A stretch of 64,000 nt of DNA from Aquibaculum arenosum (lineage in GTDB: Bacteria > Pseudomonadota > Alphaproteobacteria > Kiloniellales > DSM-21159): the NCBI RefSeq assembly GCF_029222965.1, contig NZ_JARHUD010000008.1:62001-126000 (forward strand). The letters run 5' to 3'. This document shows, piece by piece, positions 1 through 64,000 of the stretch; position 1 is the stretch's first letter; each line of letters opens with the position of its first letter. The notes below the pieces were generated by a model. It did no database searches. It was not told the origin of the DNA and saw only the letters and a program-made list of their open reading frames with translations. The position numbers and the translations under genes are program-made.

Positions 1-1803
1 TCCGTTGTTCACGTAGGGAAAGCCCCGCTTCACGAAGAGATCCAGGTCCGGCAAATGCCCCAGTCGGGCATAGCCGGGGAATGTCAGCTCCGTGTCGGGA
101 TGCAAGACGAAGCGCGGCGGTTGGTCGATGTTGATGGTGCCGGGCGGACAGAAGCCCTGATTGTCGGCATTGAGAGCCGGAAGGCTCACCTCGAACTCAA
201 TCTCGTTCACACCCGGCTTGAAGTTGCGCAGCGGCAAGCTGATGAGCCTGTCGTTCATCACCTCGCCCTGGGGGTCGTTCAAGCCGAGCAGGGCCGAACC
301 GGTGCCGTTGACGAAGATGTTCAGCGCGCTGTTCCGGTCCAGCCCAGGCGCATAGGAGGCGTTGAGTTTCAAGGTGACGGCATCATCGTTGGCCGCGAAG
401 AAGTCATCCGGAAGCAGAAGTTCCGTTTTGATCGAGCGGCGCAGTCCGCCCACTTCGGTTTCCGGGGTCCCGAGCTGGGCCAGAGTGACACTCTCGCCAC
501 CTTGGATGGGCTTGCGCGGCGGCCGGGGGCGTTGCAGAGCCGGTGAGAGATCAGAGATCACGGCGTTGGAGCGGGCCGGCATCTCGAGCTCCTGCGAGGC
601 CCAGGCGGCAATCGCATCACTCACCTCTTCCCGGTTCTGTCCGGAAAAGATGAGCACCGCGCTGCCGTCGCCACGTCCCAGATTATGTACGCCCACGTAC
701 GGACCCGAGACGAAGCTCATGATCTCACGCGGGACCATTCCGCTCAATTCGTTGGCGGTGCCGAAAAGCGCCAGCATGCCGCCGGGTAAGGCATCGCGAT
801 CAAAGACCGGCAGCGCCGTTGCAGGGCGGCCAGCGCGCTCCAGACTCTCAAGCGACACAAGTTGAAAGTCCGGCAGGTCTCCTGGTGCGCGCCGGGCTGC
901 GCCCTGGACCAGCTCAAGAGCGTCGGCAACCCAGTCTTCAGCCGGGCTGTTGGAGGGCGCCAGCAGAGTAAGCCGCCGCGGCCCGTTTATGCCCGAGGCC
1001 AGGGCATAGTCAAAGCTCGCCAGGGAGGGGGGAGCCAGAGGCTGGGCCAGGCGCACCTCGATCCCGCTGGCCAGAGCGTCCACCGCGCTCCAGAGTTCGT
1101 AGATGCCATTGATCGAACAGAGAACGCGGTGGTTCTGTCGCGCGCGAACCACAACCTCGTTGGGCCCTGGCCGGAGCAGCCCCTCGGGCAGATCTGCCCG
1201 TATGTCCTGCGCTCCGGAAACGGCACGCGGCGCGAAGCTGGCAACCAAGCGACCGTTGACGGCGACGTCAAGACGAGAGGCGGCGGGCAGAACCTCGACC
1301 GAGTTCAGATAGCGAATGAAAATGCGGGAGTCGGCGACCACTGATTCCGCCGGCAGGGTGACCGTAAAGCGGCGCTCGGCCTCCTGCTGCTCCAGGAGAA
1401 CTTCTCGATTGTCGTCCGGCAGATTCCCTTCGAGCGGCAGAAAGCGCCAAGCTGCGCCGCGCTGCGCCTCCATACGAGGATCGCTTTGCAGGACATAGGG
1501 ATCGCGCACGCTCGGTGCTTCACGCTCCACGTTTGTCTGCACCTGCGATTCCTGGCCGGAACCTCCCTGCCGCTGCTGTTGCGGCAGAACGCGAAGGTCC
1601 GCATCAGGATCGCCGAGCGCCCCAGTAGCGCCAGATTGCCCATTTTCCATCTCGTTCGCATCGAGTGGTGGCAAGGGAATCAGGGTCTGCGCTTGCGCGT
1701 TTGCGCTGCCAAGAGCAAACGCGATGCCACAAAGGGCTGTCAGTGCAACACCCAGAAACGCCGAACGCAGCCGGGTCATGTGCCATCCCCCAAATCCGGT
1801 CAT
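1..1803 (-). CDS. bcsB: Cellulose synthase periplasmic subunit BcsB (3' end beyond window)
   Basis: The minus frame is open from an ATG at 1803 to the window edge, about 601 residues with no stop, so the gene is cut by the boundary. BcsB is the periplasmic partner that caps the BcsA channel and guides the nascent glucan. The ATG at 1803 overlaps the bcsA stop as ATGA and has GGAGG 7 nt upstream. A second in-frame ATG at 1779 would start the signal peptide directly (hydrophobic core FLGVALTALCGIAFALG, then an ANAQA-like cleavage site). BcsB-type stretches include NHRVLCSINGIYELW and GPYVGVHNLGRGDGSAVL. The C-terminal membrane anchor is not visible. Identity follows from these stretches and from translational coupling to bcsA. 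Confidence 0.88.
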   Translation of the reverse strand, partial: MTGFGGWHMTRLRSAFLGVALTALCGIAFALGSANAQAQTLIPLPPLDANEMENGQSGATGALGDPDADLRVLPQQQRQGGSGQESQVQTNVEREAPSVRDPYVLQSDPRMEAQRGAAWRFLPLEGNLPDDNREVLLEQQEAERRFTVTLPAESVVADSRIFIRYLNSVEVLPAASRLDVAVNGRLVASFAPRAVSGAQDIRADLPEGLLRPGPNEVVVRARQNHRVLCSINGIYELWSAVDALASGIEVRLAQPLAPPSLASFDYALASGINGPRRLTLLAPSNSPAEDWVADALELVQGAARRAPGDLPDFQLVSLESLERAGRPATALPVFDRDALPGGMLALFGTANELSGMVPREIMSFVSGPYVGVHNLGRGDGSAVLIFSGQNREEVSDAIAAWASQELEMPARSNAVISDLSPALQRPRPPRKPIQGGESVTLAQLGTPETEVGGLRRSIKTELLLPDDFFAANDDAVTLKLNASYAPGLDRNSALNIFVNGTGSALLGLNDPQGEVMNDRLISLPLRNFKPGVNEIEFEVSLPALNADNQGFCPPGTINIDQPPRFVLHPDTELTFPGYARLGHLPDLDLFVKRGFPYVNNG

Positions 1804-4067
1804 CCCGCAGCCTCCATTGGATGGTGGGAGAAGCGGCTGTGACCGACATCCTTTTTGCTGACCTCGAGCACCGGATCGAAACCGCGCGGAGAAGGCGCGT
1901 CCTGTAGCTTTAGGAGGAAGCGAGCGACGTAGTAGATCGAGAGCGCAGATCCCAGAAGGAAGCGCAGTACACCCATAACAACACCCGGCGATCGGGCTCT
2001 CCGCCCCTCCAGGAAGGCAACCCACCGGTTACTGCTGATGAAGATCAGCTCGGCGATCATCCCGAATTCCGCACCGGTGGGCTCGACGAACTCGGCCCCG
2101 ATGGCGATACCTTCTTCTTCCACCCGAACGTTTCGCAGTTGAATGCGCAGGCGTCCCGACGCCTCCTCACCCGGTTTGACGAAGGACACCGCCAGCGGAT
2201 ACGATTCCAGTTCCTCCTGGGACGCCGCTCCGCGTGGTAGCAGCACCTTCACGCCCATGATGGACGCGTCGACGATATAGGCCGGGAGGCGCCGTTCTTC
2301 ACCGATCATCAGCGCGACCGGCTCCTCGATCTGGACCCGCGGCGCCCGCCTGACCTGCTTGCGCTCGCAGACGACGCGCAAGCCCTGGACGGCCAACAGG
2401 AAGCCGAAGAGATTCCAGCCGCCGACCACCAGCACGATGTCTTGCGTGTCGGGATAAGCAAAGTAGCGCCAGACCGTCGCAATCAGGCCAAGCGTGAGGA
2501 AGCCCGTGATGATGAAGAGCGGCCTGGCCTGCTGCGACAGCTTGTTCTTGTCGACGGTCTCACCCTTCGCCGTGACGTTGAAGGAGGGCGCGGTCGGCTT
2601 GAGCATCACTGAGATCAGCGCCCGGGCCATGAAGGTTGCCTGAATGAACTCGTAAAGCTCTGACAGAAGCGGCCAGCGCGTTCGGCCGAAGAGGTAGCTC
2701 GATGTCAGGAGCGTCACGCCGATGTAGAAGGTGGTGTAGGCTAGGAACTCCGCCGCGGTGGCACTGTAAACCGCCAGGCCGAAGAAGAGATAGAACAGCG
2801 GCATCAGGAAGAAAGTCAGCCGCGCGAAGCCGAAGAACCAGAAGAGGTTGCTGGAGAGGTAGCCCAGACGCTGCCCAAGATCGAGGCCGCGCCGAAACAG
2901 CGGATTTTTGAGCAGGAAGATCTGCACCATCCCCTGACCCCAGCGAATGCGCTGGCTCATGAAGGAGCTGAAGGTCTCCGGCTGCAGCCCCGCGATCATG
3001 GGCTTGTCGATGTATAACGATTCCCAGCCCAGTGCGTGCAAATCCACAGACGTCTCGCAGTCCTCCACGATGGTGCGACCGGAGAAGCCTCCCACCTGCT
3101 CCAGAGCCTGGCGCCGCAACACGGCCGCCGAACCGCAGAAGAAGCTCGCGCCCCAGCGATCGAGACCACGCTGAATCACGCCGTAGAACATCTCGTTCTC
3201 ACCCGGCATGTAATCGAAGGTGTTGAGGTTGCGCTCCAGCGGGTCCGGGTTGATGAAGAAGTGAGGGGTCTGGACCAAGAACAACTTAGGCTTGTCAGCA
3301 AAGTGCCCGACCGTGTTTTCCAGGAAGTCTTCCGTCGGTGCGTGGTCGGCATCGAGCACCGCGATCAACTCGCCGCGGGTCTTGGGCAAGGCTGCGTTGA
3401 GATTTCCGGCCTTGGCATGCTCGTTGCGCTCGCGCGTCAGATAAACGACGCCCAGTTCCCGGCACATCTCCTCGAGCAGCTTCCCGCGCTTGACCGCATC
3501 TGCCGAGGCGCGGCGTTTTTGATCGGTACCGCCGTCATCCAGCAAATAAACCGTCATTCGGCCCTGGGGATAGCGCATCCGTGACGCGGCCGAGAGCGTT
3601 GCGGCAAGAATGTGAGGGTCTTCATCGTAGGTGGGGACGAAGACATCGACACTGGGCGCCTTCGAGGGGTCATCGTCGAGCTTGGCCACCGGCCGGCGCA
3701 TTGGGTCGATGACGATGAACAGGCTGATGAAGAACATCAGCATCGCGTAGACCTCCGCCCCATAAAGCACCACGCCGGGCACGAAGGCATAGATATCCTC
3801 CACAGGAGGAATGGTGTTCTGAGTGCGCCAGATTAGGTAGCGCAGCACCATGAAGCTGGCGACGCCGCAAAACAGCACGCGGAAGAAGCTGGTGCGCGGA
3901 AGGCGGCCAATCACGATCAGGGCGACGAACAACGTCATGCTGAGCGCGATCTGGGCATCGGCGCTCAAGGGCTGGCCGGCAAGGACCAGATGTATGAGGA
4001 GGATCAAGACCCAAAGGGCCAACATGACGAGCATCATTTCGGCTACTGAAGCTGCCCCACTGTTCAC
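1800..4067 (-). CDS. bcsA: Cellulose synthase catalytic subunit BcsA with PilZ domain
   Basis: Inner-membrane processive GT2 glycosyltransferase that polymerises UDP-glucose into cellulose and extrudes it. It has 755 residues: N-terminal membrane helices (about 12-125), then the GT core with DDG 177-179, DAD 239-241, FFCGS 309-313, VED 334-336 and QRIRW 372-376, more helices (about 410-560), then a PilZ domain. The PilZ signature is present as an RxxxR-type cluster (569-577) and DASIMG (600-605), so c-di-GMP activation is expected. The frame begins with GTG at 4067; an ATG at 4037 is an alternative and neither has a strong ribosome site. It is first in the operon with bcsB and divergent from a c-di-GMP synthase gene. 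Confidence 0.95.
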   Translation of the reverse strand: MNSGAASVAEMMLVMLALWVLILLIHLVLAGQPLSADAQIALSMTLFVALIVIGRLPRTSFFRVLFCGVASFMVLRYLIWRTQNTIPPVEDIYAFVPGVVLYGAEVYAMLMFFISLFIVIDPMRRPVAKLDDDPSKAPSVDVFVPTYDEDPHILAATLSAASRMRYPQGRMTVYLLDDGGTDQKRRASADAVKRGKLLEEMCRELGVVYLTRERNEHAKAGNLNAALPKTRGELIAVLDADHAPTEDFLENTVGHFADKPKLFLVQTPHFFINPDPLERNLNTFDYMPGENEMFYGVIQRGLDRWGASFFCGSAAVLRRQALEQVGGFSGRTIVEDCETSVDLHALGWESLYIDKPMIAGLQPETFSSFMSQRIRWGQGMVQIFLLKNPLFRRGLDLGQRLGYLSSNLFWFFGFARLTFFLMPLFYLFFGLAVYSATAAEFLAYTTFYIGVTLLTSSYLFGRTRWPLLSELYEFIQATFMARALISVMLKPTAPSFNVTAKGETVDKNKLSQQARPLFIITGFLTLGLIATVWRYFAYPDTQDIVLVVGGWNLFGFLLAVQGLRVVCERKQVRRAPRVQIEEPVALMIGEERRLPAYIVDASIMGVKVLLPRGAASQEELESYPLAVSFVKPGEEASGRLRIQLRNVRVEEEGIAIGAEFVEPTGAEFGMIAELIFISSNRWVAFLEGRRARSPGVVMGVLRFLLGSALSIYYVARFLLKLQDAPSPRGFDPVLEVSKKDVGHSRFSHHPMEAAG

Positions 4068-4503
4068 ATCCGCAGAGAGCGAATCTCCCTTGCCAAACCA
4101 TAAGGCAATGCGGTGACAAAAATAAAGATAAAATTGTACCTATATATCGTCCAAACACTTATCCCTTCCAGCGCCTACTGAGACGGCTTTCCGACCAGCG
4201 CTCTCAGACCGGCTCACAGTGACCAATGCTCAGAGTTAACCATCAGCCAGCTTATAAAATTTATGAGAGATTTACCCGCACCCTGACATATCTTAAAACA
4301 ATTTGCGTTACAGTGAGTAGCTGGGGAAAGGGCGCGTCGCCCCTTTCTAGGCGCCTCCAATGAAATTCGACTAAAAGCTGTGGCGTCTCGCTCTACAATG
4401 ACTAACATATCCAGTAGCGAGATAGCTGATTTTGGGAATCCTGTTTTTGTGCCATCCAGGCTGGCGGAGCGGCCGGCCGGAACATTGACACAAGGAACAT
4501 TCA
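4068..4503. promoter_or_regulatory. Divergent intergenic region between bcsA and the phytochrome gene
   Basis: This 436-bp gap has no convincing gene and must hold the promoters of both divergent units. It is AT-richer than its surroundings, notably at 4110-4160. On the minus strand a weak promoter-like pair, TTGGAC (4154-4149) and TTATCT (4131-4126) with a 17-bp spacer, lies about 60 bp upstream of the bcsA start. On the plus side the 8-bp sequence GGAACATT occurs twice (4479-4486 and 4494-4501), the second copy overlapping the AAGGAAC ribosome site of the phytochrome gene. These sites are read by eye only. Confidence 0.5.
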
Positions 4504-6600
4504 ATGGCTGAGCTTTTAGATGGGGTCGAAGAAGCCTGTGCGCGAGAGCTGATGCTTCGCCCCAGCGCAATACAGCCATACGGTTTACTAACGGTGGTCG
4601 ATCGGGAAAGTGATCAGATCACGATGGCCGCAGGGGATTTCGGCGGATTTCTCGGCAAAGAAATTGCCGCCAAAGGGGGCGCTCTGGCCGACCTTGCCGG
4701 TGATTCTCTGGAAAGCCTGATCGCACGCAGCGGCGAACCCCTCTCCCACATACCTATTTACCTGACCACCCTGAATGGCTCTCCTCGTGGCCCGCTGGTT
4801 CTGCTTGCGCACATCCTCAACAGTGACGGCCCCGTGGTGGTCGAGTTCATTCCCGCCAAGGACCCGGAGGCGTTTCCAGCAGATTACCAAAACAGCACCC
4901 CCCGACTGCTGTCCCGTCTGCGCGGGACCATCGAGCGCATCTCCTCCGCCGAGAGCCTCGATGACGCCTTCAATAGGACGACCCGGGCGATCAGTCAGAT
5001 CACCGGCTATGACCGCGTTTTGCTCTATCGCTTCCTCGAGGATGGCACGGGAACGGTGGTGGCCGAATCCAAGACAGCCGAGCTGAGCAGCTATCTGGAC
5101 CATCGCTTCCCAGCCTCGGACCTGCCCACACAGGCACGCGAACTTTACAGAACCAGCAGGTTCCGCCTCATTCCCGACGTCAATTACAAGCCTGCGCCGC
5201 TGCGCGCCCTGAATGGGAGTGACGAGCCGTCGCTCGACATGAGCCATTCCCTGCTGCGCAGCGTTGCGCCGGTGCATCTGCAGTATCTGCGCAACCTGGG
5301 CGTCAGCGGATATATGTCGCTGTCGCTCTTGGTGGAAGGCGAACTCTGGGGCTTGATCGCCTGCCACAACAGCACGTCGCGGGTCATCCCCTACGAGACA
5401 CAGGAGGAGTGCTGCCACATCGCGGAACTGCTTAGCCGGCAGATCGAGTCTCGGCAACGCGAAGCGGCATTTTCTAAGAAGGCGCAGATGGATGCCGCCA
5501 GCACCGCTCTGCTGCGCAGCATCGTTGCCATGGACCAAGACGAGTACGCACTGTTGGGTCGCGGCTCCGAACTGCTGGACGTCGTCCCCGCCCACGGCGT
5601 GGCGGTGACCTACCAGGACAAGGTTGCGGCCTACGGAACGAATCCAGGTGATGCCGCCATCCTGCATCTGCGCGACGCCCTGGCCGCCAAAATGGGAGAA
5701 GAGGGCTTCTACGCCACCCACTGCCTGGCACGGGATGTACCTGCGGCACGCGCCTTTACGCCCCGGGCTGGCGGCGTGCTGGCCATTCGCCTCTCCGTCA
5801 ATACCCGAGCCCTGGTTCTCTGGTTTCTGGCGGAGCAGATCGAGGAAATCAAATGGGTCGGCAATCCCCACGAGTCGACATTCCTGGACGAGGAGACAGG
5901 CAAGCTGAACCCGCGCGCTTCATCCGCCGTTTGGCGGGAAACGGTGCGCGGACGTTCCCGCCCATGGCTGGCCGCGGAACTCGCCGCCGCCCGCTTCTTT
6001 CAGGAGCGCGCGGCCTTCGTTTTCCAGTCACGCTACGTTGCCGACCTGAACGAATCCCTGCGCCTGGCCAACCAGGAGCTTGCCAACTTGGCCTCGACGG
6101 ACGGCCTCACCGGCCTCGCGAACCGGCGAATCTTTCAGGAGCGCTTGCGTTCGGAGTGGGCACGGGCCCTGCGGGAGGAAGCGCCGCTCTCCCTGGTCAT
6201 GCTCGATATCGACTACTTCAAGCGCTACAACGATCACTATGGCCACCCAGCCGGCGACCAGTGCCTGGCGGCCGTGGCCAAGGCGATCGATGGCATCGCC
6301 AAGCGACCGGGGGACCTCGCTGCGCGCACCGGCGGCGAGGAGTTTGCAGTGCTTCTGCCCGCCACTGACCTCCAGGGGGCCGAAGCAATGGCAGAGCAAT
6401 TGCGCCAGCGGATCACTGGCCTGCAACTGCCCCACAGCCTGAACCCGGAAGGCATCGTAACCGTCAGCTTGGGAGTTGCCGCGACGCGGCCGCACCGCAG
6501 CGATGCAGAAACCCGGCATCGCCTGGTGCTGGCAGCGGACGTCGCGCTTTATGACGCAAAGAACTCCGGCCGCAACCGCGTTTGCGTCAGCGAAATTTAG
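4504..6600 (+). CDS. Bacteriophytochrome with GGDEF output (photosensory diguanylate cyclase)
   Basis: 698 residues in the order PAS-GAF-PHY-GGDEF. Cys12 in an EEACARE context, before SAIQPYG, matches the biliverdin-binding cysteine of bacterial phytochromes. The GAF domain keeps PASDLPTQARELY (203-215), DMSHSLLRS (245-253) and LWGLIACHN (281-289). The PHY tongue has WVGNPH (451-456) and PRASSAVW (470-477), close to the usual PRxSF. A helical linker (about 495-530) leads to a complete GGDEF domain: GGEEF at 610-614 and an RxxD inhibitory site at 601-604 exactly five residues before it. It should therefore make c-di-GMP under red/far-red control with product inhibition. No heme oxygenase gene is adjacent, so biliverdin must come from elsewhere. 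AAGGAAC lies a few bases before the ATG. Confidence 0.93.
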   Translation: MAELLDGVEEACARELMLRPSAIQPYGLLTVVDRESDQITMAAGDFGGFLGKEIAAKGGALADLAGDSLESLIARSGEPLSHIPIYLTTLNGSPRGPLVLLAHILNSDGPVVVEFIPAKDPEAFPADYQNSTPRLLSRLRGTIERISSAESLDDAFNRTTRAISQITGYDRVLLYRFLEDGTGTVVAESKTAELSSYLDHRFPASDLPTQARELYRTSRFRLIPDVNYKPAPLRALNGSDEPSLDMSHSLLRSVAPVHLQYLRNLGVSGYMSLSLLVEGELWGLIACHNSTSRVIPYETQEECCHIAELLSRQIESRQREAAFSKKAQMDAASTALLRSIVAMDQDEYALLGRGSELLDVVPAHGVAVTYQDKVAAYGTNPGDAAILHLRDALAAKMGEEGFYATHCLARDVPAARAFTPRAGGVLAIRLSVNTRALVLWFLAEQIEEIKWVGNPHESTFLDEETGKLNPRASSAVWRETVRGRSRPWLAAELAAARFFQERAAFVFQSRYVADLNESLRLANQELANLASTDGLTGLANRRIFQERLRSEWARALREEAPLSLVMLDIDYFKRYNDHYGHPAGDQCLAAVAKAIDGIAKRPGDLAARTGGEEFAVLLPATDLQGAEAMAEQLRQRITGLQLPHSLNPEGIVTVSLGVAATRPHRSDAETRHRLVLAADVALYDAKNSGRNRVCVSEI

Positions 6601-6681
6601 CAGCGTGCCGGTAGAAGCCCGCGCCGCGTCACGCGGGCGGCGTGAGGTCGAAGGCGGCCTCGGCATCGGCGTGAGTGTCTT

Positions 6682-6717
6682 CCTTACACGCCCTGAGAGC
6701 CTTACGCGCCCTGAGAG
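6682..6717. repeat. Two-copy 18-bp tandem repeat
   Basis: Unit CCTTACRCGCCCTGAGAG occurs at 6682-6699 and again at 6700-6717 with one difference (A or G at position 7). It lies in the gap between the convergent ends of the phytochrome and CDF genes. Likely a slippage duplication; no function is evident. Confidence 0.8.
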
Positions 6718-6759
6718 CGGCATGCACACGCAAGGCGCTTGCCATCACCTGCCCAAATC

Positions 6760-7701
6760 CTATCTCACCTCTTCACTCGGAACGGCACGCAGCACGATCA
6801 CGGGATCGACGCCGGGGATCTCTTCCATCATTTGCTGACTCATGCTTTCCGCCAACGCGGAGGCCTCGGCCAAGGGGCGCTTGCCATCAAGGAAGAGTTC
6901 CATCTCCACATGTAGCGTTTCACCGGCCCGTCGCGTTCGAATGCGACCGAGCTGCTCGAAGGCCTCGATGTTGCGAGCTAAGACTCGGTTAACGGCATGC
7001 TGGGCCGTCTCCGGCAGGGAGCGATCGAGCAGATCCGGCAGGGCGGCACGCAGCATGGCCACAGCCGTTCCCACCATGATGACGATCACGCAGAGCGTCC
7101 CGATCTGCTCCGCCAACCGTGCCACCTGCGGGTCCGAAGTGATCATCGCCACCGCCACGGCGATCACCACGAAGATCGAGGCGGCAGTCTTCACCCAGCG
7201 GGCATGGTACTGCGCGCGCACGATGATCGAGCCGCCATCGCGACTGGCCCGATAGAGGGAGAAGAGCTGTATCCCGTTCAGCACCACATTGAGGCAAACC
7301 AGCATCACCGCCGACGTCGCGAGAAAGGGACTCGGTCGATGCTGGGGCGCGAGGCCGGAAATGCGCCAGAGCAGCAATCCCGCCGCCAGCAACAACAGGC
7401 AGGCGATCAGGATGGTGATGGCCTGCTCGAGCTTTCCGGAACCGTATTCGTACCGCCCAAGCTTGCCGCGGTGAATCCGGCGCAGGGTGATCAGTGAGAC
7501 GATGCCCACGACCGTCAAGAGACTGCCGCGCAGGCTTTCGGCGATGATCGGCCAGGACATGGCCATGAAGCCGACGATGAAATAGGGAATAAGAATAAGG
7601 AAATCGAGGCCGACGGCCAAAGCCACCGCCCACTCCCGTCTCCGCTCCACCCGCCCTGTCATTGGCGCCATCGCCTTCTTGCTGGCTTGTTCTTCTCTCA
7701 C
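6760..7701 (-). CDS. Atypical cation diffusion facilitator (CDF) family protein
   Basis: 313-residue membrane protein with about six helices and a C-terminal cytoplasmic domain, the layout of CDF metal/proton antiporters. The loop after helix 3 has RYEYGSGKLEQ, a recognisable family motif. The metal site looks altered: helix 2 reads IIAESLRGS where transporters such as YiiP have two Asp four residues apart, and helix 5 reads ARWVKTAAS in place of the usual His-x3-Asp. Zn/Fe export therefore cannot be assumed. The frame starts with GTG at 7701; ATGs at 7671 and 7662, just after AAGAAGG, are realistic alternatives. It is divergent from an Atm1-type exporter across 137 bp. Confidence 0.75.
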   Translation of the reverse strand: MREEQASKKAMAPMTGRVERRREWAVALAVGLDFLILIPYFIVGFMAMSWPIIAESLRGSLLTVVGIVSLITLRRIHRGKLGRYEYGSGKLEQAITILIACLLLLAAGLLLWRISGLAPQHRPSPFLATSAVMLVCLNVVLNGIQLFSLYRASRDGGSIIVRAQYHARWVKTAASIFVVIAVAVAMITSDPQVARLAEQIGTLCVIVIMVGTAVAMLRAALPDLLDRSLPETAQHAVNRVLARNIEAFEQLGRIRTRRAGETLHVEMELFLDGKRPLAEASALAESMSQQMMEEIPGVDPVIVLRAVPSEEVR

Positions 7702-7838
7702 CCGGGAAGTTGCACCTCATTCGAAAACTGCCCAGACAGATCATCTACACCCAATTGGCGTGTGCAACCAGATGCATGTTTAGATTTCGATAGCACTGGA
7801 ACTATTGAATTTCACCGGACAAACCTCATCTGCTAGGC

Positions 7839-9704
7839 ATGCCCCGCCAGCACATGCCCCCTTCCCCAGCCGATCGCAGTCACTGGCAGACCCTGAAGGA
7901 TCTGCTACCGGAACTCTGGCCCGACGATGAGCGCGCCTTGCGCGGCCGCGTGGTCGCAGCAATCGTCTGCCTCGTCCTGGCCAAGGTCGCGATCGTGCTG
8001 GTGCCGCTGCTGTACAAGCAAGCGGTCGACGCGCTGACCGCCTATGCCGAAGCAGATGTCGATCTGCGCTCCGAACTGCTGCTGCCCGTCTGGATCATCC
8101 TGGCCTACGGGGCGGGGCGGGTTCTCTCGCTCACCTTTCAGGAATTGCGCGACTTCTTCTTTGCCCGCGTCGGCCAACGGGCGGTGCGTCGCGCGGGCCT
8201 GCGCACCTTCCAGCATCTGCACGCCCTGTCGCTGCGCTTCCATCTCGAACGCCAGACCGGCGGCCTCTCGCGGGTGATCGAGCGCGGCACCAAGGCCATC
8301 GAGACGCTGCTGAACTTCGCGCTCTTCTCGATTCTGCCGACCTTCGTCGAACTGGGACTGACCAGCGCCATCCTCTGGTGGCTCTATGGCTGGGAGGTGG
8401 CAGCAATCACCTTCGCCACCGTCGGCATCTATATCGTCTATACCTATCGGGTGACCGAGTGGCGGCTGCGGCTGCGCCGGGCCATGAACGAGAGCGACCA
8501 GCAGGCCAATACGCGCGCCATCGACGCCCTGCTGAACTACGAAACAGTCAAGTACTTCACCGCCGAGAGCCGGGAATCCGCCCGACTGGAGGAGGGTTTG
8601 CGCGCCTATGAGCGGGCCGCCACTGCTTCCAAAACCAGTCTCTCGCTGCTGAACATCGGTCAGGCAATCATCATCGGCTTCGGCGTCACCGGCCTAATGC
8701 TGCTGGCCGCGGTGCGCGTGCAGGCCGGCACCATGACGGTGGGCGACTTCGTCGCGGTCAACGCCTACATGATGCAACTGGCGCAGCCGCTCAACTTCAT
8801 CGGCTTCGTCTATCGCGAGATCAAGCAGGCGCTGGTGGACATGGAAACCATGTACTCCCTGCTGCGTGTGGAGCAGGAGGTCACCGACCCGCCCGGTGCA
8901 CCGGCCCTCAAAGTCAGCGGCGGGCGGGTGGCCTTCGAGTGCGTGGGCTTCGGCTACAGCCCCGACCGCCCGATCCTGAAGGACGTCACCTTCGCTATCG
9001 AGCCGGGGCAGACCGTGGCGGTTGTGGGCTCAAGCGGCGCGGGCAAGTCAACCCTCTCGCGGCTGCTGTTCCGCTTCTATGATGTGGACGAAGGCGCGGT
9101 GCGCCTCGACGGGCAAGACATCCGCGATGTTTCCCAGACCTCGCTGAGAGCCGCCATCGGAATCGTTCCTCAGGACACAGTGCTCTTCAACGACACCCTT
9201 GCCTACAATATCGCCTACGGTCGCCCAGAGGCCACCAGGGCGGAGATCGAGGAGGCGGCGCGTATCGCCAGCCTAGATGCCTTCGTTGAGAGCCTGCCCC
9301 AGCGCTACGAGACCACCGTGGGCGAGCGTGGCCTCAAACTGTCCGGCGGTGAGAAACAGCGGGTCGCCATCGCGCGCATGGTGCTGAAACGCCCGGCGAT
9401 CATCGTCTTCGACGAGGCCACCTCGGCGCTCGACAGCAAGACCGAGCAGGAGATCCTCGCCGCCCTGCGCGCGGTGAGCCAGGGACGCACGACGCTGGTC
9501 ATCGCCCATCGCTTATCCACCATCGTGGATGCCGACGAGATCGTTGTGCTCGACGCTGGCCGCATCGCCGAGCGTGGCACCCACAACGAACTCCTGGCTC
9601 GCGACCGCCTCTACGCCGCCATGTGGCGCCGCCAGGCCGAGGGGGCAGAGCTAAATGGACAGAGGGTAGTGGCGGAGGAGGCGTCGGTGACCCCGGAGCC
9701 TTGA
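7839..9704 (+). CDS. Atm1/HMT1-type ABC half-exporter, permease-ATPase fusion
   Basis: 621 residues: six-helix exporter domain (about 40-330) followed by one ATPase domain. Walker A GSSGAGKST is near 397-405, signature LSGGEKQR near 500 and Walker B IIVFDEATSALD near 520. The intracellular loop sequence NYETVKYFTAESRES is typical of the Atm1 group, which exports glutathione-linked sulfur or metal conjugates and works as a homodimer. The ATG at 7839 has no clear ribosome site; an ATG at 7854 is also possible. The gene stands alone, divergent from the CDF-like gene, which could suggest a shared metal-stress role, though Atm1 homologues are often general Fe-S or thiol housekeeping proteins. Confidence 0.9.
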   Translation: MPRQHMPPSPADRSHWQTLKDLLPELWPDDERALRGRVVAAIVCLVLAKVAIVLVPLLYKQAVDALTAYAEADVDLRSELLLPVWIILAYGAGRVLSLTFQELRDFFFARVGQRAVRRAGLRTFQHLHALSLRFHLERQTGGLSRVIERGTKAIETLLNFALFSILPTFVELGLTSAILWWLYGWEVAAITFATVGIYIVYTYRVTEWRLRLRRAMNESDQQANTRAIDALLNYETVKYFTAESRESARLEEGLRAYERAATASKTSLSLLNIGQAIIIGFGVTGLMLLAAVRVQAGTMTVGDFVAVNAYMMQLAQPLNFIGFVYREIKQALVDMETMYSLLRVEQEVTDPPGAPALKVSGGRVAFECVGFGYSPDRPILKDVTFAIEPGQTVAVVGSSGAGKSTLSRLLFRFYDVDEGAVRLDGQDIRDVSQTSLRAAIGIVPQDTVLFNDTLAYNIAYGRPEATRAEIEEAARIASLDAFVESLPQRYETTVGERGLKLSGGEKQRVAIARMVLKRPAIIVFDEATSALDSKTEQEILAALRAVSQGRTTLVIAHRLSTIVDADEIVVLDAGRIAERGTHNELLARDRLYAAMWRRQAEGAELNGQRVVAEEASVTPEP

Positions 9705-9709
9705 GCGCG

Positions 9710-9883
9710 CTACAGCAGCAGCCACGCTGCGATCAAGCCAATGGCGGCAAGAACCATGCTGATGCGCAGGACCCAGCGCATGTGGCCGAGTGTGGCCCCC
9801 TGACGTGCCTCCGCAGGGGGAGGATGCTCGGGATCCTCTTCGCGATGAGGTTGGTCGCGGTATTCGGGCGGTGTGCCCTTCAT
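9710..9883 (-). CDS. Small single-helix membrane protein, 57 aa
   Basis: The frame extends upstream to 9925, but the ATG at 9883 is preceded by AAGGAGGAG at ideal spacing, which fixes the start. The product has a charged, proline-rich cytoplasmic N-terminus (EYRDQPHREEDPEHPPP) and one C-terminal hydrophobic helix (about residues 36-57), so it looks tail-anchored. I do not recognise the family. It ends 5 bp from the convergent end of the Atm1-type gene and lies upstream of the oxidase block. The strong ribosome site and sensible topology support a real gene. Confidence 0.6.
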   Translation of the reverse strand: MKGTPPEYRDQPHREEDPEHPPPAEARQGATLGHMRWVLRISMVLAAIGLIAAWLLL

Positions 9884-10057
9884 CTGCTCCTCCTTGCTCG
9901 TCGCTTGAGACGATACTGCTGACAATTAAACAGGCTCGGCCGCAGCCTTGTTCCAAATCTCCGGCCCGCCTTCAGCCGAAACGGGAACCGGGAGCGCCTC
10001 CGAACCATTGGGGATGATGGCGGCAGGATCGCGGTCGTCGCGCATGGGGAGCGTATC

Positions 10058-10471
10058 TTGGCCTGGCTCAAGGGCTTGCACATGGTCACGCTGTTGGTTT
10101 GGTGTGCCGGGCTGTTCTACCTGCCCGCGCTCTTTGCCGCCCATGCCGACACGGCGGGTGGACAGTCCTTTCGCCGCCTGAGGGTCATGACCCGCGTTAC
10201 CTTCGTCGCCGTGACCTCGCCGGCTGCGGTGCTGGCCATCCTGTCCGGCAGTGCACTGGTCTATGCGACGGGGGTTTCGGGTGCCTGGATGGCCCTGAAG
10301 CTGGTTGCGGTCAGCCTGATGGTGCTCTTTCACCTCTACTGCGGCCGGGTCTTGGCGGTGCTGGGCGACACGCCCGGCCTGCGCTCCAGCGCGGCGCATT
10401 TTTCGCTGCTGCTGGCGCCGACACTGTTGATCCCGACGGTGCTCTGGCTGGTTCTGGGCAAGCCGCTGTGA
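10058..10471 (+). CDS. HemJ/CopD-like four-helix membrane protein
   Basis: 137 residues with four predicted helices. The N-terminus WLKGLHMVTLLVWCAGLFYL, with an early His in helix 1, resembles the HemJ (UPF0093) and CopD-like families. HemJ oxidises protoporphyrinogen IX in heme synthesis and CopD proteins act in copper handling; either would suit a gene next to a heme-copper oxidase. Translation probably starts at the TTG at 10058 with GGGGAG seven bases before it, since the nearby ATG at 10044 is in another frame. Sequence alone does not decide between the two roles. Confidence 0.7.
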   Translation: MAWLKGLHMVTLLVWCAGLFYLPALFAAHADTAGGQSFRRLRVMTRVTFVAVTSPAAVLAILSGSALVYATGVSGAWMALKLVAVSLMVLFHLYCGRVLAVLGDTPGLRSSAAHFSLLLAPTLLIPTVLWLVLGKPL

Positions 10472-10485
10472 TGCGCGCCGAACCG

Positions 10486-11001
10486 CTAATCCCCCTCCTC
10501 GTCGATAACGCCTACCTGGTGTTCGAAGACCAATTTGCCGCCCAGCCAGCCGGCGATGGAAACCAGCAACGCGCCCAGCGCCGACAGCCCGATACCCAAG
10601 GGCAGCACGGCGGCGGCCGGATCCTCGATGCGCCAGACCCAGTTGGTGAAGCCGACCGACAGCAGCATTACGGCAGCAACGAAGTGATTCCAGCCCGCCG
10701 CGCGGCGCCGGATACCGGACACGGCCAGCAGTTCCACCGTGCCGCTGAGCCCGGCCAGCGCCCCCATGCCGGTGCCGACGCCCAGCAGCCAGATCGACAT
10801 GCGTGCCCAGAAATCATCATCCGTCCACCAGAAGGCCAGGTCGCTGCCCAAGGCCGAGAGCAGCAGCGCGATGGGAAAGGTGATCAGCATGGGATGCAGC
10901 GGGTGGCCGGCCACCGCCACCATCGTGCCGGTTCCCTCCTCCGGCGGCGGTGTGGCCACCCGCTCCAGCCCATGCTCGGACGTCTCGCGCCTTTCCGCCA
11001 T
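10486..11001 (-). CDS. DUF2231 membrane protein
   Basis: 171 residues with four predicted helices. GHPLHPMLITFPIAL near residues 32-46 is the hallmark of the DUF2231 family, whose biochemical role is unknown; a heme-binding role has been guessed from the conserved histidines. The ATG at 11001 has GGGAG at suitable spacing. It is convergent with the HemJ/CopD-like gene, and its start codon lies inside the first codons of the opposing coxB gene. The end spells EEGD before TAG. Confidence 0.8.
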   Translation of the reverse strand: MAERRETSEHGLERVATPPPEEGTGTMVAVAGHPLHPMLITFPIALLLSALGSDLAFWWTDDDFWARMSIWLLGVGTGMGALAGLSGTVELLAVSGIRRRAAGWNHFVAAVMLLSVGFTNWVWRIEDPAAAVLPLGIGLSALGALLVSIAGWLGGKLVFEHQVGVIDEEGD

Positions 11002-11961
11002 GTCGTTGCACTCCCATTCGTGCTTACCAGCTGCACCGACGGACCGATGTCGGCCCTCGATCCCGCCGGGCCTGCAGCCGACGCCCTCGCCGGGGTCTGG
11101 TGGGTAATGCTGGGCGGCAGCTTTTTGATCCTCGGCGCGGTGGTCGCGCTCGCACTCTACGCCATCTATGGCCGCGGCGCGCGGCGCAGCGGGATCACCC
11201 CGCGACTGCTGATCGTCGGCGGCGGCCTGGTCTTCACCCCTGCGGTGCTCGCCGCACTGCTCATCTGGGGCATCGGTGCCGGTCACGCCCTCCTGCCCCT
11301 GCCGGGCGAGCGCGAGGTTTATCGCATCGAGGTGCGCGCACACCAGTGGTGGTGGGAGGTGACCTATCCCGACGCCGAGGACGGACCGCTGCACGCCGCT
11401 AATGAGATCCACATCCCTGCCGGCCGGCCGGTGGACATCACCGTTAGAGCTGAGGACGTGATCCACAGCTTCTGGGTACCGCGGCTCGGCGGTAAGATCG
11501 ACGCTTTGCCCGGCCACACCAACGTGATCCGCCTCGAGGCGCCGGCAGCCGGCGTCTATAGGGGACAGTGCGCAGAGTTCTGCGGCGCCCAGCACAGCCG
11601 CATGGCGCTGCTGATCGAGGCACACGAGACAGAGGCCCTGGAGGAGCGGTTAGCGTTACTGTCCCCAACCCGAGAGTCGGACAGCGCCGAAGCGCCAGGG
11701 GCTGCCGCCTTCCAGGAGCACTGCGCGGTCTGCCACAGCCTCGACCCACGCACGCGCGGGGCAACGCCGGCACCCAATCTGGCCGACCTTCCGCACAGAG
11801 CCACGCTCGGCGCCGGCACCCTGCCCAATGCGGAGGGGGCGCTGCTGCGCTGGCTCCGTGATCATCAAGACCTGAAGCCGGGCAATCGTATGCCGCGCCA
11901 CGACCACCTGGACCCGGAGACGCTCGAAGCCATTGCTAACCACTTGGAGGGGCCAAGGTGA
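10972..11961 (+). CDS. coxB: Cytochrome c oxidase subunit II, caa3-type lipoprotein with cytochrome c domain
   Basis: 329 residues. A short N-terminal hydrophobic stretch ends in a lipobox, LTSC, with Cys21 as the probable lipidated residue, followed by SALDPAGPAAD as in other caa3 subunits II. Two transmembrane helices (about 43-65 and 78-104) precede the CuA cupredoxin domain with ligands His165, Cys200, Glu202, Cys204, His208 and Met211. A C-terminal cytochrome c domain has CAVCH at 251-255 and a likely Met307 ligand in NRMPRH. The ATG at 10972 is chosen because it gives the lipobox; an ATG at 11047 would lose it. No good ribosome site is visible for 10972. The end overlaps the next gene as GTGA. 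Confidence 0.9.
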   Translation: MLGRLAPFRHVVALPFVLTSCTDGPMSALDPAGPAADALAGVWWVMLGGSFLILGAVVALALYAIYGRGARRSGITPRLLIVGGGLVFTPAVLAALLIWGIGAGHALLPLPGEREVYRIEVRAHQWWWEVTYPDAEDGPLHAANEIHIPAGRPVDITVRAEDVIHSFWVPRLGGKIDALPGHTNVIRLEAPAAGVYRGQCAEFCGAQHSRMALLIEAHETEALEERLALLSPTRESDSAEAPGAAAFQEHCAVCHSLDPRTRGATPAPNLADLPHRATLGAGTLPNAEGALLRWLRDHQDLKPGNRMPRHDHLDPETLEAIANHLEGPR

Positions 11962-14465
11962 GCAGGTCGCACATCAGCCCCATCGAGCGCCACCGGCGGC
12001 TTGACGTCGATTTCCGCACGCCAGGCGGGTTTGGTCGCCTGACCTCGGTGAACCATTCGATCGTTGGCCTGCGCTTCATCTACACCGGCCTCTTTTTCTT
12101 CCTGGTGGGCGGCCTGCTGGCGATGCTGATTCGTGCCCAGCTGGCCACCGCCGAAAGCGCCTTCCTGGGACACGCGGCCTATAACCAGATCTTCACCATG
12201 CACGGCACGGTGATGATGTTCCTCTTCGCCATCCCCGTGCTGGAGGGCCTTGCCCTCTATCTCCTCCCCAAGATGCTGGGCGGGCGCGACCTCGCCTTCC
12301 CGGCGCTGAGCGCATTTGGCTATTGGTGCTATTTTTTCGGCGGCATGATCTTGCTGGCAGCACTGCTCCTGGGCCTGGCGCCGGACAGCGGCTGGTTCAT
12401 GTACACGCCGCTGTCCGGCAGCACCTACACGCCCGGCATCAATTCGGACGTCTGGCTGATCGGCGTCACCTTCGTCGAGGTCTCTGCGCTCGCTGCCGGG
12501 GTCGAAATCACCGTGACGGTGCTGCGCATCCGCACCGCCGGCATGAGCCTGGACCGCATGCCGCTGTTTGCCTGGTATATTCTGGTAACGGCAATGATGA
12601 TCGTCGTTGGCTTTCCGCCACTGATCCTGGGCAGCATCCTGCTGGAACTGGAGCGGGCCTTCGATTGGCCCTTCTTCGAGGTGGCGCGCGGCGGTGACTC
12701 GCTGCTGTGGCAGCACCTCTTCTGGCTCTTCGGCCATCCCGAGGTCTACATCATCTTCCTGCCAGCCGCCGGCATCGTCTCGACGCTTATTCCGGTCTTC
12801 GCCCGCCATCCCATGATCGGCTATGGCTGGATTGTCGCCAGCATCGTCGCCACCGGCTTCATCAGCTTCGGGCTCTGGGTGCACCACATGTTCACGGTCG
12901 GCATCCCGCACCTGGCGCTCGTCTTCTTCTCCGCCGCCTCCATGCTGGTTGCGATCCCCACCGGCATCCAGTTCTTCGCCTGGATCGCCACGCTGATGGC
13001 GGGAAGACCCTATGTGCGCTTGCCGATGCTTTACCTCTTCGGCTTCCTGGTGGTTTTCGTCATGGGAGGGCTGACAGGCGTTATGCTGGCGCTGGTGCCC
13101 TTCAACTGGCAGGTCCACGACACCCATTTTGTCGTCGCCCACATGCACTACGTGCTGGTCGGCGGCATGGTTTTCCCGCTGCTCGCCGGGCTCACCTACT
13201 GGCTGCCAGTGGCCTCGGGACGCATGCCCTCCGAGCGCCTGGGGGTGGTGGCCTTCTGGCTGATATTCATCGGCTTCAACCTGACCTTCTTCATGATGCA
13301 CCTGACCGGGCTCAAAGGCATGCCGCGGCGGGTCTACACCTATGACAGCGGGCTGGGCTGGGAGACGCTCAACCTGCTGTCGTCGGTGGGCGGGTTCATC
13401 ATGTCGATCGGCGTGGCACTGGTCCTGCTGGACCTCTTCCTGCACTTTCGCATCGGCCAGCGCGCGCCGCGCAATCCGTGGGGCGCCGGCACGCTTGAGT
13501 GGACACTGCCCAAGCCGCCGCCCAGCTACAACTTCGGCTCTCTGCCTCGGGTCGAGAGCCGGGAGCCCCTGCACGACACTCCGGACCTGCCGCGGGCGCT
13601 GGCCGCCGGAGAAGGCCTGCTCGCCATACCGCGGCCGGACGGGCGCGAAACCCTGGCCGTCGAGGTGGTCAGCGGCCGCCCGGCGCACATCGTCAAACTG
13701 CCGGCCCCCAACTGGATGCCCTTCCTCGGCGCGGTCTTCACTGGGGTCTTCTTTCTCTCCTTTCTGCTCAAGCTCTACCCGCTGGCGGCGGTCGGCGCGC
13801 TGCTCGCGCTGGGCGTCTTCCTGCGCTGGGCCTGGTCGCACGGGCGGCGGCAGGACCCGGAGCCGCTGCGAGCCGGCGAAGGCATAAAGCTGCTGCCACA
13901 GGCCGCGGTGCCCGCAGCGCCCGGCTGGTGGGGCCTGCTCTTCACCCTGGTGGCCGACGGCACCGTCCTGGCCGCGTTGCTGTTCGGCTACCTCTTCCTC
14001 TGGACAGTGGCGCCGAACTGGCCGCCGCCGGCCTTTATCGAACTGCAGCCGCTGATCCCGCTGCTCGGCGCGCTTGCCCTGCTGGTTGGGCTCCTCGCCG
14101 CACGGGGCGCCTTGGCCGCGAACAGACGGGCAGCAGCGGGAATGCGCGGCATCTGGTTGCTGGTGCTCCTGCTGGCTGGCCTGCTGGCCGCGGGCGCCCT
14201 GCTGGCGATCCCGCTGGGCGCACCACCGCCGCAGACCCACGCCTACTTCGCCGTGACCGCGGTGCTGGCCGGCTATGGCGCCTTCCACTGCCTGCTGGGT
14301 GTGGTGATGGCAGGCTTCGTGCTGCTGCGCTGCCGCGCCGGCTTCGTCTCCGCTTTGCGCCAGCTCGATCTGCGCGTGCTGCAGCTCTGGTGGGACTACA
14401 CGAGCGGGGCGGGCCTACTGATCCTCGCGGCGATCATGCTGCTGCCCTGGGTCCTGGCGCCATGA
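11958..14465 (+). CDS. Fused cytochrome c oxidase subunits I and III
   Basis: 835 residues. The first ~540 are subunit I with twelve helices: the heme a ligand in FTMHGTVMM (His82), the CuB/tyrosine motif GHPEVY (about 257-262), WVHHMFTVG (about 306-314) and the heme a3/CuB region DTHFVVAHMHY (about 387-397). After a loop rich in Pro and Arg, residues about 575-835 hold some seven more helices resembling subunit III (GWWGLLFTLVADGTVLAALL and later). I+III fusions are known in caa3 oxidases. The GTG start at 11958 overlaps the coxB stop by 4 nt. This is the O2-reducing, proton-pumping core of the enzyme. Confidence 0.9.
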   Translation: MSRSHISPIERHRRLDVDFRTPGGFGRLTSVNHSIVGLRFIYTGLFFFLVGGLLAMLIRAQLATAESAFLGHAAYNQIFTMHGTVMMFLFAIPVLEGLALYLLPKMLGGRDLAFPALSAFGYWCYFFGGMILLAALLLGLAPDSGWFMYTPLSGSTYTPGINSDVWLIGVTFVEVSALAAGVEITVTVLRIRTAGMSLDRMPLFAWYILVTAMMIVVGFPPLILGSILLELERAFDWPFFEVARGGDSLLWQHLFWLFGHPEVYIIFLPAAGIVSTLIPVFARHPMIGYGWIVASIVATGFISFGLWVHHMFTVGIPHLALVFFSAASMLVAIPTGIQFFAWIATLMAGRPYVRLPMLYLFGFLVVFVMGGLTGVMLALVPFNWQVHDTHFVVAHMHYVLVGGMVFPLLAGLTYWLPVASGRMPSERLGVVAFWLIFIGFNLTFFMMHLTGLKGMPRRVYTYDSGLGWETLNLLSSVGGFIMSIGVALVLLDLFLHFRIGQRAPRNPWGAGTLEWTLPKPPPSYNFGSLPRVESREPLHDTPDLPRALAAGEGLLAIPRPDGRETLAVEVVSGRPAHIVKLPAPNWMPFLGAVFTGVFFLSFLLKLYPLAAVGALLALGVFLRWAWSHGRRQDPEPLRAGEGIKLLPQAAVPAAPGWWGLLFTLVADGTVLAALLFGYLFLWTVAPNWPPPAFIELQPLIPLLGALALLVGLLAARGALAANRRAAAGMRGIWLLVLLLAGLLAAGALLAIPLGAPPPQTHAYFAVTAVLAGYGAFHCLLGVVMAGFVLLRCRAGFVSALRQLDLRVLQLWWDYTSGAGLLILAAIMLLPWVLAP

Positions 14466-14815
14466 GCGCGGCCGCCTTCCTGCGCCCGCGCGCGCTGCTG
14501 GGGTTGATCGCCGGCTACCTGATCTGGGCAAGCTGTTTCGTCAGCCTCTATACGCTGCAGTCTGTAGGCTGTGCCCTGGCGCTCGATCTGCCGGCCGGGC
14601 CCTTCGGGCTGAACGCCACAACGCTGGTTCTGGTGATCATCTGGTTGCTGCACTTGGCAGGTCTGGCGCTGCTGATCCACCGCACCCACCGCAGCCACCC
14701 CGAGAACGAACATGCCAGTTTCATGCGGCGGGTGAGCCTGATCCTGCATTTCTCGGCCCTGGCCGCCACTCTGTGGGTCGGCTTTCCAGTGCTGTTCCTG
14801 CCGCCCTGCGCCTGA
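14462..14815 (+). CDS. Small three-helix membrane protein of the oxidase operon
   Basis: 117 residues with three predicted helices (about 10-32, 42-64 and 90-112). The ATG at 14462 overlaps the stop of the fused oxidase gene as ATGA, so the two are translationally coupled. A short HRTHRSHPENEH stretch sits between helices 2 and 3, and a Cys lies two residues from the C-terminus. I do not recognise a named family. Position suggests an accessory or assembly subunit of the oxidase, in the place where other clusters carry a subunit IV-like protein. Confidence 0.8.
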   Translation: MSAAAFLRPRALLGLIAGYLIWASCFVSLYTLQSVGCALALDLPAGPFGLNATTLVLVIIWLLHLAGLALLIHRTHRSHPENEHASFMRRVSLILHFSALAATLWVGFPVLFLPPCA

Positions 14816-14830
14816 GGGGCACGCGGATTT

Positions 14831-15637
14831 TCAGTGGAGAGTTTGGTGGCGCAGGCCCCTGGCGGCGATCCAAAACCCGGCGAGCAACAGCAGCAGCGCC
14901 ATGGGCACCCACATGATCAGGCCGGCGAGCTGCTGGTCTGCCAGAGGTGTGAGACCCCAGGCCAGCGGGCCGCTGCCGAAGACGGGATACCAAAGCCGCG
15001 GCGAGAAGGTGAGCAGCGCCCCCAGCAGACCGCTGTGCAGCATGGTGGCAAAGACCATGCCCATCCCTCTGAGGGGTTCGGCGGCCAGTGCGGTGCACCA
15101 GAAGAGCAGCGCCAGGCCGAGGCTGGCGGCCAGCAGCAGCAAATGAAGCGTCGGGGAGAGCAGCGCCGCCTGATAGATTGGCGGCGCGTGCGCCAACCAG
15201 ATCAGGCCGCCAAAAAGGAGCGTCGTCAGCGCTGGGCGGGGCAGCGGCAGGCGCATGCGCAGCAGCAGGGGCGCCATGGCAGCCGGGGCCAGCAGGATCA
15301 CCAACAGGTGCTGCACCATGTGCATCGAGGCCAGCGTCGCCGACAGGCGGCAGAGCGGCGAGACCAGCGAGACGGCGAGCAGCAGGCATCCCAGAAGCCA
15401 GGACCAACGCTCGCCACCCCCCACCCGCGCGCGCAGGCCGGGCAGCCAGGGCAGAGCGAGCAGGGCCAGCAGCGGCACCAGCGTCTCCGGCGCCAGCACC
15501 CAGGCACGCCAAAGCGTTCCTGGCACCACAGGTGGCAGGCTGGCAAGACAGAGTTCGAAAAGCTCGGACGGACCCAAGCCGGACGCTCCCGTCCGCACGC
15601 GACGGACTGCGGGTGAGAGGGCTTCCTCGCAAGGCAA
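14831..15637 (-). CDS. ctaG: CtaG-type (caa3) cytochrome c oxidase assembly protein
   Basis: Up to 268 residues with about seven helices. The stretch SPLCRLSATLASMHMVQHLL, with paired histidines, and the later CTALAAEPLRGMGMVFATMLHSG are typical of the CtaG_caa3 family needed to assemble caa3 oxidases, probably in CuA/CuB delivery. It is convergent with the oxidase operon and ends 15 bp from it. The longest frame opens with TTG at 15637; the first ~25 residues look unlike the family, so translation may begin further in, for example near the LGPSELFEL stretch. Confidence 0.85.
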   Translation of the reverse strand: MPCEEALSPAVRRVRTGASGLGPSELFELCLASLPPVVPGTLWRAWVLAPETLVPLLALLALPWLPGLRARVGGGERWSWLLGCLLLAVSLVSPLCRLSATLASMHMVQHLLVILLAPAAMAPLLLRMRLPLPRPALTTLLFGGLIWLAHAPPIYQAALLSPTLHLLLLAASLGLALLFWCTALAAEPLRGMGMVFATMLHSGLLGALLTFSPRLWYPVFGSGPLAWGLTPLADQQLAGLIMWVPMALLLLLAGFWIAARGLRHQTLH

Positions 15638-15740
15638 CGCGAGCGACGGCGCCTCGGTTCCAGCACAAGGCTGGCCGACACGCTGTTGCCCTGCCCTCAG
15701 CCGGCTGAATATTCAACCGACCACCCGGAGAGCGGCGAGG

Positions 15741-16310
15741 TCAGGCCGCTTTGGCGGGCGCCTCGCTAATCCGGCCCGCAAGCTCAAGCAATTGCTCCAT
15801 GTAGGCGCCGAGGAAGGCGCGGGTGCTTTCGTTCCCAAAGCGCCCCTCGGCGTCGAGCAGGTCCGGCTTGAAAGAGATGTAGGCTTCGCCGCCGATGACC
15901 AGGCTGCCGAGGATGCCCAGAATCTGACGCAGGTGCTGCTGACCAACCGCGGTGCCGATGGCGCCCGGAGAGGTGCCGGTGATGGCGGCAACCTTGCCCT
16001 TCCAGACATTGTTCTCGGCCGGCTTGGAGCCCCAGTCAATGGCGTTCTTGAGGACAGCGGGGACGGAGCGGTTGTGCTCAGGGGTAACAACGAGGATGGC
16101 ATCGGCCGCGGCAACTTCCCGCGTAAAGCGCTGCACCGCCTCGGGGCGCGCGCCTTCAAGGTCGGGGTTGTACATCGGCAGGTCGTCGATCTGTATGAGC
16201 CGCGCATCCACGCGATCCTCGACCAGCCCGATCAGGGCGTTTGCGAGCTTGGCGTTGATCGACTCGCTGCGATTGCTGCCCACGATGACGGCCAGTTTCA
16301 GTTTGTTCAT
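15741..16310 (-). CDS. NADPH-dependent FMN reductase family protein
   Basis: 189 residues with the flavodoxin-like fold of the ChrR/YieF group. It starts MNKLKLAVIVGSNRSESINAKL, giving the phosphate-binding GSxRxxS loop for FMN. TPEHNRSVPAVLKNAIDW (about 79-96) is the family's second FMN loop. Such enzymes reduce quinones, azo compounds or chromate with NAD(P)H. The frame continues upstream to 16412, but the ATG at 16310 matches the family start. It stands alone upstream of the peptide-import operon's 3' end. Confidence 0.88.
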   Translation of the reverse strand: MNKLKLAVIVGSNRSESINAKLANALIGLVEDRVDARLIQIDDLPMYNPDLEGARPEAVQRFTREVAAADAILVVTPEHNRSVPAVLKNAIDWGSKPAENNVWKGKVAAITGTSPGAIGTAVGQQHLRQILGILGSLVIGGEAYISFKPDLLDAEGRFGNESTRAFLGAYMEQLLELAGRISEAPAKAA

Positions 16311-16537
16311 TGGCTCAGCTTTCCCTTGCGTTTCAAGAGGCACGACCTCGGCCAATCCGGGCTGCAGCTCGGACAGGCTCAAGGCACTTGGGCTTGAAAG
16401 TGGGATGGACACGGCGAAAGAGAACTGCGTGAAACGCAGGGCAGATCAGAACAATCTTAGCTTGATCAGTAGAAAAATTTTCGCGCTCCGATGGCGGCGG
16501 CGATGCAGGGCGGGAAATCGGCGCTGCCAAGGCGCGC

Positions 16538-18652
16538 TCAGGCGCTTGCCGTCGACTCCGGCGCCGGGATCTCGGGGGTCTGGCCGGCGTCCCCCAGCTG
16601 CTCATCAGGCCAGGGTGGCAGCTCCGCACTCCGGTGGCAGCGCACAAGGCGCTGATCCGGTGCAGCCGTAAGCGACTGCGGCTCACCGCATCCCGCGGCG
16701 GCGTAGCGACAGCGCTCCCGGAAGAAGCAGGAGGAAGGCAAGCGCGTGTTGTTCGGCAGCTCTCCGTGCAGATCTGCGGGCGCCAGTTCTCGTCGCCGCG
16801 ACAGCTCGGGAACCGAACGCAAGAGGGTGCGCGTATAGGGGTGCTGCGGTGCCTCTATCACTTTCTGCGCAGGCCCGAGTTCAACCACCTGCCCCAGGTA
16901 CATCACGGCCACCCGATCGGCCACGTGACGGACGACCGAAACATCGTGGGTGATGAAGAGGTAGGTCAGGCCAAATTCCTGCTTTAGCCTAAGGAGAAGA
17001 TTCAGGATTTGGGCCTGAACGGACACGTCCAACGCGCTCGTCGGTTCGTCGAGCACGAGCAGGTCCGGTTGCAGGGCCAGGGCCCGCGCGATGGCAATGC
17101 GCTGGCGCTGGCCGCCGGAAAATTCGTGAGGATAGCGCTCCAGATGGTCCGGGTTCAGTCCAACCTGACGCGCGAGCTCAGCGGCACGATCGCGGCGCGC
17201 CCTTGCCGACAGACCCTCCGCCACGAGCAGAGGCTCCGTAATCGCCTTCCACACGGGCATGCGTGGATTGAGCGATGACTGAGGATCCTGAAAGACGACC
17301 TGGAAACGCCGCCGAAGCTCCCGCATCTGCTGTGGCGGCAGATTGTGGAGGTCCTTCCCGGCGAAGACCACGCGCCCCGCAGTCGGGGCGAGCAGTCCCA
17401 TGATGGACTGCCCCAGGGTTGACTTGCCGCAGCCCGACTCCCCGACCACGGCGAGCGTCTCGCCGCGACGCAGGACAAGGTCGACGCCATTCAGTGCGTG
17501 CACGAAGGCGCGTGGCCGACCGCGCCAGTCCGCCCCGACCGGAAAGCGAACCTTCAGGTCCTGCACTTCCAGCAGCGAGTCGCCATCCTGGGCAGCCGCC
17601 GGCGGCAGCGGCGCTGGCACTTGTGCCTGGCGCCCCTTCTCCAGCGCGTCCTCGCGTTCCGGATTGTCGGGATCGAGCAGCCAGCAACGCGCAGAGCGCC
17701 CCGTTCCAGACGCCTGGAGCATATCTGGCATCTCGTGGCACCGCTGATGGGAAAAATGGCAACGCTCGCGAAAGCGACAGCCCGCTGGCGGGTCTATGAG
17801 GTTCGGCACCATTCCTTGAATGGTGGGCAAGGGTTGCTGCGGCTCCGCCAGCTCGGGCAGGGAGCGCAGGAGCGCCTGTGTGTAGGGGTGCTGCGGCGTG
17901 TAGAGTACTTCCTCTGTCGTGCCCTGCTCGACCACCTGGCCCGCGTACATGACGTGAACCCGGTCACAGAGCTGTGCCACCACGGCCATGTCGTGGGTGA
18001 TGAAGAGCACGGACGAGCCGGTTTCCCGCGCCTTCTGCTGCATCAGGGCGAGCACCTGGGCCTGGATCGTGACATCCAGCGCCGTCGTCGGTTCGTCGGC
18101 GATCAACACGTCGGGACGGCAGGAGAAGGCCATGGCGAGGAGGATACGCTGGCGCATGCCGCCGGAAAGCTCGAAGGGATAGTTTCGAAGCACCCGATTC
18201 GGGTCGCCGATGCGCATGTCGCGCAACAGTTCCAGCGCCCGTGCGGTCGCTTCGGCTTCCGTGGCCTTCTGATGCCGGCGAATGACTTGGCGAAGCTGGT
18301 CCCCGATGCGCATGGTCGGATTGAGCGCGTTCATCGGCTCCTGGAAGACCATGGCAACGTCGTCACCACGGACCGACTGTAACTCGCCCTCGCTGAGCTT
18401 CAGCATGTCGCGACCGAGGACCGAGATGCGCCCGCCCACGACACGCTGACTGTCCGGCGGAAGAAGTCGGATGATCGACATGGCGGTCACCGACTTGCCG
18501 CTGCCGGATTCTCCGACAAGGCCGACCACCTCTCCCTTGCCCACCGTGATGGACACGCCGTCGATCGCCCTGACGGCCCCGCCGTAGGTGGGAAACTCCA
18601 GCTTGAGGTCGCGAAGGTCGATGGGGGCGTCGGCCGTGTGCGTGCTCGTCAT
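16538..18652 (-). CDS. Dipeptide ABC transporter, fused DppD-DppF-type double ATPase
   Basis: 704 residues carrying two complete ABC ATPase modules in one chain, as in GsiA-like proteins. Module 1: [28 protein letters not shown]. Module 2: [34 protein letters not shown]. Each module ends with the oligopeptide-family C-terminal domain containing Cys clusters ([14 protein letters not shown] and [14 protein letters not shown]) typical of Opp/Dpp ATPases. The frame is open to 18817, but the ATG at 18652 has GGGAG just upstream and starts right after the permease gene. It powers the importer encoded by the next three genes. Confidence 0.9.
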
Positions 18653-18665
18653 TCCCAGGCTCCCT

Positions 18666-19532
18666 TCATCGTGCCCTGGTTTTTGGGTCGAGAAGATCGC
18701 GCAGGCCGTCACCCAGCAGATTGAAACCGCCGGCGGTAAGCAGAATGGCGAGACCTGGGAAGGTTGGGTACCACCACTGGTCCAACAGAAACTGGCGACC
18801 GGTCGAGACCATGGCACCCCATTCCGCCGTCGGCTGCTGCGCGCCCAGTCCTATGAAACTGAGCGCCGAGGCGGTGAGAATGGCCAGCCCGATATCCAGC
18901 GTTGACTGGACGATGATGGGCGCGAGCGCGTTCGGCAAGATGTGGCGCTGCACGATGCCCAGCGGCCGGGCGCCGAAGGTCACCGCGGCGCGCACATAGG
19001 GCCGCTCGCGAAGCCCAAGGGCCTGTCCTCGCGCAAGGCGGACGTAAAAGGGTATTCGCACCACGGCGATCGCCAGCATCGCATTGAACAGGCTGGGCCC
19101 CAAGGCCGCCGCCAGCGCCATGGCCATGACCAGCGGCGGGAAGGAGAGCAGCACGTCCATCACGCGCATGATGACCGTATCGGTCCGACCGCCGGCGAGA
19201 CCGGAGAAAGCGCCAATCGCCGAGCCGATGGTCATGGAGATCGCGACGATGGCGAGCCCGATGCCGACTGAAGCGCGTGACCCATAGATGACGCGGGAGA
19301 AGAGATCCCGCCCGACCTCGTCGGTCCCGAATGGATGCTCAAAGGAGGGCGGCGCCAGGCGATTAACAAGATTGATGGCGTTCGGGTCGTGTGGCGCGAT
19401 CCAGGGGGCGAAGGCCGTGCAAATCAGCACGGTCAGGATGAGGAGGGTACCGACGGCCATCAGCGGGCTGCGCCGGACCTGGTACCAGAGATAGCCCCCG
19501 TCGAGCAGGCCGCCCTTGCGTACACTGATCAT
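18666..19532 (-). CDS. Dipeptide ABC transporter permease, DppC/DdpC type
   Basis: 288 residues with about six helices. The early APHDPNAINLVNRLAPPSFEHP stretch, split by FGTDEVGRDLFSRVIYGSR, is characteristic of DppC-type permeases. The coupling loop with the ATPase is around RLARGQALGLRERPYVRAA. The ATG at 19532 shares one nucleotide with the stop codon of the preceding permease gene (TGATG), indicating coupled translation. The frame is open for 54 codons upstream, but that part overlaps the neighbour and is not family-like. Confidence 0.9.
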   Translation of the reverse strand: MISVRKGGLLDGGYLWYQVRRSPLMAVGTLLILTVLICTAFAPWIAPHDPNAINLVNRLAPPSFEHPFGTDEVGRDLFSRVIYGSRASVGIGLAIVAISMTIGSAIGAFSGLAGGRTDTVIMRVMDVLLSFPPLVMAMALAAALGPSLFNAMLAIAVVRIPFYVRLARGQALGLRERPYVRAAVTFGARPLGIVQRHILPNALAPIIVQSTLDIGLAILTASALSFIGLGAQQPTAEWGAMVSTGRQFLLDQWWYPTFPGLAILLTAGGFNLLGDGLRDLLDPKTRAR

Positions 19533-20548
19533 CAGCCGACACTCCGGATCTGAGGGTCGAGCAGCATGTAGGTCAGGTCGACGAGCAGATTGATCAGCAC
19601 GTAGGCTATGGACGCCACGACGGTGAATCCCATGATCGCCGGGAAGTCCAGGGCGTGGATGGACTGCACGACGTAGTTGCCCATGCCCGGCCATGCGAAG
19701 ACCGTCTCGGTCAGCACCGCACCATAGAGCAGGTCGCCAAACGCCAGGCCCAGCATCGTGACCGAGGGAATGAGGGCATTGCGCAGAGCGTGGCCGAAGA
19801 TGATCTGGCGGCGGGAGAGCCCGCCCGCCTTGGCCGTGCGCACATAGTCTTCCTGCAGAACCTCGAGCATAGACGAGCGGATCTGTCGCGTGACGACGCC
19901 GAGGTGAACGAAGCCCAGGGTAAAGGCGGGCAGCAGAATGTGGGATAGCGCGCTGCGGAAGGCCGCGAGATCCCCGGCGAGGAGCGTGTCGATCAAGAGC
20001 ATGCCTGTCACGAAGGGTGGCGCTGTGACATCACCACCCAGCCGGCCGGAACTGGGCAGCCAGTCGAGGCGCCCGTAGAACAGCATGATCAAAAGCAGTC
20101 CCAGCCAGAAGGCGGGTGTGGATATGCCGGTTACCGAAATCGTTCGGCTGACCTGATCGATCCAGCGGTTCCGATAGACGGCCGAGGCAACGCCAAGCGG
20201 CACGCCGGCCAACACCGAAAAGAACAGCGCAACGGCGGCCAGTTCGATGGTTGCCGGGAAGAAGCGCACGAGGTCATCCGCGACGGGCCGGCCGGTGCGT
20301 ATCGAGGTGCCGAGATCACCCTGAAGCAGACTGCCGACGTAGTTCAGGTACTGAAGATGCAGCGGCTGATCGAGACCGAGCCGCGTGCGCATGCTCTGAA
20401 CGATCTCCGGCGTTGCACGATCGCCCGCCATAAGACGCGCGGGATCGCCCGGGATCATGTGCGAGATGGCAAAGGTGATGATCGTCACGCCGATGACGAC
20501 CAGGAGGAGCAAGATGAGTCGTCGGCGAATGACGTAGAGAAAGGACAT
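19532..20548 (-). CDS. Dipeptide ABC transporter permease, DppB/DdpB type
   Basis: 338 residues. The N-terminus MSFLYVIRRRLILLLLVVIG, then FAISHMIPGDPARLMAGD and GLDQPLHLQYLNYV, is the standard DppB pattern of one helix, a periplasmic loop and five more helices. The EAA-type coupling loop is around QEDYVRTAKAGGLSRR. No strong ribosome site precedes the ATG. A perfect hairpin lies between this gene and the upstream binding-protein gene. Confidence 0.92.
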   Translation of the reverse strand: MSFLYVIRRRLILLLLVVIGVTIITFAISHMIPGDPARLMAGDRATPEIVQSMRTRLGLDQPLHLQYLNYVGSLLQGDLGTSIRTGRPVADDLVRFFPATIELAAVALFFSVLAGVPLGVASAVYRNRWIDQVSRTISVTGISTPAFWLGLLLIMLFYGRLDWLPSSGRLGGDVTAPPFVTGMLLIDTLLAGDLAAFRSALSHILLPAFTLGFVHLGVVTRQIRSSMLEVLQEDYVRTAKAGGLSRRQIIFGHALRNALIPSVTMLGLAFGDLLYGAVLTETVFAWPGMGNYVVQSIHALDFPAIMGFTVVASIAYVLINLLVDLTYMLLDPQIRSVG

Positions 20549-20581
20549 GTGGGCGCCGGATCACTTCAGGCACAGAAAAAG

Positions 20582-20617
20582 AACCGAGCGGCGGAGGGAG
20601 AACTGACCCTCCGCCGC
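20582..20617 (-). terminator. 11-bp hairpin with T-rich tail between binding-protein and permease genes
   Basis: GCGGCGGAGGG (20588-20598) pairs perfectly with CCCTCCGCCGC (20607-20617) around an 8-nt loop. Read on the minus strand the stem is followed by TCGGTTCTTTTTCTG. It sits 10 nt after the stop of the binding-protein gene and 39 nt before the permease start. Because transcription must continue into the permeases, it probably acts as a leaky terminator or 3'-end stabiliser. Confidence 0.75.
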
Positions 20618-20626
20618 ACGCAGGTG

Positions 20627-22189
20627 CTAGTTCTTGCTCATGGTCGCGATGTTGTAGATGTCGAGCAGCATTGGATTGTAGACGTAGCCTTCGACATTGT
20701 CGCGCATGGGCAGCATATAGTTGCGCTGGAAGAGGTAGACGTAGGCATCCTCCTCCACAACGATCTTCTGGGCCTCCCGGTAGTTCGCTTCGCGCTCTTC
20801 CTGATCGGAGATGCGCGCAGCGTCCCGGATCAGATCATCCACCTTTTCGTTGGTATAGAAGGACCGGTTGCCCGACAGGCCGTGCCGGGAGCTGTCGAAC
20901 CAGTAATTCATGAACATGTAGGGATCGGAGAAGTCGGGGGTCCAGTTTCCGACCGCAATGTCGAACTCGCCCCGATCCAGGCGATCACGCATCGTGGCAT
21001 AGGCGTACTGCTGCATCTCCACGTTCAGCCCGATCTGCGCCAGATTGGCCTGCACGGTGAGGCCGATCGGCTCCCAGTTCGGATCGTTCGACGCATAGAG
21101 ATAGCTGATCGTCTCACCACCGACATCGGCTTCCTCGAGACGCTCCTTGGCCTGCTCCGGATCGTAGCTGTACTGCATCAGCTCTTCGTCGTGACCCCAC
21201 ATTCCCTGCGGAATGGGACCGCGCATCTGGGTCGCGTTGCCGAGCAGGATCCCATCGATGATGCCGTTGTAGTCGAGTGCGTAGGAAACGGCTTCGCGCA
21301 CCGCCTCATTCGCGAGAGGCCCACGCTCGTTGTTCAGATAGAGATAGGTAACGCTGAAGCTCGGCCACTCACCGACCTCGACGCCCTCGGCTTCCTGCAG
21401 CGCGCTGATCTGGTCGACCGGCAGGTGCTCGGCAATATCGAGGTCGCCATTCTCGAGCTGAAGCCGTCGCGCGGAGGCTTCCTTGACAATGCGGATCTCG
21501 ACCTTCTTGAAGGCAGGCTCCTCGGCAAAATGAGGATTGGGCGTCATGACGATCAGCTGGCCTTTTTCCCAGGACTCCACCTGGAAGGCTCCCGATCCCA
21601 TGGTGTGTTCGGAGAGGTAGGCCTGGGCGTAGTCGCCGTCCTTCTCATGATCCATCACGGTCGGGTTGATGATCGCCGCGCCGTTGTTGGCGAGCGTGTA
21701 GAGGAAAGGGGCGAAGGGTTCGCTGAGAGTGAAGCGAACGGTGTCTTCATCCACGGCCTCAATCATCTCGATCGACGGATAGGCGCTCGAAGGACCCTGC
21801 TCCATCTCGAGCAGCCGTTCGAAGGAGAAAACCACCGCGTCTGCGTCCACGGGGCTGCCGTCAGCGAAGTGGTGCCCTTCGCCGAGTTCGAAGGTCCAGG
21901 TCAGGTTGTCCTCGCTGACCTCCCAGGAGTCCGCGAGCTCGCCCTGGACTTCCGTAGAACCCTGGCCATTTTCGACCTTATAGGTGACCAGGCGCTGGTA
22001 AGCCGGATAGGTGACGCTCCAAGCGTTGTTGCTCATGGTCACCGCCGGATCCAGGGTGCGCGGATCCTCGGCCTTGCCGATGACGAGCACGTCCTGGGGT
22101 GTCGCTGCCAGCGCGCTGTAGCTCAGCATTCCGGCTGCGAGCACGGCTAGGCCCGCCGAGGCGGACAGCTTCTGCACTCTCGTTTTCAT
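20627..22189 (-). CDS. Dipeptide ABC transporter substrate-binding protein (family 5)
   Basis: 520 residues with an N-terminal signal peptide (basic MKTRVQK, hydrophobic core, cleavage near SALA-ATPQD). The mature part has the DppA/OppA layout: EDPRTLDPAVTMSNNAW, LADSWEVSEDNLTWTFELGEG and DADAVVFSFERLL. It captures peptides in the periplasm for the DppBC/DF-type importer downstream. The mature protein is unusually rich in Asp and Glu. GGGAGG lies six bases before the ATG. Position after a D-Ala-D-Ala dipeptidase gene suggests D,D-dipeptides as ligand, but DppA-family sequence alone does not show specificity. Confidence 0.92.
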   Translation of the reverse strand: MKTRVQKLSASAGLAVLAAGMLSYSALAATPQDVLVIGKAEDPRTLDPAVTMSNNAWSVTYPAYQRLVTYKVENGQGSTEVQGELADSWEVSEDNLTWTFELGEGHHFADGSPVDADAVVFSFERLLEMEQGPSSAYPSIEMIEAVDEDTVRFTLSEPFAPFLYTLANNGAAIINPTVMDHEKDGDYAQAYLSEHTMGSGAFQVESWEKGQLIVMTPNPHFAEEPAFKKVEIRIVKEASARRLQLENGDLDIAEHLPVDQISALQEAEGVEVGEWPSFSVTYLYLNNERGPLANEAVREAVSYALDYNGIIDGILLGNATQMRGPIPQGMWGHDEELMQYSYDPEQAKERLEEADVGGETISYLYASNDPNWEPIGLTVQANLAQIGLNVEMQQYAYATMRDRLDRGEFDIAVGNWTPDFSDPYMFMNYWFDSSRHGLSGNRSFYTNEKVDDLIRDAARISDQEEREANYREAQKIVVEEDAYVYLFQRNYMLPMRDNVEGYVYNPMLLDIYNIATMSKN

Positions 22190-22275
22190 TTGATTACCTC
22201 CCGTTAACAGATGGCTTCTTCAAGGCATTGAAGACGCTTGAAGTCGCGAGCGGATCGACCGCAACCTTGGATGAG

Positions 22276-22830
22276 TTAAGCCAATCCGGTATTTGCCTCG
22301 GCGTCGCTCAGCAAGGGATAGCTTCGCGCGTCGGGGAGCTGGTAATGCCACCACTCGTTTGGATTGTGACGCCATCCCGCTGCGGTCATGATCCCCAGCA
22401 GGGTGAAGCGGTTGCGCTGCGCCTGCTGAGAAATATCGGTCGAGCCATGGTAGGACGACTGCTCGAAGGCGTCGAAAGCCGTGCCCATGTCGAGTGGCCG
22501 TCCATCCTGATCGATCAAGGTTAAGTCGATTGCCACGCCGCGCGAATGATCGGAGCCCTGCGCGGGATCTGCCACGAACTCAGGATCGGGGCGCACGGCC
22601 CAAAGCTGATCATGCGCTTCCCGGGGCCGAAAGGCGTCATAGATGCGTATGCGGTAGCCGAGAGCGGCGGCAAGCTCGCAAGCACGCGCCAAGCAGCGGG
22701 CTGCATCGGGATGCAGGAAGGCAGCGGCGCGCGCATAGACCGGCCGTCCGGCCAGGTTGTCAAAGGTGGCGTAGGCCAGCGCCACGTCCACACCAAAGGT
22801 TTCTTGATCAATCTCGACAAGCGAAGTCAT
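22276..22830 (-). CDS. ddpX: D-alanyl-D-alanine dipeptidase, VanX/DdpX family
   Basis: 184 residues. Zn ligands and catalytic groups of VanX-type peptidases are all visible: SDHSRGVAID with His95 and Asp102, EWWHY with catalytic Glu159 and His162, and Arg68 in AFRP. The enzyme hydrolyses D-Ala-D-Ala. There is no signal peptide, so it acts on peptides already imported. In E. coli ddpX heads the ddpABCDF transporter operon; here the same transporter order follows it, 86 bp downstream. No strong ribosome site precedes the ATG. Confidence 0.92.
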   Translation of the reverse strand: MTSLVEIDQETFGVDVALAYATFDNLAGRPVYARAAAFLHPDAARCLARACELAAALGYRIRIYDAFRPREAHDQLWAVRPDPEFVADPAQGSDHSRGVAIDLTLIDQDGRPLDMGTAFDAFEQSSYHGSTDISQQAQRNRFTLLGIMTAAGWRHNPNEWWHYQLPDARSYPLLSDAEANTGLA

Positions 22831-22967
22831 GCAGTACGATCCGGAACGTGATCAACGGTGCTCATGGGCGGGAGGGCACGGCGGACCACTCTCGCAGGCG
22901 CATCTGACCGTTTCAGTGAGTGAACGCGGTATGCGGGAATTGCCGAATTGGCACCCGATTGCGGATT

Positions 22968-24020
22968 CTAGTCGGGCCGCTGGCCCTTGGCCAAGTCTTT
23001 TTGCAGCGCCTCACCGAGGCTCCCTCTCGCAACACCGCCTCTGCCGACCATCGGTTCTGCGGCCAGCAGCGAATTGAGCACCGCTTCCTGCGTTGCCTCT
23101 GCGGCGGCGCGAAAGAGCAGATCGAGGCAATCCTCGCGCAGATAGCGCGCTGACAAGAGCACCTCTGTCTCGTCGTGATGCACAATGGCCGCGGTCGAGA
23201 AGCCAATCGCAATGTCGCCGCTGCCATGGCCCCAGAAGGAGCCGAGACGCCCCAAGCCGGCGCCCGCCCTCTTTATCACGCGCTGCAGCTGCCGATGTTC
23301 CAGAGGGGCGTCGGTTGCCACGACGATTATGATGGAGCCCTTTTCCTCCGCTTCTTGCACGGGAGGCGGTGGGGCGCGGCGCCCGTCCGGCAGTACCAGA
23401 TCACCGGGGGCGCCGAAGTTCGACAGCACCAGGATGCCCATGTGAAAAGCTTCCTCGCCGAACCCCAGTCGTCGGGAAGCACTACCGACCCCGCCTTTGT
23501 AGCCGAAGCAGGTCATGCCGGTTCCAGCGCCCACGGAGCCCTGGACGACCGGACTTCCTGCTGCACGCTCAATGGCTTGCAACGCGTGATCTTCGCTGAT
23601 CGCCAGCGCCTGGATGTCGTTCAGCGGCCCGTCGTTGCACTCGCCCACCACCGGATTCACCGTCGACGTCGTGCGCCCGATGTCGGGGTTGCGGGCCACT
23701 GCATGGCGCACCAGAGCCGTGGCGCAGGTGCCAACGGAAAGGGTATTCGTCAAAAGGATCGGGGTTTCCAGCGTGCCGAGTTCATCCAGTTGGACGAGGC
23801 CGACACTCTTGCCGAAGCCGTTGATGACGTGGCTCGCGGCGACCACTTTCTCCCGAAAGAGATTACCGGCATGGGGCAGGATCGCCGTGACACCGGTGTT
23901 GATGTCTCCCTCACGCAAGGTGCAGTGCCCGACGCCTACACCGGGGATGTCACAGATATCGTTGTTGGGGCCTGGGGGTAGCTTCCCGCAGATGAGGCCG
24001 AGTTCACGGCTGGTGGGCAC
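22968..24020 (-). CDS. P1/DmpA family (S58) aminopeptidase
   Basis: 350 residues from a GTG at 24020, which has GGAG six bases upstream; the frame is open to 24134, but that part crosses a palindromic element. The family is an N-terminal nucleophile hydrolase that cleaves itself before a serine. The likely site is Gly228-Ser229 in EEKGSIIIVVATDAPL. CDIPGVGVGH near the start, GAGTGMTCFGYKGG and GHGSGDIAIGFSTA are family blocks. DmpA-type enzymes remove N-terminal D- or L-residues from small peptides. It heads the ddpX-transporter operon (137 bp gap), which makes D-peptides a likely substrate. Confidence 0.87.
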   Translation of the reverse strand: MPTSRELGLICGKLPPGPNNDICDIPGVGVGHCTLREGDINTGVTAILPHAGNLFREKVVAASHVINGFGKSVGLVQLDELGTLETPILLTNTLSVGTCATALVRHAVARNPDIGRTTSTVNPVVGECNDGPLNDIQALAISEDHALQAIERAAGSPVVQGSVGAGTGMTCFGYKGGVGSASRRLGFGEEAFHMGILVLSNFGAPGDLVLPDGRRAPPPPVQEAEEKGSIIIVVATDAPLEHRQLQRVIKRAGAGLGRLGSFWGHGSGDIAIGFSTAAIVHHDETEVLLSARYLREDCLDLLFRAAAEATQEAVLNSLLAAEPMVGRGGVARGSLGEALQKDLAKGQRPD

Positions 24021-24069
24021 GCTTTTCTCCAAAAGGCATTGGTGTGGAAGGCCTGTCCACCGGTCCAAC

Positions 24070-24207
24070 TCTAGAGCAGATCGACTCAAATCGGGTTCGC
24101 GAAGCGACCCGGTTTGAGTCGATCTGCTCTGCACGTTTGATTCAGAGCGGATTCACGCGTTTGATCTGAACGCTGCGCGTTACAGATCAAACGCGGTCCG
24201 CTCTAGA
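24070..24207. repeat. Composite palindromic element: two long hairpins bounded by TCTAGA
   Basis: Hairpin 1: 24073-24100 pairs with 24104-24130 (27-bp stem with one mismatch and one bulge, 3-nt loop). Hairpin 2: 24144-24173 pairs with 24177-24204 with a few mismatches and a 3-nt loop. Both begin with AGAGC and end with GCTCT, and the whole unit is framed by TCTAGA at 24070-24075 and 24202-24207. It lies in the 378-bp divergent gap between the dmpA-like gene and sodC. It looks like a mobile intergenic repeat; no second full copy was seen in this window. Nothing else is evident in the gap. Confidence 0.8.
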
Positions 24208-24398
24208 CCTTCCTTGTTATCAGGCTGCACCGCCGGGGTCAGGCGCACTTTCAGTGAGCGCCGCAAGTCGCCAAAGAAGCGTTAGGATGTGGTCGGCTTT
24301 TTGTCGGACGTCTGAAACCTCCCACTGGCTCGAGGGTTTACCAGGAGAGCAGATCGCCTCGCAGCGATTCGTTCTGGAGCAGCCACAGGAGGATCCCC

Positions 24399-24905
24399 AT
24401 GAAAGTCATGCCCCTTGCCGCCGTTTTCGCGCTCGCCCTGGCGCCGCACGCCGTAGCGCAAGAGGCAGCCAGCGCGACTGCGGAGTTTGTGGACGCCGAG
24501 GGCGAAGGAAACGGTAGCGCAAGCCTGACAGAGACGTCGAACGGCGTCTTGATCGAAGTCGAGGTTTCGAACCTGCCCGAGGCTCAGTGGGTAGCCTTCC
24601 ATGTGCATGAGGAAGGCGCTTGCGATCATGAGACGGGCCACGAGTCGGCTGGCGGCCATTACAACCCGACCGACGCAGAACATGGCTATCTTGTCGAAGG
24701 TGGCAGCCATGCCGGCGACATGCCGAACCAGTATGTTGGCGAAGACGGTGTGCTCAGGGCGCAGGTCTTCAATTCGATGGTGACCTTGGACGGCGATAGC
24801 GCGATCCGCGGCCGTGCTCTCATGGTGCACGCGGGCGAGGATGACTACACGAGCCAGCCAAGCGGCGACGCGGGTGATCGGCTTGCGTGCGGCGTGATTG
24901 AATAG
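24399..24905 (+). CDS. sodC: Periplasmic Cu,Zn superoxide dismutase
   Basis: 168 residues with a signal peptide (MKVMPLAAVFALALAPHAVAQ). Metal and disulfide residues are in place: FHVHEEGAC (two Cu His and first Cys), GHESAGGHYNP (bridging His), SHAGDMPN (Zn His and Asp), MVHAGEDDY (Cu His) and LACGVI (second Cys). It converts superoxide to H2O2 and O2 in the periplasm. AGGAGG precedes the ATG at good spacing. The mature protein is very acidic. The neighbouring P450 remnant begins 48 bp downstream on the same strand. Confidence 0.95.
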   Translation: MKVMPLAAVFALALAPHAVAQEAASATAEFVDAEGEGNGSASLTETSNGVLIEVEVSNLPEAQWVAFHVHEEGACDHETGHESAGGHYNPTDAEHGYLVEGGSHAGDMPNQYVGEDGVLRAQVFNSMVTLDGDSAIRGRALMVHAGEDDYTSQPSGDAGDRLACGVIE

Positions 24906-24953
24906 CGATATCGGCCTTACCTGGTCTCCTCCGCTCCCGGCAGGAGAAAGGAA

Positions 24954-25220
24954 ATGGCCGTCGCCACTCCGGTTCCCCGTCTGGAGGGCTTTGACCACAC
25001 GCTGCCCTTCCTACGGGAGGGTTATGATTTCATCTCACGCCGTTGCGATCGGCTGCAAAGCGATCGCTTCCTGACTCGCCTGATGCTGCGCCCCGTGCTG
25101 TGTACGCGAGGCGCCGAAGCGGCGGAGATGGTCTATGAGGGAGGGCGCTTCACGCGGCAGGGCGCTCTCCCACCCACCACTTTACGGTTGCTCCAGGATA
25201 AGGGCTCGGACTGGAAGTAA
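24954..25220 (+). pseudogene. N-terminal remnant of a CYP152-type fatty-acid peroxygenase
   Basis: 88 codons then a stop. The sequence from DHTLPFLREGYDFI through LMLRPVLCTRGAEAAEMVY to RFTRQGALPP and LLQDKGS follows the start of CYP152 (P450 BS-beta/SP-alpha-like) enzymes, which are about 420 residues and use H2O2 to hydroxylate fatty acids. Everything after residue ~85 is missing, including the I helix and the heme-cysteine loop, and no continuation was found in the next 280 bp. AGGAGAAAGGAA before the ATG is an excellent ribosome site, so a short peptide could still be made. Best explained as a gene truncated by deletion. Confidence 0.78.
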
Positions 25221-25336
25221 GCGTGGCCAGCCTGCGAATTGCTGCCATGCCATCGCAAATGGCCTGAGGTAAGTCAGTGAGCACCCGAATAGCCGCTGCT
25301 AGGGCGCGGCCTGTACTTCTCGGGCGCGCCTGCCGA

Positions 25337-25368
25337 AGTGGCCCGCGGCCGTGCTGCGGGCCACTTTT
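25337..25368 (+). terminator. Rho-independent terminator after the P450 remnant
   Basis: AGTGGCCCGC (25337-25346) pairs perfectly with GCGGGCCACT (25356-25365) around a 9-nt loop and is followed by a short T run (25365-25368). It would end transcripts from sodC and the P450 stump. The rest of 25221-25501 holds no gene. Confidence 0.75.
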
Positions 25369-25437
25369 GCTGTCTGAAGAGGACCTTCACGCGCGCGGGC
25401 GATGGTGGCGGTGCCGACACTGTTACTCCAGGTACCC

Positions 25438-25470
25438 CGAAACAGAAACGGCGCCTCTGCTGAGACGCCG
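25438..25470 (-). terminator. Rho-independent terminator downstream of tRNA-Lys
   Basis: On the minus strand CGGCGTCTC (25470-25462) pairs with GAGGCGCCG (25457-25449) with one G-T pair and a 4-nt loop, followed by TTTCTGTTTCG. It lies 32 bp beyond the 3' end of the tRNA and would also end transcripts reading through from rodA. Confidence 0.75.
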
Positions 25471-25501
25471 CTTTCTGTAAGTGCCTGATATTCTGAAGTT
25501 G

Positions 25502-25577
<76 letters not shown>

Positions 25578-25662
25578 ACGGGTCGTCTTGGCTGCGGCGC
25601 GGTAGATAGCAACTGGTCGGCGGCTTGTCGAGGGCTTTTCTGCCGGGAAATGTGCCCAAATC

Positions 25663-26823
25663 TCAAGGCGCGTTGCGCAGGCCGCGGCGGGGAATGTGGT
25701 AGTCGCGGTGGATGCGCACGTTCAGAATCAGGCCCAGGCTGAGCATGGTGGTGAGGATCACCGTGCCACCATAGGAGACCAGGGGCAGCGGCACGCCCAC
25801 CACCGGCAACAGGCCCATGACCATCGCCATATTGATGAAGACGTAAAAGAACAGGTTGGCGGTGAGCCCCATGGCCAGCAGGCGGCCGAACTGACTGCCG
25901 GCCGACAGCGCGATGGCGACGCCGTAGATGAAGACCAGCAGATAGAGCCCGAGCAGCACCAGGGCACCCACGAGACCGAATTCCTCGGCCAGCATGGTGA
26001 AGATGAAATCGGTTTGGCGCTCCGGCAGGAAGTTGAGGTGGCCCTGCGTGCCCTCGAGGAAGCCCTTGCCGAAGAGCCCGCCAGAGCCCAGCGCGATTTT
26101 CGACTGGGTGATGTGGTAGCCGGCGCCAAGCGGATCGGTGGAGGGGTCGAGGAAAACCAGCACCCGCCGCTTCTGGTAGTCGTGCAAGAAGCTCCAGGCG
26201 ATGGGCACCAGGGCGCCGATGCCCGCCGCCACCAGCGCGAACTTCCACAGCCGGACGCCGGCCAGGAAGAAAAGCGTGCCCGCGCCCATCAGCAGCATGG
26301 CGGCGGTACCGAGATCCGGCTGGCGCAGCACCAGCGCCGCCGGCGTGAGCGCCAGGGCCAGAGGCACCAGCAAGTAGAGCGGATGACGCAGGTCCCGATG
26401 TGCAATGCCATGGAAGTAGCGCGCCAAAGCCAACAGAAGCGCCACCTTCATCAACTCCGATGGCTGCAACTGCATGAAGCCGAGGTTGATCCAGCGCTGC
26501 GCCCCCATACCCACCATACCCTTCACTTCGACGATGATGAGCAACAGCAGGCACAGTGCGTAGAAGGGGTAGGCGGCGCGGAACCAGAGGCGGATGTCGG
26601 TCAGAGCCACGGCCAGCAGCAGCAGCAAACCGCCGGCCACGCGCGCCATGTGTGCCCAGGCCCAGGGCTCGAAGCTTCCGTTGGCGGCGGAATAGAGCAT
26701 CGCCGTGCCCACGGCGGCCAGCGCCAGGACCAACAGAACCAGCCCCCAGTTCAGATAGAGCAGCTTGCGGGCCAGCGGGGTTTCCGGGTTGCGCCGCAGG
26801 CGCATGTCGTCGAGAGCTGACAC
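25663..26823 (-). CDS. rodA: Rod-shape SEDS glycosyltransferase RodA
   Basis: 386 residues with about ten helices. SEDS-family blocks are visible: GAQRWINLGFMQLQPSELMK, LRQPDLGTAAMLL and the C-terminal VGVPLPLVSYGGT. RodA polymerises lipid II into glycan strands with PBP2 during elongation. The GTG at 26823 is preceded by TAGGAGG. It follows mrdA by 12 bp and is the last protein gene of the mre cluster. Confidence 0.95.
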   Translation of the reverse strand: MSALDDMRLRRNPETPLARKLLYLNWGLVLLVLALAAVGTAMLYSAANGSFEPWAWAHMARVAGGLLLLLAVALTDIRLWFRAAYPFYALCLLLLIIVEVKGMVGMGAQRWINLGFMQLQPSELMKVALLLALARYFHGIAHRDLRHPLYLLVPLALALTPAALVLRQPDLGTAAMLLMGAGTLFFLAGVRLWKFALVAAGIGALVPIAWSFLHDYQKRRVLVFLDPSTDPLGAGYHITQSKIALGSGGLFGKGFLEGTQGHLNFLPERQTDFIFTMLAEEFGLVGALVLLGLYLLVFIYGVAIALSAGSQFGRLLAMGLTANLFFYVFINMAMVMGLLPVVGVPLPLVSYGGTVILTTMLSLGLILNVRIHRDYHIPRRGLRNAP

Positions 26824-26835
26824 CGAGGCGGCCTC

Positions 26836-28731
26836 CTACCCCTGACCGCCGAGCGCCGCGATCGGGCCGGAGGGGCCCTCACGGCTCGCCGGATCTCGGC
26901 GCTGGGTCTCGATCAGCAGATCACGGGCAATAGGCGCGGCCACCGCCGAGCCGCCGCCGCCGTGCGCCACCACCACGGCACAGGCGTAGCGCGGCCGGCC
27001 GACCGGCGCGAAGCCGACGAAAAGCGCATGATCGCGGCGGTGCCAGGGCAGATCCTCGTTGCGGAACACACCGGCGGCCCGCTCGGCGGCACTGATGCGT
27101 CGCACCTGGCTGGTGCCGGTCTTGCCCCCCATCTCCAGCCCCGGCAGGTCGATGCGCGCGCCGCGGGCCGTGCCGCGTCGGCCCAGCACCACCTCCTCCA
27201 TGGCTTCGACCACGATGTCGAGATGACGCTCGGGTATGCCCAGGCTCGGCGGCGGCGCCTTGACTGTGGGCTCGATGCCGCCCGGACGATGAATGGCCCG
27301 GGTGACATGGGGCACCACGGCCCTGCCGCCATTGACCAGGCGTGCCGTCATCACCGCCAGCTGCAAGGGCGTCGACAGCATGAAACCCTGGCCGATGGCG
27401 GAGATGAGTGTCTCGCCGCCCTGCCAGCGCTCACCGATGGTCGCCAGCTTCCAGTCTTCGGTGGGCACCAGCCCCTCGCGCTCGCCTGGGAGATCGATGC
27501 CGACCGGCACCCCCATCCCCAAGCGGCGCGCCATAGCGGCGATTCTTTCGATCCCAAGACGCCGGGCAACGTCATAGTAGTAGACGTCGCAGGACTGGAT
27601 CAGAGAATCCTGCAGGTTCATGTGGCCGTGTCCGCCGCGGCTCCAGCAGTGGAAGCGGTGGTTGCCCAGTTCGTAGTAGCCGGGACAGAAAACGCGTTCC
27701 CCGGGATCGATACCCTGTTCCATGGCCGCCAGCGCCACCACCATCTTGAAGGTGGAGCCGGGCGCATAGGCCCCTGCGATGCACTTGTTGCTGAGCGGAT
27801 TGAGCGGGTCCTCAGTCAAGGCGCGCCACTGGGCCGCGGTGAGGCCGCGCCCGAAGGGTTCCGGATCGTAGCTCGGCACCGAGGCCATGGCCAAGACGTC
27901 GCCATTGGTGACGTCCAGCACCACGGCCGAGGCGCTGCGCTCGCCCATCAGGCGCTGTTGGGCGTAGTTCTGCAGCATGGTGTCGACGGTGAGTTCCACC
28001 ATGTGCCCCGGCTGGCCCTCCTCGCGCGTCAGTTCCTGCATCACCCGGCCAACGGCATTGACTTCGACCTGGCTGGTGCCGGCCGCGCCGCGCAGAGTCT
28101 CGTCGTGGGTGCGCTCGATCCCGCTCTTCCCGATGCGCAGGCCAGGGAGTTGCAGCAGGGGATCATTCTGCTCGATTAGGTCGCGCTCGGAGACCGCTGC
28201 CACATACCCCAGGATGTGGGAGAGCACGGCGCCGAAGGGATAATGGCGGGTTTCACCCACCTCGATACTGATACCCGGCAGCTCCGGGGCATTCACCGCG
28301 ATGCGACTGACCTGGTCCCAGCTGAGATTGTCGCGTACGCGTACGGGCACGAAGGAGCGCACGCGACTGACATCACGGTCGATGCGCTCGCGATCGGCTT
28401 CGGTGATCTCGACAATGCCGCCCAGCCGGTCCAGCACCTGTCGATAGTTGCGCGCCTGCTCGGCCACCAGCAGGACCTGATAGTTCTGCCGGTTGATGGC
28501 GACGGGAATGCCCTGACGATCGATGATCTCGCCGCGCGGCGGCGCCAGCAGCCGCATCGAAATGCGGTTGTTCTCGGCCAGCAGACGATAGCGCTCGGCT
28601 TCGACAACCTGGAGCTGATACAAGCGGCCCACCAGCGTGCCCAGACCCAACAGCATGCCACCGCCCAGCAGCAAACTGCGGCGGCTGAAACTGCTGTAGC
28701 GGGTCTGTTCCTCGTTTCGGGACCTCTCCAC
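26836..28731 (-). CDS. mrdA: Penicillin-binding protein 2 (elongation transpeptidase)
   Basis: 631 residues: cytoplasmic tail, one anchor helix (about 19-38), PBP dimerisation domain with PPRGEIIDRQG, and transpeptidase domain. Active-site motifs are SxxK as Ser326-Thr-Phe-Lys329, SCD in IQSCDVYYYDVARRLG, and KTG in GGKTGTSQV. It cross-links peptidoglycan in the elongasome with RodA and MreBCD. The start is GTG with AGGAGG upstream. Confidence 0.95.
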   Translation of the reverse strand: MERSRNEEQTRYSSFSRRSLLLGGGMLLGLGTLVGRLYQLQVVEAERYRLLAENNRISMRLLAPPRGEIIDRQGIPVAINRQNYQVLLVAEQARNYRQVLDRLGGIVEITEADRERIDRDVSRVRSFVPVRVRDNLSWDQVSRIAVNAPELPGISIEVGETRHYPFGAVLSHILGYVAAVSERDLIEQNDPLLQLPGLRIGKSGIERTHDETLRGAAGTSQVEVNAVGRVMQELTREEGQPGHMVELTVDTMLQNYAQQRLMGERSASAVVLDVTNGDVLAMASVPSYDPEPFGRGLTAAQWRALTEDPLNPLSNKCIAGAYAPGSTFKMVVALAAMEQGIDPGERVFCPGYYELGNHRFHCWSRGGHGHMNLQDSLIQSCDVYYYDVARRLGIERIAAMARRLGMGVPVGIDLPGEREGLVPTEDWKLATIGERWQGGETLISAIGQGFMLSTPLQLAVMTARLVNGGRAVVPHVTRAIHRPGGIEPTVKAPPPSLGIPERHLDIVVEAMEEVVLGRRGTARGARIDLPGLEMGGKTGTSQVRRISAAERAAGVFRNEDLPWHRRDHALFVGFAPVGRPRYACAVVVAHGGGGSAVAAPIARDLLIETQRRDPASREGPSGPIAALGGQG

Positions 28732-28802
28732 GGCCGCTTGGTCCTCCTATGCCTGGTCTGACGCTATGGGTTCACGCGACTGATCGATCACGCCGGGAGC
28801 GC

Positions 28803-29321
28803 TCACAGCAGCAGCTGCTGCGTTCTGCCGAACAGCCATGCCAGACAGGGGTAGACACCCACGGTCAAGGCATACTGCAGCAACAGCAAGCGCGCATCCC
28901 CCCAACTTCCCACGAGCAGCGATCCGGCCAGCCAAGCCAAGGTAAGCGCCAGGGCTGCAAAGAGCGCGAAAACAACCCAGAGCAGCAGGAAGCTGGCATT
29001 GACGAAGATCCGCCGCTGGCTGGCCACCAGAAAATAGATCGCCACCAGGGCCAGCAAGCCCGTTCCGAGCGGGGCGGCCGTCAGCAGGTCCTGGAACAGG
29101 CCGAGCAAAAAGATCAGCCAAGCCGGCATCAGATCAGGCCGGAAGACGGACCAGTAATAAACCGCGACCACGCCCAGCGCCGGCACCAGCGGCGCCACCT
29201 CCGGCGCACGCAGCGGCACCACCACAAAGACCACCAGAAAGGCGGTCAGCAGCGCCGGAATCAGCGCCTTGGCCAGAGTGTTGAGCCGCTGCACCAAGTC
29301 TGGTGCCATGGCAGTGTCCAC
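28803..29321 (-). CDS. mreD: Rod-shape determining membrane protein MreD
   Basis: 172 residues, almost all hydrophobic, with about five helices; FLLGLFQDLLTAAPLGTGLL is the typical MreD core. It bridges MreC to the elongasome. GTG at 29321 begins one base after the mreC stop; an ATG at 29309 is a possible alternative start. The position between mreC and mrdA supports the call. Confidence 0.9.
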   Translation of the reverse strand: MDTAMAPDLVQRLNTLAKALIPALLTAFLVVFVVVPLRAPEVAPLVPALGVVAVYYWSVFRPDLMPAWLIFLLGLFQDLLTAAPLGTGLLALVAIYFLVASQRRIFVNASFLLLWVVFALFAALALTLAWLAGSLLVGSWGDARLLLLQYALTVGVYPCLAWLFGRTQQLLL

Positions 29322-29322
29322 C

Positions 29323-30225
29323 CTACTCGTCTGCTGCCGCCTGACCGTCGGTCAAGGGAGCGATCAGGCCCGGCAGGTCGTAGTCCACCAGTCGCAGGTA
29401 ATCCAGGCGCGTCCAGTCCACATAGGGACGCAGCCGGACAGATTGCTCACTCACCGCCGCAACCACGCCCACGGGTATGTCCGGTGGGAAGACCCCGCCA
29501 TGGCCCGAGGTCACCACCCGGTCGCCTGGAGCGACCTGATGCCCCGGCGGCAGGTAGAGCACTCGCGGCTGGGCGCTGTTGTCTCCGGCCATGACCGCCC
29601 GCTCGCCGGTCAGCCCGACACTGACGGGAATGCGGCTGCTGATGTCGGTGATCAACATCACCCGCGCGGCCCGCTCGCCAGCCTCGACCACACGCCCGGC
29701 CAGTCCCTCGCCGGAGAGCGCCACGTGCCCCTCCGCCGTGCCATCCTCGGTGCCCGCCGCCACCAGGACCGAGCGGGCAAACGCGCCGCTGTTGTCGCCG
29801 ATCACGCGGGCGGAAACATAGCGCGCACCGGGGTCCGGCGGCAGGTTGAGCAGCTGGCGTAACCGCGTATTCTCCGCTTCGAGCTGTCGGGCCTTGTGGT
29901 GCCAAGCCATGAGGCGCTCGTTCTCGGCGCGCAGGCTTTCGTTGATCTGTCGCACTTCGGCCAGTTCACGCAGTCCGGTCATGGCCTGCTCGACCCCTTG
30001 CACCGGCTCGGAAAGCAGCGCCACCACCGGCGCCATGCTGTCCACCACCATGATGCGAGCGCGTTCGACAAGCAGCGTGTCAGCCTTGCCCAAGGCCAGG
30101 GTGGCGATGGTGGCGGCGATCAAGAGCAGAAACCCGAAGCGCTGGACCAGAGCCCTAACGGGCGAGGTCAGGCGTGCTACGGTGCCACTGCGCTTGGGCA
30201 AAACGTCCTCCGGAAACTGGATCAT
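29323..30225 (-). CDS. mreC: Rod-shape determining protein MreC
   Basis: 300 residues: short cytoplasmic tail, one helix (about 29-48), a coiled coil (about 85-120, rich in Glu, Leu and Arg) and the periplasmic beta domain with ARVIGDNSGAFARSVLVAAG and DISSRIPV. MreC positions PBP2 and activates it. It is separated from mreB by 144 bp that contain no gene. Confidence 0.95.
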   Translation of the reverse strand: MIQFPEDVLPKRSGTVARLTSPVRALVQRFGFLLLIAATIATLALGKADTLLVERARIMVVDSMAPVVALLSEPVQGVEQAMTGLRELAEVRQINESLRAENERLMAWHHKARQLEAENTRLRQLLNLPPDPGARYVSARVIGDNSGAFARSVLVAAGTEDGTAEGHVALSGEGLAGRVVEAGERAARVMLITDISSRIPVSVGLTGERAVMAGDNSAQPRVLYLPPGHQVAPGDRVVTSGHGGVFPPDIPVGVVAAVSEQSVRLRPYVDWTRLDYLRLVDYDLPGLIAPLTDGQAAADE

Positions 30226-30369
30226 CCGATCAAGGCGGTTGAGGACCCGAATCGGTGTAGAAGGCTAAGCAATCACTGCGCCGAGGGGAAGCCCCTGGCC
30301 TGTTCGTTTTTGACGAAGCGTCACCGCGCCGGCGCGATTCTGGCGGCGCGCCGTCCAGTAGACGATCGG

Positions 30370-31723
<1,354 letters not shown>

Positions 31724-32674
31724 TCACTCGCCAATGTCGTCGCGCGCCCGAGCCTTGTGCCGGAGCAGCGCCATGAGGTGGCGGTCGCGCCAGCGCTGGC
31801 GCTCCTGCAGTTCGGTCTCTGAAAGGCGGGCGCGGCGTTCGCCCTCGATGGTCTCCATCACCGGTCCGGCCCAGTCGACGCGGCGCTGCATCGAGGGGAA
31901 GATACCTTCATAGAGGCCCTGATAGCGCTCAGCGTAATCGCGCACGCCGCCCGGTGCATTGAGGTCGATGGTCTCGAAGGGTCCCATGAAGGCCCAGCGC
32001 AGGGCCAGGCCCTCGCGGATACCAACGTCCACATCTTCCGCGCCGCACACCCCGTCGGCCACCAGGCGGAAGGCCTCCTCAAGCAGCGCGCCCTGCATGC
32101 GGTTCATCACGAAGCCGTCGATCTCTTTGCGCATGACGATGGGCGCCTGGCCGATGGCGCGCATCACGCTTTCGGCCTTCTCCATGGTCTCGGCACTGGT
32201 CCAAGGCGCGGGCACCAGTTCCGTCGCCGGCACCAGATAGGGCGGGTTGATTGGGTGTGCTGTGAGGCAGCGGTGACGGCCGGCCAGCCCTTCGGTGAAG
32301 AGCGAGGGAACGATGGCCGAGGTGGAACTGGCGAGAATGGTGTCAGCCCCAGCCAGGGGTTCCATCTCGGCCCAGAGCGCGCGCTTGATCTCGAGCTTCT
32401 CGGGCGCGTTCTCCTGCACCCAGTCAGCGCCTTCCAGCGCGGCGGCGAGGTTGGGCGCTGGCGCAATTCGGCCAAGCACCCTGCTGGCGTCCTGGCCGCG
32501 CAGCATGTCATTCGCCGCCAGATCGGACAGCAGGCCGGCGATGGTGTCGACTGCCTCAGCCGGCGCCGTTTCCACCGGGTCCCAGAGCCGCACCGTCCAG
32601 CCGGCGCGTGCGAAGGCGATGGCCCAGGCCCGGCCGATCAGGCCGCTGCCGACGATTGCTGTGCTTCCGCTCAT
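31724..32674 (-). CDS. 3-hydroxyacyl-CoA dehydrogenase family NAD-dependent enzyme
   Basis: 316 residues. The N-terminal Rossmann motif AIVGSGLIGRAWAIAFARAG is followed by catalytic-type blocks ASSTSAIVPSLF and TAHPINPPYLVPATEL and the C-terminal domain start MRKEIDGFVMNRMQGAL. The length and the INPPYLVP block fit the lambda-crystallin/L-gulonate dehydrogenase or carnitine dehydrogenase subgroup better than fatty-acid oxidation enzymes. The frame is open to 32866, but the ATG at 32674 is the family start. Substrate is not determined by sequence. Confidence 0.85.
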   Translation of the reverse strand: MSGSTAIVGSGLIGRAWAIAFARAGWTVRLWDPVETAPAEAVDTIAGLLSDLAANDMLRGQDASRVLGRIAPAPNLAAALEGADWVQENAPEKLEIKRALWAEMEPLAGADTILASSTSAIVPSLFTEGLAGRHRCLTAHPINPPYLVPATELVPAPWTSAETMEKAESVMRAIGQAPIVMRKEIDGFVMNRMQGALLEEAFRLVADGVCGAEDVDVGIREGLALRWAFMGPFETIDLNAPGGVRDYAERYQGLYEGIFPSMQRRVDWAGPVMETIEGERRARLSETELQERQRWRDRHLMALLRHKARARDDIGE

Positions 32675-32850
32675 AGCCTTGCTGCTCCCTGCTTCTCGAA
32701 TGCCGCCCCTGTCTAGCACAGCCGGGGCACCGCCGGGGAGCCTGCTCGACAGCTTCGCCACGCCAAGCGACCGGAGAAGGCGGGTGTTCCCTTGGGCCTG
32801 GGGCGCTATGGTTGCCGGCAATAGAGAAAGCACAGCAGGCGGAGCGAGCG

Positions 32851-35800
32851 ATGCATTTCGAGCCACGGCTTTGGGCCTTCACCAAGGGCTTGCGACTGCG
32901 CCTGCTCTGGGCAGTGCTGATCGGTCTGCTGGCCGTGGGTTTCGGCGTCGCGCGGCTGGGGCTGCTGGGCTGGCTGATCGGCGAGGTCTTCGCCGGCAGC
33001 GAGCTGGCCGCCCTGGCGCTGCCCATTGCCCTCATCGCTTTGGTGATGCTGCTGCGTGGCGCCTTCGAGCACTGGCGCGTCATGCTGGCGCATGAGACCG
33101 CCGCCCGGGTGCAAAAGCGCCTGCGCCGGGCGATCTACGACCGCATCGCGGCCCTGGGACCGGGCGCCGTCGGCCGGCAGCGCTCGGGCGCGCTGACCGC
33201 CTCGCTCATCGACGGCGTGGAACAGCTGGAAACCTATTTTGGCCAGTACCTGCCCCAGTTCCTGATCGCCCTGCTCACGCCGCTGCTCATCTTCGTGGGC
33301 ATTGCCTTCATTGACCTGGCGGTGGCCAGCGTCATGCTGCTCTTCGCGCTGATCGCGCTCTTTGCCCCAGCGCTCTGGCACAAGCGCGATGCCGAGAGTT
33401 CACGCGAACTGCAGAAGGCCTATTCTGCCTTTGCCGCCGAGTTCCTCGACTCCATACAGGGCCTGGCGACGCTGAAGGCCTTCGGACAAAGCGGCGCCCG
33501 CGCGCAGCATCTGGCGGTCCAGGCCCGGGAGCTGTTTCAGCGCACCATGTGGGTGCTGGGCGGCAATGTGTTGGGCCGCGGCATCACCGACACCGCGATT
33601 GCCTGCGGCGCGGCTGCCGCCCTGGCCCTGGGGGCCTGGCGCGTGCAGAGCGGAGCGCTGGAACTGACCGGGCTCCTGATCATCCTCATGCTGGGGGTGG
33701 AGATCTTCCGGCCCATGCGCGAGCTGCGTTCGGTGCTGCACCAGGGCATGGTGGGCATGGCGGCGGCCCAGGGCATCTATCGCATCTTCGACGAAGAGCC
33801 GGAGGTAGAGGACGCGCCGGCGCGGCCGCATGCGCCCCTGGAGCCCTCGATCACCTTCGAGACGGTGCGCTTTCGCTATCCCGGCACCCGCCGCATCATC
33901 CACGAGGGCCTGGATTTCGCCGTGCGGCCAGGCGAGCGGGTGGGCCTGGTCGGCCCCTCGGGCGGCGGCAAGTCCTCCATCGTCCGCCTGCTGCTGCGCT
34001 TCTACGACCCAGAAGCCGGACGGGTGCTGCTCGGCGGGCAGGATCTGAAGGACCTGCCCTTCCACGAGATCCGCTCGCTCATCTCCGTGGTCAGCCAGGA
34101 TGCCTTCCTCTTCCACGGCACGGTGGAGGAGAACCTGCGCATGGGCGCCCCGGAGGCAACCCAGGACGAACTGGAGGCCGCGGCGCGCGCCGCCAACATC
34201 CGCGACTTCATCGCCGGTCTGCCCCAGGGCTACCAGACTCTGGTGGGAGAGAAAGGCATCAAGCTCTCGGGCGGGCAGCGCCAGCGGCTTGCCATTGCCC
34301 GGGCGCTGCTGCGCGACACGCCAATCCTAGTGCTGGACGAAGCACTGTCCGCCGTGGACGCGGAGAACGAGGCGGTGATTCAGGAAGCGCTCGACCGCCT
34401 GATGCGCGGGCGCACCACGCTGATCCTCGCTCACCGCCTGTCCAGTGTGATCGACTGCGACCGCATCCTGGTGCTGGACGGCGGCCGGGTGGCGGAAAGC
34501 GGCCCGCACGACGGCTTGATGCAGGCCGGCGGCGTCTATGCCCGCCTGATGGCCGAACAGGCGCGAGAAGCGGAGAGCGGCCTCACCTTCGAAACCGGCG
34601 CAAGCGAAGCAGAGCCTGCACCCGGGGCCGGTGAAGCCCTGGCCCAAGGCGGCGGGCCATCGAGCGCCCCCACCGAAGGCATCATCAAGGCCGAGGGCCT
34701 GACCTGGTATCAGCTGGTGGGGCGGCTGATGCAGCTCATCCTGCCCTGGAAGGGTCGCTTGGCCGCCACCTTCTTCTTCGGCGTCACCCGAGTCTTCGCC
34801 TTTATCGGCGTCGGCGTGCTGAGCGCGCTGGTCGTGCTCAACCTCAAGAACGGCGAGCCCTTCGGGCACCTGCTGCTGGCGTTGGCGCTGGTGGCGCCGC
34901 TGGCGGGGATTCTGCACTGGCTCGAGTCCTGGATCGCGCACGACATGGCCTTCCGCCTGCTGGCGGAGATGCGGGTGGCCGTGTTCCGCAAACTCGACGC
35001 CCTGGCACCGGCTTATTTGGTGCGCAGGCGCACGGGCGACCTCACAGCGCTGGCCACCCACGACATCGAGTTGGTGGAGTATTTCTTCGCCCACACCGTG
35101 GCGCCTGCCTTCGTTGCCATACTCGTGCCCGCCCTGGTGCTGGTGATCCTGGCCAGCGCCAGCCCCTGGGTGGCGCTGGCGCTGCTCCCCTTCCTGCTGG
35201 CGGCCGCCCTCAGTCCCTTCCTGCTGCGCAAGCGGGTGGACCGGCTGGGCTCCGAGGCACGGGAAGCGGCCGGCGAACTCGGGGCCTTTGCCGTGGATTC
35301 CGTGCAGGGGCTGGGCGAAATCGTCACTTTTCAGCAGGAGCGGGCGCGAGGCGACGCCCTGGACAGTCTCTCAGAAAACTACATCCGCCTGCGGCTGCCT
35401 TTCTTCGGGGAGCTGACGCTGCAGCAGTCGCTGCTCGAGGTCTTCACCGGTCTGGGCGGCCTGGCAGTGGTGGTGACCGGCGCGGCGCTGTCGACGCAAG
35501 GGACCCTGGATCCCGGCCTGCTGCCGCTGCTCGCCATCCTGGCTATGGCCGCCTTCCTACCGGTGTCGGAGATCGCGCAGATCGGCCGGCAGCTTGCCGA
35601 TACCCTGGGAGCCACCCGGCGCCTCCATGCGCTGATGGAAGAGCCGGTGCCGGTTACCGACGGGCCAGGGGTATCGGCCCAGCCCGGTCCAGCAGCTCTC
35701 AGCCTGGACGCGGTCACCTTCGCCTATCCCGGCAGCCACACGCCGGCGCTTTCGGCCGTGGACATCGACATTCCGGCGGGGGCGACCGTGGCCCTGGTCG

Positions 35801-36441
35801 GGCCTTCCGGGGCCGGCAAGACCACCACCGCGCAACTGCTCATGCGCTTCTGGGACCCGGACAGCGGCAGCATCCGGCTCAACGGCCATGCCCTGCCGGA
35901 ATATCGCCTGGACGAGCTTCGCCGCAACATCGCCCTGGTGGCGCAGGACACCTATCTCTTCAATGACAGCCTGCGAAACAACATCCTGATCGCCCGGCCG
36001 GAGGCCGACGAGGCGGCGCTGCTGCAGGTGGTCGAGCAGGCGGCGCTGCAGGACCTGCTGGACTCCCTGCCCGAGGGTCTCGATTCCTCGGTTGGAGAAA
36101 GGGGCACCAGCCTCTCCGGCGGACAGCGCCAGCGGGTCGCGATCGCCCGCGCCTTCCTGAAGGATGCGCCGGTGCTGATCCTCGACGAGGCGACCTCGCA
36201 TCTGGATGCCGTGAATGAGCAGGCAATCCGCCGGGCTCTGACCCGCCTGCAGGCCACACGCACCACCATCGTCATCGCCCACCGCCTGTCGACGGTGCGC
36301 GATGCCGACCGCATCCTGGTGCTGGACCAGGGACGGGTCGTGGAAAGCGGCTCGCATGAGGCCCTGCTGGACCGTGGCGGGCTCTACGCACGCCTGGTCT
36401 CGCGCCAACTCGCGGGCGCCCAGGGTGTGGCCGCGCAGTAG
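32851..36441 (+). CDS. Four-domain ABC exporter (CydDC-like tandem fusion)
   Basis: 1196 residues: two complete membrane-plus-ATPase halves in one chain. Half 1 has Walker A GPSGGGKSS near 368 and LSGGQRQRLAIARALL; half 2 has Walker A GPSGAGKTT near 984 and LSGGQRQRVAIARAF near 1088, with intact Walker B (LVLDEALSAVD and LILDEATSHLD). The membrane part, for example PLLIFVGIAFIDLAVASV and FLDSIQGLATLKAFGQ, resembles CydD/CydC, the cysteine/glutathione exporter pair needed for cytochrome bd. No cydAB is nearby, so the substrate is open. The linker 585-615 is Ala/Glu/Pro-rich. The ATG at 32851 with GGAG six bases upstream is chosen over an upstream TTG. Confidence 0.82.
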   Translation: MHFEPRLWAFTKGLRLRLLWAVLIGLLAVGFGVARLGLLGWLIGEVFAGSELAALALPIALIALVMLLRGAFEHWRVMLAHETAARVQKRLRRAIYDRIAALGPGAVGRQRSGALTASLIDGVEQLETYFGQYLPQFLIALLTPLLIFVGIAFIDLAVASVMLLFALIALFAPALWHKRDAESSRELQKAYSAFAAEFLDSIQGLATLKAFGQSGARAQHLAVQARELFQRTMWVLGGNVLGRGITDTAIACGAAAALALGAWRVQSGALELTGLLIILMLGVEIFRPMRELRSVLHQGMVGMAAAQGIYRIFDEEPEVEDAPARPHAPLEPSITFETVRFRYPGTRRIIHEGLDFAVRPGERVGLVGPSGGGKSSIVRLLLRFYDPEAGRVLLGGQDLKDLPFHEIRSLISVVSQDAFLFHGTVEENLRMGAPEATQDELEAAARAANIRDFIAGLPQGYQTLVGEKGIKLSGGQRQRLAIARALLRDTPILVLDEALSAVDAENEAVIQEALDRLMRGRTTLILAHRLSSVIDCDRILVLDGGRVAESGPHDGLMQAGGVYARLMAEQAREAESGLTFETGASEAEPAPGAGEALAQGGGPSSAPTEGIIKAEGLTWYQLVGRLMQLILPWKGRLAATFFFGVTRVFAFIGVGVLSALVVLNLKNGEPFGHLLLALALVAPLAGILHWLESWIAHDMAFRLLAEMRVAVFRKLDALAPAYLVRRRTGDLTALATHDIELVEYFFAHTVAPAFVAILVPALVLVILASASPWVALALLPFLLAAALSPFLLRKRVDRLGSEAREAAGELGAFAVDSVQGLGEIVTFQQERARGDALDSLSENYIRLRLPFFGELTLQQSLLEVFTGLGGLAVVVTGAALSTQGTLDPGLLPLLAILAMAAFLPVSEIAQIGRQLADTLGATRRLHALMEEPVPVTDGPGVSAQPGPAALSLDAVTFAYPGSHTPALSAVDIDIPAGATVALVGPSGAGKTTTAQLLMRFWDPDSGSIRLNGHALPEYRLDELRRNIALVAQDTYLFNDSLRNNILIARPEADEAALLQVVEQAALQDLLDSLPEGLDSSVGERGTSLSGGQRQRVAIARAFLKDAPVLILDEATSHLDAVNEQAIRRALTRLQATRTTIVIAHRLSTVRDADRILVLDQGRVVESGSHEALLDRGGLYARLVSRQLAGAQGVAAQ

Positions 36442-36549
36442 GGAAAACCTTACCCAGAAGGACGAATGGAAACAAAAAAGGGGCGGGCCGGGTTTGCCAA
36501 GTACCCGTGGTCTCGAACCTCCCGAGCCACGGGCCCTCTCCCTGAACTC

Positions 36550-36583
36550 GGCGAGGCCGGTACCACCGGCCTCGCCGCCTTTC
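36550..36583 (+). terminator. Terminator between convergent ABC exporter and tctA genes
   Basis: GGCGAGGCCGG (36550-36560) pairs perfectly with CCGGCCTCGCC (36566-36576) around TACCA, followed by GCCTTTC. A second weaker hairpin (CCCGTGG with CCACGGG) lies just upstream at about 36512-36535. The pair would separate the plus-strand exporter transcript from tctA. Confidence 0.65.
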
Positions 36584-36624
36584 CCTAAAGCCCCCGATCC
36601 GCTCGCGGGAGGGATGAGCCCGCC

Positions 36625-38127
36625 CTACCCGGCTGGTGCTTGCGCCAGTTTGCGACGCCGACGCAGCCAGCCGATGAGGGAAAAGGCCCAGATGCTGAGC
36701 ACCACAACGCCCAGCCCAGCCGCGATGGGGCGCTCGAAGAAGAAGAGCAGCGAGCCGTCACCGCGGATCATGGCCGAGATGAAGCGATCCTCCAGAAGCG
36801 GACCCAGCACGATGCCCAGGATGCAGGGCGCGATGGGGATGTCGTTCTCTTCCATGAAGAAGCCCAGCACCCCAAAGACCAGCATCACCACGATGCCGTA
36901 GACCGAGTTGTTGGAGGCGTAGGCCCCCACCATGCAGAAGGCCAGGATCAGCGGCATGAGAATGCGGCGCGGCGCCTGCAACAGGCGCTTGGTCAGCTTG
37001 ATGACCAGCCAGCCCAGCGGGATCATGACCAGGTTGGCCAGGATGAAGATGAGGAAGACGGCATAGATCGTCTGCGGATTGAACAGGAAGAGCGTCGGCC
37101 CCGGATTGAGGCCTTTGACGTAGAGCACGCCGATCACGATCGCCGTGATGGTGTCGCCAGGGATGCCGAAGACGAAAGCCGGGATCCAGGCACTGGATAC
37201 GGCGGCGTTGTTGGCCGAGGTCGCCTCGACGATGCCTTCCACATGGCCGGTGCCGTACTTCTCCGGTTGGCGCGAGAAACGTCGGCTGATCGCATAGGCC
37301 ACCCAGGCAGCAATGTCCGCGCCCGCGCCAGGCAGGGCACCGATGGTCGTGCCCAGGACGTTGCCGCGCAACTGCTGACGCCAGTAGGTGCGCAACAAGG
37401 TGCCCCACGAGCGGAAGATGTTGCCCATGCCCTTCTGCGCCACCTCCCAGGCCGGCGCGCCGGCGGCCACGGTGCTGAGCACGGTGGAGACGGCAAACAG
37501 CCCGATCATTGCCGGGATGAAGTCAATGCCCGCCAGCAGGTCGGAGGAGCCGAAGGTGAAGCGCGGCACGCCGGCTGGGTTGTTGAGGCCGATGGTGGCC
37601 ACGAACAGACCGATGAACAGGCTGATCAACCCCTTCAGCGGCGAGGAGGCACCGATGAAGACGGCGCAGGTCAGCCCGAGCAGGGCCATCCAGAAGTATT
37701 CCACCGACGAGAAATTGAGGGCAATTTCCGCCAGGGTGGGTGCAGCGAAAATCAGCACCGCAGTGCCGAAGAGGCCGCCCAGCGCCGAGTAGAGCAGGTT
37801 GGCGCCCAGTGCCAGTTCGGCCTGACCCCGTAGGGTCATGGCGTAACCTTCGCCGGCATAGGCGGCCGAAGCCGGCGTGCCGGGGATGCGCAACAGCGTA
37901 CCGGGTATGTCGCCGGCAAAGATCGCCATGGCGGCGCAGGTCACCATCATGCCCACGGCCGGAACCGGGTCCATGAAGAAGGCGAAGGGCACAAGCAGCG
38001 CCGTCGCCATTGTCGCCGTAAGGCCGGGAATGGCGCCGACCAGCAGGCCGAAAATGGCTGCGGCGACGACGGCACCAACGACCTGCCACTGCAGGACGAG
38101 GTCGAAAGCTTGGCTAATCGGGTCCAT
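36625..38127 (-). CDS. tctA: Tripartite tricarboxylate transporter large permease TctA
   Basis: 500 residues with about twelve helices. Family blocks are GAIPGLTATMATALLVP, IPGTPASAAYAGEGYAMTLRG, TIGALPGAGADIAAWVAYA and AFVFGIPGDTITAI. It is the ion-driven transporter subunit for carboxylates delivered by TctC. The frame is open to 38391, but the ATG at 38127, five bases after tctB, gives the normal TctA length and start. Confidence 0.94.
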   Translation of the reverse strand: MDPISQAFDLVLQWQVVGAVVAAAIFGLLVGAIPGLTATMATALLVPFAFFMDPVPAVGMMVTCAAMAIFAGDIPGTLLRIPGTPASAAYAGEGYAMTLRGQAELALGANLLYSALGGLFGTAVLIFAAPTLAEIALNFSSVEYFWMALLGLTCAVFIGASSPLKGLISLFIGLFVATIGLNNPAGVPRFTFGSSDLLAGIDFIPAMIGLFAVSTVLSTVAAGAPAWEVAQKGMGNIFRSWGTLLRTYWRQQLRGNVLGTTIGALPGAGADIAAWVAYAISRRFSRQPEKYGTGHVEGIVEATSANNAAVSSAWIPAFVFGIPGDTITAIVIGVLYVKGLNPGPTLFLFNPQTIYAVFLIFILANLVMIPLGWLVIKLTKRLLQAPRRILMPLILAFCMVGAYASNNSVYGIVVMLVFGVLGFFMEENDIPIAPCILGIVLGPLLEDRFISAMIRGDGSLLFFFERPIAAGLGVVVLSIWAFSLIGWLRRRRKLAQAPAG

Positions 38128-38132
38128 CGTGA

Positions 38133-38612
38133 CTACCAGGGCAGATAGGGGATGATGCCGTAAGGCAGGGGAACCATCAGCAGACTGCGGAAGATCAGGT
38201 CCAACACAAAGGTGCCGCCGACGGCAAAGAGCAAGGCCTGCCACCAGGGCACCTGGAGCAGGCGAAAGAGGATCAACGTCATCAAGGCCATGATCGGCAG
38301 GAAGCCGATGGGCCGCGACAGCAGGATGTAGCCGATCATCACAGCGATGGTGATCAGCACCGCCAGGATCGCGCCCGGCTTCTGCGTCCACTCCGTGCGC
38401 ATCACCAGGGGTTCGCGGCCTGCATGAGGACTGCGCAGGTGCTGGAGCACCAGCGCGATGCCACAGGCGGCAAAGCCCAGCGCGATCAGCAGCGGAAAGA
38501 GGCCCGCCCCAAAGCGCTGCCCGGGAATGGCAGGAAAGGTCATAGCAAACCCGGCGAGGACCACGGCAAACGCCAGCAGCACCGCGCCGAGCATCATATC
38601 GTTAAAGCGCAT
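38133..38612 (-). CDS. tctB: Tripartite tricarboxylate transporter small permease TctB
   Basis: 159 residues with four helices, beginning MRFNDMMLGAVLLAFAVVL. Small TctB proteins are poorly conserved, but the size, topology and position between tctC and tctA are diagnostic. It pairs with TctA in the inner membrane. A perfect hairpin with a TTCG loop separates it from tctC. Confidence 0.9.
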   Translation of the reverse strand: MRFNDMMLGAVLLAFAVVLAGFAMTFPAIPGQRFGAGLFPLLIALGFAACGIALVLQHLRSPHAGREPLVMRTEWTQKPGAILAVLITIAVMIGYILLSRPIGFLPIMALMTLILFRLLQVPWWQALLFAVGGTFVLDLIFRSLLMVPLPYGIIPYLPW

Positions 38613-38630
38613 CTGCGGGTATCCGATCGA

Positions 38631-38656
38631 ACCACCGCCGCCGAAGCGGCGGTGGT
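38631..38656 (-). terminator. 11-bp hairpin with TTCG tetraloop between tctC and tctB
   Basis: ACCACCGCCGC (38631-38641) pairs perfectly with GCGGCGGTGGT (38646-38656). On the transcribed minus strand the loop is C(TTCG)G, an extra-stable RNA tetraloop. It begins 12 nt after the tctC stop and has no T run, so mRNA 3'-end protection is more likely than termination. Confidence 0.7.
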
Positions 38657-38667
38657 CCTTGTCTCGA

Positions 38668-39651
38668 TCAGTCCTGTCGGAGGCCGACGGCTTCCATGAT
38701 ATCGCCCATGCTCTGGTTGCTTTGATCCATGAACGCAGCGAAATCGTCGCCCGCGGCCCAGCGGATGCCGTAACCCTGCGAGGCCATGAACTCCTGGTAG
38801 TCGTCGCTGTTATAGACGGCTTCCAGAGCGGGGATCAGGGTATCGACCACCTCTTGCGGCAGGCCCTTCGGCCCGACGATGCCTCGCCAGGCACCCATGG
38901 TCCAGTCGCTGTCGGTCTCTTCCTTCAGCGTCGGGAGGTCCGGATAGAGGTCCGCACGCTCTTCCGACATCAGGCCGAGGGACTTCACGCGCCCGGCGTC
39001 GATCAGAGAACGGGCTTCCGGCAGGGAGCAGGGAACCAGGTCCACGCCGCCCGCGACCATGTCCTGCAGACCGGAAGCTGCGCCGTCGCTCGGAACCCAG
39101 CCCACGGCGTCGGGCTCATAGCCCAGATCATAGAGCATGCCGGCGAGCGCCAGATGCCAGATGCCGCCCTGGCCGGTGCCGGAGGCCTGGAAGCCGCCCG
39201 GGTTCTCTTCGATGACATCCAGGAGGTCCTGGAGGGTCTCATAGGGAGAATCAACCGGAACGTTCACGGAAGCCGGGTCCTCGTTCATCAACGTGAGGGG
39301 GGTGTAGCCCTCCCAGGTCAGGTCGGTCAGACCCTGCCAGTGCATCATGTTGATCTCGACCGTGGCGAGACCAAGGGTGTAGCCGTCCGGGTCCGCTTCG
39401 GCGATGGCGGTGTGACCCACCACGCCGGAACCGCCGGTGCGGTTCACCACGTTGACCGAGGTGTCGAGTTCACCCTCAAGCACCGAGGCGATGATGCGCG
39501 CCGTGGCGTCGGTGCCACCGCCGGCACCCCAGGGCACGATGATGGTGATCGGACGATCGGGATAGGCCTGGGCTGGCTGCGCCATCGTCACCGTAGCAGC
39601 GACGCCGAGCGCCAGCGTACCAGCCAAACCGAGCATTGTTCTCCGGAGCAT
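38668..39651 (-). CDS. tctC: Tripartite tricarboxylate transporter substrate-binding protein (TctC/Bug family)
   Basis: 327 residues. A signal peptide (MLRRTMLGLAGTLALGVAATV, cleavage near AQA) precedes the Bug-type motif YPDRPITIIVPWGAGGGTD. Later blocks are VNRTGGSGVVGH and GWVPSDGAASGLQD. It binds an organic acid in the periplasm and hands it to TctAB. Many surface positions are Asp or Glu. GGGAGG lies six bases before the ATG. The ligand may be a di- or tricarboxylate but cannot be read from the sequence. Confidence 0.93.
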   Translation of the reverse strand: MLRRTMLGLAGTLALGVAATVTMAQPAQAYPDRPITIIVPWGAGGGTDATARIIASVLEGELDTSVNVVNRTGGSGVVGHTAIAEADPDGYTLGLATVEINMMHWQGLTDLTWEGYTPLTLMNEDPASVNVPVDSPYETLQDLLDVIEENPGGFQASGTGQGGIWHLALAGMLYDLGYEPDAVGWVPSDGAASGLQDMVAGGVDLVPCSLPEARSLIDAGRVKSLGLMSEERADLYPDLPTLKEETDSDWTMGAWRGIVGPKGLPQEVVDTLIPALEAVYNSDDYQEFMASQGYGIRWAAGDDFAAFMDQSNQSMGDIMEAVGLRQD

Positions 39652-39703
39652 TCCATACCTCCCGTGTGTTGGTCATTTGTAGGCGCGCATGCTTCCACGA
39701 AAA

Positions 39704-39809
39704 ACCAGTGGCATGCAAGAAACTCTGGTACCAGCCGGTAAGAATAACACCAGAGCCAAGCTTCCCTGATCGAAATCACAGAGCTATCGGAGCAGCGACG
39801 CAAACTGGT
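39704..39809. promoter_or_regulatory. Cluster of CTGGT/ACCAG half-sites upstream of tctC
   Basis: Five copies of ACCAG or its complement lie at 39704-39708, 39725-39729, 39730-39734, 39749-39753 and 39805-39809. The middle two form the perfect palindrome CTGGTACCAG, and CTCTGGT (39723-39729) is inverted as ACCAGAG (39749-39755). Position 50-160 bp upstream of tctC suits a regulator-binding region. Inferred by eye only. The remaining bases of 39652-39884 hold no gene. Confidence 0.35.
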
Positions 39810-39884
39810 TTTATCACATTGATGTTTAACGGTTTTCGATTTCAACCTGAACCCGGAGGTGGCGCGGATGAAATACGATCTGGG

Positions 39885-40637
39885 CTATCGCGCGCTCCGC
39901 CGCGCCGGGCTGGGTGCAGCACTGACAGGCATGGGCAGGACAAACGCCCGCTTGCGCCGCTGCCGCGCCGCCAGCGGCCGCACGGCATAGAGTTGCTTCT
40001 TCGCTTCCAGCAGATTGACCCCGGCGACTTGGGGGAACCAGCGCTGTCCGAGCCGCTCCCAGGCCGGCGCCGTACCCAAGAGCCAGCGCCAGGAGGTCGG
40101 GGGCACATAGAGCGCCTCGCGCGCCTCCAGGGGCGTGAAGAGGTGCTCGCGCAACAGGCGCGATAGCTGAGACGGGCTGTAGGGCCGTCCATGACCGAAG
40201 GGCGTGCGATCGAAGCGCGCCCAGAGCCCGCGCCGGTTGGGGGCCACCACCAGCAACCGTCCTTCGCCATCGAGAACCCGCCAGGCCTCGCGCAGCAGCG
40301 CGTCGAGCGACTCGCTGTGCTCCACCGCGTGCACCAGCAAAAGCCGATCCACCGAGCAGTCGGCCAGGGGCAGCATCCCTTCCTCCACCAGCGTGCTGGC
40401 GAAAGGGCCTTCGACCGGCCAGTGCATCACACCCTGGCGCGTCGGCATGAAGGCGAGAACCCGATCCGCCTCGTCGCGGAACTGCCGCATGTAGGGCGTG
40501 GCAAAACCGAGGCCAAGCACCACGCAACCCGAGACATCGGGCCAGCGCTGCCGCACCTGGCGACGGATAAGATGCCGCGCCACCTGCCCGGTGTGCGTCC
40601 GGTAGAACTCGGAAAGGCCAAGGACATCGCTGGACAT
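39885..40637 (-). CDS. Class I SAM-dependent methyltransferase-like protein
   Basis: 250 residues. CVVLGLGFATPYMR takes the place of motif I, LLLVHAVEHSESLDALLREAWRVL is a typical post-motif region, and GRLLVVAPNRRG follows. The SAM-binding glycine loop is reduced (GLGFATP), so methylation is inferred from family resemblance. It is divergent from gloB across 65 bp, an arrangement I recall from other alphaproteobacteria. Substrate unknown. Confidence 0.75.
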   Translation of the reverse strand: MSSDVLGLSEFYRTHTGQVARHLIRRQVRQRWPDVSGCVVLGLGFATPYMRQFRDEADRVLAFMPTRQGVMHWPVEGPFASTLVEEGMLPLADCSVDRLLLVHAVEHSESLDALLREAWRVLDGEGRLLVVAPNRRGLWARFDRTPFGHGRPYSPSQLSRLLREHLFTPLEAREALYVPPTSWRWLLGTAPAWERLGQRWFPQVAGVNLLEAKKQLYAVRPLAARQRRKRAFVLPMPVSAAPSPARRSAR

Positions 40638-40702
40638 GGCGCAAGGCTAGCACGAGCACGGCGCGGGTTGGAGCAGCGCGGTGGCTTTGCTATCTATGAA
40701 GC

Positions 40703-41479
40703 ATGACCCAGCTTCAGATCCACCAAATCCCCGTCCTAAACGACAACTACATCTACCTGGCCCATTGCCCGGCCAGCGGCGCCACCGCCGTGGTCGACCC
40801 GGCCGTGGCCGAGCCGGTGCTGGCGGAAGCCGAGCGCCTCGGCTGGCAGATCACGCATATCCTCAACACCCACCATCACGGCGACCACGTGGGCGGCAAC
40901 CTCGAGATCAAGGACGCCACGGGCTGCACCATCATCGGCCCGGCCTACGATGCAGAGCGGATTCCCGGCATCGACGTCGAGGTGCGCGAAGGCGACCAGG
41001 TCACAGTGGGCGAGGCGGAAGCAGAGGTGTACTTCGTTCCCGGCCACACCCGCGGGCACATTGCCTTCTGGTTTGCCGACTCCGATGCGCTCTTCTGCGG
41101 CGACACCCTCTTTGCCCTGGGCTGCGGGCGTCTTTTCGAAGGCACGCCGCCGCAGATGTGGCAATCGCTCAAAAAGCTGCGGGCCTTGCCTCGGACCGCG
41201 AAGGTCTACTGCGCCCACGAGTACACCCAGGCCAACGCCCGCTTTGCCCTGTCGGTGGAAGGCAACAACAGTGCCCTCAAGGCGCGGGCGGCAGAAGTCG
41301 ACGCGGCGCGCGCCCGCGGCGAACCCACCGTGCCCTCGACCCTGGGCGAGGAACTGGACACCAACCCTTTCCTGCGAGCCGATGATCCTGACCTGGCGCA
41401 GGCCCTGTCCATTTCCGACGGCGATCCGGTGCAGGTTTTCACCGAGGTACGAGCGCGCAAGGACGTCTTCCGCGGATGA
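40703..41479 (+). CDS. gloB: Hydroxyacylglutathione hydrolase (glyoxalase II)
   Basis: 258 residues. The metallo-beta-lactamase motif NTHHHGDHVGG supplies the two-metal site, with further ligands in VPGHTRGHI (His), FCGDTLFALGCGRLFEG (Asp) and CAHEYT (His). ALSVEGNN and the C-terminal NPFLRADD segment belong to the glutathione-binding domain. It hydrolyses S-lactoylglutathione in methylglyoxal detoxification. The stop overlaps the next start as ATGA. Confidence 0.95.
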   Translation: MTQLQIHQIPVLNDNYIYLAHCPASGATAVVDPAVAEPVLAEAERLGWQITHILNTHHHGDHVGGNLEIKDATGCTIIGPAYDAERIPGIDVEVREGDQVTVGEAEAEVYFVPGHTRGHIAFWFADSDALFCGDTLFALGCGRLFEGTPPQMWQSLKKLRALPRTAKVYCAHEYTQANARFALSVEGNNSALKARAAEVDAARARGEPTVPSTLGEELDTNPFLRADDPDLAQALSISDGDPVQVFTEVRARKDVFRG

Positions 41480-41949
41480 GCAGCAGCACGATTGACCACG
41501 CCAATCTGCCGGAGACTGCGCGCGATCTGGTGCTCAGGCTCAACATGCAGCGCCATCCCGAGGGCGGCTGGTTCAGCGAAACCTGGCGCGACCAACCGGC
41601 CGAAGGCGGGCGCGGGGCCGGCACCGCGATCTACTACCTGCTCGCAGCCGGCGAAGCCAGCCACTGGCACCGCGTCGATGCCACCGAGATCTGGCATCAT
41701 TACGCTGGGGCCCCGCTGGAGCTTGGGCTGTCCCAGGACGGGGCCAGCAGCCACCGGCTGGTTCTGGGGACGGATCTCGCTGCCGGTGAGCGGCCGCAGG
41801 TCGTGATCCCCAAGGACGCCTGGCAGAGCGCGCGCAGCCTGGGCGATTGGACCCTGGTCGGTTGCACCGTCTCCCCGGCCTTCGAATTTTCCGGCTTCGA
41901 GCTGGCACCCCCGGGCTGGTCGCCGCAGGATTGGGCGCAGCAAGGCTGA
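41476..41949 (+). CDS. DUF985 cupin-like protein
   Basis: 157 residues. LNMQRHPEGGWFSETWRD near the N-terminus, HWHRVDATEIWHHYAG in the middle and GCTVSPAFEFSGFELAP near the end are the conserved blocks of the DUF985 (cupin_5) family. A small-molecule or sugar-binding role is suspected for this family, without a known reaction. It is translationally coupled to gloB. Confidence 0.88.
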   Translation: MSSSTIDHANLPETARDLVLRLNMQRHPEGGWFSETWRDQPAEGGRGAGTAIYYLLAAGEASHWHRVDATEIWHHYAGAPLELGLSQDGASSHRLVLGTDLAAGERPQVVIPKDAWQSARSLGDWTLVGCTVSPAFEFSGFELAPPGWSPQDWAQQG

Positions 41950-42062
41950 GCCCGCGCTGGGGCGCGGAGACTCAATGGACCCGGCACGCCCAGTGCTGAC
42001 CACAGCTTCATGCTGCTCGCCGCGCCGATCTGTGCTACACTCCCACGAATGGGAGGTCCGTC

Positions 42063-43049
42063 ATGTGGATCAAGCGCCGTCCCGACTGGGACATTCCGGA
42101 ATCTCAGGTCACCCCCGAATCGATCTATCGCCAGCGCCGCCGCTTTCTCACGCAGGCAGGAGCCGGAACGGCACTGGCCCTGACCGCCGGTCTGATGGGC
42201 CCCGGCGCCCGGGCCCTGGCGCAGGAAGGCAGCCAGGAGCCCTCGGCCGGCCTCTATCCCGTGCGCCGCAACGAAGCCTATGCGGTTGAACGCGAGCTGA
42301 CCGAGGAAAAGCTGGCTACCACCTACAACAACTTTTATGAGTTCGGCTCCTCGAAGAACATTTGGCGCCAGGCGCAGGAAATGCAGCTGCGCCCCTGGAC
42401 CGTCGCTGTGAGCGGCTTGGTCGAGCAGGAACGCAGCTTCGACATTGACGAACTGCTCGCACACATGCCGCTGGAGGAGCGGGTCTACCGCTTCCGCTGC
42501 GTCGAGGCCTGGGCCATGGTGGTGCCCTGGTCGGGCTTCGAGTTGTCGCATCTGGTGGCACTCGCCCGGCCCAAAGCGGAAGCGCGCTATCTGCGCTTCA
42601 CCACGGCCGAACAGCCAGAAGCCATGCGCGGCCTGCGCGCGAGCTGGTATCCCTGGCCCTATCAGGAAGGCCTGACCCTGGCCGAGGCACGCCACCCGCT
42701 CGCGTTTATGGCCAGCGGCATCTACGGCAAGCCAATGCCGGCACAAAATGGCGCGCCGCTGCGGCTCGTGCTGCCCTGGAAGTACGGCTTCAAGTCGATC
42801 AAGTCGATCGTTGCCATCGAGTTCCTGGCAGAGCGGCCGACCACCTTCTGGGAGACCATTGCGGCCAACGAGTACGGCTTCTGGGCCAACGTTAATCCGG
42901 AGGTGCCTCACCCCCGCTGGTCACAGGCCGAGGAGGAGATCCTGGGCACCGACGAGAAGGTGCCGACCCGGCTTTATAACGGCTATGAAGAGCAGGTGGC
43001 CGGCCTCTATGCCGACATGGACGGCGAGGCCGAGAAACTGTTCATGTAG
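42063..43049 (+). CDS. msrP: Periplasmic methionine sulfoxide reductase, molybdopterin subunit MsrP
   Basis: 328 residues with a Tat signal (RRRFLTQAG at 25-33), so it is exported folded. The sulfite-oxidase fold includes the Mo-ligand cysteine near 146 in YRFRCVEAWAM, NNFYEFGSSK near the N-terminus and LPWKYGFKSIKSI further on. It reduces oxidised methionine in periplasmic proteins. GGGAGG precedes the ATG. The usual heme-b partner msrQ is not adjacent: the next gene is hlyU-like. Confidence 0.94.
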   Translation: MWIKRRPDWDIPESQVTPESIYRQRRRFLTQAGAGTALALTAGLMGPGARALAQEGSQEPSAGLYPVRRNEAYAVERELTEEKLATTYNNFYEFGSSKNIWRQAQEMQLRPWTVAVSGLVEQERSFDIDELLAHMPLEERVYRFRCVEAWAMVVPWSGFELSHLVALARPKAEARYLRFTTAEQPEAMRGLRASWYPWPYQEGLTLAEARHPLAFMASGIYGKPMPAQNGAPLRLVLPWKYGFKSIKSIVAIEFLAERPTTFWETIAANEYGFWANVNPEVPHPRWSQAEEEILGTDEKVPTRLYNGYEEQVAGLYADMDGEAEKLFM

Positions 43050-43073
43050 GCCGCGCCGTGCTTTACTGCGGCC

Positions 43074-43394
43074 ATGACTGGATTTCTGTCACGACTGTTC
43101 GGCGGCGGCCCGGCGCGCGAGCCCGCAGCTGCCGCCTCGGAAGAGGCTGAACCTCTCGACTACAAGGGCCTGACCATCGAACCGGCCCCGGTGCAGCAGG
43201 ACGGGCAATGGCGGGTGGCCGGCACGATCCGCAAGGATGCCGGCACCGACCGCGAGATGGAGCGCGTCTTTCAGCGCGCCGACTGCTTTGCCTCACGGGA
43301 GGACGCGGTGTCCTTCACCGTGATCAAGGGCAAGCAAATCATCGACCAGCGCACCGATCTCTTCGCCGACGGGGAGCCGACGGGCCGCGCCTGA
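43074..43394 (+). CDS. HlyU-family protein
   Basis: 106 residues. After a flexible Ala/Glu-rich start, YKGLTIEPAPVQQDGQWRVA, GTIRKD, FQRADCFASREDAVSFTV and KGKQIIDQR follow the HlyU family pattern. HlyU in Vibrio is an activator of hemolysin genes, but alphaproteobacterial members are small conserved proteins of unproven function. It follows msrP by 24 bp and may be cotranscribed. Confidence 0.85.
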   Translation: MTGFLSRLFGGGPAREPAAAASEEAEPLDYKGLTIEPAPVQQDGQWRVAGTIRKDAGTDREMERVFQRADCFASREDAVSFTVIKGKQIIDQRTDLFADGEPTGRA

Positions 43395-43436
43395 CCCCCG
43401 GCACCCCATGGAGTGGTGCCGAGGATCAATTCGGGC

Positions 43437-43904
43437 CTACTCGATCTCGGCGACCGCATCCACTTCGACGGTCACGTCCAGCGGCAAGCAGGGCGCCGCC
43501 ACTGCTGTGCGGCAGTGGCGACCGGCATCGCCGAACACCTCGACCATCAGGTCGCTGGCACCGTTGACCACCTTCGGCTGGTCCACGAAGTCGGGTGTCG
43601 AGGCAACGAAGCCACCCAACCGCACCACGCGCTTGACCCGGTCGAGGTCGCCGTCACAGGCGGCCCTGAGCTGGGCGATGATATTGATGGCGCAGTTGCG
43701 CGCCGCTGCCTGAGCTTCCTCAGCGCTCTGCTCCGCCCCGGCCTTGCCGGTATGGCTGGGCTTGCCGCCAACCAACGGCAGCTGTCCGGAGAGGAAGACG
43801 AGGTTCCCGCTCTTCACAAAGGCAACATAGTTCGCCACCGGGGCCGCGGGCGTCGACAGTTCGATTCCCAGTTCGGCGAGGCGTGCGTCGATCTTTCCGG
43901 CCAT
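43437..43904 (-). CDS. RidA/YjgF-family protein
   Basis: 155 residues. VKSGNLVFLSGQLPLVGGK, AARNCAINIIAQLRAACDGDL and HCRTAVAAPCLPLDVTVEV are the standard blocks of the longer RidA subgroup, with the conserved Arg in CRTAV. RidA hydrolyses reactive enamine/imine intermediates. The ATG at 43904 has GGAGGAG upstream; the frame is open to 43994, but that part is not family-like. It is convergent with the hlyU-like gene. Confidence 0.9.
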   Translation of the reverse strand: MAGKIDARLAELGIELSTPAAPVANYVAFVKSGNLVFLSGQLPLVGGKPSHTGKAGAEQSAEEAQAAARNCAINIIAQLRAACDGDLDRVKRVVRLGGFVASTPDFVDQPKVVNGASDLMVEVFGDAGRHCRTAVAAPCLPLDVTVEVDAVAEIE

Positions 43905-44263
43905 GGGCTGTTGTCTCCTCCTGAAGAAGCCGTTTGTGAACAAGGCCCTGCTATAGCGGCCCTGCGCTTGCGAGACCAGCACCGCCGCCGACACGGGCTT
44001 GTGTGAGCGCGACCTTTCGGGGCTGGAGGATCACCACCATCTGCGCTCTCAGCCCGCTGCAAAGCAGCCCATCAAGGGCATCGCACGCGTGACGCCCCGC
44101 ATGTCCCAACAAGGTCATAGAAATGCACACCGGGGCCACGCCATCTCCTGTAGCGGGCGGAGTACACCGTTCCGTCCAGGGGTCGGAGCCAAACCGTCCG
44201 CTTCCGTGTTTCATCACGCAAATACTCTGCACAGCAACAACCCATGGGATTCAACGCAACTGC
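43905..44263. promoter_or_regulatory. Divergent intergenic region between ridA-like and opgH operons
   Basis: 359 bp with no supportable gene. It must hold promoters for both divergent units. A 93-codon minus frame (43951-44232) and an upstream extension of the next plus frame (from 44123) exist, but neither has a ribosome site or family-like composition. Confidence 0.4.
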
Positions 44264-44740
44264 ATGAAACCACCCATTCCCTATTCACGCGCCAACGCAC
44301 CCTTGCGCGAGCGACTGACCCTTCTTGGCGTGGAGGCGGCGGTTGATCAGGCCGCACTCCAGGCGCGGATCGAGCGGCACCGCCTGGCCGGGGAAAGCTT
44401 GAAGGCTGCCTACGAACGCCAGCTCCTGGAATGGTTCGACGCCCAGGCCATGCGCATCGAGGCGCCGAGCACGGCCGGCACCGCGCGCAGCGTGGCAGCC
44501 GCTGAGGCTGCCGTTGCCTTGAGCGGGGTCGCCGCACGCTGGCCGGAACGCTTCTTGGCGACACGGCCGCTACCGGTCGAAGATCTGCGCCGGCTCTACG
44601 CTGCCTTGCCCGATCCGGCGCCGCCGGTGCGCCCACGTGCCATGCCGGAACAGCCGTTGCAGGCTTGGAGCCTGCGCGACCTGCTGCCGGCACCCTCTCT
44701 CCCGCGCCTCCCGCAACGCGCCCGGGTGCGGCTGAGCTGA
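44264..44740 (+). CDS. Small protein preceding opgH (possible separate OpgH N-terminal region)
   Basis: 158 residues, soluble, Ala/Arg/Leu-rich and ending WSLRDLLPAPSLPRLPQRARVRLS before the stop, 4 bp before opgH. It has no signal peptide or membrane helix. In E. coli OpgH a cytoplasmic N-terminal extension of similar size precedes the first helix, whereas the OpgH here starts almost directly at the helix. The protein could therefore be a split-off version of that region, or an unrelated partner. The ATG at 44264 is chosen because the product then begins MKPPIPYSRANAPLRERL, as expected for a defined domain. Confidence 0.65.
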   Translation: MKPPIPYSRANAPLRERLTLLGVEAAVDQAALQARIERHRLAGESLKAAYERQLLEWFDAQAMRIEAPSTAGTARSVAAAEAAVALSGVAARWPERFLATRPLPVEDLRRLYAALPDPAPPVRPRAMPEQPLQAWSLRDLLPAPSLPRLPQRARVRLS

Positions 44741-44744
44741 AGTC

Positions 44745-46736
44745 ATGGAAACGCGCGGTTTGGCGATCACCGCCGCCCTGCGTCGCCTGGCGGTCCTGGG
44801 CGGCAGCCTGGCAACCACGGCTCTGGCGGCCGTGGCCTTCCAGGAGGCGCTGGGCTTGACCCAGCCGGGTCCGGCCGAGTGGCTCTACACCGCTCTCTTT
44901 GCCTTTCTGACTTTCTGGCTGGCGCTGTCCTTCTGGAATGTGCTGGTGGGATTCTTTGCCGCGCTCACGCGCTGGCCACAGCCGGGCTTGAACCCAGACA
45001 CGCCGGATGGCCCGCTTCCGGAGCGGGTGGCGGTGCTGATGCCCGTCTACAACGAGGATCCCAACCAGGTTTTCGCCAACATCGCAGCCATGTACGAGGG
45101 GTTGGCCCGACGCCCTGAAGGCCAGCGTTTCGACTTCTTCGTCCTCAGCGACACCACCGACCCGCGGGTCTGGGTGGCGGAAGAGGCCGCCTGGTTCGCG
45201 GCGCGCCGGCTGCTCAAGGGCGCCGGCACGCTGCACTATCGGCGGCGCAGCCAGAACCTGGGCAAGAAGGCCGGCAACATCGCCGATTTCTGCCGGCGCT
45301 GGGGCGCGCACTACGAGGCCATGGTGGTGCTGGATGCCGACTCCCTCATGGCGCCCGACACACTCATCGCCATGGCACGCCGGCTGGAAGCTAACCCACG
45401 GCTGGGTCTGCTGCAGGTGCCGCCGACCCTCGTCAACCGCTCCAGTCTCTTTGCCCGCCTGCAGCAGTGGGCGAGCCTGGTCGCCACCCCGGTTCTGGCC
45501 GAAGGTATGGCCTTCTGGGGTTTGGGACAGGGCAACTTCTGGGGCCACAACGCGATCATACGCACCCGCGCCTTCACTGAAAGCTGCGGCCTGCCGGAGC
45601 TGCCGGGGCGCAAGCCCTTCGGCGGCCACGTGATGAGCCACGACTTCGTTGAGGCCGCCTTGCTGGTACGGGCCGGCTGGGAGGTGCGCATGGCGCCCGA
45701 CCTCGGCGGCAGTTGGGAGGAGCCACCGCCCACGGCGCTGGACCATGCGATGCGCGACCGCCGCTGGTGCCAGGGCAATTTACAGCATGCCAAGGTGCTG
45801 CCGGCACGCGGACTGCACTGGGTGAGTCGCCTGCATCTGGCCCAGGGAATCATGGCCTATCTCGCCTCGCCGCTCTGGCTGGCCTTCCTGCTGCTGGGCC
45901 TTGGCATCGCCGCCGGCCTGTCGCTGAGTGGGGGGGCCGCCGCGACCGCCGATGCCGCGCCGAGGCTGGCGAGTGCCCTGCCGCTGGTCAGCGTGATTGC
46001 GGTTCTGCTCTTTGCGCCGCGGGTTTTGGGTCTCCTGCTGCTCCTGCTGTCGCCGCAGCGGCGCCTCGTCGGCGGTTCGGTGCGCGCGCTGTTCTCCACA
46101 CTGCTGGAAATGTTCTCCTCGATCCTGCTGGCGCCGGTGATGCTGGTCTGGCATGTGCGCTTCGTTTTCGAGGTGCTGAGCGGACGCGACGGCGGCTGGA
46201 GCAGCCAGCACCGTGAGGATGGGGCGATGCTGCCCTTCGGCCTGGCCTTCGCCGCCACGCGGGCGCAGTTCCTGGCCGGCCTGGTCGCGGCACTGCTTTT
46301 GCTGATGATGCCGCTCGGCCTGGCTCTCTGGTTCTCGCCCATTGTCCTCGGCCTGCTACTGGCGCCGGTGACGCTCTGGCTCGGCTCGAGCCCGGGATTG
46401 GGGCGGGCGGCACGGGCTCTGGGCCTCTTCCTCATTCCCGAGGAAAGCGCACCGCCTCGGGTGCTCCAGCGGGCGCGGGAACTCGATGCGCACCCGTTGG
46501 TCGACTTGCCGGATGGCGGACTGCAGGCATTGCTGCGCGACCGGCGTTTGCTGCTGTTGCACCGCGCGCTGGTCGCCGCCGCCGACGATCCGCCGGCGCC
46601 CGACCTGCTGCGCCGCGCTCTGGTCAAGCAGGCAACGGGCCAAGCCCTGGAGCGGCAGGAAGAGGCGGCCCTGCTGGCCGATCCGGTGTCGCTAAGCCGG
46701 CTGCTCCGGCGACCGGAGCACTCGCCTCAGGGCTGA
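44745..46736 (+). CDS. opgH: Periplasmic glucan glucosyltransferase OpgH (MdoH)
   Basis: 663 residues. Two N-terminal helices are followed by a GT2 domain with VLMPVYNEDP, VLDADSLM, GHNAIIRTRAF, GGHVMSHDFVEAALL and the acceptor motif DRRWCQGN, then several C-terminal helices. It makes the beta-1,2-glucan backbone of osmoregulated periplasmic glucans from UDP-glucose. No opgG is present next to it. The C-terminus overlaps the convergent HAD gene by 10 bp. Confidence 0.93.
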   Translation: METRGLAITAALRRLAVLGGSLATTALAAVAFQEALGLTQPGPAEWLYTALFAFLTFWLALSFWNVLVGFFAALTRWPQPGLNPDTPDGPLPERVAVLMPVYNEDPNQVFANIAAMYEGLARRPEGQRFDFFVLSDTTDPRVWVAEEAAWFAARRLLKGAGTLHYRRRSQNLGKKAGNIADFCRRWGAHYEAMVVLDADSLMAPDTLIAMARRLEANPRLGLLQVPPTLVNRSSLFARLQQWASLVATPVLAEGMAFWGLGQGNFWGHNAIIRTRAFTESCGLPELPGRKPFGGHVMSHDFVEAALLVRAGWEVRMAPDLGGSWEEPPPTALDHAMRDRRWCQGNLQHAKVLPARGLHWVSRLHLAQGIMAYLASPLWLAFLLLGLGIAAGLSLSGGAAATADAAPRLASALPLVSVIAVLLFAPRVLGLLLLLLSPQRRLVGGSVRALFSTLLEMFSSILLAPVMLVWHVRFVFEVLSGRDGGWSSQHREDGAMLPFGLAFAATRAQFLAGLVAALLLLMMPLGLALWFSPIVLGLLLAPVTLWLGSSPGLGRAARALGLFLIPEESAPPRVLQRARELDAHPLVDLPDGGLQALLRDRRLLLLHRALVAAADDPPAPDLLRRALVKQATGQALERQEEAALLADPVSLSRLLRRPEHSPQG

Positions 46737-47419
46737 ACTTCAAGCGGCCGGCGCGCCACATCGCGGACGAGCAGCCGCGCCAGGTCTTGCGCATCCTCGG
46801 CAATCCAGCCCGCCCCCGCGGCGCGCAAGCGCTCGCCCTGCCCCGGCAGGCTGTGACTGGCACCCAAGAAACCGATCACCGGAATGCCGGCCGTCCGCGC
46901 CGCTTGCACCCCGGTCACGCTGTCCTCGATCACCAGTGCCTCCCCCGGCGCAAATCCCATGCGCTGGGCGGCGTGGGCGTGCAGATCGGGGGCCGGCTTG
47001 GGTCGGGGCACTTCCTCAGCGCTGAAAACGGCCTCTGCCGCAAAGCTCTCCGACAAGCCCGCCAGGCGCAGGGTTTCGCGCAGCCGCGCCCGGCTGGAGT
47101 TGGAGGCAACGCAGCGCGCCCCCGCCAGATCGCCCAGCAGTTCGGTGATGCCGGCAATCGGCCGCAGCTCGCGCGCGAAGAGGCCGAGGCTGTGGTCCAG
47201 CACGCGCGCCAGGATGTCGTCAGGCAGGGTTACCCCCCGCTCCCGCCCCACGGCCTCTGCCAGCATGGCATCGGTGTAGCCGGTGTAGCGCGCCGCCATC
47301 TCGGCCTCGTCGTAAGCCACGCCACAGTCGCTCAGCACCTCACACCAAGCCCGCGCTGACAGCGCCTCGCTGTCGATCAGCACACCATCGCAGTCGAAGA
47401 TCAGCAGGGACGTGGTCAT
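46727..47419 (-). CDS. HAD-superfamily phosphatase/phosphomutase-like protein
   Basis: 230 residues. Motif I is FDCDGVLIDSE, motif II VASNSSRAR, motif III Lys in PRPKPAPD and motif IV VIEDSVTGVQAA. The helical cap (about 20-85) fits the beta-phosphoglucomutase/phosphoglycolate phosphatase subgroup (subfamily IA). The substrate is a small phosphate ester not defined by sequence. The ATG at 47419 lies 8 bp after the DUF2244 gene. Confidence 0.87.
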   Translation of the reverse strand: MTTSLLIFDCDGVLIDSEALSARAWCEVLSDCGVAYDEAEMAARYTGYTDAMLAEAVGRERGVTLPDDILARVLDHSLGLFARELRPIAGITELLGDLAGARCVASNSSRARLRETLRLAGLSESFAAEAVFSAEEVPRPKPAPDLHAHAAQRMGFAPGEALVIEDSVTGVQAARTAGIPVIGFLGASHSLPGQGERLRAAGAGWIAEDAQDLARLLVRDVARRPLEVQP

Positions 47420-47427
47420 GGCAGGGG

Positions 47428-47925
47428 TCAGACCGTCGCCCGCGTGCGCAGGATGGCGCGCTGAAGCGCTTCCGCCAGGGATATGCGCTCCGCCGGCGCC
47501 AGGAAGCGCCCGATGATCAGGCGGCGGCCGTGGCTGGTCAGCGCAAGCTGCGGGTCCGGGCCGTGCGGCGGCAGCAACTCGACGCGCAGCCAATAGGGCT
47601 GAAAGCTCCAGGACTGCGCCCGGCCGCGATGGTCGATCCGGCGCACCTCGAGGCGCTGGCGCGTCAACGCCAGGGTCTCACAGCTGCTGCCCCGGCGATA
47701 GTTAACCCGGAAGGCCAGGAAGAGCAGCAGGAACTCCAGCCCCATGAAGCCGATCACCGGCCAGGCCCCGATCAGAAAGAAGCCCAACCCCAGGCTGAAG
47801 CCGAGGAGGGCCACGGCGGCCATGAGAAGATAGAACCCCCGCGGCGAGAGGGAGCGGTGCGGTGTCAGCACGGCGTCGAAGATCAGCTCTTCCGCAGCCG
47901 CGCCGTCTGGCGATTGCTGGCTCAT
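47428..47925 (-). CDS. DUF2244 membrane protein
   Basis: 165 residues with two close helices (about 33-75) and a soluble C-terminal domain. LTPHRSLSPRGFYLLMAAV before the helices and SWSFQPYWLRVELL after them are DUF2244 blocks. The function is unknown; members are widespread in alphaproteobacteria and often sit next to nth, as here. In-frame ATGs at 47937 and 47961 are alternative starts. Confidence 0.87.
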   Translation of the reverse strand: MSQQSPDGAAAEELIFDAVLTPHRSLSPRGFYLLMAAVALLGFSLGLGFFLIGAWPVIGFMGLEFLLLFLAFRVNYRRGSSCETLALTRQRLEVRRIDHRGRAQSWSFQPYWLRVELLPPHGPDPQLALTSHGRRLIIGRFLAPAERISLAEALQRAILRTRATV

Positions 47926-48044
47926 GTCGCCTAACATAGGCCCGGCTCGCCCAAACGGCAAAGCCGCGTTATCGTGCGCAGCCGTGCGTTTTCATCTCGC
48001 CTCGATTCACCTCGCAAAGATCGTCACCAACACCGGAAGTCCCC

Positions 48045-48680
48045 ATGCGCAAGGCCGATATCGTCGCCTTCTTCGACCGCCTCGCCGCCGCCCTGCCCGA
48101 GCCCAAGGGCGAGTTGGAGTACAGCAATCCCTACACCCTGCTGGTGGCCGTCGTGCTGTCGGCTCAAGCCACCGACGTGGGGGTCAATAAGGCAACCCGC
48201 GGCCTCTTCGCCGTGGCGGACACGCCGGAGAAGATGCTGGCCCTGGGCGAGGAGGGGGTGCGCCAACACATCCGCACCATCGGCCTTTTCAACACCAAGG
48301 CCAAGAACGTCATCAAGCTCTCGCGCATCCTGGTGGAGGAGCATGGCAGCGTCGTGCCGCAGGAGCGCGCGGTGCTGGAGAAGCTGCCGGGCGTGGGGCG
48401 CAAAACCGCCAACGTCGTGCTCAACATCGCCTTCGGGCAGCCGACGATCGCCGTGGACACCCACATCTTCCGCGTCGGCAACCGCACCGGCCTGGCACCG
48501 GGCAAGACGCCGCTGGAGGTGGAACGCAAACTGGAGAAGGTGGTGCCGCCCAACCGCCGCCTGCACGCCCACCATTGGCTGATTTTGCACGGCCGCTACA
48601 TCTGCAAGGCGCGCAAGCCCGACTGCCCCGCCTGCATCGTGAACGACCTCTGCGCCTACAAGGCGAAGACGGTGGCGTGA
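48045..48680 (+). CDS. nth: Endonuclease III (DNA glycosylase/AP lyase)
   Basis: 211 residues. The helix-hairpin-helix LPGVGRKTANVVL carries the catalytic Lys, VDTHIFRV the catalytic Asp, and the C-terminal [4Fe-4S] motif is complete as CKARKPDCPACIVNDLC. It removes oxidised pyrimidines from DNA. It is divergent from the DUF2244 gene. Confidence 0.96.
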   Translation: MRKADIVAFFDRLAAALPEPKGELEYSNPYTLLVAVVLSAQATDVGVNKATRGLFAVADTPEKMLALGEEGVRQHIRTIGLFNTKAKNVIKLSRILVEEHGSVVPQERAVLEKLPGVGRKTANVVLNIAFGQPTIAVDTHIFRVGNRTGLAPGKTPLEVERKLEKVVPPNRRLHAHHWLILHGRYICKARKPDCPACIVNDLCAYKAKTVA

Positions 48681-48687
48681 GCTCCGC

Positions 48688-49269
48688 TCAGGCTGCCGTG
48701 ACGTTCTGCCCGGCGAAGGGGCTGCGGGCGAAGATGCGGCGCACCATCGGCTCGAAATGCTCCAGTGGCAGGTGGTCGTAGTCGGGGTCGAAGCAGTTCT
48801 GGTCATAGAGCGCGCAGAACTCAACCGTGCGCTCATAGCAGGGGTGGTCGCGGTAGCGCTCGCGCTCGTTGCGGTCGCCGCCCAGGTGGTGGAAGTAGTA
48901 ATAGCCCTGGAAGATGCCGTGGTGCTTCACCATCCACCAGTTCTCCTCAGAGACGTAGGGACGGAGCACGGAGGCGGCGAAGTCGCTGTGGTTCCAGGGC
49001 GCCAGCATGTCGCCGATGTCGTGCAGCAAGGCGCAGACCACATACTCCTCATCCCGCCCGTCGCGCGCGGCCCGGGTGGCACTCTGCAGCGAGTGGGTCA
49101 GGCGGTCGACGGGATAGCCGTCGAAGGAGCCGGCGAGACCGCGCAGCGACTCGAGCACCCGGTCCGGGAGGGCCGCCGTCTGTTCCTCGGCCAGGCGGTC
49201 GAGCAGTTCGTAGTCCTCCCGCGTCCCCTCTTCCATGCGGGTGAAGCTGACTGTGCGCGCGGTTGTCAT
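48688..49269 (-). CDS. HD-domain protein with complete dimetal site
   Basis: 193 residues. Candidate metal ligands in order are His59 (HSLQ), His83-Asp84 (HDIGD), His94, His117 and Asp156 (YDQ), the six-ligand pattern of dinuclear HD proteins. The His59 to His83 spacing of 24 equals that of PhnZ-type HD oxygenases, and HSLQSA resembles their HxxQxA, so an oxygenase (PhnZ/TmpB/MIOX-like) is possible; an ordinary phosphohydrolase is equally open. The stretch HHGIFQGYYYFHHLGGDR is distinctive. The gene is convergent with nth, and GGAG precedes the ATG. Confidence 0.72.
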   Translation of the reverse strand: MTTARTVSFTRMEEGTREDYELLDRLAEEQTAALPDRVLESLRGLAGSFDGYPVDRLTHSLQSATRAARDGRDEEYVVCALLHDIGDMLAPWNHSDFAASVLRPYVSEENWWMVKHHGIFQGYYYFHHLGGDRNERERYRDHPCYERTVEFCALYDQNCFDPDYDHLPLEHFEPMVRRIFARSPFAGQNVTAA

Positions 49270-49418
49270 GGGTGGCTCTCCGATGGCGGTGTCTCAGATA
49301 CCCGATTTGTAGCAGCCCCGGCGCCCGCGGTCATGACCGGGAGGGGCGGCGCCTTGTCGTCGACAGCCATGCGCCACACCGGGCCTGCGCACCGCCTCCA
49401 TCCTGCTATACTGCGCCC

Positions 49419-50174
49419 ATGCGCATCGCCACCGCCGAAAGCTGGTACGAGACCCGCAGGCTGCCCGACGGCCTGACCTGGATCTACGAACCGCACATCA
49501 AGCCCTTCTACCGCTGCAACATCTGGCATCTGCGCGGGCGTGAGCGCGACCTGCTGATCGACAGCGGCAGCGGCAGCGGCCTGGTGTCCTTGCGCCGGCA
49601 GGTGGCACTGCTGGCGGAACGGCCGTTGCTGGCGGTCGCCACCCACACGCACTTCGACCACATCGGCAGCCATCACGAGTTCGCCGAGCGCGCCGTCCAC
49701 GCGGCCGAAGCCGAATTGCTGGCCCGGCCGGAGCGCAAGGCCACCCTGGCCGATCCCTATGCCACAAAGGAGATGTTCGAGGCGCTGCCGCCCGGCGACT
49801 GGGACGAGGGGGCCTACCAGATCGCCCCGGCCCCCGCGACGCGGCTGCTGGAGGAAGGCAGCGTGGTCGACCTGGGCGATCGCCACTTCGAGGTGCTGCA
49901 CCTGCCCGGCCACTCGCCCGGCTCCATCGCGCTCTGGGAGGCCGCCAGCGGCATTCTTTTCTCCGGCGACACCATCTACGACGGACCGCTGGTGGACGAC
50001 TGCCGCGGCGCCGAACTTGCGGCCTACCGCCGCTCCCTGGAGCGCCTGCTGGAGCTGCCGGTGCAGGTAGTCCACGGCGGGCACTTCCCGAGCTTCGGCC
50101 GGGAGCGGCTGCGCGCGCTCATCCGCGCCTGGCTTGAGGGGCGGCCACCGCCCGAGGCGGCAGCAGGATCGTAG
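49419..50174 (+). CDS. Metallo-beta-lactamase-fold hydrolase
   Basis: 251 residues. The metal motif THTHFDHIGSHHEF, His in HLPGHSPGSI, Asp in FSGDTIYDG and His in VVHGGHFPSFG complete the two-metal site. Substrate unknown; the family covers thioesterases, lactonases and others. Its last 56 bp are shared, on opposite strands, with the end of the EamA gene. Confidence 0.88.
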   Translation: MRIATAESWYETRRLPDGLTWIYEPHIKPFYRCNIWHLRGRERDLLIDSGSGSGLVSLRRQVALLAERPLLAVATHTHFDHIGSHHEFAERAVHAAEAELLARPERKATLADPYATKEMFEALPPGDWDEGAYQIAPAPATRLLEEGSVVDLGDRHFEVLHLPGHSPGSIALWEAASGILFSGDTIYDGPLVDDCRGAELAAYRRSLERLLELPVQVVHGGHFPSFGRERLRALIRAWLEGRPPPEAAAGS

Positions 50175-51039
50175 CCGCCGCGGCCAACACCAGCGCCAGT
50201 CCCAGCCAGTCGCCCAGCCCCGGGCGCTCGCCCAGGAAGATCATCGAACCCAGCACACCCACCGCCGGCACCATCAGCGTGCCCATGGAGGCGGCCCCCG
50301 CCGGCAGGCGGGGCAGAACGCCGAACCAGATGAAGTAGGCCAGCGCCTGGGCCAGGATCACGTGATAGCCGAAGGCGAACAGCGTCGCGCTCTGCAGCGG
50401 CGCCGGGCGCGGCACACCCTCGAAGATCAGCATGCCGACCGTGCCGCAAAGCCCGCCCAGCAGGAGCTGCCAGGCGGCCACGGTCATGGCGGGTGCCGAG
50501 ACGGGAAAGCGCTTCAGAAGCACGGTGCCCGCGCCCCAGCCGACGCCCGCGATCAGCGCATAGAGCAGGCCGAGCGAGAGCCCGCCGCCGACGATCAGCG
50601 GCCAACCCAGCGCGGTCAAGCCCGCCAGTCCGAGGCCCAGGCCCAGCAGGCGCCGCCGGTCCAGTGCTTCACCCAGCACCACCGCGGCCAGCAGCGCAGC
50701 CCAGATCGGCATGGTGAAGGTGACGATGACGATGCGCGAGGTGGGCGCCACGAGCTGCGCGAAGGCGAGCAGGATGTTGAAGGCGGCGATGGAGAGCAGG
50801 CCGGTGACGATGAGCTGCGGCCATTGGCAGCGCGACACCCGCAGGGATCGCCCGGTGAGCAATGCCAGGACGACCAGGAAGGCGCCGGCACAGAGCATGC
50901 CGGCCGCCCGCAGGGTCCAGGGCGCGATCTCGTCCAGCGCAATGCGCACCGCCGGCCAGTTGAAGCCCCAGAGCAAACCCAGCAGCGGCACCAGCGCCAG
51001 GGTGGCGCCGGAGGGACGGCTTTCGCTCTCGCCCACCAT
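50119..51039 (-). CDS. EamA-family (DMT) transporter
   Basis: 306 residues with ten predicted helices in two five-helix EamA repeats (WGFNWPAVRIALDEIAPWTL in the first, GWGAGTVLLKRF in the second). Members export amino acids or metabolites. The start codon shares one base with the stop of the upstream GNAT gene (TGATG). The 3' end overlaps the convergent hydrolase gene by 56 bp. Confidence 0.87.
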   Translation of the reverse strand: MVGESESRPSGATLALVPLLGLLWGFNWPAVRIALDEIAPWTLRAAGMLCAGAFLVVLALLTGRSLRVSRCQWPQLIVTGLLSIAAFNILLAFAQLVAPTSRIVIVTFTMPIWAALLAAVVLGEALDRRRLLGLGLGLAGLTALGWPLIVGGGLSLGLLYALIAGVGWGAGTVLLKRFPVSAPAMTVAAWQLLLGGLCGTVGMLIFEGVPRPAPLQSATLFAFGYHVILAQALAYFIWFGVLPRLPAGAASMGTLMVPAVGVLGSMIFLGERPGLGDWLGLALVLAAAATILLPPRAVAAPQARRG

Positions 51040-51488
51040 CAGGGCGTGAGGTCGTAGGTCACCCAGTCCGTGCGCCGGGCCAGCCGGTCATAGACGGCCC
51101 GGGCGCGGTAGTTGTCCTCCTTGGTGATCCAGCGCACCAGGTTCCAGCCGCGTTGGCGTGCGATCTCGGCCACCGCCTCGATCAGCGCCTGGGCCGCGCC
51201 GGAGCCGCGCGCCGCCGGATCGACGAAGAGATCGTCCAGAAAGCAGCCGGTCGAGGCCATCAGCGGCCGGCTGTAGGGCCGGAAGTGGGTGAGGCCGATG
51301 GGCGACCCGGCCGCATCCAGCGCCAGCTGCCCCTCCACCGGATGGTCCGGGTCCTGGATCCAACCCCAGACCCGCGCACGCATCTCCGCGCTCTGCTCCA
51401 CCTGGTAGAAGGCGGCATAGCCGGCATAGAGCCGCTCCCAGTCCGGCCGGTGCGCCGCTTCCGGCGGCACGATGGTGATCTCGCTCAT
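51039..51488 (-). CDS. GNAT-family N-acetyltransferase
   Basis: 149 residues. FLDDLFVDPAARGSGAAQAL is the acetyl-CoA binding motif A, followed by GWNLVRWITKEDNYRARAVYDRL. The acceptor is not defined. It is coupled to the EamA transporter gene by a one-base overlap, which suggests modification and export of a common metabolite, but this is inference. Confidence 0.88.
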   Translation of the reverse strand: MSEITIVPPEAAHRPDWERLYAGYAAFYQVEQSAEMRARVWGWIQDPDHPVEGQLALDAAGSPIGLTHFRPYSRPLMASTGCFLDDLFVDPAARGSGAAQALIEAVAEIARQRGWNLVRWITKEDNYRARAVYDRLARRTDWVTYDLTP

Positions 51489-51648
51489 GCCTCGCTCCCG
51501 CAGTTGCAGCGCCCTGGTTAGCCCGGAAGCGGTCCGGCCGAAAGGACCGCTGGAGCCCTTTCTCTGGTGCCAATTATGCCCGGGCTTACGCTGGCTCCGG
51601 CGGCATTTCCCGGCCGAGGAGGAAGAGGCGATGTTGACCCGCCTCGCA

Positions 51649-52881
51649 CTACAGGGTCGCGTAGTCGATGGGCGCGTGGCGGTCGAGGCTGCGGGTTACA
51701 TCGGGCAGCGGATACTTCAAGCCCGTGGCGCAGTTGAAGAGCACGGCGCGTTCGCCCGGCTGCACCCGCCCGTCGGCCCGGGCCTGCTTCCAGGCGGCGT
51801 AGGTCGCAGCCCCCTCGGGGCAGAGCAGCAGGCCCTCCGCCTCGGCCACCTCGGCGCGTGCCGCCATGATGTCAGCGTCGTCGAGGGCAATGGCGAAGCC
51901 GCCGCTCTCGCGCACGGCGCGCAGGATCAGGAAGTCGCCCACGGCCACGGGCACGCGGATGCCGGCGGCAACCGTGTGGGCATTCTCCCACAGCGGCGCC
52001 GTCTCCTCGCCGGCCTCCCAGGCGCGCACGATGGGGGCGCAGCCGCTGGCTTGCACCGCCACCATGCGCGGGCGCTTGGCCCCGATCCAGCCCATGGCCT
52101 CCAGTTCGTCGAAGGCCTTCCACATGCCGATCAGGCCGGTGCCGCCGCCGGTGGGATAGAAGATCACGTCCGGGACCTCCCAGCCGAGCTGTTCGGCCAG
52201 TTCCAGGCCCATCGTCTTCTTGCCCTCGATGCGATAGGGCTCCTTCAGGGTGGAGACGTCGAACCAGCCGGCCGCAGCCTTGCCCTCACCGACGATCTTG
52301 CCGCAGTCGTTGATCAGGCCGTTGACCCGCCACACCCGGGCGCCCTGGGCCGCGATCTCGCGCACATTGATCTCCGGCGTGTCCTCCGGGCAGAAGACCG
52401 TGGCGCGCTGTCCGGCGCGTCGGGCATAGGCGGCCAGTGCCGCGCCGGCATTGCCATTGGTCGGCATCGCCAGGTGCTCGAGGCCGAACTCCTTCGCCAT
52501 GGAGACCGCCAGCGCCAGGCCGCGGGCCTTGAAGCTGCCGGTGGGCAGGTGCCCCTCGTCCTTGACCAGGAGCGTGCCGGCCTCGCCGCCCAGCGTCGGA
52601 AGGTCGACCAGCGGCGTCACCACCTCGCCGAGGCTGATGCGGTTTTCGGCCTTCTGTACCGGCAGGAACTCGCGGTAGCGCCAGAAGCCCTCGAAGGGCC
52701 GCGCCGCCAGGTCCGCCTTGCGCGCCGCCGCCTTCAAGCGCTCCAGGTCATAGCGCACCAAGAGGGGCTTGCCCGCCTCGGAGAGGTTGTGCGGGCGTCC
52801 GGCCTCGTAGCGCTTGCCGGTCCAAGAGCATTCGAGGTGGCTGACGAAGGTCGGCGTTTCGGCCGCGGTGGGGCTGGTCAT
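51649..52881 (-). CDS. thrC: Threonine synthase (PLP-dependent)
   Basis: 410 residues of the fold-II PLP family. The Schiff-base lysine is in LPTGSFKARGL, the phosphate-binding and active-site blocks are PTNGNAGAALAAYARRAG and YPTGGGTGLIGMWK, and the C-terminal NCATGLKYP is also conserved. It converts O-phosphohomoserine to threonine. The opening HLECSWTGKRYEA resembles threonine synthases of this type. The frame is open to 53919, but the ATG at 52881 has GAGGAA upstream. No other thr genes adjoin it. Confidence 0.88.
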   Translation of the reverse strand: MTSPTAAETPTFVSHLECSWTGKRYEAGRPHNLSEAGKPLLVRYDLERLKAAARKADLAARPFEGFWRYREFLPVQKAENRISLGEVVTPLVDLPTLGGEAGTLLVKDEGHLPTGSFKARGLALAVSMAKEFGLEHLAMPTNGNAGAALAAYARRAGQRATVFCPEDTPEINVREIAAQGARVWRVNGLINDCGKIVGEGKAAAGWFDVSTLKEPYRIEGKKTMGLELAEQLGWEVPDVIFYPTGGGTGLIGMWKAFDELEAMGWIGAKRPRMVAVQASGCAPIVRAWEAGEETAPLWENAHTVAAGIRVPVAVGDFLILRAVRESGGFAIALDDADIMAARAEVAEAEGLLLCPEGAATYAAWKQARADGRVQPGERAVLFNCATGLKYPLPDVTRSLDRHAPIDYATL

Positions 52882-53007
52882 GGCGTTTCCTCGTGCATTC
52901 TTCTTCACCCTTGGTAAGGGCTGCTTGCGTCGGCGGCAAGTGGGGCTTCTTATCCCCCGGCAGCGGCAGTAGGATGCGCCCCGCGTCGCCGGTAAAGGAG
53001 TCTGTGG

Positions 53008-54390
53008 GTGCGGCTTGAGACCATAGGACATGCAACCCTGCTGCTGCAGGATGCGGCCGGCGCGCCGCTGCTGGCCACGGATCCCTGGTTGACCGGCTCC
53101 ACCTACTGGCGCAGCTGGTGGATCGAGAACTATCCCGGCCCGGCCGAGATCGCGCGGCTGGCGGCCTCCCCCTGGCTCTACATCAGCCACGAGCACCCGG
53201 ACCACTATCACCCGCCCAGCCTGCGCCTGCTGCGCGACCAGGGCGCGGACCCGCAGGTCCTGCTGCCGCCCTTCCTCTCCATGGGCATGGAGGGGCACCT
53301 GCAGGAGTTGGGCTATCGCACCCGACGCCTGCCGGAAGAAGGATGGCTGCGCCTCGCCCCCGACCTGCAGGTCCTGTCGATCGCGCTGTGGAACAACGAT
53401 TCCATCCTGCTGCTGGACACGCCCGAGGCGCTGATCGTCAATCTGAACGATGCCAAGCCCGATGACCGCAGCCTGCGGCGCCTGGGGGCTCTGCGCGCGG
53501 CCCTGGGCAAGCGCTGTGTGCTGCTGCGCAGCTACTCGCCGGCCAGCCCCATGAACTCCTACTGGCAGAACGGCAAGCGGGTCGAGCGCGGTGGCAAGCG
53601 CGGCTATGTGCGCGCCGCCGCCAAGGCCTGTCGCCTGATCGGCGCCGACGATTTTGTGCCCTTCGCCAGCCAGGTGGTCTTTCGCCGCGCCGACACCGAC
53701 TGGGCCAACGATTTCAAGGTGCGCTATGCCGATCTGCGGCGCTTCTGGGGGGCGCCGGCCCGGCTGCACCAGCCCTACAGTTGCCTGGAGTTGGGCGGAG
53801 CCGAGGTGACGCGCCAGGATCCGGCGACCTTCGATCCGCATGTAACCGCCCGCACCCGGGCGCTGGTGGCCGAACAGGAAGAGGCCAACCGCCAGGCCCG
53901 CTTCACGCCCAAGGATCACGCCAGGCTAGAGCAGAGCCTGCGCCAGCTTCGCAGCCTGCTGCGCGCCTGGCTGCCCAAGGGCTTCTCGATCAAGGCCGAC
54001 GGGGTGCGGCTTTTCTGGAACAGCCTGCGCGGGCGGCTGGAGCAGCGGGACAAGCATAGCAAGGCCGGGCATTTTACTCTCAGCATGCCGCTGCTGCCGC
54101 TGAAGCAGGCCGCCACCTTCGGGCACCTGGGCGACCTCTCCATCCCCATGTTCACCCGCATCGAGCTGCACGGTCCCACCCGGCCGCGCCGCGTGGATGT
54201 CTTCTTTATGCTGCTGATCCTGCGCGACTACGGCTATCTCGGCGCGCCCGGGCGCACGCTGCGTTGGCTGCGCTGGGCGGCGAAACTCCGCCTGCAGGCC
54301 CGGCGGCCACTGCCGCGACCCGATGCGGCGGCGCCTACTTCCGCAGCCGCGCCGCAGGCAGGCGGCCTCGCACCCGCTCGCGGAAAGTGA
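53008..54390 (+). CDS. CMAH-like metallo-beta-lactamase-fold protein without Rieske domain
   Basis: 460 residues. SHEHPDHYHPPSL (60-72) is the metal motif and VNLNDAKPD (144-152) matches the NxND block of CMP-sialic acid hydroxylase-like and UlaG-like proteins. CMAH enzymes carry an extra N-terminal Rieske iron-sulfur domain with paired Cys and His; none is present here. The C-terminal half (about 270-430) is family-specific, with charged helices. GTG at 53008 is preceded by AAAGGAG. The 3' end shares 56 bp with the convergent EamA gene. Activity unknown. Confidence 0.72.
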   Translation: MRLETIGHATLLLQDAAGAPLLATDPWLTGSTYWRSWWIENYPGPAEIARLAASPWLYISHEHPDHYHPPSLRLLRDQGADPQVLLPPFLSMGMEGHLQELGYRTRRLPEEGWLRLAPDLQVLSIALWNNDSILLLDTPEALIVNLNDAKPDDRSLRRLGALRAALGKRCVLLRSYSPASPMNSYWQNGKRVERGGKRGYVRAAAKACRLIGADDFVPFASQVVFRRADTDWANDFKVRYADLRRFWGAPARLHQPYSCLELGGAEVTRQDPATFDPHVTARTRALVAEQEEANRQARFTPKDHARLEQSLRQLRSLLRAWLPKGFSIKADGVRLFWNSLRGRLEQRDKHSKAGHFTLSMPLLPLKQAATFGHLGDLSIPMFTRIELHGPTRPRRVDVFFMLLILRDYGYLGAPGRTLRWLRWAAKLRLQARRPLPRPDAAAPTSAAAPQAGGLAPARGK

Positions 54391-55273
54391 TGTAGAGCCC
54401 GCTGGCAATGATGACCACAATACCCAGCCAGGTGATACGGTCCGGGAAGTCACCGAAAACGAAATAGCCCAGCGCCGTCGCCGCCACGATCTCGGTGTAG
54501 CCGAAGGGTGCCAGCAGCGTTGCCGTGCCCTGCTCGAAAGCCTTGATCAGCAGGAAGTGGCCCAGCGCTGCGCAGAAGCCCATGGCGGCAAGATAGAGCC
54601 AGTGATGCGGCGCCGGCATGGTCCAGACGAAGGGCTGCAGGAAGGCCAGCACCAGAGCGCCCACCAGCGTGGTCACCGTGAGCGTCGCCAGCGGCGGCCC
54701 GGAGCGTGAGAGGCGTCGTGTGACCAGCAGGAAGAACCCGTGCGACACGCCCGCACCGGCGGCCAGCAGCATCGCCAGGTCGATCGATCCGAAGCCCGGC
54801 CGGATGATGATCAGCGCCCCGGCAAAGCCGACCCAGACCGCCGCCCAGCGGTGAATGCCGACGCGCTCCTGCAAGACGAAGGGCGAAAGCGCGGTGACCA
54901 CCAGCGGCGCAATGAAGACCAGGGCCAGTGCGTCAGCGATGGGTGCCATGGAGATGGCGCCAAAAAAGAACAGCGAGGAGGCCGCGGTGAGCAGGCCGCG
55001 TAGGAACTGCAGCGCCGGCTGCTTGGGACGAAAGGTGACGCGCGGCCCGTAGCGATAGAGCGCAAAGGGCAGGATGAAGAGCAGCCCGAAGACGAAGCGC
55101 GCCCAGGCCACCTGCTCCACCGGCAAGTCCCGGCTCAGCAGCTTTGCGAAAGCGTCCATGAAGGGCACGACGGACATGGCGACGACCATCAGCAGGATGG
55201 CCACCGCCGGCCGCTCTTCGCCGCCTGCGTCCCGTCCCCCCGGCCGATCCGTGCGCCCGTCCGCCTCGCTCAT
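54335..55273 (-). CDS. EamA/RhaT-family (DMT) transporter
   Basis: 312 residues with ten helices. Repeat 1 includes VPFMDAFAKLLSRDLPVEQVAWARFV and repeat 2 AAGAGVSHGFFLLVTRRLSRS, each typical of drug/metabolite transporters. The ATG overlaps the dusA stop as ATGA, so the gene is the second of a two-gene operon. The 3' end overlaps the CMAH-like gene by 56 bp. Confidence 0.88.
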   Translation of the reverse strand: MSEADGRTDRPGGRDAGGEERPAVAILLMVVAMSVVPFMDAFAKLLSRDLPVEQVAWARFVFGLLFILPFALYRYGPRVTFRPKQPALQFLRGLLTAASSLFFFGAISMAPIADALALVFIAPLVVTALSPFVLQERVGIHRWAAVWVGFAGALIIIRPGFGSIDLAMLLAAGAGVSHGFFLLVTRRLSRSGPPLATLTVTTLVGALVLAFLQPFVWTMPAPHHWLYLAAMGFCAALGHFLLIKAFEQGTATLLAPFGYTEIVAATALGYFVFGDFPDRITWLGIVVIIASGLYITFRERVRGRLPAARLRK

Positions 55274-56268
55274 GCGGCCCGCCGCAGTGCCGCTGTCTGG
55301 ATGGCCTCATAGGCCTGGTCCAGCACCTCCGGGCCGGCGCCTGCCGCCGCTCCCTCGCTGAGGCACCTCCGCCAGGCCCGCGCTCCGGCCACGCCGTTGA
55401 AGAGGCCGAGAATGTGCCGCGTGACCGCCTTGACCGGCACGCCCTGCTCCTGCAGCGCCCACAGCCAAGGCCGCAGGGCCGCGACCACCTCTTCCCGCTC
55501 GGCACAGGGGTCCGGCGTGCCGAAGAAGCGGGAGTCCACCCGGGCCAGCACCCAGGGATCCTGATAGGCGGCCCGGCCCAGCATGACCCCGTCCAGCCCC
55601 GGCAGATGCGCAGAGGCACTGTCCAGGTCCTGCAGGCCGCCGTTGAGAATGAACTGGAGCGCGGGAAAGTCCTGCTTCAGCTGCGCCACCACCTCGTAGC
55701 GCAGCGGCGGGATCTCGCGGTTCTCCTTGGGGCTGAGGCCCTGCAGCCAGGCCTTGCGGGCGTGGACGATGAAGCGTTCGCAGCCCGCCGCGGCCACCAG
55801 ATCGACGAAGCGGTGAAGGGCTTCGTAGCTGTCCTGCTCGTCGATGCCGATGCGATGCTTCACCGTCACCGGCAGCCGTGTCGCCGCCTGCATGGCCGCA
55901 ACGCAGCGCGCCACCAATTCCGGCTCGGCCATGAGGCAGGCGCCAAAGCGCGCATTCTGCACCCGGTCACTGGGGCAGCCGACGTTCAGATTGACCTCGT
56001 CATAGCCCCAGTCCTCGGCGATGGCCGCGCATTCCGCCAGCGCGCCCGGATCGGCCCCACCCAGCTGCAGCGCCAAAGGCCTCTCGGCGGGATCGAAGGC
56101 CAGAAAACGCTCCCGCTGCCCGCGCAGGATCGCACCCGTCGGCACCATCTCGGTATAGAGCAGCGCCCGACGCGTCAGCAGCCGATGAAACCCTCGGCAA
56201 TAGCGATCCGTCCAGTCCATCATGGGGGCGATGGAGAGGCGGGGATCCAGTTTTTCCATGCTGTTCAA
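55270..56268 (-). CDS. dusA: tRNA-dihydrouridine synthase A
   Basis: 332 residues, FMN-dependent TIM barrel. SIAPMMDWTDRYCRGFHRLL opens the barrel, NLNVGCPSDRVQNARFGACL holds the catalytic cysteine, and VTVKHRIGID, FIVHARKAWLQGLSPKENRE and NGGLQDL are further DusA blocks. It reduces uridine 20/20a in tRNA D-loops. An ATG three codons in (56259) is also possible. Confidence 0.94.
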   Translation of the reverse strand: MNSMEKLDPRLSIAPMMDWTDRYCRGFHRLLTRRALLYTEMVPTGAILRGQRERFLAFDPAERPLALQLGGADPGALAECAAIAEDWGYDEVNLNVGCPSDRVQNARFGACLMAEPELVARCVAAMQAATRLPVTVKHRIGIDEQDSYEALHRFVDLVAAAGCERFIVHARKAWLQGLSPKENREIPPLRYEVVAQLKQDFPALQFILNGGLQDLDSASAHLPGLDGVMLGRAAYQDPWVLARVDSRFFGTPDPCAEREEVVAALRPWLWALQEQGVPVKAVTRHILGLFNGVAGARAWRRCLSEGAAAGAGPEVLDQAYEAIQTAALRRAA

Positions 56269-56419
56269 AGTTCTATCAACGCCTGCCCTTGCCGATTCAC
56301 TGGTAAACTGGATCAGCTTCGCTCATCGGGCAAGAACAACGGCATCATAGCATGACTGACATCAGGGATTCGCGGTCCACCCCGGCCGCCGTGACAGGGA
56401 AGACTGCCTCGGGATCTCT

Positions 56420-57109
56420 TCATCCCTCGATCAAAAATTCCGGGGAGCCGCGCCAGACGAGTGTCCAACTCGCCCCCGGGCGGACGTTCTGTATGATGCC
56501 GGGGTCGAATGCGACGAAGCAGCGCCCGCGGACGTGGCGCACAGACGGGTAGATCAGCCCCCGGTGCCCGTTCCGGCGTAGACCGGCAGCGAACAACTGT
56601 CCCGCCGGGTAGCCGATCTCAGGATCGGGGTCGAGCACCGCATGCCCGGCGTCCCCGTGCAGATCGGGGAAGTCGCCGATGAAATCTGCAAGCAATTCCA
56701 CATAGCGGGCTTCGTGATGGTAACGGCCGATATAGGTGAGTTCGCGCGTTCTATGGAAGCCCACCTCCTGGGCACTCGTCAGCATGTCCCAGGCGCAGTA
56801 CCAGGCCCCCCGATCACCGCTATTAAAGCGGTTGCCGGTCGGCCGCGTGTAGGTGAAAGCTGCGTTGATGTGGCTTTGGCCGTAGAGTGCAAGATCATGC
56901 AACCGCCGGGCAAAGACCAGTTCGCGGCGATCGAGCGTTGGAGTGCCTTCGCGTTCAGCAATCAGGCGTGCACTCGTCTCGCCCTCGAGTTCAGCAAGGG
57001 CTGCGGCTTCCTCGTCACTTTCAACAAGTCCGCGCAGCACCGGCGGCTTGTGATGCGTTTCGGGGATCAGTCGAACCAAGGCCCGATCGTTGACCGACGT
57101 GAGCCTCAC
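56420..57109 (-). CDS. RES-domain toxin of a RES/Xre toxin-antitoxin pair
   Basis: 229 residues. The three residues that name the family are present: Arg94 (GNRFNS), Glu115 (AQEVGFH) and Ser189 (LIYPSVR). RES toxins of this type degrade NAD+ and arrest growth. The GTG at 57109 overlaps the antitoxin stop as GTGA; the frame is open to 57235, but only inside the antitoxin gene. The antitoxin-first order matches other RES/Xre loci. Confidence 0.88.
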   Translation of the reverse strand: MRLTSVNDRALVRLIPETHHKPPVLRGLVESDEEAAALAELEGETSARLIAEREGTPTLDRRELVFARRLHDLALYGQSHINAAFTYTRPTGNRFNSGDRGAWYCAWDMLTSAQEVGFHRTRELTYIGRYHHEARYVELLADFIGDFPDLHGDAGHAVLDPDPEIGYPAGQLFAAGLRRNGHRGLIYPSVRHVRGRCFVAFDPGIIQNVRPGASWTLVWRGSPEFLIEG

Positions 57110-57495
57110 ACTCCACCCCGCAGCGCATCCATGTAGGCCCGTACACGCATGATCTTCGGCAGCCCGCCCGCCACCATGGCATCGATCGGCCGCTGACCCT
57201 CGAACTCCGGGCCGCGGTTCGGCAGCCTGACCCACTCCCGCGAGAGGGGTTCATCGAAATAGAGCTCCAGAGACTTATACAAGCCGATCAGTGCACTCAG
57301 TCGCAGCATCTGGTCTTTTGTCAAATCGCCTGCGTAACTCGGTCTTCTTGCGCGCTTCCAGGTCGACTCCGACATGTCGGCCAACGCTGCCGCCTCCCGA
57401 AGACTGAGCGACCAATTCCCCGCGATGCGCGCGAAGGCCTTAAGGGCGACTGCTTGTCGGTCAACGACAGGCCGATCCGCAATGAGATTTTCCAT
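57106..57495 (-). CDS. Xre/MbcA/ParS-type antitoxin
   Basis: 129 residues. The N-terminal helix-turn-helix (about 28-62, LSLREAAALADMSESTWKRA) and the C-terminal DUF2384-type toxin-binding segment (about 85-125: EWVRLPNRGPEFEGQRPID then GGLPKIMRVRAYMDAL) are clear. It should neutralise the RES toxin and repress its own promoter. The ATG at 57495 has AAAGGAG upstream; the frame is open to 57567 but that part crosses the operator. Confidence 0.88.
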   Translation of the reverse strand: MENLIADRPVVDRQAVALKAFARIAGNWSLSLREAAALADMSESTWKRARRPSYAGDLTKDQMLRLSALIGLYKSLELYFDEPLSREWVRLPNRGPEFEGQRPIDAMVAGGLPKIMRVRAYMDALRGGV

Positions 57496-57520
57496 TCGGA
57501 CGCTCCTTTCGTACGACGGA

Positions 57521-57561
57521 AGTGTATGACCATATGATCTTGATAACAAGACCATATGGTC
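57521..57561 (-). promoter_or_regulatory. Promoter with two palindromic operators of the RES/Xre operon
   Basis: GACCATATGGTC (57550-57561) is a perfect palindrome, and GACCATATGATC (57528-57539) differs by one base; the two are 22 bp apart, about two helical turns. On the minus strand, TTGTTA (57549-57544) and TACACT (57526-57521) form a -35/-10 pair with a 17-bp spacer, so one operator fills the spacer and the other touches the -35. This is the expected layout for autorepression. Confidence 0.6.
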
Positions 57562-57646
57562 GGCCAAGAGGGCGCACGGCGCCTCATGCAGGCCGGTTAG
57601 ACGGAACAGCGCTCAATCCGAGTCGCAAGGGGCTTATCAAGGTCAC

Positions 57647-58438
57647 TCAGGCCAGCCAGCGCTTGCGGCGGCGGTAGTGCTTCACCGCGTGGTAATCCAC
57701 CTTGCCACCGCCACCGAGGTAGAATTCCTGCACGTCCGGATTCTGCTTCAGAACCTCGGCAGAGCCGTCCATCACGATCTGGCCGTTCTCGACCAGATAG
57801 GCATGGCGCACGATCTCCAGGGCAGCGTTGGCATTCTGCTCCACCAGCAGAACGCTGACGCCCTCCCGTTCGTTGATCTCGCGAATGATGGCAAAGATTT
57901 CCTGCACCAGCAGCGGTGACAGCCCCAGGGAGGGTTCGTCCAGCATGATCAAGCGCGGCTCGGTCATCAGCGCACGGCCGATCGCCAGCATCTGCTGTTC
58001 GCCGCCGGAAAGGTAACCGGCCTTGGCGCGTCCGCGCTCCTTGAGGCGGGGAAAGTAGGTGTAGACCCGCTCGCGCAGTTCAGTGAAGCGCGCCGAGCTT
58101 CTGCCGCTCGGAAAGGCGGCAAGCAGATTCTCCTCCGGTGTGAGGTGGCCGAAGATGCGCCGCCCCTCGAGCACATGGACCAGCCCGGCCTCGACACGCT
58201 TGGGCGGGCCGAGCGAGAGCAGGTCGAGGTCACCGAATGCGATCTCGCCGCGAGTGACCGCGCCCCGCTCCGGCCCCAGCAGACCGCTGATCGCTTTCAG
58301 AGTGGTGCTCTTGCCTGCGCCGTTGGCGCCCAGGAGGGCGACAATGTCGCCCTCCTCGACCTCCAACGACACGCCCTTGATCGCCAGGAAGACCTTGTCA
58401 TAGACGACTTCCACATTGGACAGGGCGAGCCGGGGCAT
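57647..58438 (-). CDS. livF: Branched-chain-type ABC importer ATPase LivF
   Basis: 263 residues. Walker A GANGAGKST, signature YLSGGEQQML, Walker B LIMLDEPSLGLSPLL and the Liv-family HVLEGRRIFGHLTPEENL are present. The C-terminus has a basic extension (HAVKHYRRRKRWLA), unlike amino-acid LivF. The ATG at 58438 comes just after the binding-protein stop; the frame is open to 58516. It is the last gene of the cluster. Confidence 0.93.
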   Translation of the reverse strand: MPRLALSNVEVVYDKVFLAIKGVSLEVEEGDIVALLGANGAGKSTTLKAISGLLGPERGAVTRGEIAFGDLDLLSLGPPKRVEAGLVHVLEGRRIFGHLTPEENLLAAFPSGRSSARFTELRERVYTYFPRLKERGRAKAGYLSGGEQQMLAIGRALMTEPRLIMLDEPSLGLSPLLVQEIFAIIREINEREGVSVLLVEQNANAALEIVRHAYLVENGQIVMDGSAEVLKQNPDVQEFYLGGGGKVDYHAVKHYRRRKRWLA

Positions 58439-58440
58439 GA

Positions 58441-59688
58441 TCAGTTGCCTTGCCGGAAGGCCTCGGCGCCCTCCTCGATCTCGACTTGCACGACATCCTG
58501 ATAGGCTGCCGTCCAATCGGAGACCGGCTCCCAGCGCTCACCGTTCCACTGGGACACACGCCCGGCACCACCGCCCTGATGATCGCTCGCCGTGATGGTG
58601 ATGGGCGGCATCAGGCCCTCCGCATCGAAGTCGGAAATCATCTCGAAGCCCGCCTTCAGTTTCGGACCGGTCAGAGGCGCGCCCTCGGATTCCAGTGCCA
58701 GCCGCGCGGCCTCCACGGCCACCGCCATGGAGGCGACACCCACGTTGTAGTAGCTGGTGCCCACGTTTGCGGCGTCACCCGCGCCGAGGTCGGCGTCGAT
58801 CACCTTTTCCTGAATGCGCTGCAGGATCGGGGTGTCGGTGCCGCTGGCCGTGGCCTCGAAGCGCTTGACGCCGGCCATGGTGTCGGCGCCGACATTCTCG
58901 GCGTCGGTCTCGGCCAGCCAGACGACGGAGTAAATGTCTTCCGGCGAGATGCCGTTACGGATGGCCTCGCGCACCGAGACCGGCTGGCCTCCGCCGGCTC
59001 CCCAGATGAAGACATGGTCCGGGCGGAAGTGGCGCACCTCGGTCCAGGTGGCGGACTGTTCATTACCGGGGCTGGGATAAGGGAAGTTGCGCAGTTCGAA
59101 GTCCTCCTCCTCGGCCAGCGCCTCCAGGACCGGGAGCGGCTCCCGGCCGAAGGGGGAGTCGATGTGGACCAGCGCGATCTTCTTGCCTTCGAGTCCGCCC
59201 TCATTCTCTTCGATATGGTTGGCCAGCACCGTGGCTTGCGACCAGTAGGTCGCCATCATGGGGAAGACATAGGGGAAGGTTTCCCCGTCGCTGGCGTCGC
59301 CGCGCCCGTGCAAGGCGGTGATCAGAACGACCTCGTCTTCCAGCACGCTGTCCACCAGTGCCCGGGATACCGGGGTGGAGAAGAAATCGAAGAGAACGGC
59401 CCCTTCCTCCTTCGCCCGGTTGTAGGCCTCGATGCCACGCTGCGGCTCATTGCCGTGGTCGCGTACGATGGCCTCGATCATCGTTCCGTCGAGGCCGCCT
59501 TCCTCATTGACCAGGGTCAGGTAATCGCGCTGTCCCTGGTTGTACTCACCCGAAACGAAGGTGTAGACGGCCGTAAAGTCCTGCAGGAGGCCGAACTTGA
59601 TCGCGTCCTCCTGTGCGGCGGCACTGCCGGCCGTCGCCATCGCTGCAGCCAAACTCGCTGCCATGAGTCCGTTCTTGTATCTATTCAT
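58441..59688 (-). CDS. Liv-type ABC importer substrate-binding protein
   Basis: 415 residues with a signal peptide (NGLMAASLAAAMATAGSAAAQ). IKFGLLQDFTAVYTFVSGEYN begins the type I periplasmic-binding fold, and later blocks VNEEGGLDG and PFGREPLPVLEALAEEE follow Liv-family proteins. Binding of an amino acid is not assured: neighbouring genes suggest a carboxylic acid. Strongly acidic composition. GAGGAGG precedes the ATG. Confidence 0.9.
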   Translation of the reverse strand: MNRYKNGLMAASLAAAMATAGSAAAQEDAIKFGLLQDFTAVYTFVSGEYNQGQRDYLTLVNEEGGLDGTMIEAIVRDHGNEPQRGIEAYNRAKEEGAVLFDFFSTPVSRALVDSVLEDEVVLITALHGRGDASDGETFPYVFPMMATYWSQATVLANHIEENEGGLEGKKIALVHIDSPFGREPLPVLEALAEEEDFELRNFPYPSPGNEQSATWTEVRHFRPDHVFIWGAGGGQPVSVREAIRNGISPEDIYSVVWLAETDAENVGADTMAGVKRFEATASGTDTPILQRIQEKVIDADLGAGDAANVGTSYYNVGVASMAVAVEAARLALESEGAPLTGPKLKAGFEMISDFDAEGLMPPITITASDHQGGGAGRVSQWNGERWEPVSDWTAAYQDVVQVEIEEGAEAFRQGN

Positions 59689-59748
59689 CGGCTTTTCCTC
59701 CTCTTGCTGATCCCCATTTTCTTTCGTGGGTTCGGGATTATGGGGTCT

Positions 59749-60822
59749 TCAACTCCTGGAATGGCGGAAGGGCCAGACCAAGAAGTATTTGCGGATATTG
59801 TCATAGATTTTGGCGAGGCCCAGAGGCTCGAACAGCAGAAAACCGATGATCAGGGCCCCATAGATCATCAGGGGTACGTGGGCGATGAGATTGGCCGAGA
59901 TCGCAATCCAGCCGGCGCCGGCGAGCCATGCCACCAAATTGGTGAGGAAAATGGGGATCAACAGCACGAAGCCGGCCCCCAGGAACCCGCCCACGGCGCT
60001 CCCCAGGCCGCCGACGAGTACCATGGCGACCAGTTGGATCGAGACGTTGAAAGAGAACTGCTCCGGCGTGACCGCCCGGTAGTAGGCAAAGGCCAGGATC
60101 GCCCCTGATACCCCGCCCATGAAGGACGAAGTAAAGAAGGCCACCAGCTTGGTGCGGAAGGGGTCGACCCCGATCACCGCTGCGGCGAAATCCTTGTCCC
60201 GAATGGCGACCAACGCTCGGCCGAATGAGGTGCGCTTCACATTGAGAAAGAAGAGCGTCACCAGCACAACCCAGATCAGCGCCAGGTAGTAGCGGGAAAC
60301 CAGCGAGTCGACCGGCACTAAAAGGAAGGAGACGGTGGGTGTGCGCAAGGTGGCTTGGGCGCCGCCGGAGATTGCCGGCACATTGATGATGACCCAGTCC
60401 ACCAGATACTGCATGGCCAGGGTGGCCATGACGAGATAGAGCCCCTTGACCCGCAGTGCCGCCATGCCGAACAGCGAGCCGATGACGGCAGCCGTCACTC
60501 CAGCGCCAACAAGGGCAATCTCGAAGGGCACACCAAAGCGCACCAGGTGAATCGAACTGTAGGCGCCGATGGCCATCACAGCGGCAAAGCCGAAGTGGAG
60601 CTGGCCCGCGGTTCCCATCAGGAGGGTCAGCGAGAGCGCCGCGGCGCTCCAGATCAGCCAAGGCAGCAGATAGCTGCCCAGATAGAGATTCGAGAGGAAG
60701 AAGGGCGCCACGACAGCCAGCGCCAGCAGGAAGAGCACCTGCCAACGGTCGGCCGGGACCGGCCAGAGCCGCCGTGCGCTCTGGTAACGTGTGTGATGGA
60801 CGCCGGCCAGCCGATAGAACAA
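59749..60822 (-). CDS. livM: Liv-type ABC importer permease LivM
   Basis: 357 residues with nine to ten helices. LTLLMGTAGQLHFGFAAVMAIGAY is the classic LivM opening, and FGRALVAIRDKDFAAAVIGVDPFRTK is the coupling loop that meets the ATPases. It forms the channel with LivH, whose gene ends 4 bp upstream. Confidence 0.93.
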   Translation of the reverse strand: MFYRLAGVHHTRYQSARRLWPVPADRWQVLFLLALAVVAPFFLSNLYLGSYLLPWLIWSAAALSLTLLMGTAGQLHFGFAAVMAIGAYSSIHLVRFGVPFEIALVGAGVTAAVIGSLFGMAALRVKGLYLVMATLAMQYLVDWVIINVPAISGGAQATLRTPTVSFLLVPVDSLVSRYYLALIWVVLVTLFFLNVKRTSFGRALVAIRDKDFAAAVIGVDPFRTKLVAFFTSSFMGGVSGAILAFAYYRAVTPEQFSFNVSIQLVAMVLVGGLGSAVGGFLGAGFVLLIPIFLTNLVAWLAGAGWIAISANLIAHVPLMIYGALIIGFLLFEPLGLAKIYDNIRKYFLVWPFRHSRS

Positions 60823-60825
60823 GGC

Positions 60826-61707
60826 TCAGATCCTCTCGATGTCTTCGCGACCGAAGATGCCGTAGGGACGCACCATGATGGTGATCAGGATGATCAGCGA
60901 GGTGACCACGTCGCGCGTACCTCCGCCCACGATCTGGTCCACGTAGCCTGGGATGATGCTGCCCAGCATGCCGACGATGAGGCCCCCCACCAGCACCCCC
61001 AGGATGGAGTCGATCCCGCCCAGGATGACCACGGCGATTGCCGGAAAGAGCAGCATCGAGAGGGTCCAGTCCACGCCCTGAACGGAGCCCCAGAGCACAC
61101 CCGCGGCAACGGCAGCGATACCCGCAAGCCCCCAGGAAACGCCGATCGCTCGCTCCACCGAGATGCCCACCGCCCAGCTCGATACGTGGTCATCGGACAC
61201 CGCGCGCAGTTTGGTCCCAAGGCGCGTGCGGAAGAAGAGCAGTGCAGCACCGATCATCAGAAGCGCCAGTGCGCCGCCGATCAGGTAGGAGCGGTTGATG
61301 AAGATGTCGCCCACGATGATGGGAGCAAGCCCGATCCCCAGGTCAAGGGGCTTGGGAGCGGCCCCAAGAAGTCCCGGACCGAGACCGCGCAGCAGGATTT
61401 CCAACCCCAGGGTCAGCATCACCACCATGATGATCGGCTGGCCCACCATGCGTCGAAGCAGCAAGCGTTCGATCAGCAGACCGAGCCCGAACATGATCGC
61501 CAAGCCGAGAAGGATGCTGACAAACAGCGGCAGCCCGTAGCTGGACAACAGCCAGACCATGTAGGCCCCGATCATGACCAGCGCACCTGCGGCGAGATTG
61601 GGGACGCCGGAGGATTTGTAGATGAGCACGAAGCCCAGGGCGACCAGGCTGTACATGAGGCCGGTCAGCGCCCCGTTGATCACGAGCTCGGCGAAGTAGT
61701 ACATCAC
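60826..61707 (-). CDS. livH: Liv-type ABC importer permease LivH
   Basis: 293 residues with about eight helices. GALTGLMYSLVALGFVLIYKSSGV and NLAAGALVMIGAY are LivH signatures; FRTRLGTKLRAVSDD is the coupling loop. The ATG at 61707 overlaps the stop of the upstream acyl-CoA synthetase gene by 4 nt, linking import to CoA activation. Confidence 0.93.
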   Translation of the reverse strand: MMYYFAELVINGALTGLMYSLVALGFVLIYKSSGVPNLAAGALVMIGAYMVWLLSSYGLPLFVSILLGLAIMFGLGLLIERLLLRRMVGQPIIMVVMLTLGLEILLRGLGPGLLGAAPKPLDLGIGLAPIIVGDIFINRSYLIGGALALLMIGAALLFFRTRLGTKLRAVSDDHVSSWAVGISVERAIGVSWGLAGIAAVAAGVLWGSVQGVDWTLSMLLFPAIAVVILGGIDSILGVLVGGLIVGMLGSIIPGYVDQIVGGGTRDVVTSLIILITIMVRPYGIFGREDIERI

Positions 61708-63659
61708 CCGCCCCCCTCTGTGGTCCGGATGGCCAGCCTGCGGGCAATGACGCCGGTCTGGCCGGTCTCGTAGGTGATGTGCGCCTCGTAATCGACCTCA
61801 TCCCGCCCGTCGTAGATGGCGGTGATGATGTCCGCGTAGCGCTCGTCGATCAGCTCCCGGCGCAGCTTGCGGGTGCGCGTCACCTCCCCGTCGTCGGGAT
61901 CGAATTCCTTGTGGAGATTGACGAAGCGGGCGACGTGAAGGCCCTCGGGCATCTTGCCATTCACATCCTGCGCAACGCCTTGGATCAGGTCATAGACGCG
62001 GGGCTTCTGGGAGAGGTCCGCATAGGATGTGTAGGAGATACCATTCTCCTGTGCCCACTGTCCCACGGCTTCGAAATCGATGCACACGATGGCCGAGATG
62101 AAGGGCCGAGCGGCACCGATCACGCAGGCATCCTTGATGAACTGGCTGAACTTCAGTCGGTTCTCGATGTAGGTGGGGATGTAGCGGCGTCCGTCTGCGG
62201 TATGCACGATCTCAGAAACGCGCCCCAGAACCACCAGCGCGCCGTCTTCTTCGAACTGTCCCGCATCTCCCGTGTGAAGCCAGCCATCGCGTAGCGCCTC
62301 GGCGGTCGCGGCCTCGTCCCGGAAATAGCCGTCGAACACATTGTCGGCGCGAATCAGGATCTCGCCTTTATCGTCGATCTTGACCTCGATGCCCGGGAAG
62401 GGGCGCCCCACCGAGGTCAGGCTTATGTCTTCGCGCGACTGGGCAACGGCCAGGGCGCAGGTTTCGGTCTGTCCGTAGAACTGCCTCAGATCCAGGCCGA
62501 GAGCCCGAAAGAAGAGGAAGACATCTTCACCGATTGCCTCGCCGGCCGTGTAGGGCCGTTCGACGCGGGACAAGCCCAGCTGATCGCGAATGGGACGATA
62601 GATCAAAAACTCCCCCAGGCCGCGCCTGAGGCGCGCCATGACCCCCGGCTTTTGCCCCTTAAGACGCGCGCGCTCCAACTCGACCGCGAAGGGCATGAAG
62701 ACTTGATAGAGCCAGCGCTTGAAGGGAGTTGATTCCGCGATCCCCACCTGGACCCGCGTCAGCATCGACGACCAGGCACGCGGACTGGAGAAGTAGAGGG
62801 TCGGTGCGATCTCGCGCAGATCATGCAGTGCGGTTTCCTGGGATTCCGGAATGTTGACGATGAAGCGCAACTCCAGCCCCGCCACCACCGAGAAGGCGAA
62901 ATCCCCGACCCAGGCGGTCGGCAGATAGGCCATATGCACCTCGCCCTGCCGGAAGTAGCCGGCAGCAGCCGCATTGCGTACGCCCGCGAGCAGATGCCCA
63001 TGCTTGAGCGGCACCCCCTTGGGCGTGGCGGTGGTGCCGGAGGAGTGCAGCAGAATCGCGACATCATGGACGTTTGGCCGTGCAAGAAGGGCATCCCGCA
63101 AGGTCGGTTCCTTCTCGAGACGCTCCCGTCCCGCAGCCGCGATGTCCTCGAAGGCTGCCGTTCCGGGCGGTGGCGACGTCGTCAGGCCGCGCGGGTCGTC
63201 GTAAACGATCAGGCGCAGCGCGGGATGCTTCTCACGCGCAAGAAGCAGCTTGTCGACCTGCTCCTGGTCCTCTCCCATGGCCAGCTCAATGTCCTCACGA
63301 GCAAGCTGGTCTGCGATCTCACCGGGTGGCGTATCGGGATAGGCCGGCGAAGGGATGGCCCGCAGGACGATGGCGCCCAGCATGGCGAAGTAGAGGTTCG
63401 GCCGGTTGTCGCCGATAACCATCATGATGTCGCCGGGTGAGACACCCTCTGCTTCCAGGCCCGCGGCAAAGGCCAGCACGACGTCGAGATAATCGGCCCA
63501 GGTGTATTCCTGCCAGATTCCCTGATCGCGTTCCCGCAAGGCCACTTCGTCGGGATGTTCGTGCGCATTGCGGGCGAGTACCGCAATCAGGTGGTCATCC
63601 GCCTTCCAGTTCGGATGCAGGCCCGCCGCCGACCCGGTCTGTTCCGCATCAAGCAACAT
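61704..63659 (-). CDS. Long-chain-type acyl-CoA synthetase (AMP-binding)
   Basis: 651 residues of the ANL superfamily. The P-loop ILLHSSGTTATPKGVPL, the adenylate motif FYGQTETCALAV, DGWLHTGDAGQFEEDGALVVLGR and the C-terminal GRRYIPTYIENRL are present. It activates a carboxylic acid to the CoA thioester with ATP. The gene lies inside a Liv importer operon and overlaps livG and livH, so its substrate is probably the imported acid. The ATG at 63659 is preferred to an upstream start at 63743. Confidence 0.9.
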   Translation of the reverse strand: MLLDAEQTGSAAGLHPNWKADDHLIAVLARNAHEHPDEVALRERDQGIWQEYTWADYLDVVLAFAAGLEAEGVSPGDIMMVIGDNRPNLYFAMLGAIVLRAIPSPAYPDTPPGEIADQLAREDIELAMGEDQEQVDKLLLAREKHPALRLIVYDDPRGLTTSPPPGTAAFEDIAAAGRERLEKEPTLRDALLARPNVHDVAILLHSSGTTATPKGVPLKHGHLLAGVRNAAAAGYFRQGEVHMAYLPTAWVGDFAFSVVAGLELRFIVNIPESQETALHDLREIAPTLYFSSPRAWSSMLTRVQVGIAESTPFKRWLYQVFMPFAVELERARLKGQKPGVMARLRRGLGEFLIYRPIRDQLGLSRVERPYTAGEAIGEDVFLFFRALGLDLRQFYGQTETCALAVAQSREDISLTSVGRPFPGIEVKIDDKGEILIRADNVFDGYFRDEAATAEALRDGWLHTGDAGQFEEDGALVVLGRVSEIVHTADGRRYIPTYIENRLKFSQFIKDACVIGAARPFISAIVCIDFEAVGQWAQENGISYTSYADLSQKPRVYDLIQGVAQDVNGKMPEGLHVARFVNLHKEFDPDDGEVTRTRKLRRELIDERYADIITAIYDGRDEVDYEAHITYETGQTGVIARRLAIRTTEGGG

Positions 63660-64000
63660 CTCGCGCCTTGCCGATGTAGGCTTCCACCACCTGCGGATCT
63701 GCGATCGCCTCCCGTGCAGGACCTTCCGCAATCGCCGCGCCATTGTTCAGCACGAGGATCCGCCCGCAGATCGCCGTCACGACATCCATGTGATGTTCGA
63801 TGATGAGCACCGTCAGCCCGAGCGCCTCCTGCGCATCGAGGATGAAACGGACCATGTATTCCTTTTCTTCCTGATTCATGCCGGCCATCGGCTCGTCGAG
63901 CACCAGGAACCGTGGCTCGGCACAGAGCGCGCGCGCCAGTTCCACACGCTTCTGCAATCCCAGGGGAATGACGTCGACATGCTCGTCGCGCACGCTTTCC
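63649..64000 (-). CDS. livG: Branched-chain-type ABC importer ATPase LivG (5' end beyond window)
   Basis: About 117 codons of the C-terminal half are visible; the frame continues past the right edge. PLGLQKRVELARALCAEPRF is the ABC signature region, LVLDEPMAGMNQEEKEYM the Walker B, and LIIEHHMDVV the switch histidine loop. It is the second ATPase partner of LivF and overlaps the synthetase start by 11 bp. Confidence 0.92.
   Translation of the reverse strand, partial: ESVRDEHVDVIPLGLQKRVELARALCAEPRFLVLDEPMAGMNQEEKEYMVRFILDAQEALGLTVLIIEHHMDVVTAICGRILVLNNGAAIAEGPAREAIADPQVVEAYIGKARDVA

Follow-up and report, generated by a model that had tools for sequence, protein, structure and literature searches.

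In Aquibaculum arenosum, the gene for a phytochrome-linked diguanylate cyclase stands divergently beside bcsA, which encodes a cellulose synthase with an intact PilZ motif. We consider it probable, from the sequence comparisons below, that this diguanylate cyclase, a phytochrome by ancestry, is dedicated to the neighbouring Type III-like bcs operon, with light an ancestral and dispensable input. In the proposed mechanism, the cyclase would make c-di-GMP beside, and for, the PilZ domain of the adjacent BcsA, and its input module would be a phytochrome, here with a near-complete biliverdin pocket and a coiled-coil linker of IsPadC length (+7). Provided biliverdin is obtained, the cyclase here would most likely become more active in red light, and evolution would have retained the pairing of cyclase and synthase while treating the light input as expendable. 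The locus is real and coherent; we keep the light claim as a hypothesis, and only for this species.

Organization of the locus

The window, the whole 64,000-nucleotide stretch analysed here, covers positions 62001-126000 of its contig in a 3.49-Mb genome of 29 contigs (completeness score 100%), whose nearest named relatives by BcsA are Alphaproteobacteria. The sequence-only reading had placed a phytochrome-diguanylate cyclase gene divergent from bcsA within 1800-6600. Matches to Pfam, TIGR03030 and PDB entries bear this out, with bcsA at 1800-4067 (minus strand) and an intact cyclase gene at 4504-6600 (plus strand). The two genes are divergent, with 436 bp between them if bcsA starts at the GTG at 4067; the BcsA start of the sister species described below is level with residue 12 of BcsA here, and a start at that residue would give a gap of 469 bp. 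The features of the locus, in window coordinates, are as follows.

Beyond the left window edge: bcsZ, the TPR/BcsK-like gene and bcsN, the rest of the bcs operon
1..1803, minus strand: 5' part of bcsB (PF03170 on L037:13071-15803, where L037:14001 is window position 1; start codon not fixed)
1800..4067, minus strand: bcsA, cellulose synthase catalytic subunit (start GTG 4067, or ATG 4037/4034; TIGR03030, 4hg6, motifs)
2040..2357, minus strand: PilZ domain of BcsA (aa 571-676) with the c-di-GMP-binding motifs RRAPR and DASIMG (PF07238 above cut-off; motif columns)
4068..4503, no strand: intergenic region of the divergent pair, with an AAGGA ribosome-binding-like site ahead of the plus-strand gene
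4504..6600, plus strand: phytochrome-GGDEF diguanylate cyclase, 698 aa, PAS-GAF-PHY-linker-GGDEF (Pfam; IsPadC 5llw)
4537..4539, plus strand: Cys12, the expected biliverdin-binding cysteine (C in all 59 phytochromes that have a residue at this site of the alignment; the sister has A)
5110..5127, plus strand: PASDLP motif of GAF (aa 203-208), with I of DIP replaced by L (alignment)
5275..5277, plus strand: His258, the pocket histidine (SPxH; H in 61/62 phytochromes, C in the sister)
5911..5925, plus strand: tongue motif (aa 470-474), PRASS instead of PRxSF (alignment)
6304..6315, plus strand: RPGD (RxxD), cyclase inhibitory-site motif (aa 601-604; also in the sister)
6331..6345, plus strand: GGEEF active-site motif (aa 610-614; PF00990, 166 bits; also in the sister)

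Elsewhere in the window lie cytochrome c oxidase genes (10099-14465), the first for a COX2-cytochrome c fusion and the next for a COX1 protein of 835 aa with no Pfam match over its last ~350 residues, and a rodA-pbp2-mreD-mreC-mreB cell-shape cluster (25663-31410), recognised by eye from the translations.

The cellulose synthase and its operon

BcsA scores 826.8 bits against TIGR03030, the CelA equivalog model (cut-off 699.1), and the crystallised BcsA of R. sphaeroides (4hg6) matches it over most of its length (E 2e-190). The PilZ motif of the bcsA product had been read as intact, as indeed it is: the PF07238 domain spans aa 571-676 and holds both RRAPR (RxxxR) and DASIMG (DxSxxG). DDG, DxD, ED, QxxRW and the FxVTxK gating loop are intact as well. 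In BcsA, c-di-GMP bound at the PilZ domain opens the gate of the enzyme. At the TED motif (residues 334-336, window 3060-3068) both species have VED, against T in 80/80 relatives; the change is specific to the genus and lies next to the catalytic Asp. Given V for T at this site, synthase activity of BcsA is assumed.

The operon, bcsA first, runs bcsA-bcsB-bcsZ (GH8)-TPR protein (672-aa)-bcsN, and no BcsD, BcsE or BcsG was found among the proteins scanned at the bcs cluster. The label BcsK for the 672-aa protein reflects TPR content, length and position, with no family model behind it. Type III bcs clusters are without BcsD, BcsE or BcsG and often have BcsK instead of BcsC (PMC11470070), and by its gene content the operon appears to be a Type III-like set (PMC9012009; PMC11470070). 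It shares BcsA-BcsB-BcsZ, a TPR protein and BcsN with the Type III clusters of Rhizobiales (bcsN, bcsA, bcsB, bcsK; PMC9012009), but differs from them in gene order and in the cyclase gene divergent from bcsA.

The photosensory module

Pfam divides the 698-aa protein into PAS_2, GAF, PHY and GGDEF domains, and its nearest solved relative is IsPadC (PDB 5llw, E 1.5e-91). Pocket residues were scored against an alignment of 62 phytochromes collected in this analysis, in which DrBphP numbers served as labels. Canonical residues are found at Cys12, Y175, D206, P208, R212, Y215, R221, R252, H258, Y261, S272, S274, H288, W451, P470, R471 and S473. The non-canonical ones are the Leu in DIP, Leu 265, Val 452 (WVG where W(A/G/S)G is usual) and the Ser for Phe of PRxSF. 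The Phe of PRxSF is present in 61/61 aligned phytochromes with a residue at that site and the Ile of DIP in 60/62, the latter change being conservative; PRASS and DLP appear almost unique among the 62 sequences. An Asn where ACHH has its second His was considered as a sign of damage and dropped, Asn standing there in 10/62 phytochromes. Every feature of an active sensor had been claimed for this protein, a description that holds for Cys12, PASD, GGEEF and RxxD (RPGD) and fails at PRASS, DLP and WVG, which depart from the consensus.

PadCs are defined by a cysteine in the N-terminal segment, DIP, PRxSF, GGDEF/GGEEF and a red-light regulated cyclase (PMC9587094). The protein has two of the four motifs, Cys12 in its N-terminal segment and GGEEF (aa 610-614, PF00990), and departs to the letter from the other two through the local changes DLP and PRASS, for which reason we file it, by sequence, as PadC-like and not as a strict PadC. 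It resembles IsPadC (5llw, +7, red-activated) in PAS-GAF-PHY-GGDEF order, N-terminal-segment cysteine, GGEEF and linker length, its PHY-GGDEF linker aligning gap-free to that of IsPadC and so falling in the +7 length class. From PadCs it differs in PRASS for PRxSF, DLP for DIP and a genome in which no heme oxygenase was detected. Like the BphG-type PadC-EAL proteins of Cereibacter/Rhodobacter sphaeroides, it has a phytochrome module placed to drive GGDEF; theirs have an added EAL domain, whereas the protein here stops after GGDEF. In the tree made here, whose PadCs are two in number and not the alphaproteobacterial ones named in PMC9587094, the photosensory module falls among HisKA_2 phytochromes of Alphaproteobacteria and away from those two, so that the fusion of sensor to GGDEF may be independent.

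These features bear on whether cellulose export is under a functioning red/far-red switch, in which biliverdin would be bound, red light would activate GGDEF and c-di-GMP would open the gate of BcsA. Such a switch is the dedicated-cyclase explanation in its light-on form, for this species only, and we rate it a serious candidate, a little short of evenly balanced. Nearly all pocket residues are canonical and the linker is of the +7 class, both in its favour; the near-uniqueness of PRASS and DLP among the 62 phytochromes counts against it.

Pigment supply

A heme oxygenase gene in the genome is the test for a bacteriophytochrome's own pigment supply, and none was detected here or in the sister by PF01126 at the Pfam cut-off, nor in either genome by profile A3, made from alphaproteobacterial BphO proteins, with every candidate scored. 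That a gene was overlooked through a weak model was ruled out, A3 recovering the held-out gene of G011, near its phytochrome, at E 2.3e-10. Across the class sample, profile A4 found heme oxygenase in 25/29 other phytochrome genomes, counting only phytochrome matches that cover the photosensory part, versus 7/~355 genomes without such a match. Absence of the enzyme from a phytochrome genome is thus unusual, not unique: A4 came back empty, at this sensitivity, for the phytochrome genomes G096, G137, G310 and G386, which possibly hold further phytochromes without a pigment enzyme of their own. Biliverdin may also come from an outside source or an unrelated enzyme.

The absence by two profiles of an enzyme that 25 of the 29 other phytochrome genomes possess weighs against a red/far-red switch. 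It speaks for a protein already independent of light here, which without biliverdin would work as an apo-phytochrome, either with constitutive cyclase activity held back by RxxD or with another ligand or a redox state as input. The unusual residues at DIP, 265, 452 and PRxSF point the same way, as does the precedent of HmPadC(+14), a PadC homologue with none of the essential motifs (PMC9587094). Against light independence, a pocket without pigment would be expected to decay, as in the sister, and here Cys, Asp, His, Tyr and Arg are all kept; on balance we find light independence plausible and somewhat doubtful.

The sister species

The sister, genome G001, is the only other genome of the genus compared, and its phytochrome-GGDEF protein lies at L038:13495-15558. 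Gene order is the same in both: the bcs operon, the divergent phytochrome-GGDEF gene, then cation efflux and ABC transporter genes. Identity between the two species is 65% for BcsA, 51% for BcsB, 59% for linker plus GGDEF and 32% for the photosensory module. Apart from the V of VED, catalytic and PilZ motifs are intact in both genus members, and the sister protein keeps GGEEF and RxxD. Its sensor no longer has the bilin Cys, the Asp and Pro of GAF, the His of the pocket, the Tyr or Arg residues at 175, 215 and 252, or the Arg, Ser and Trp of the tongue; by Pfam its PAS domain is undetectable and its PHY domain partial. Light cannot enter such a protein, as its sequence reads, at least via the known covalent route. 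With the pocket lost and the cyclase-synthase locus kept in the sister, what has been conserved is the cyclase together with the synthase, and light is an optional input.

The tree covers 64 photosensory modules, and in it the protein here pairs with that of the sister (support 100/98). The branch here measures 0.82 and that of the sister 2.74, the longest of all, a branch of a length whose placing is in general uncertain; synteny supports the orthology of the two proteins independently of the tree. In the sister the constraint on the sensor has gone; here it appears to persist. The ordinary branch of the sensor here thus favours a red/far-red switch, against which stands the abandonment of the pocket by the sister; the blindness of the sister adds to the case for light independence. 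For the genus as a whole, we tentatively suggest, on the doubtful side of even, a cellulose-tied phytochrome cyclase that is turning non-photosensory after the loss of biliverdin synthesis, a process that would be complete in the sister and, here, either at an early stage or held by outside biliverdin.

Distribution of the gene pair and the intergenic region

A survey of the gene pair in relatives, proposed by the sequence-only reading as a check, found the cyclase-synthase linkage kept in both genomes of the genus examined. Of the family members searched, no others have bcsA. The best 80 BcsA loci from named genomes are 45-52% identical and come mostly from Rhizobiales; within flanks of up to 10 kb, 0/80 have a phytochrome and 5/80 a GGDEF gene. 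A phylum sample of 399 genomes contains 16 others with both a phytochrome match and BcsA, and in none are the two within 90 kb on one contig. For these samples (80 BcsA loci, 399-genome phylum sample, family), the pair as a widespread arrangement is ruled out. Phytochrome cyclases on plasmids were also considered; the records covering at least 80% of the query are mostly annotated as EAL-domain proteins.

A single 436-bp control region shared by the two genes had been proposed. The length stands, given the GTG start at 4067; shared control finds less in its favour, the gap being unlike that of the sister. No similarity was detectable between the gaps of the two species, and no common motif above chance 8-10-mers. 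The gap here gave no match to a sigma-70-like promoter or terminator and none in an Rfam search, and its repeats are weak only.

That the two genes are neighbours by accident, the cyclase serving other targets and its position beside bcsA being meaningless, would fit a pair unseen outside the genus in the samples searched and a gap that is not conserved. We consider it improbable: adjacency has outlasted the divergence of BcsA and BcsB, decay of the sensor half has spared the cyclase half, and one partner makes the ligand bound by the other.

A probable dedicated cyclase for cellulose synthesis

The genome encodes five GGDEF proteins and three EAL proteins, and the sister has two GGDEF matches. 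With its gene beside the synthase and few cyclases in the genome, the cyclase is most simply the supplier of BcsA. Several observations count for this dedicated-cyclase explanation: the pair and its flanks are kept despite the divergence of BcsA and BcsB, the catalytic and PilZ motifs are intact in both species apart from VED, linker plus GGDEF is better conserved than the photosensory module, the sensor of the sister has the longest branch of the tree, the linker aligns gap-free to IsPadC, heme oxygenase was detected in neither genome, and the GGDEF set is small in both species. Against it, conservation of the pair rests on one comparison of two genomes only, four other GGDEF proteins here could feed BcsA, the intergenic region is not conserved with the sister, and both BcsA proteins carry VED for TED. 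The parts of the locus, their order and conservation in two species, the intact motifs, the loss of the sister's pocket and the lack of a detectable heme oxygenase are read off the genomes directly; from them we infer that the enzyme would be active, that this cyclase and not another would feed BcsA, and that it would photoconvert and respond to light with the sign given above.

Light-controlled cellulose export, as originally proposed for this locus, thus fares unevenly. The linkage of cyclase to synthase is upheld in both genomes, and the light step is the weaker part, given the lost pocket of the sister and the undetected heme oxygenase; the evidence for a link to cellulose is stronger than that for a link to light. 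Light control in this species is possible, to judge from a pocket that is unusual only at DIP, PRxSF and two further residues, and the cyclase, blind in the sister, is possibly still light-gated here if biliverdin is obtained.

A path from light through c-di-GMP to a PilZ cellulose synthase is known from SesA/Tll0007 of Thermosynechococcus (reviewed in PMC5812497), and phytochrome cyclases are well studied (PMC9587094). SesA (cyanobacteriochrome-GGDEF)/Tll0007 and the locus here are alike in joining a light-regulated cyclase, c-di-GMP and a PilZ cellulose synthase; theirs uses a blue-light cyanobacteriochrome GAF in a phototroph, whereas here the module is a biliverdin-type phytochrome whose gene adjoins the bcs operon. 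In the open-access literature we found no description of a bacteriophytochrome cyclase paired with bcsA, nor of such sensor decay in a sister species.

A standing question in c-di-GMP biology is which cyclase supplies a given effector, and the network here is small, with one of its cyclase genes adjoining an effector operon. Together the two species, one with the pocket intact and the other with it destroyed, form a natural experiment on whether the light input, or only the supply of cyclase, is under selection.
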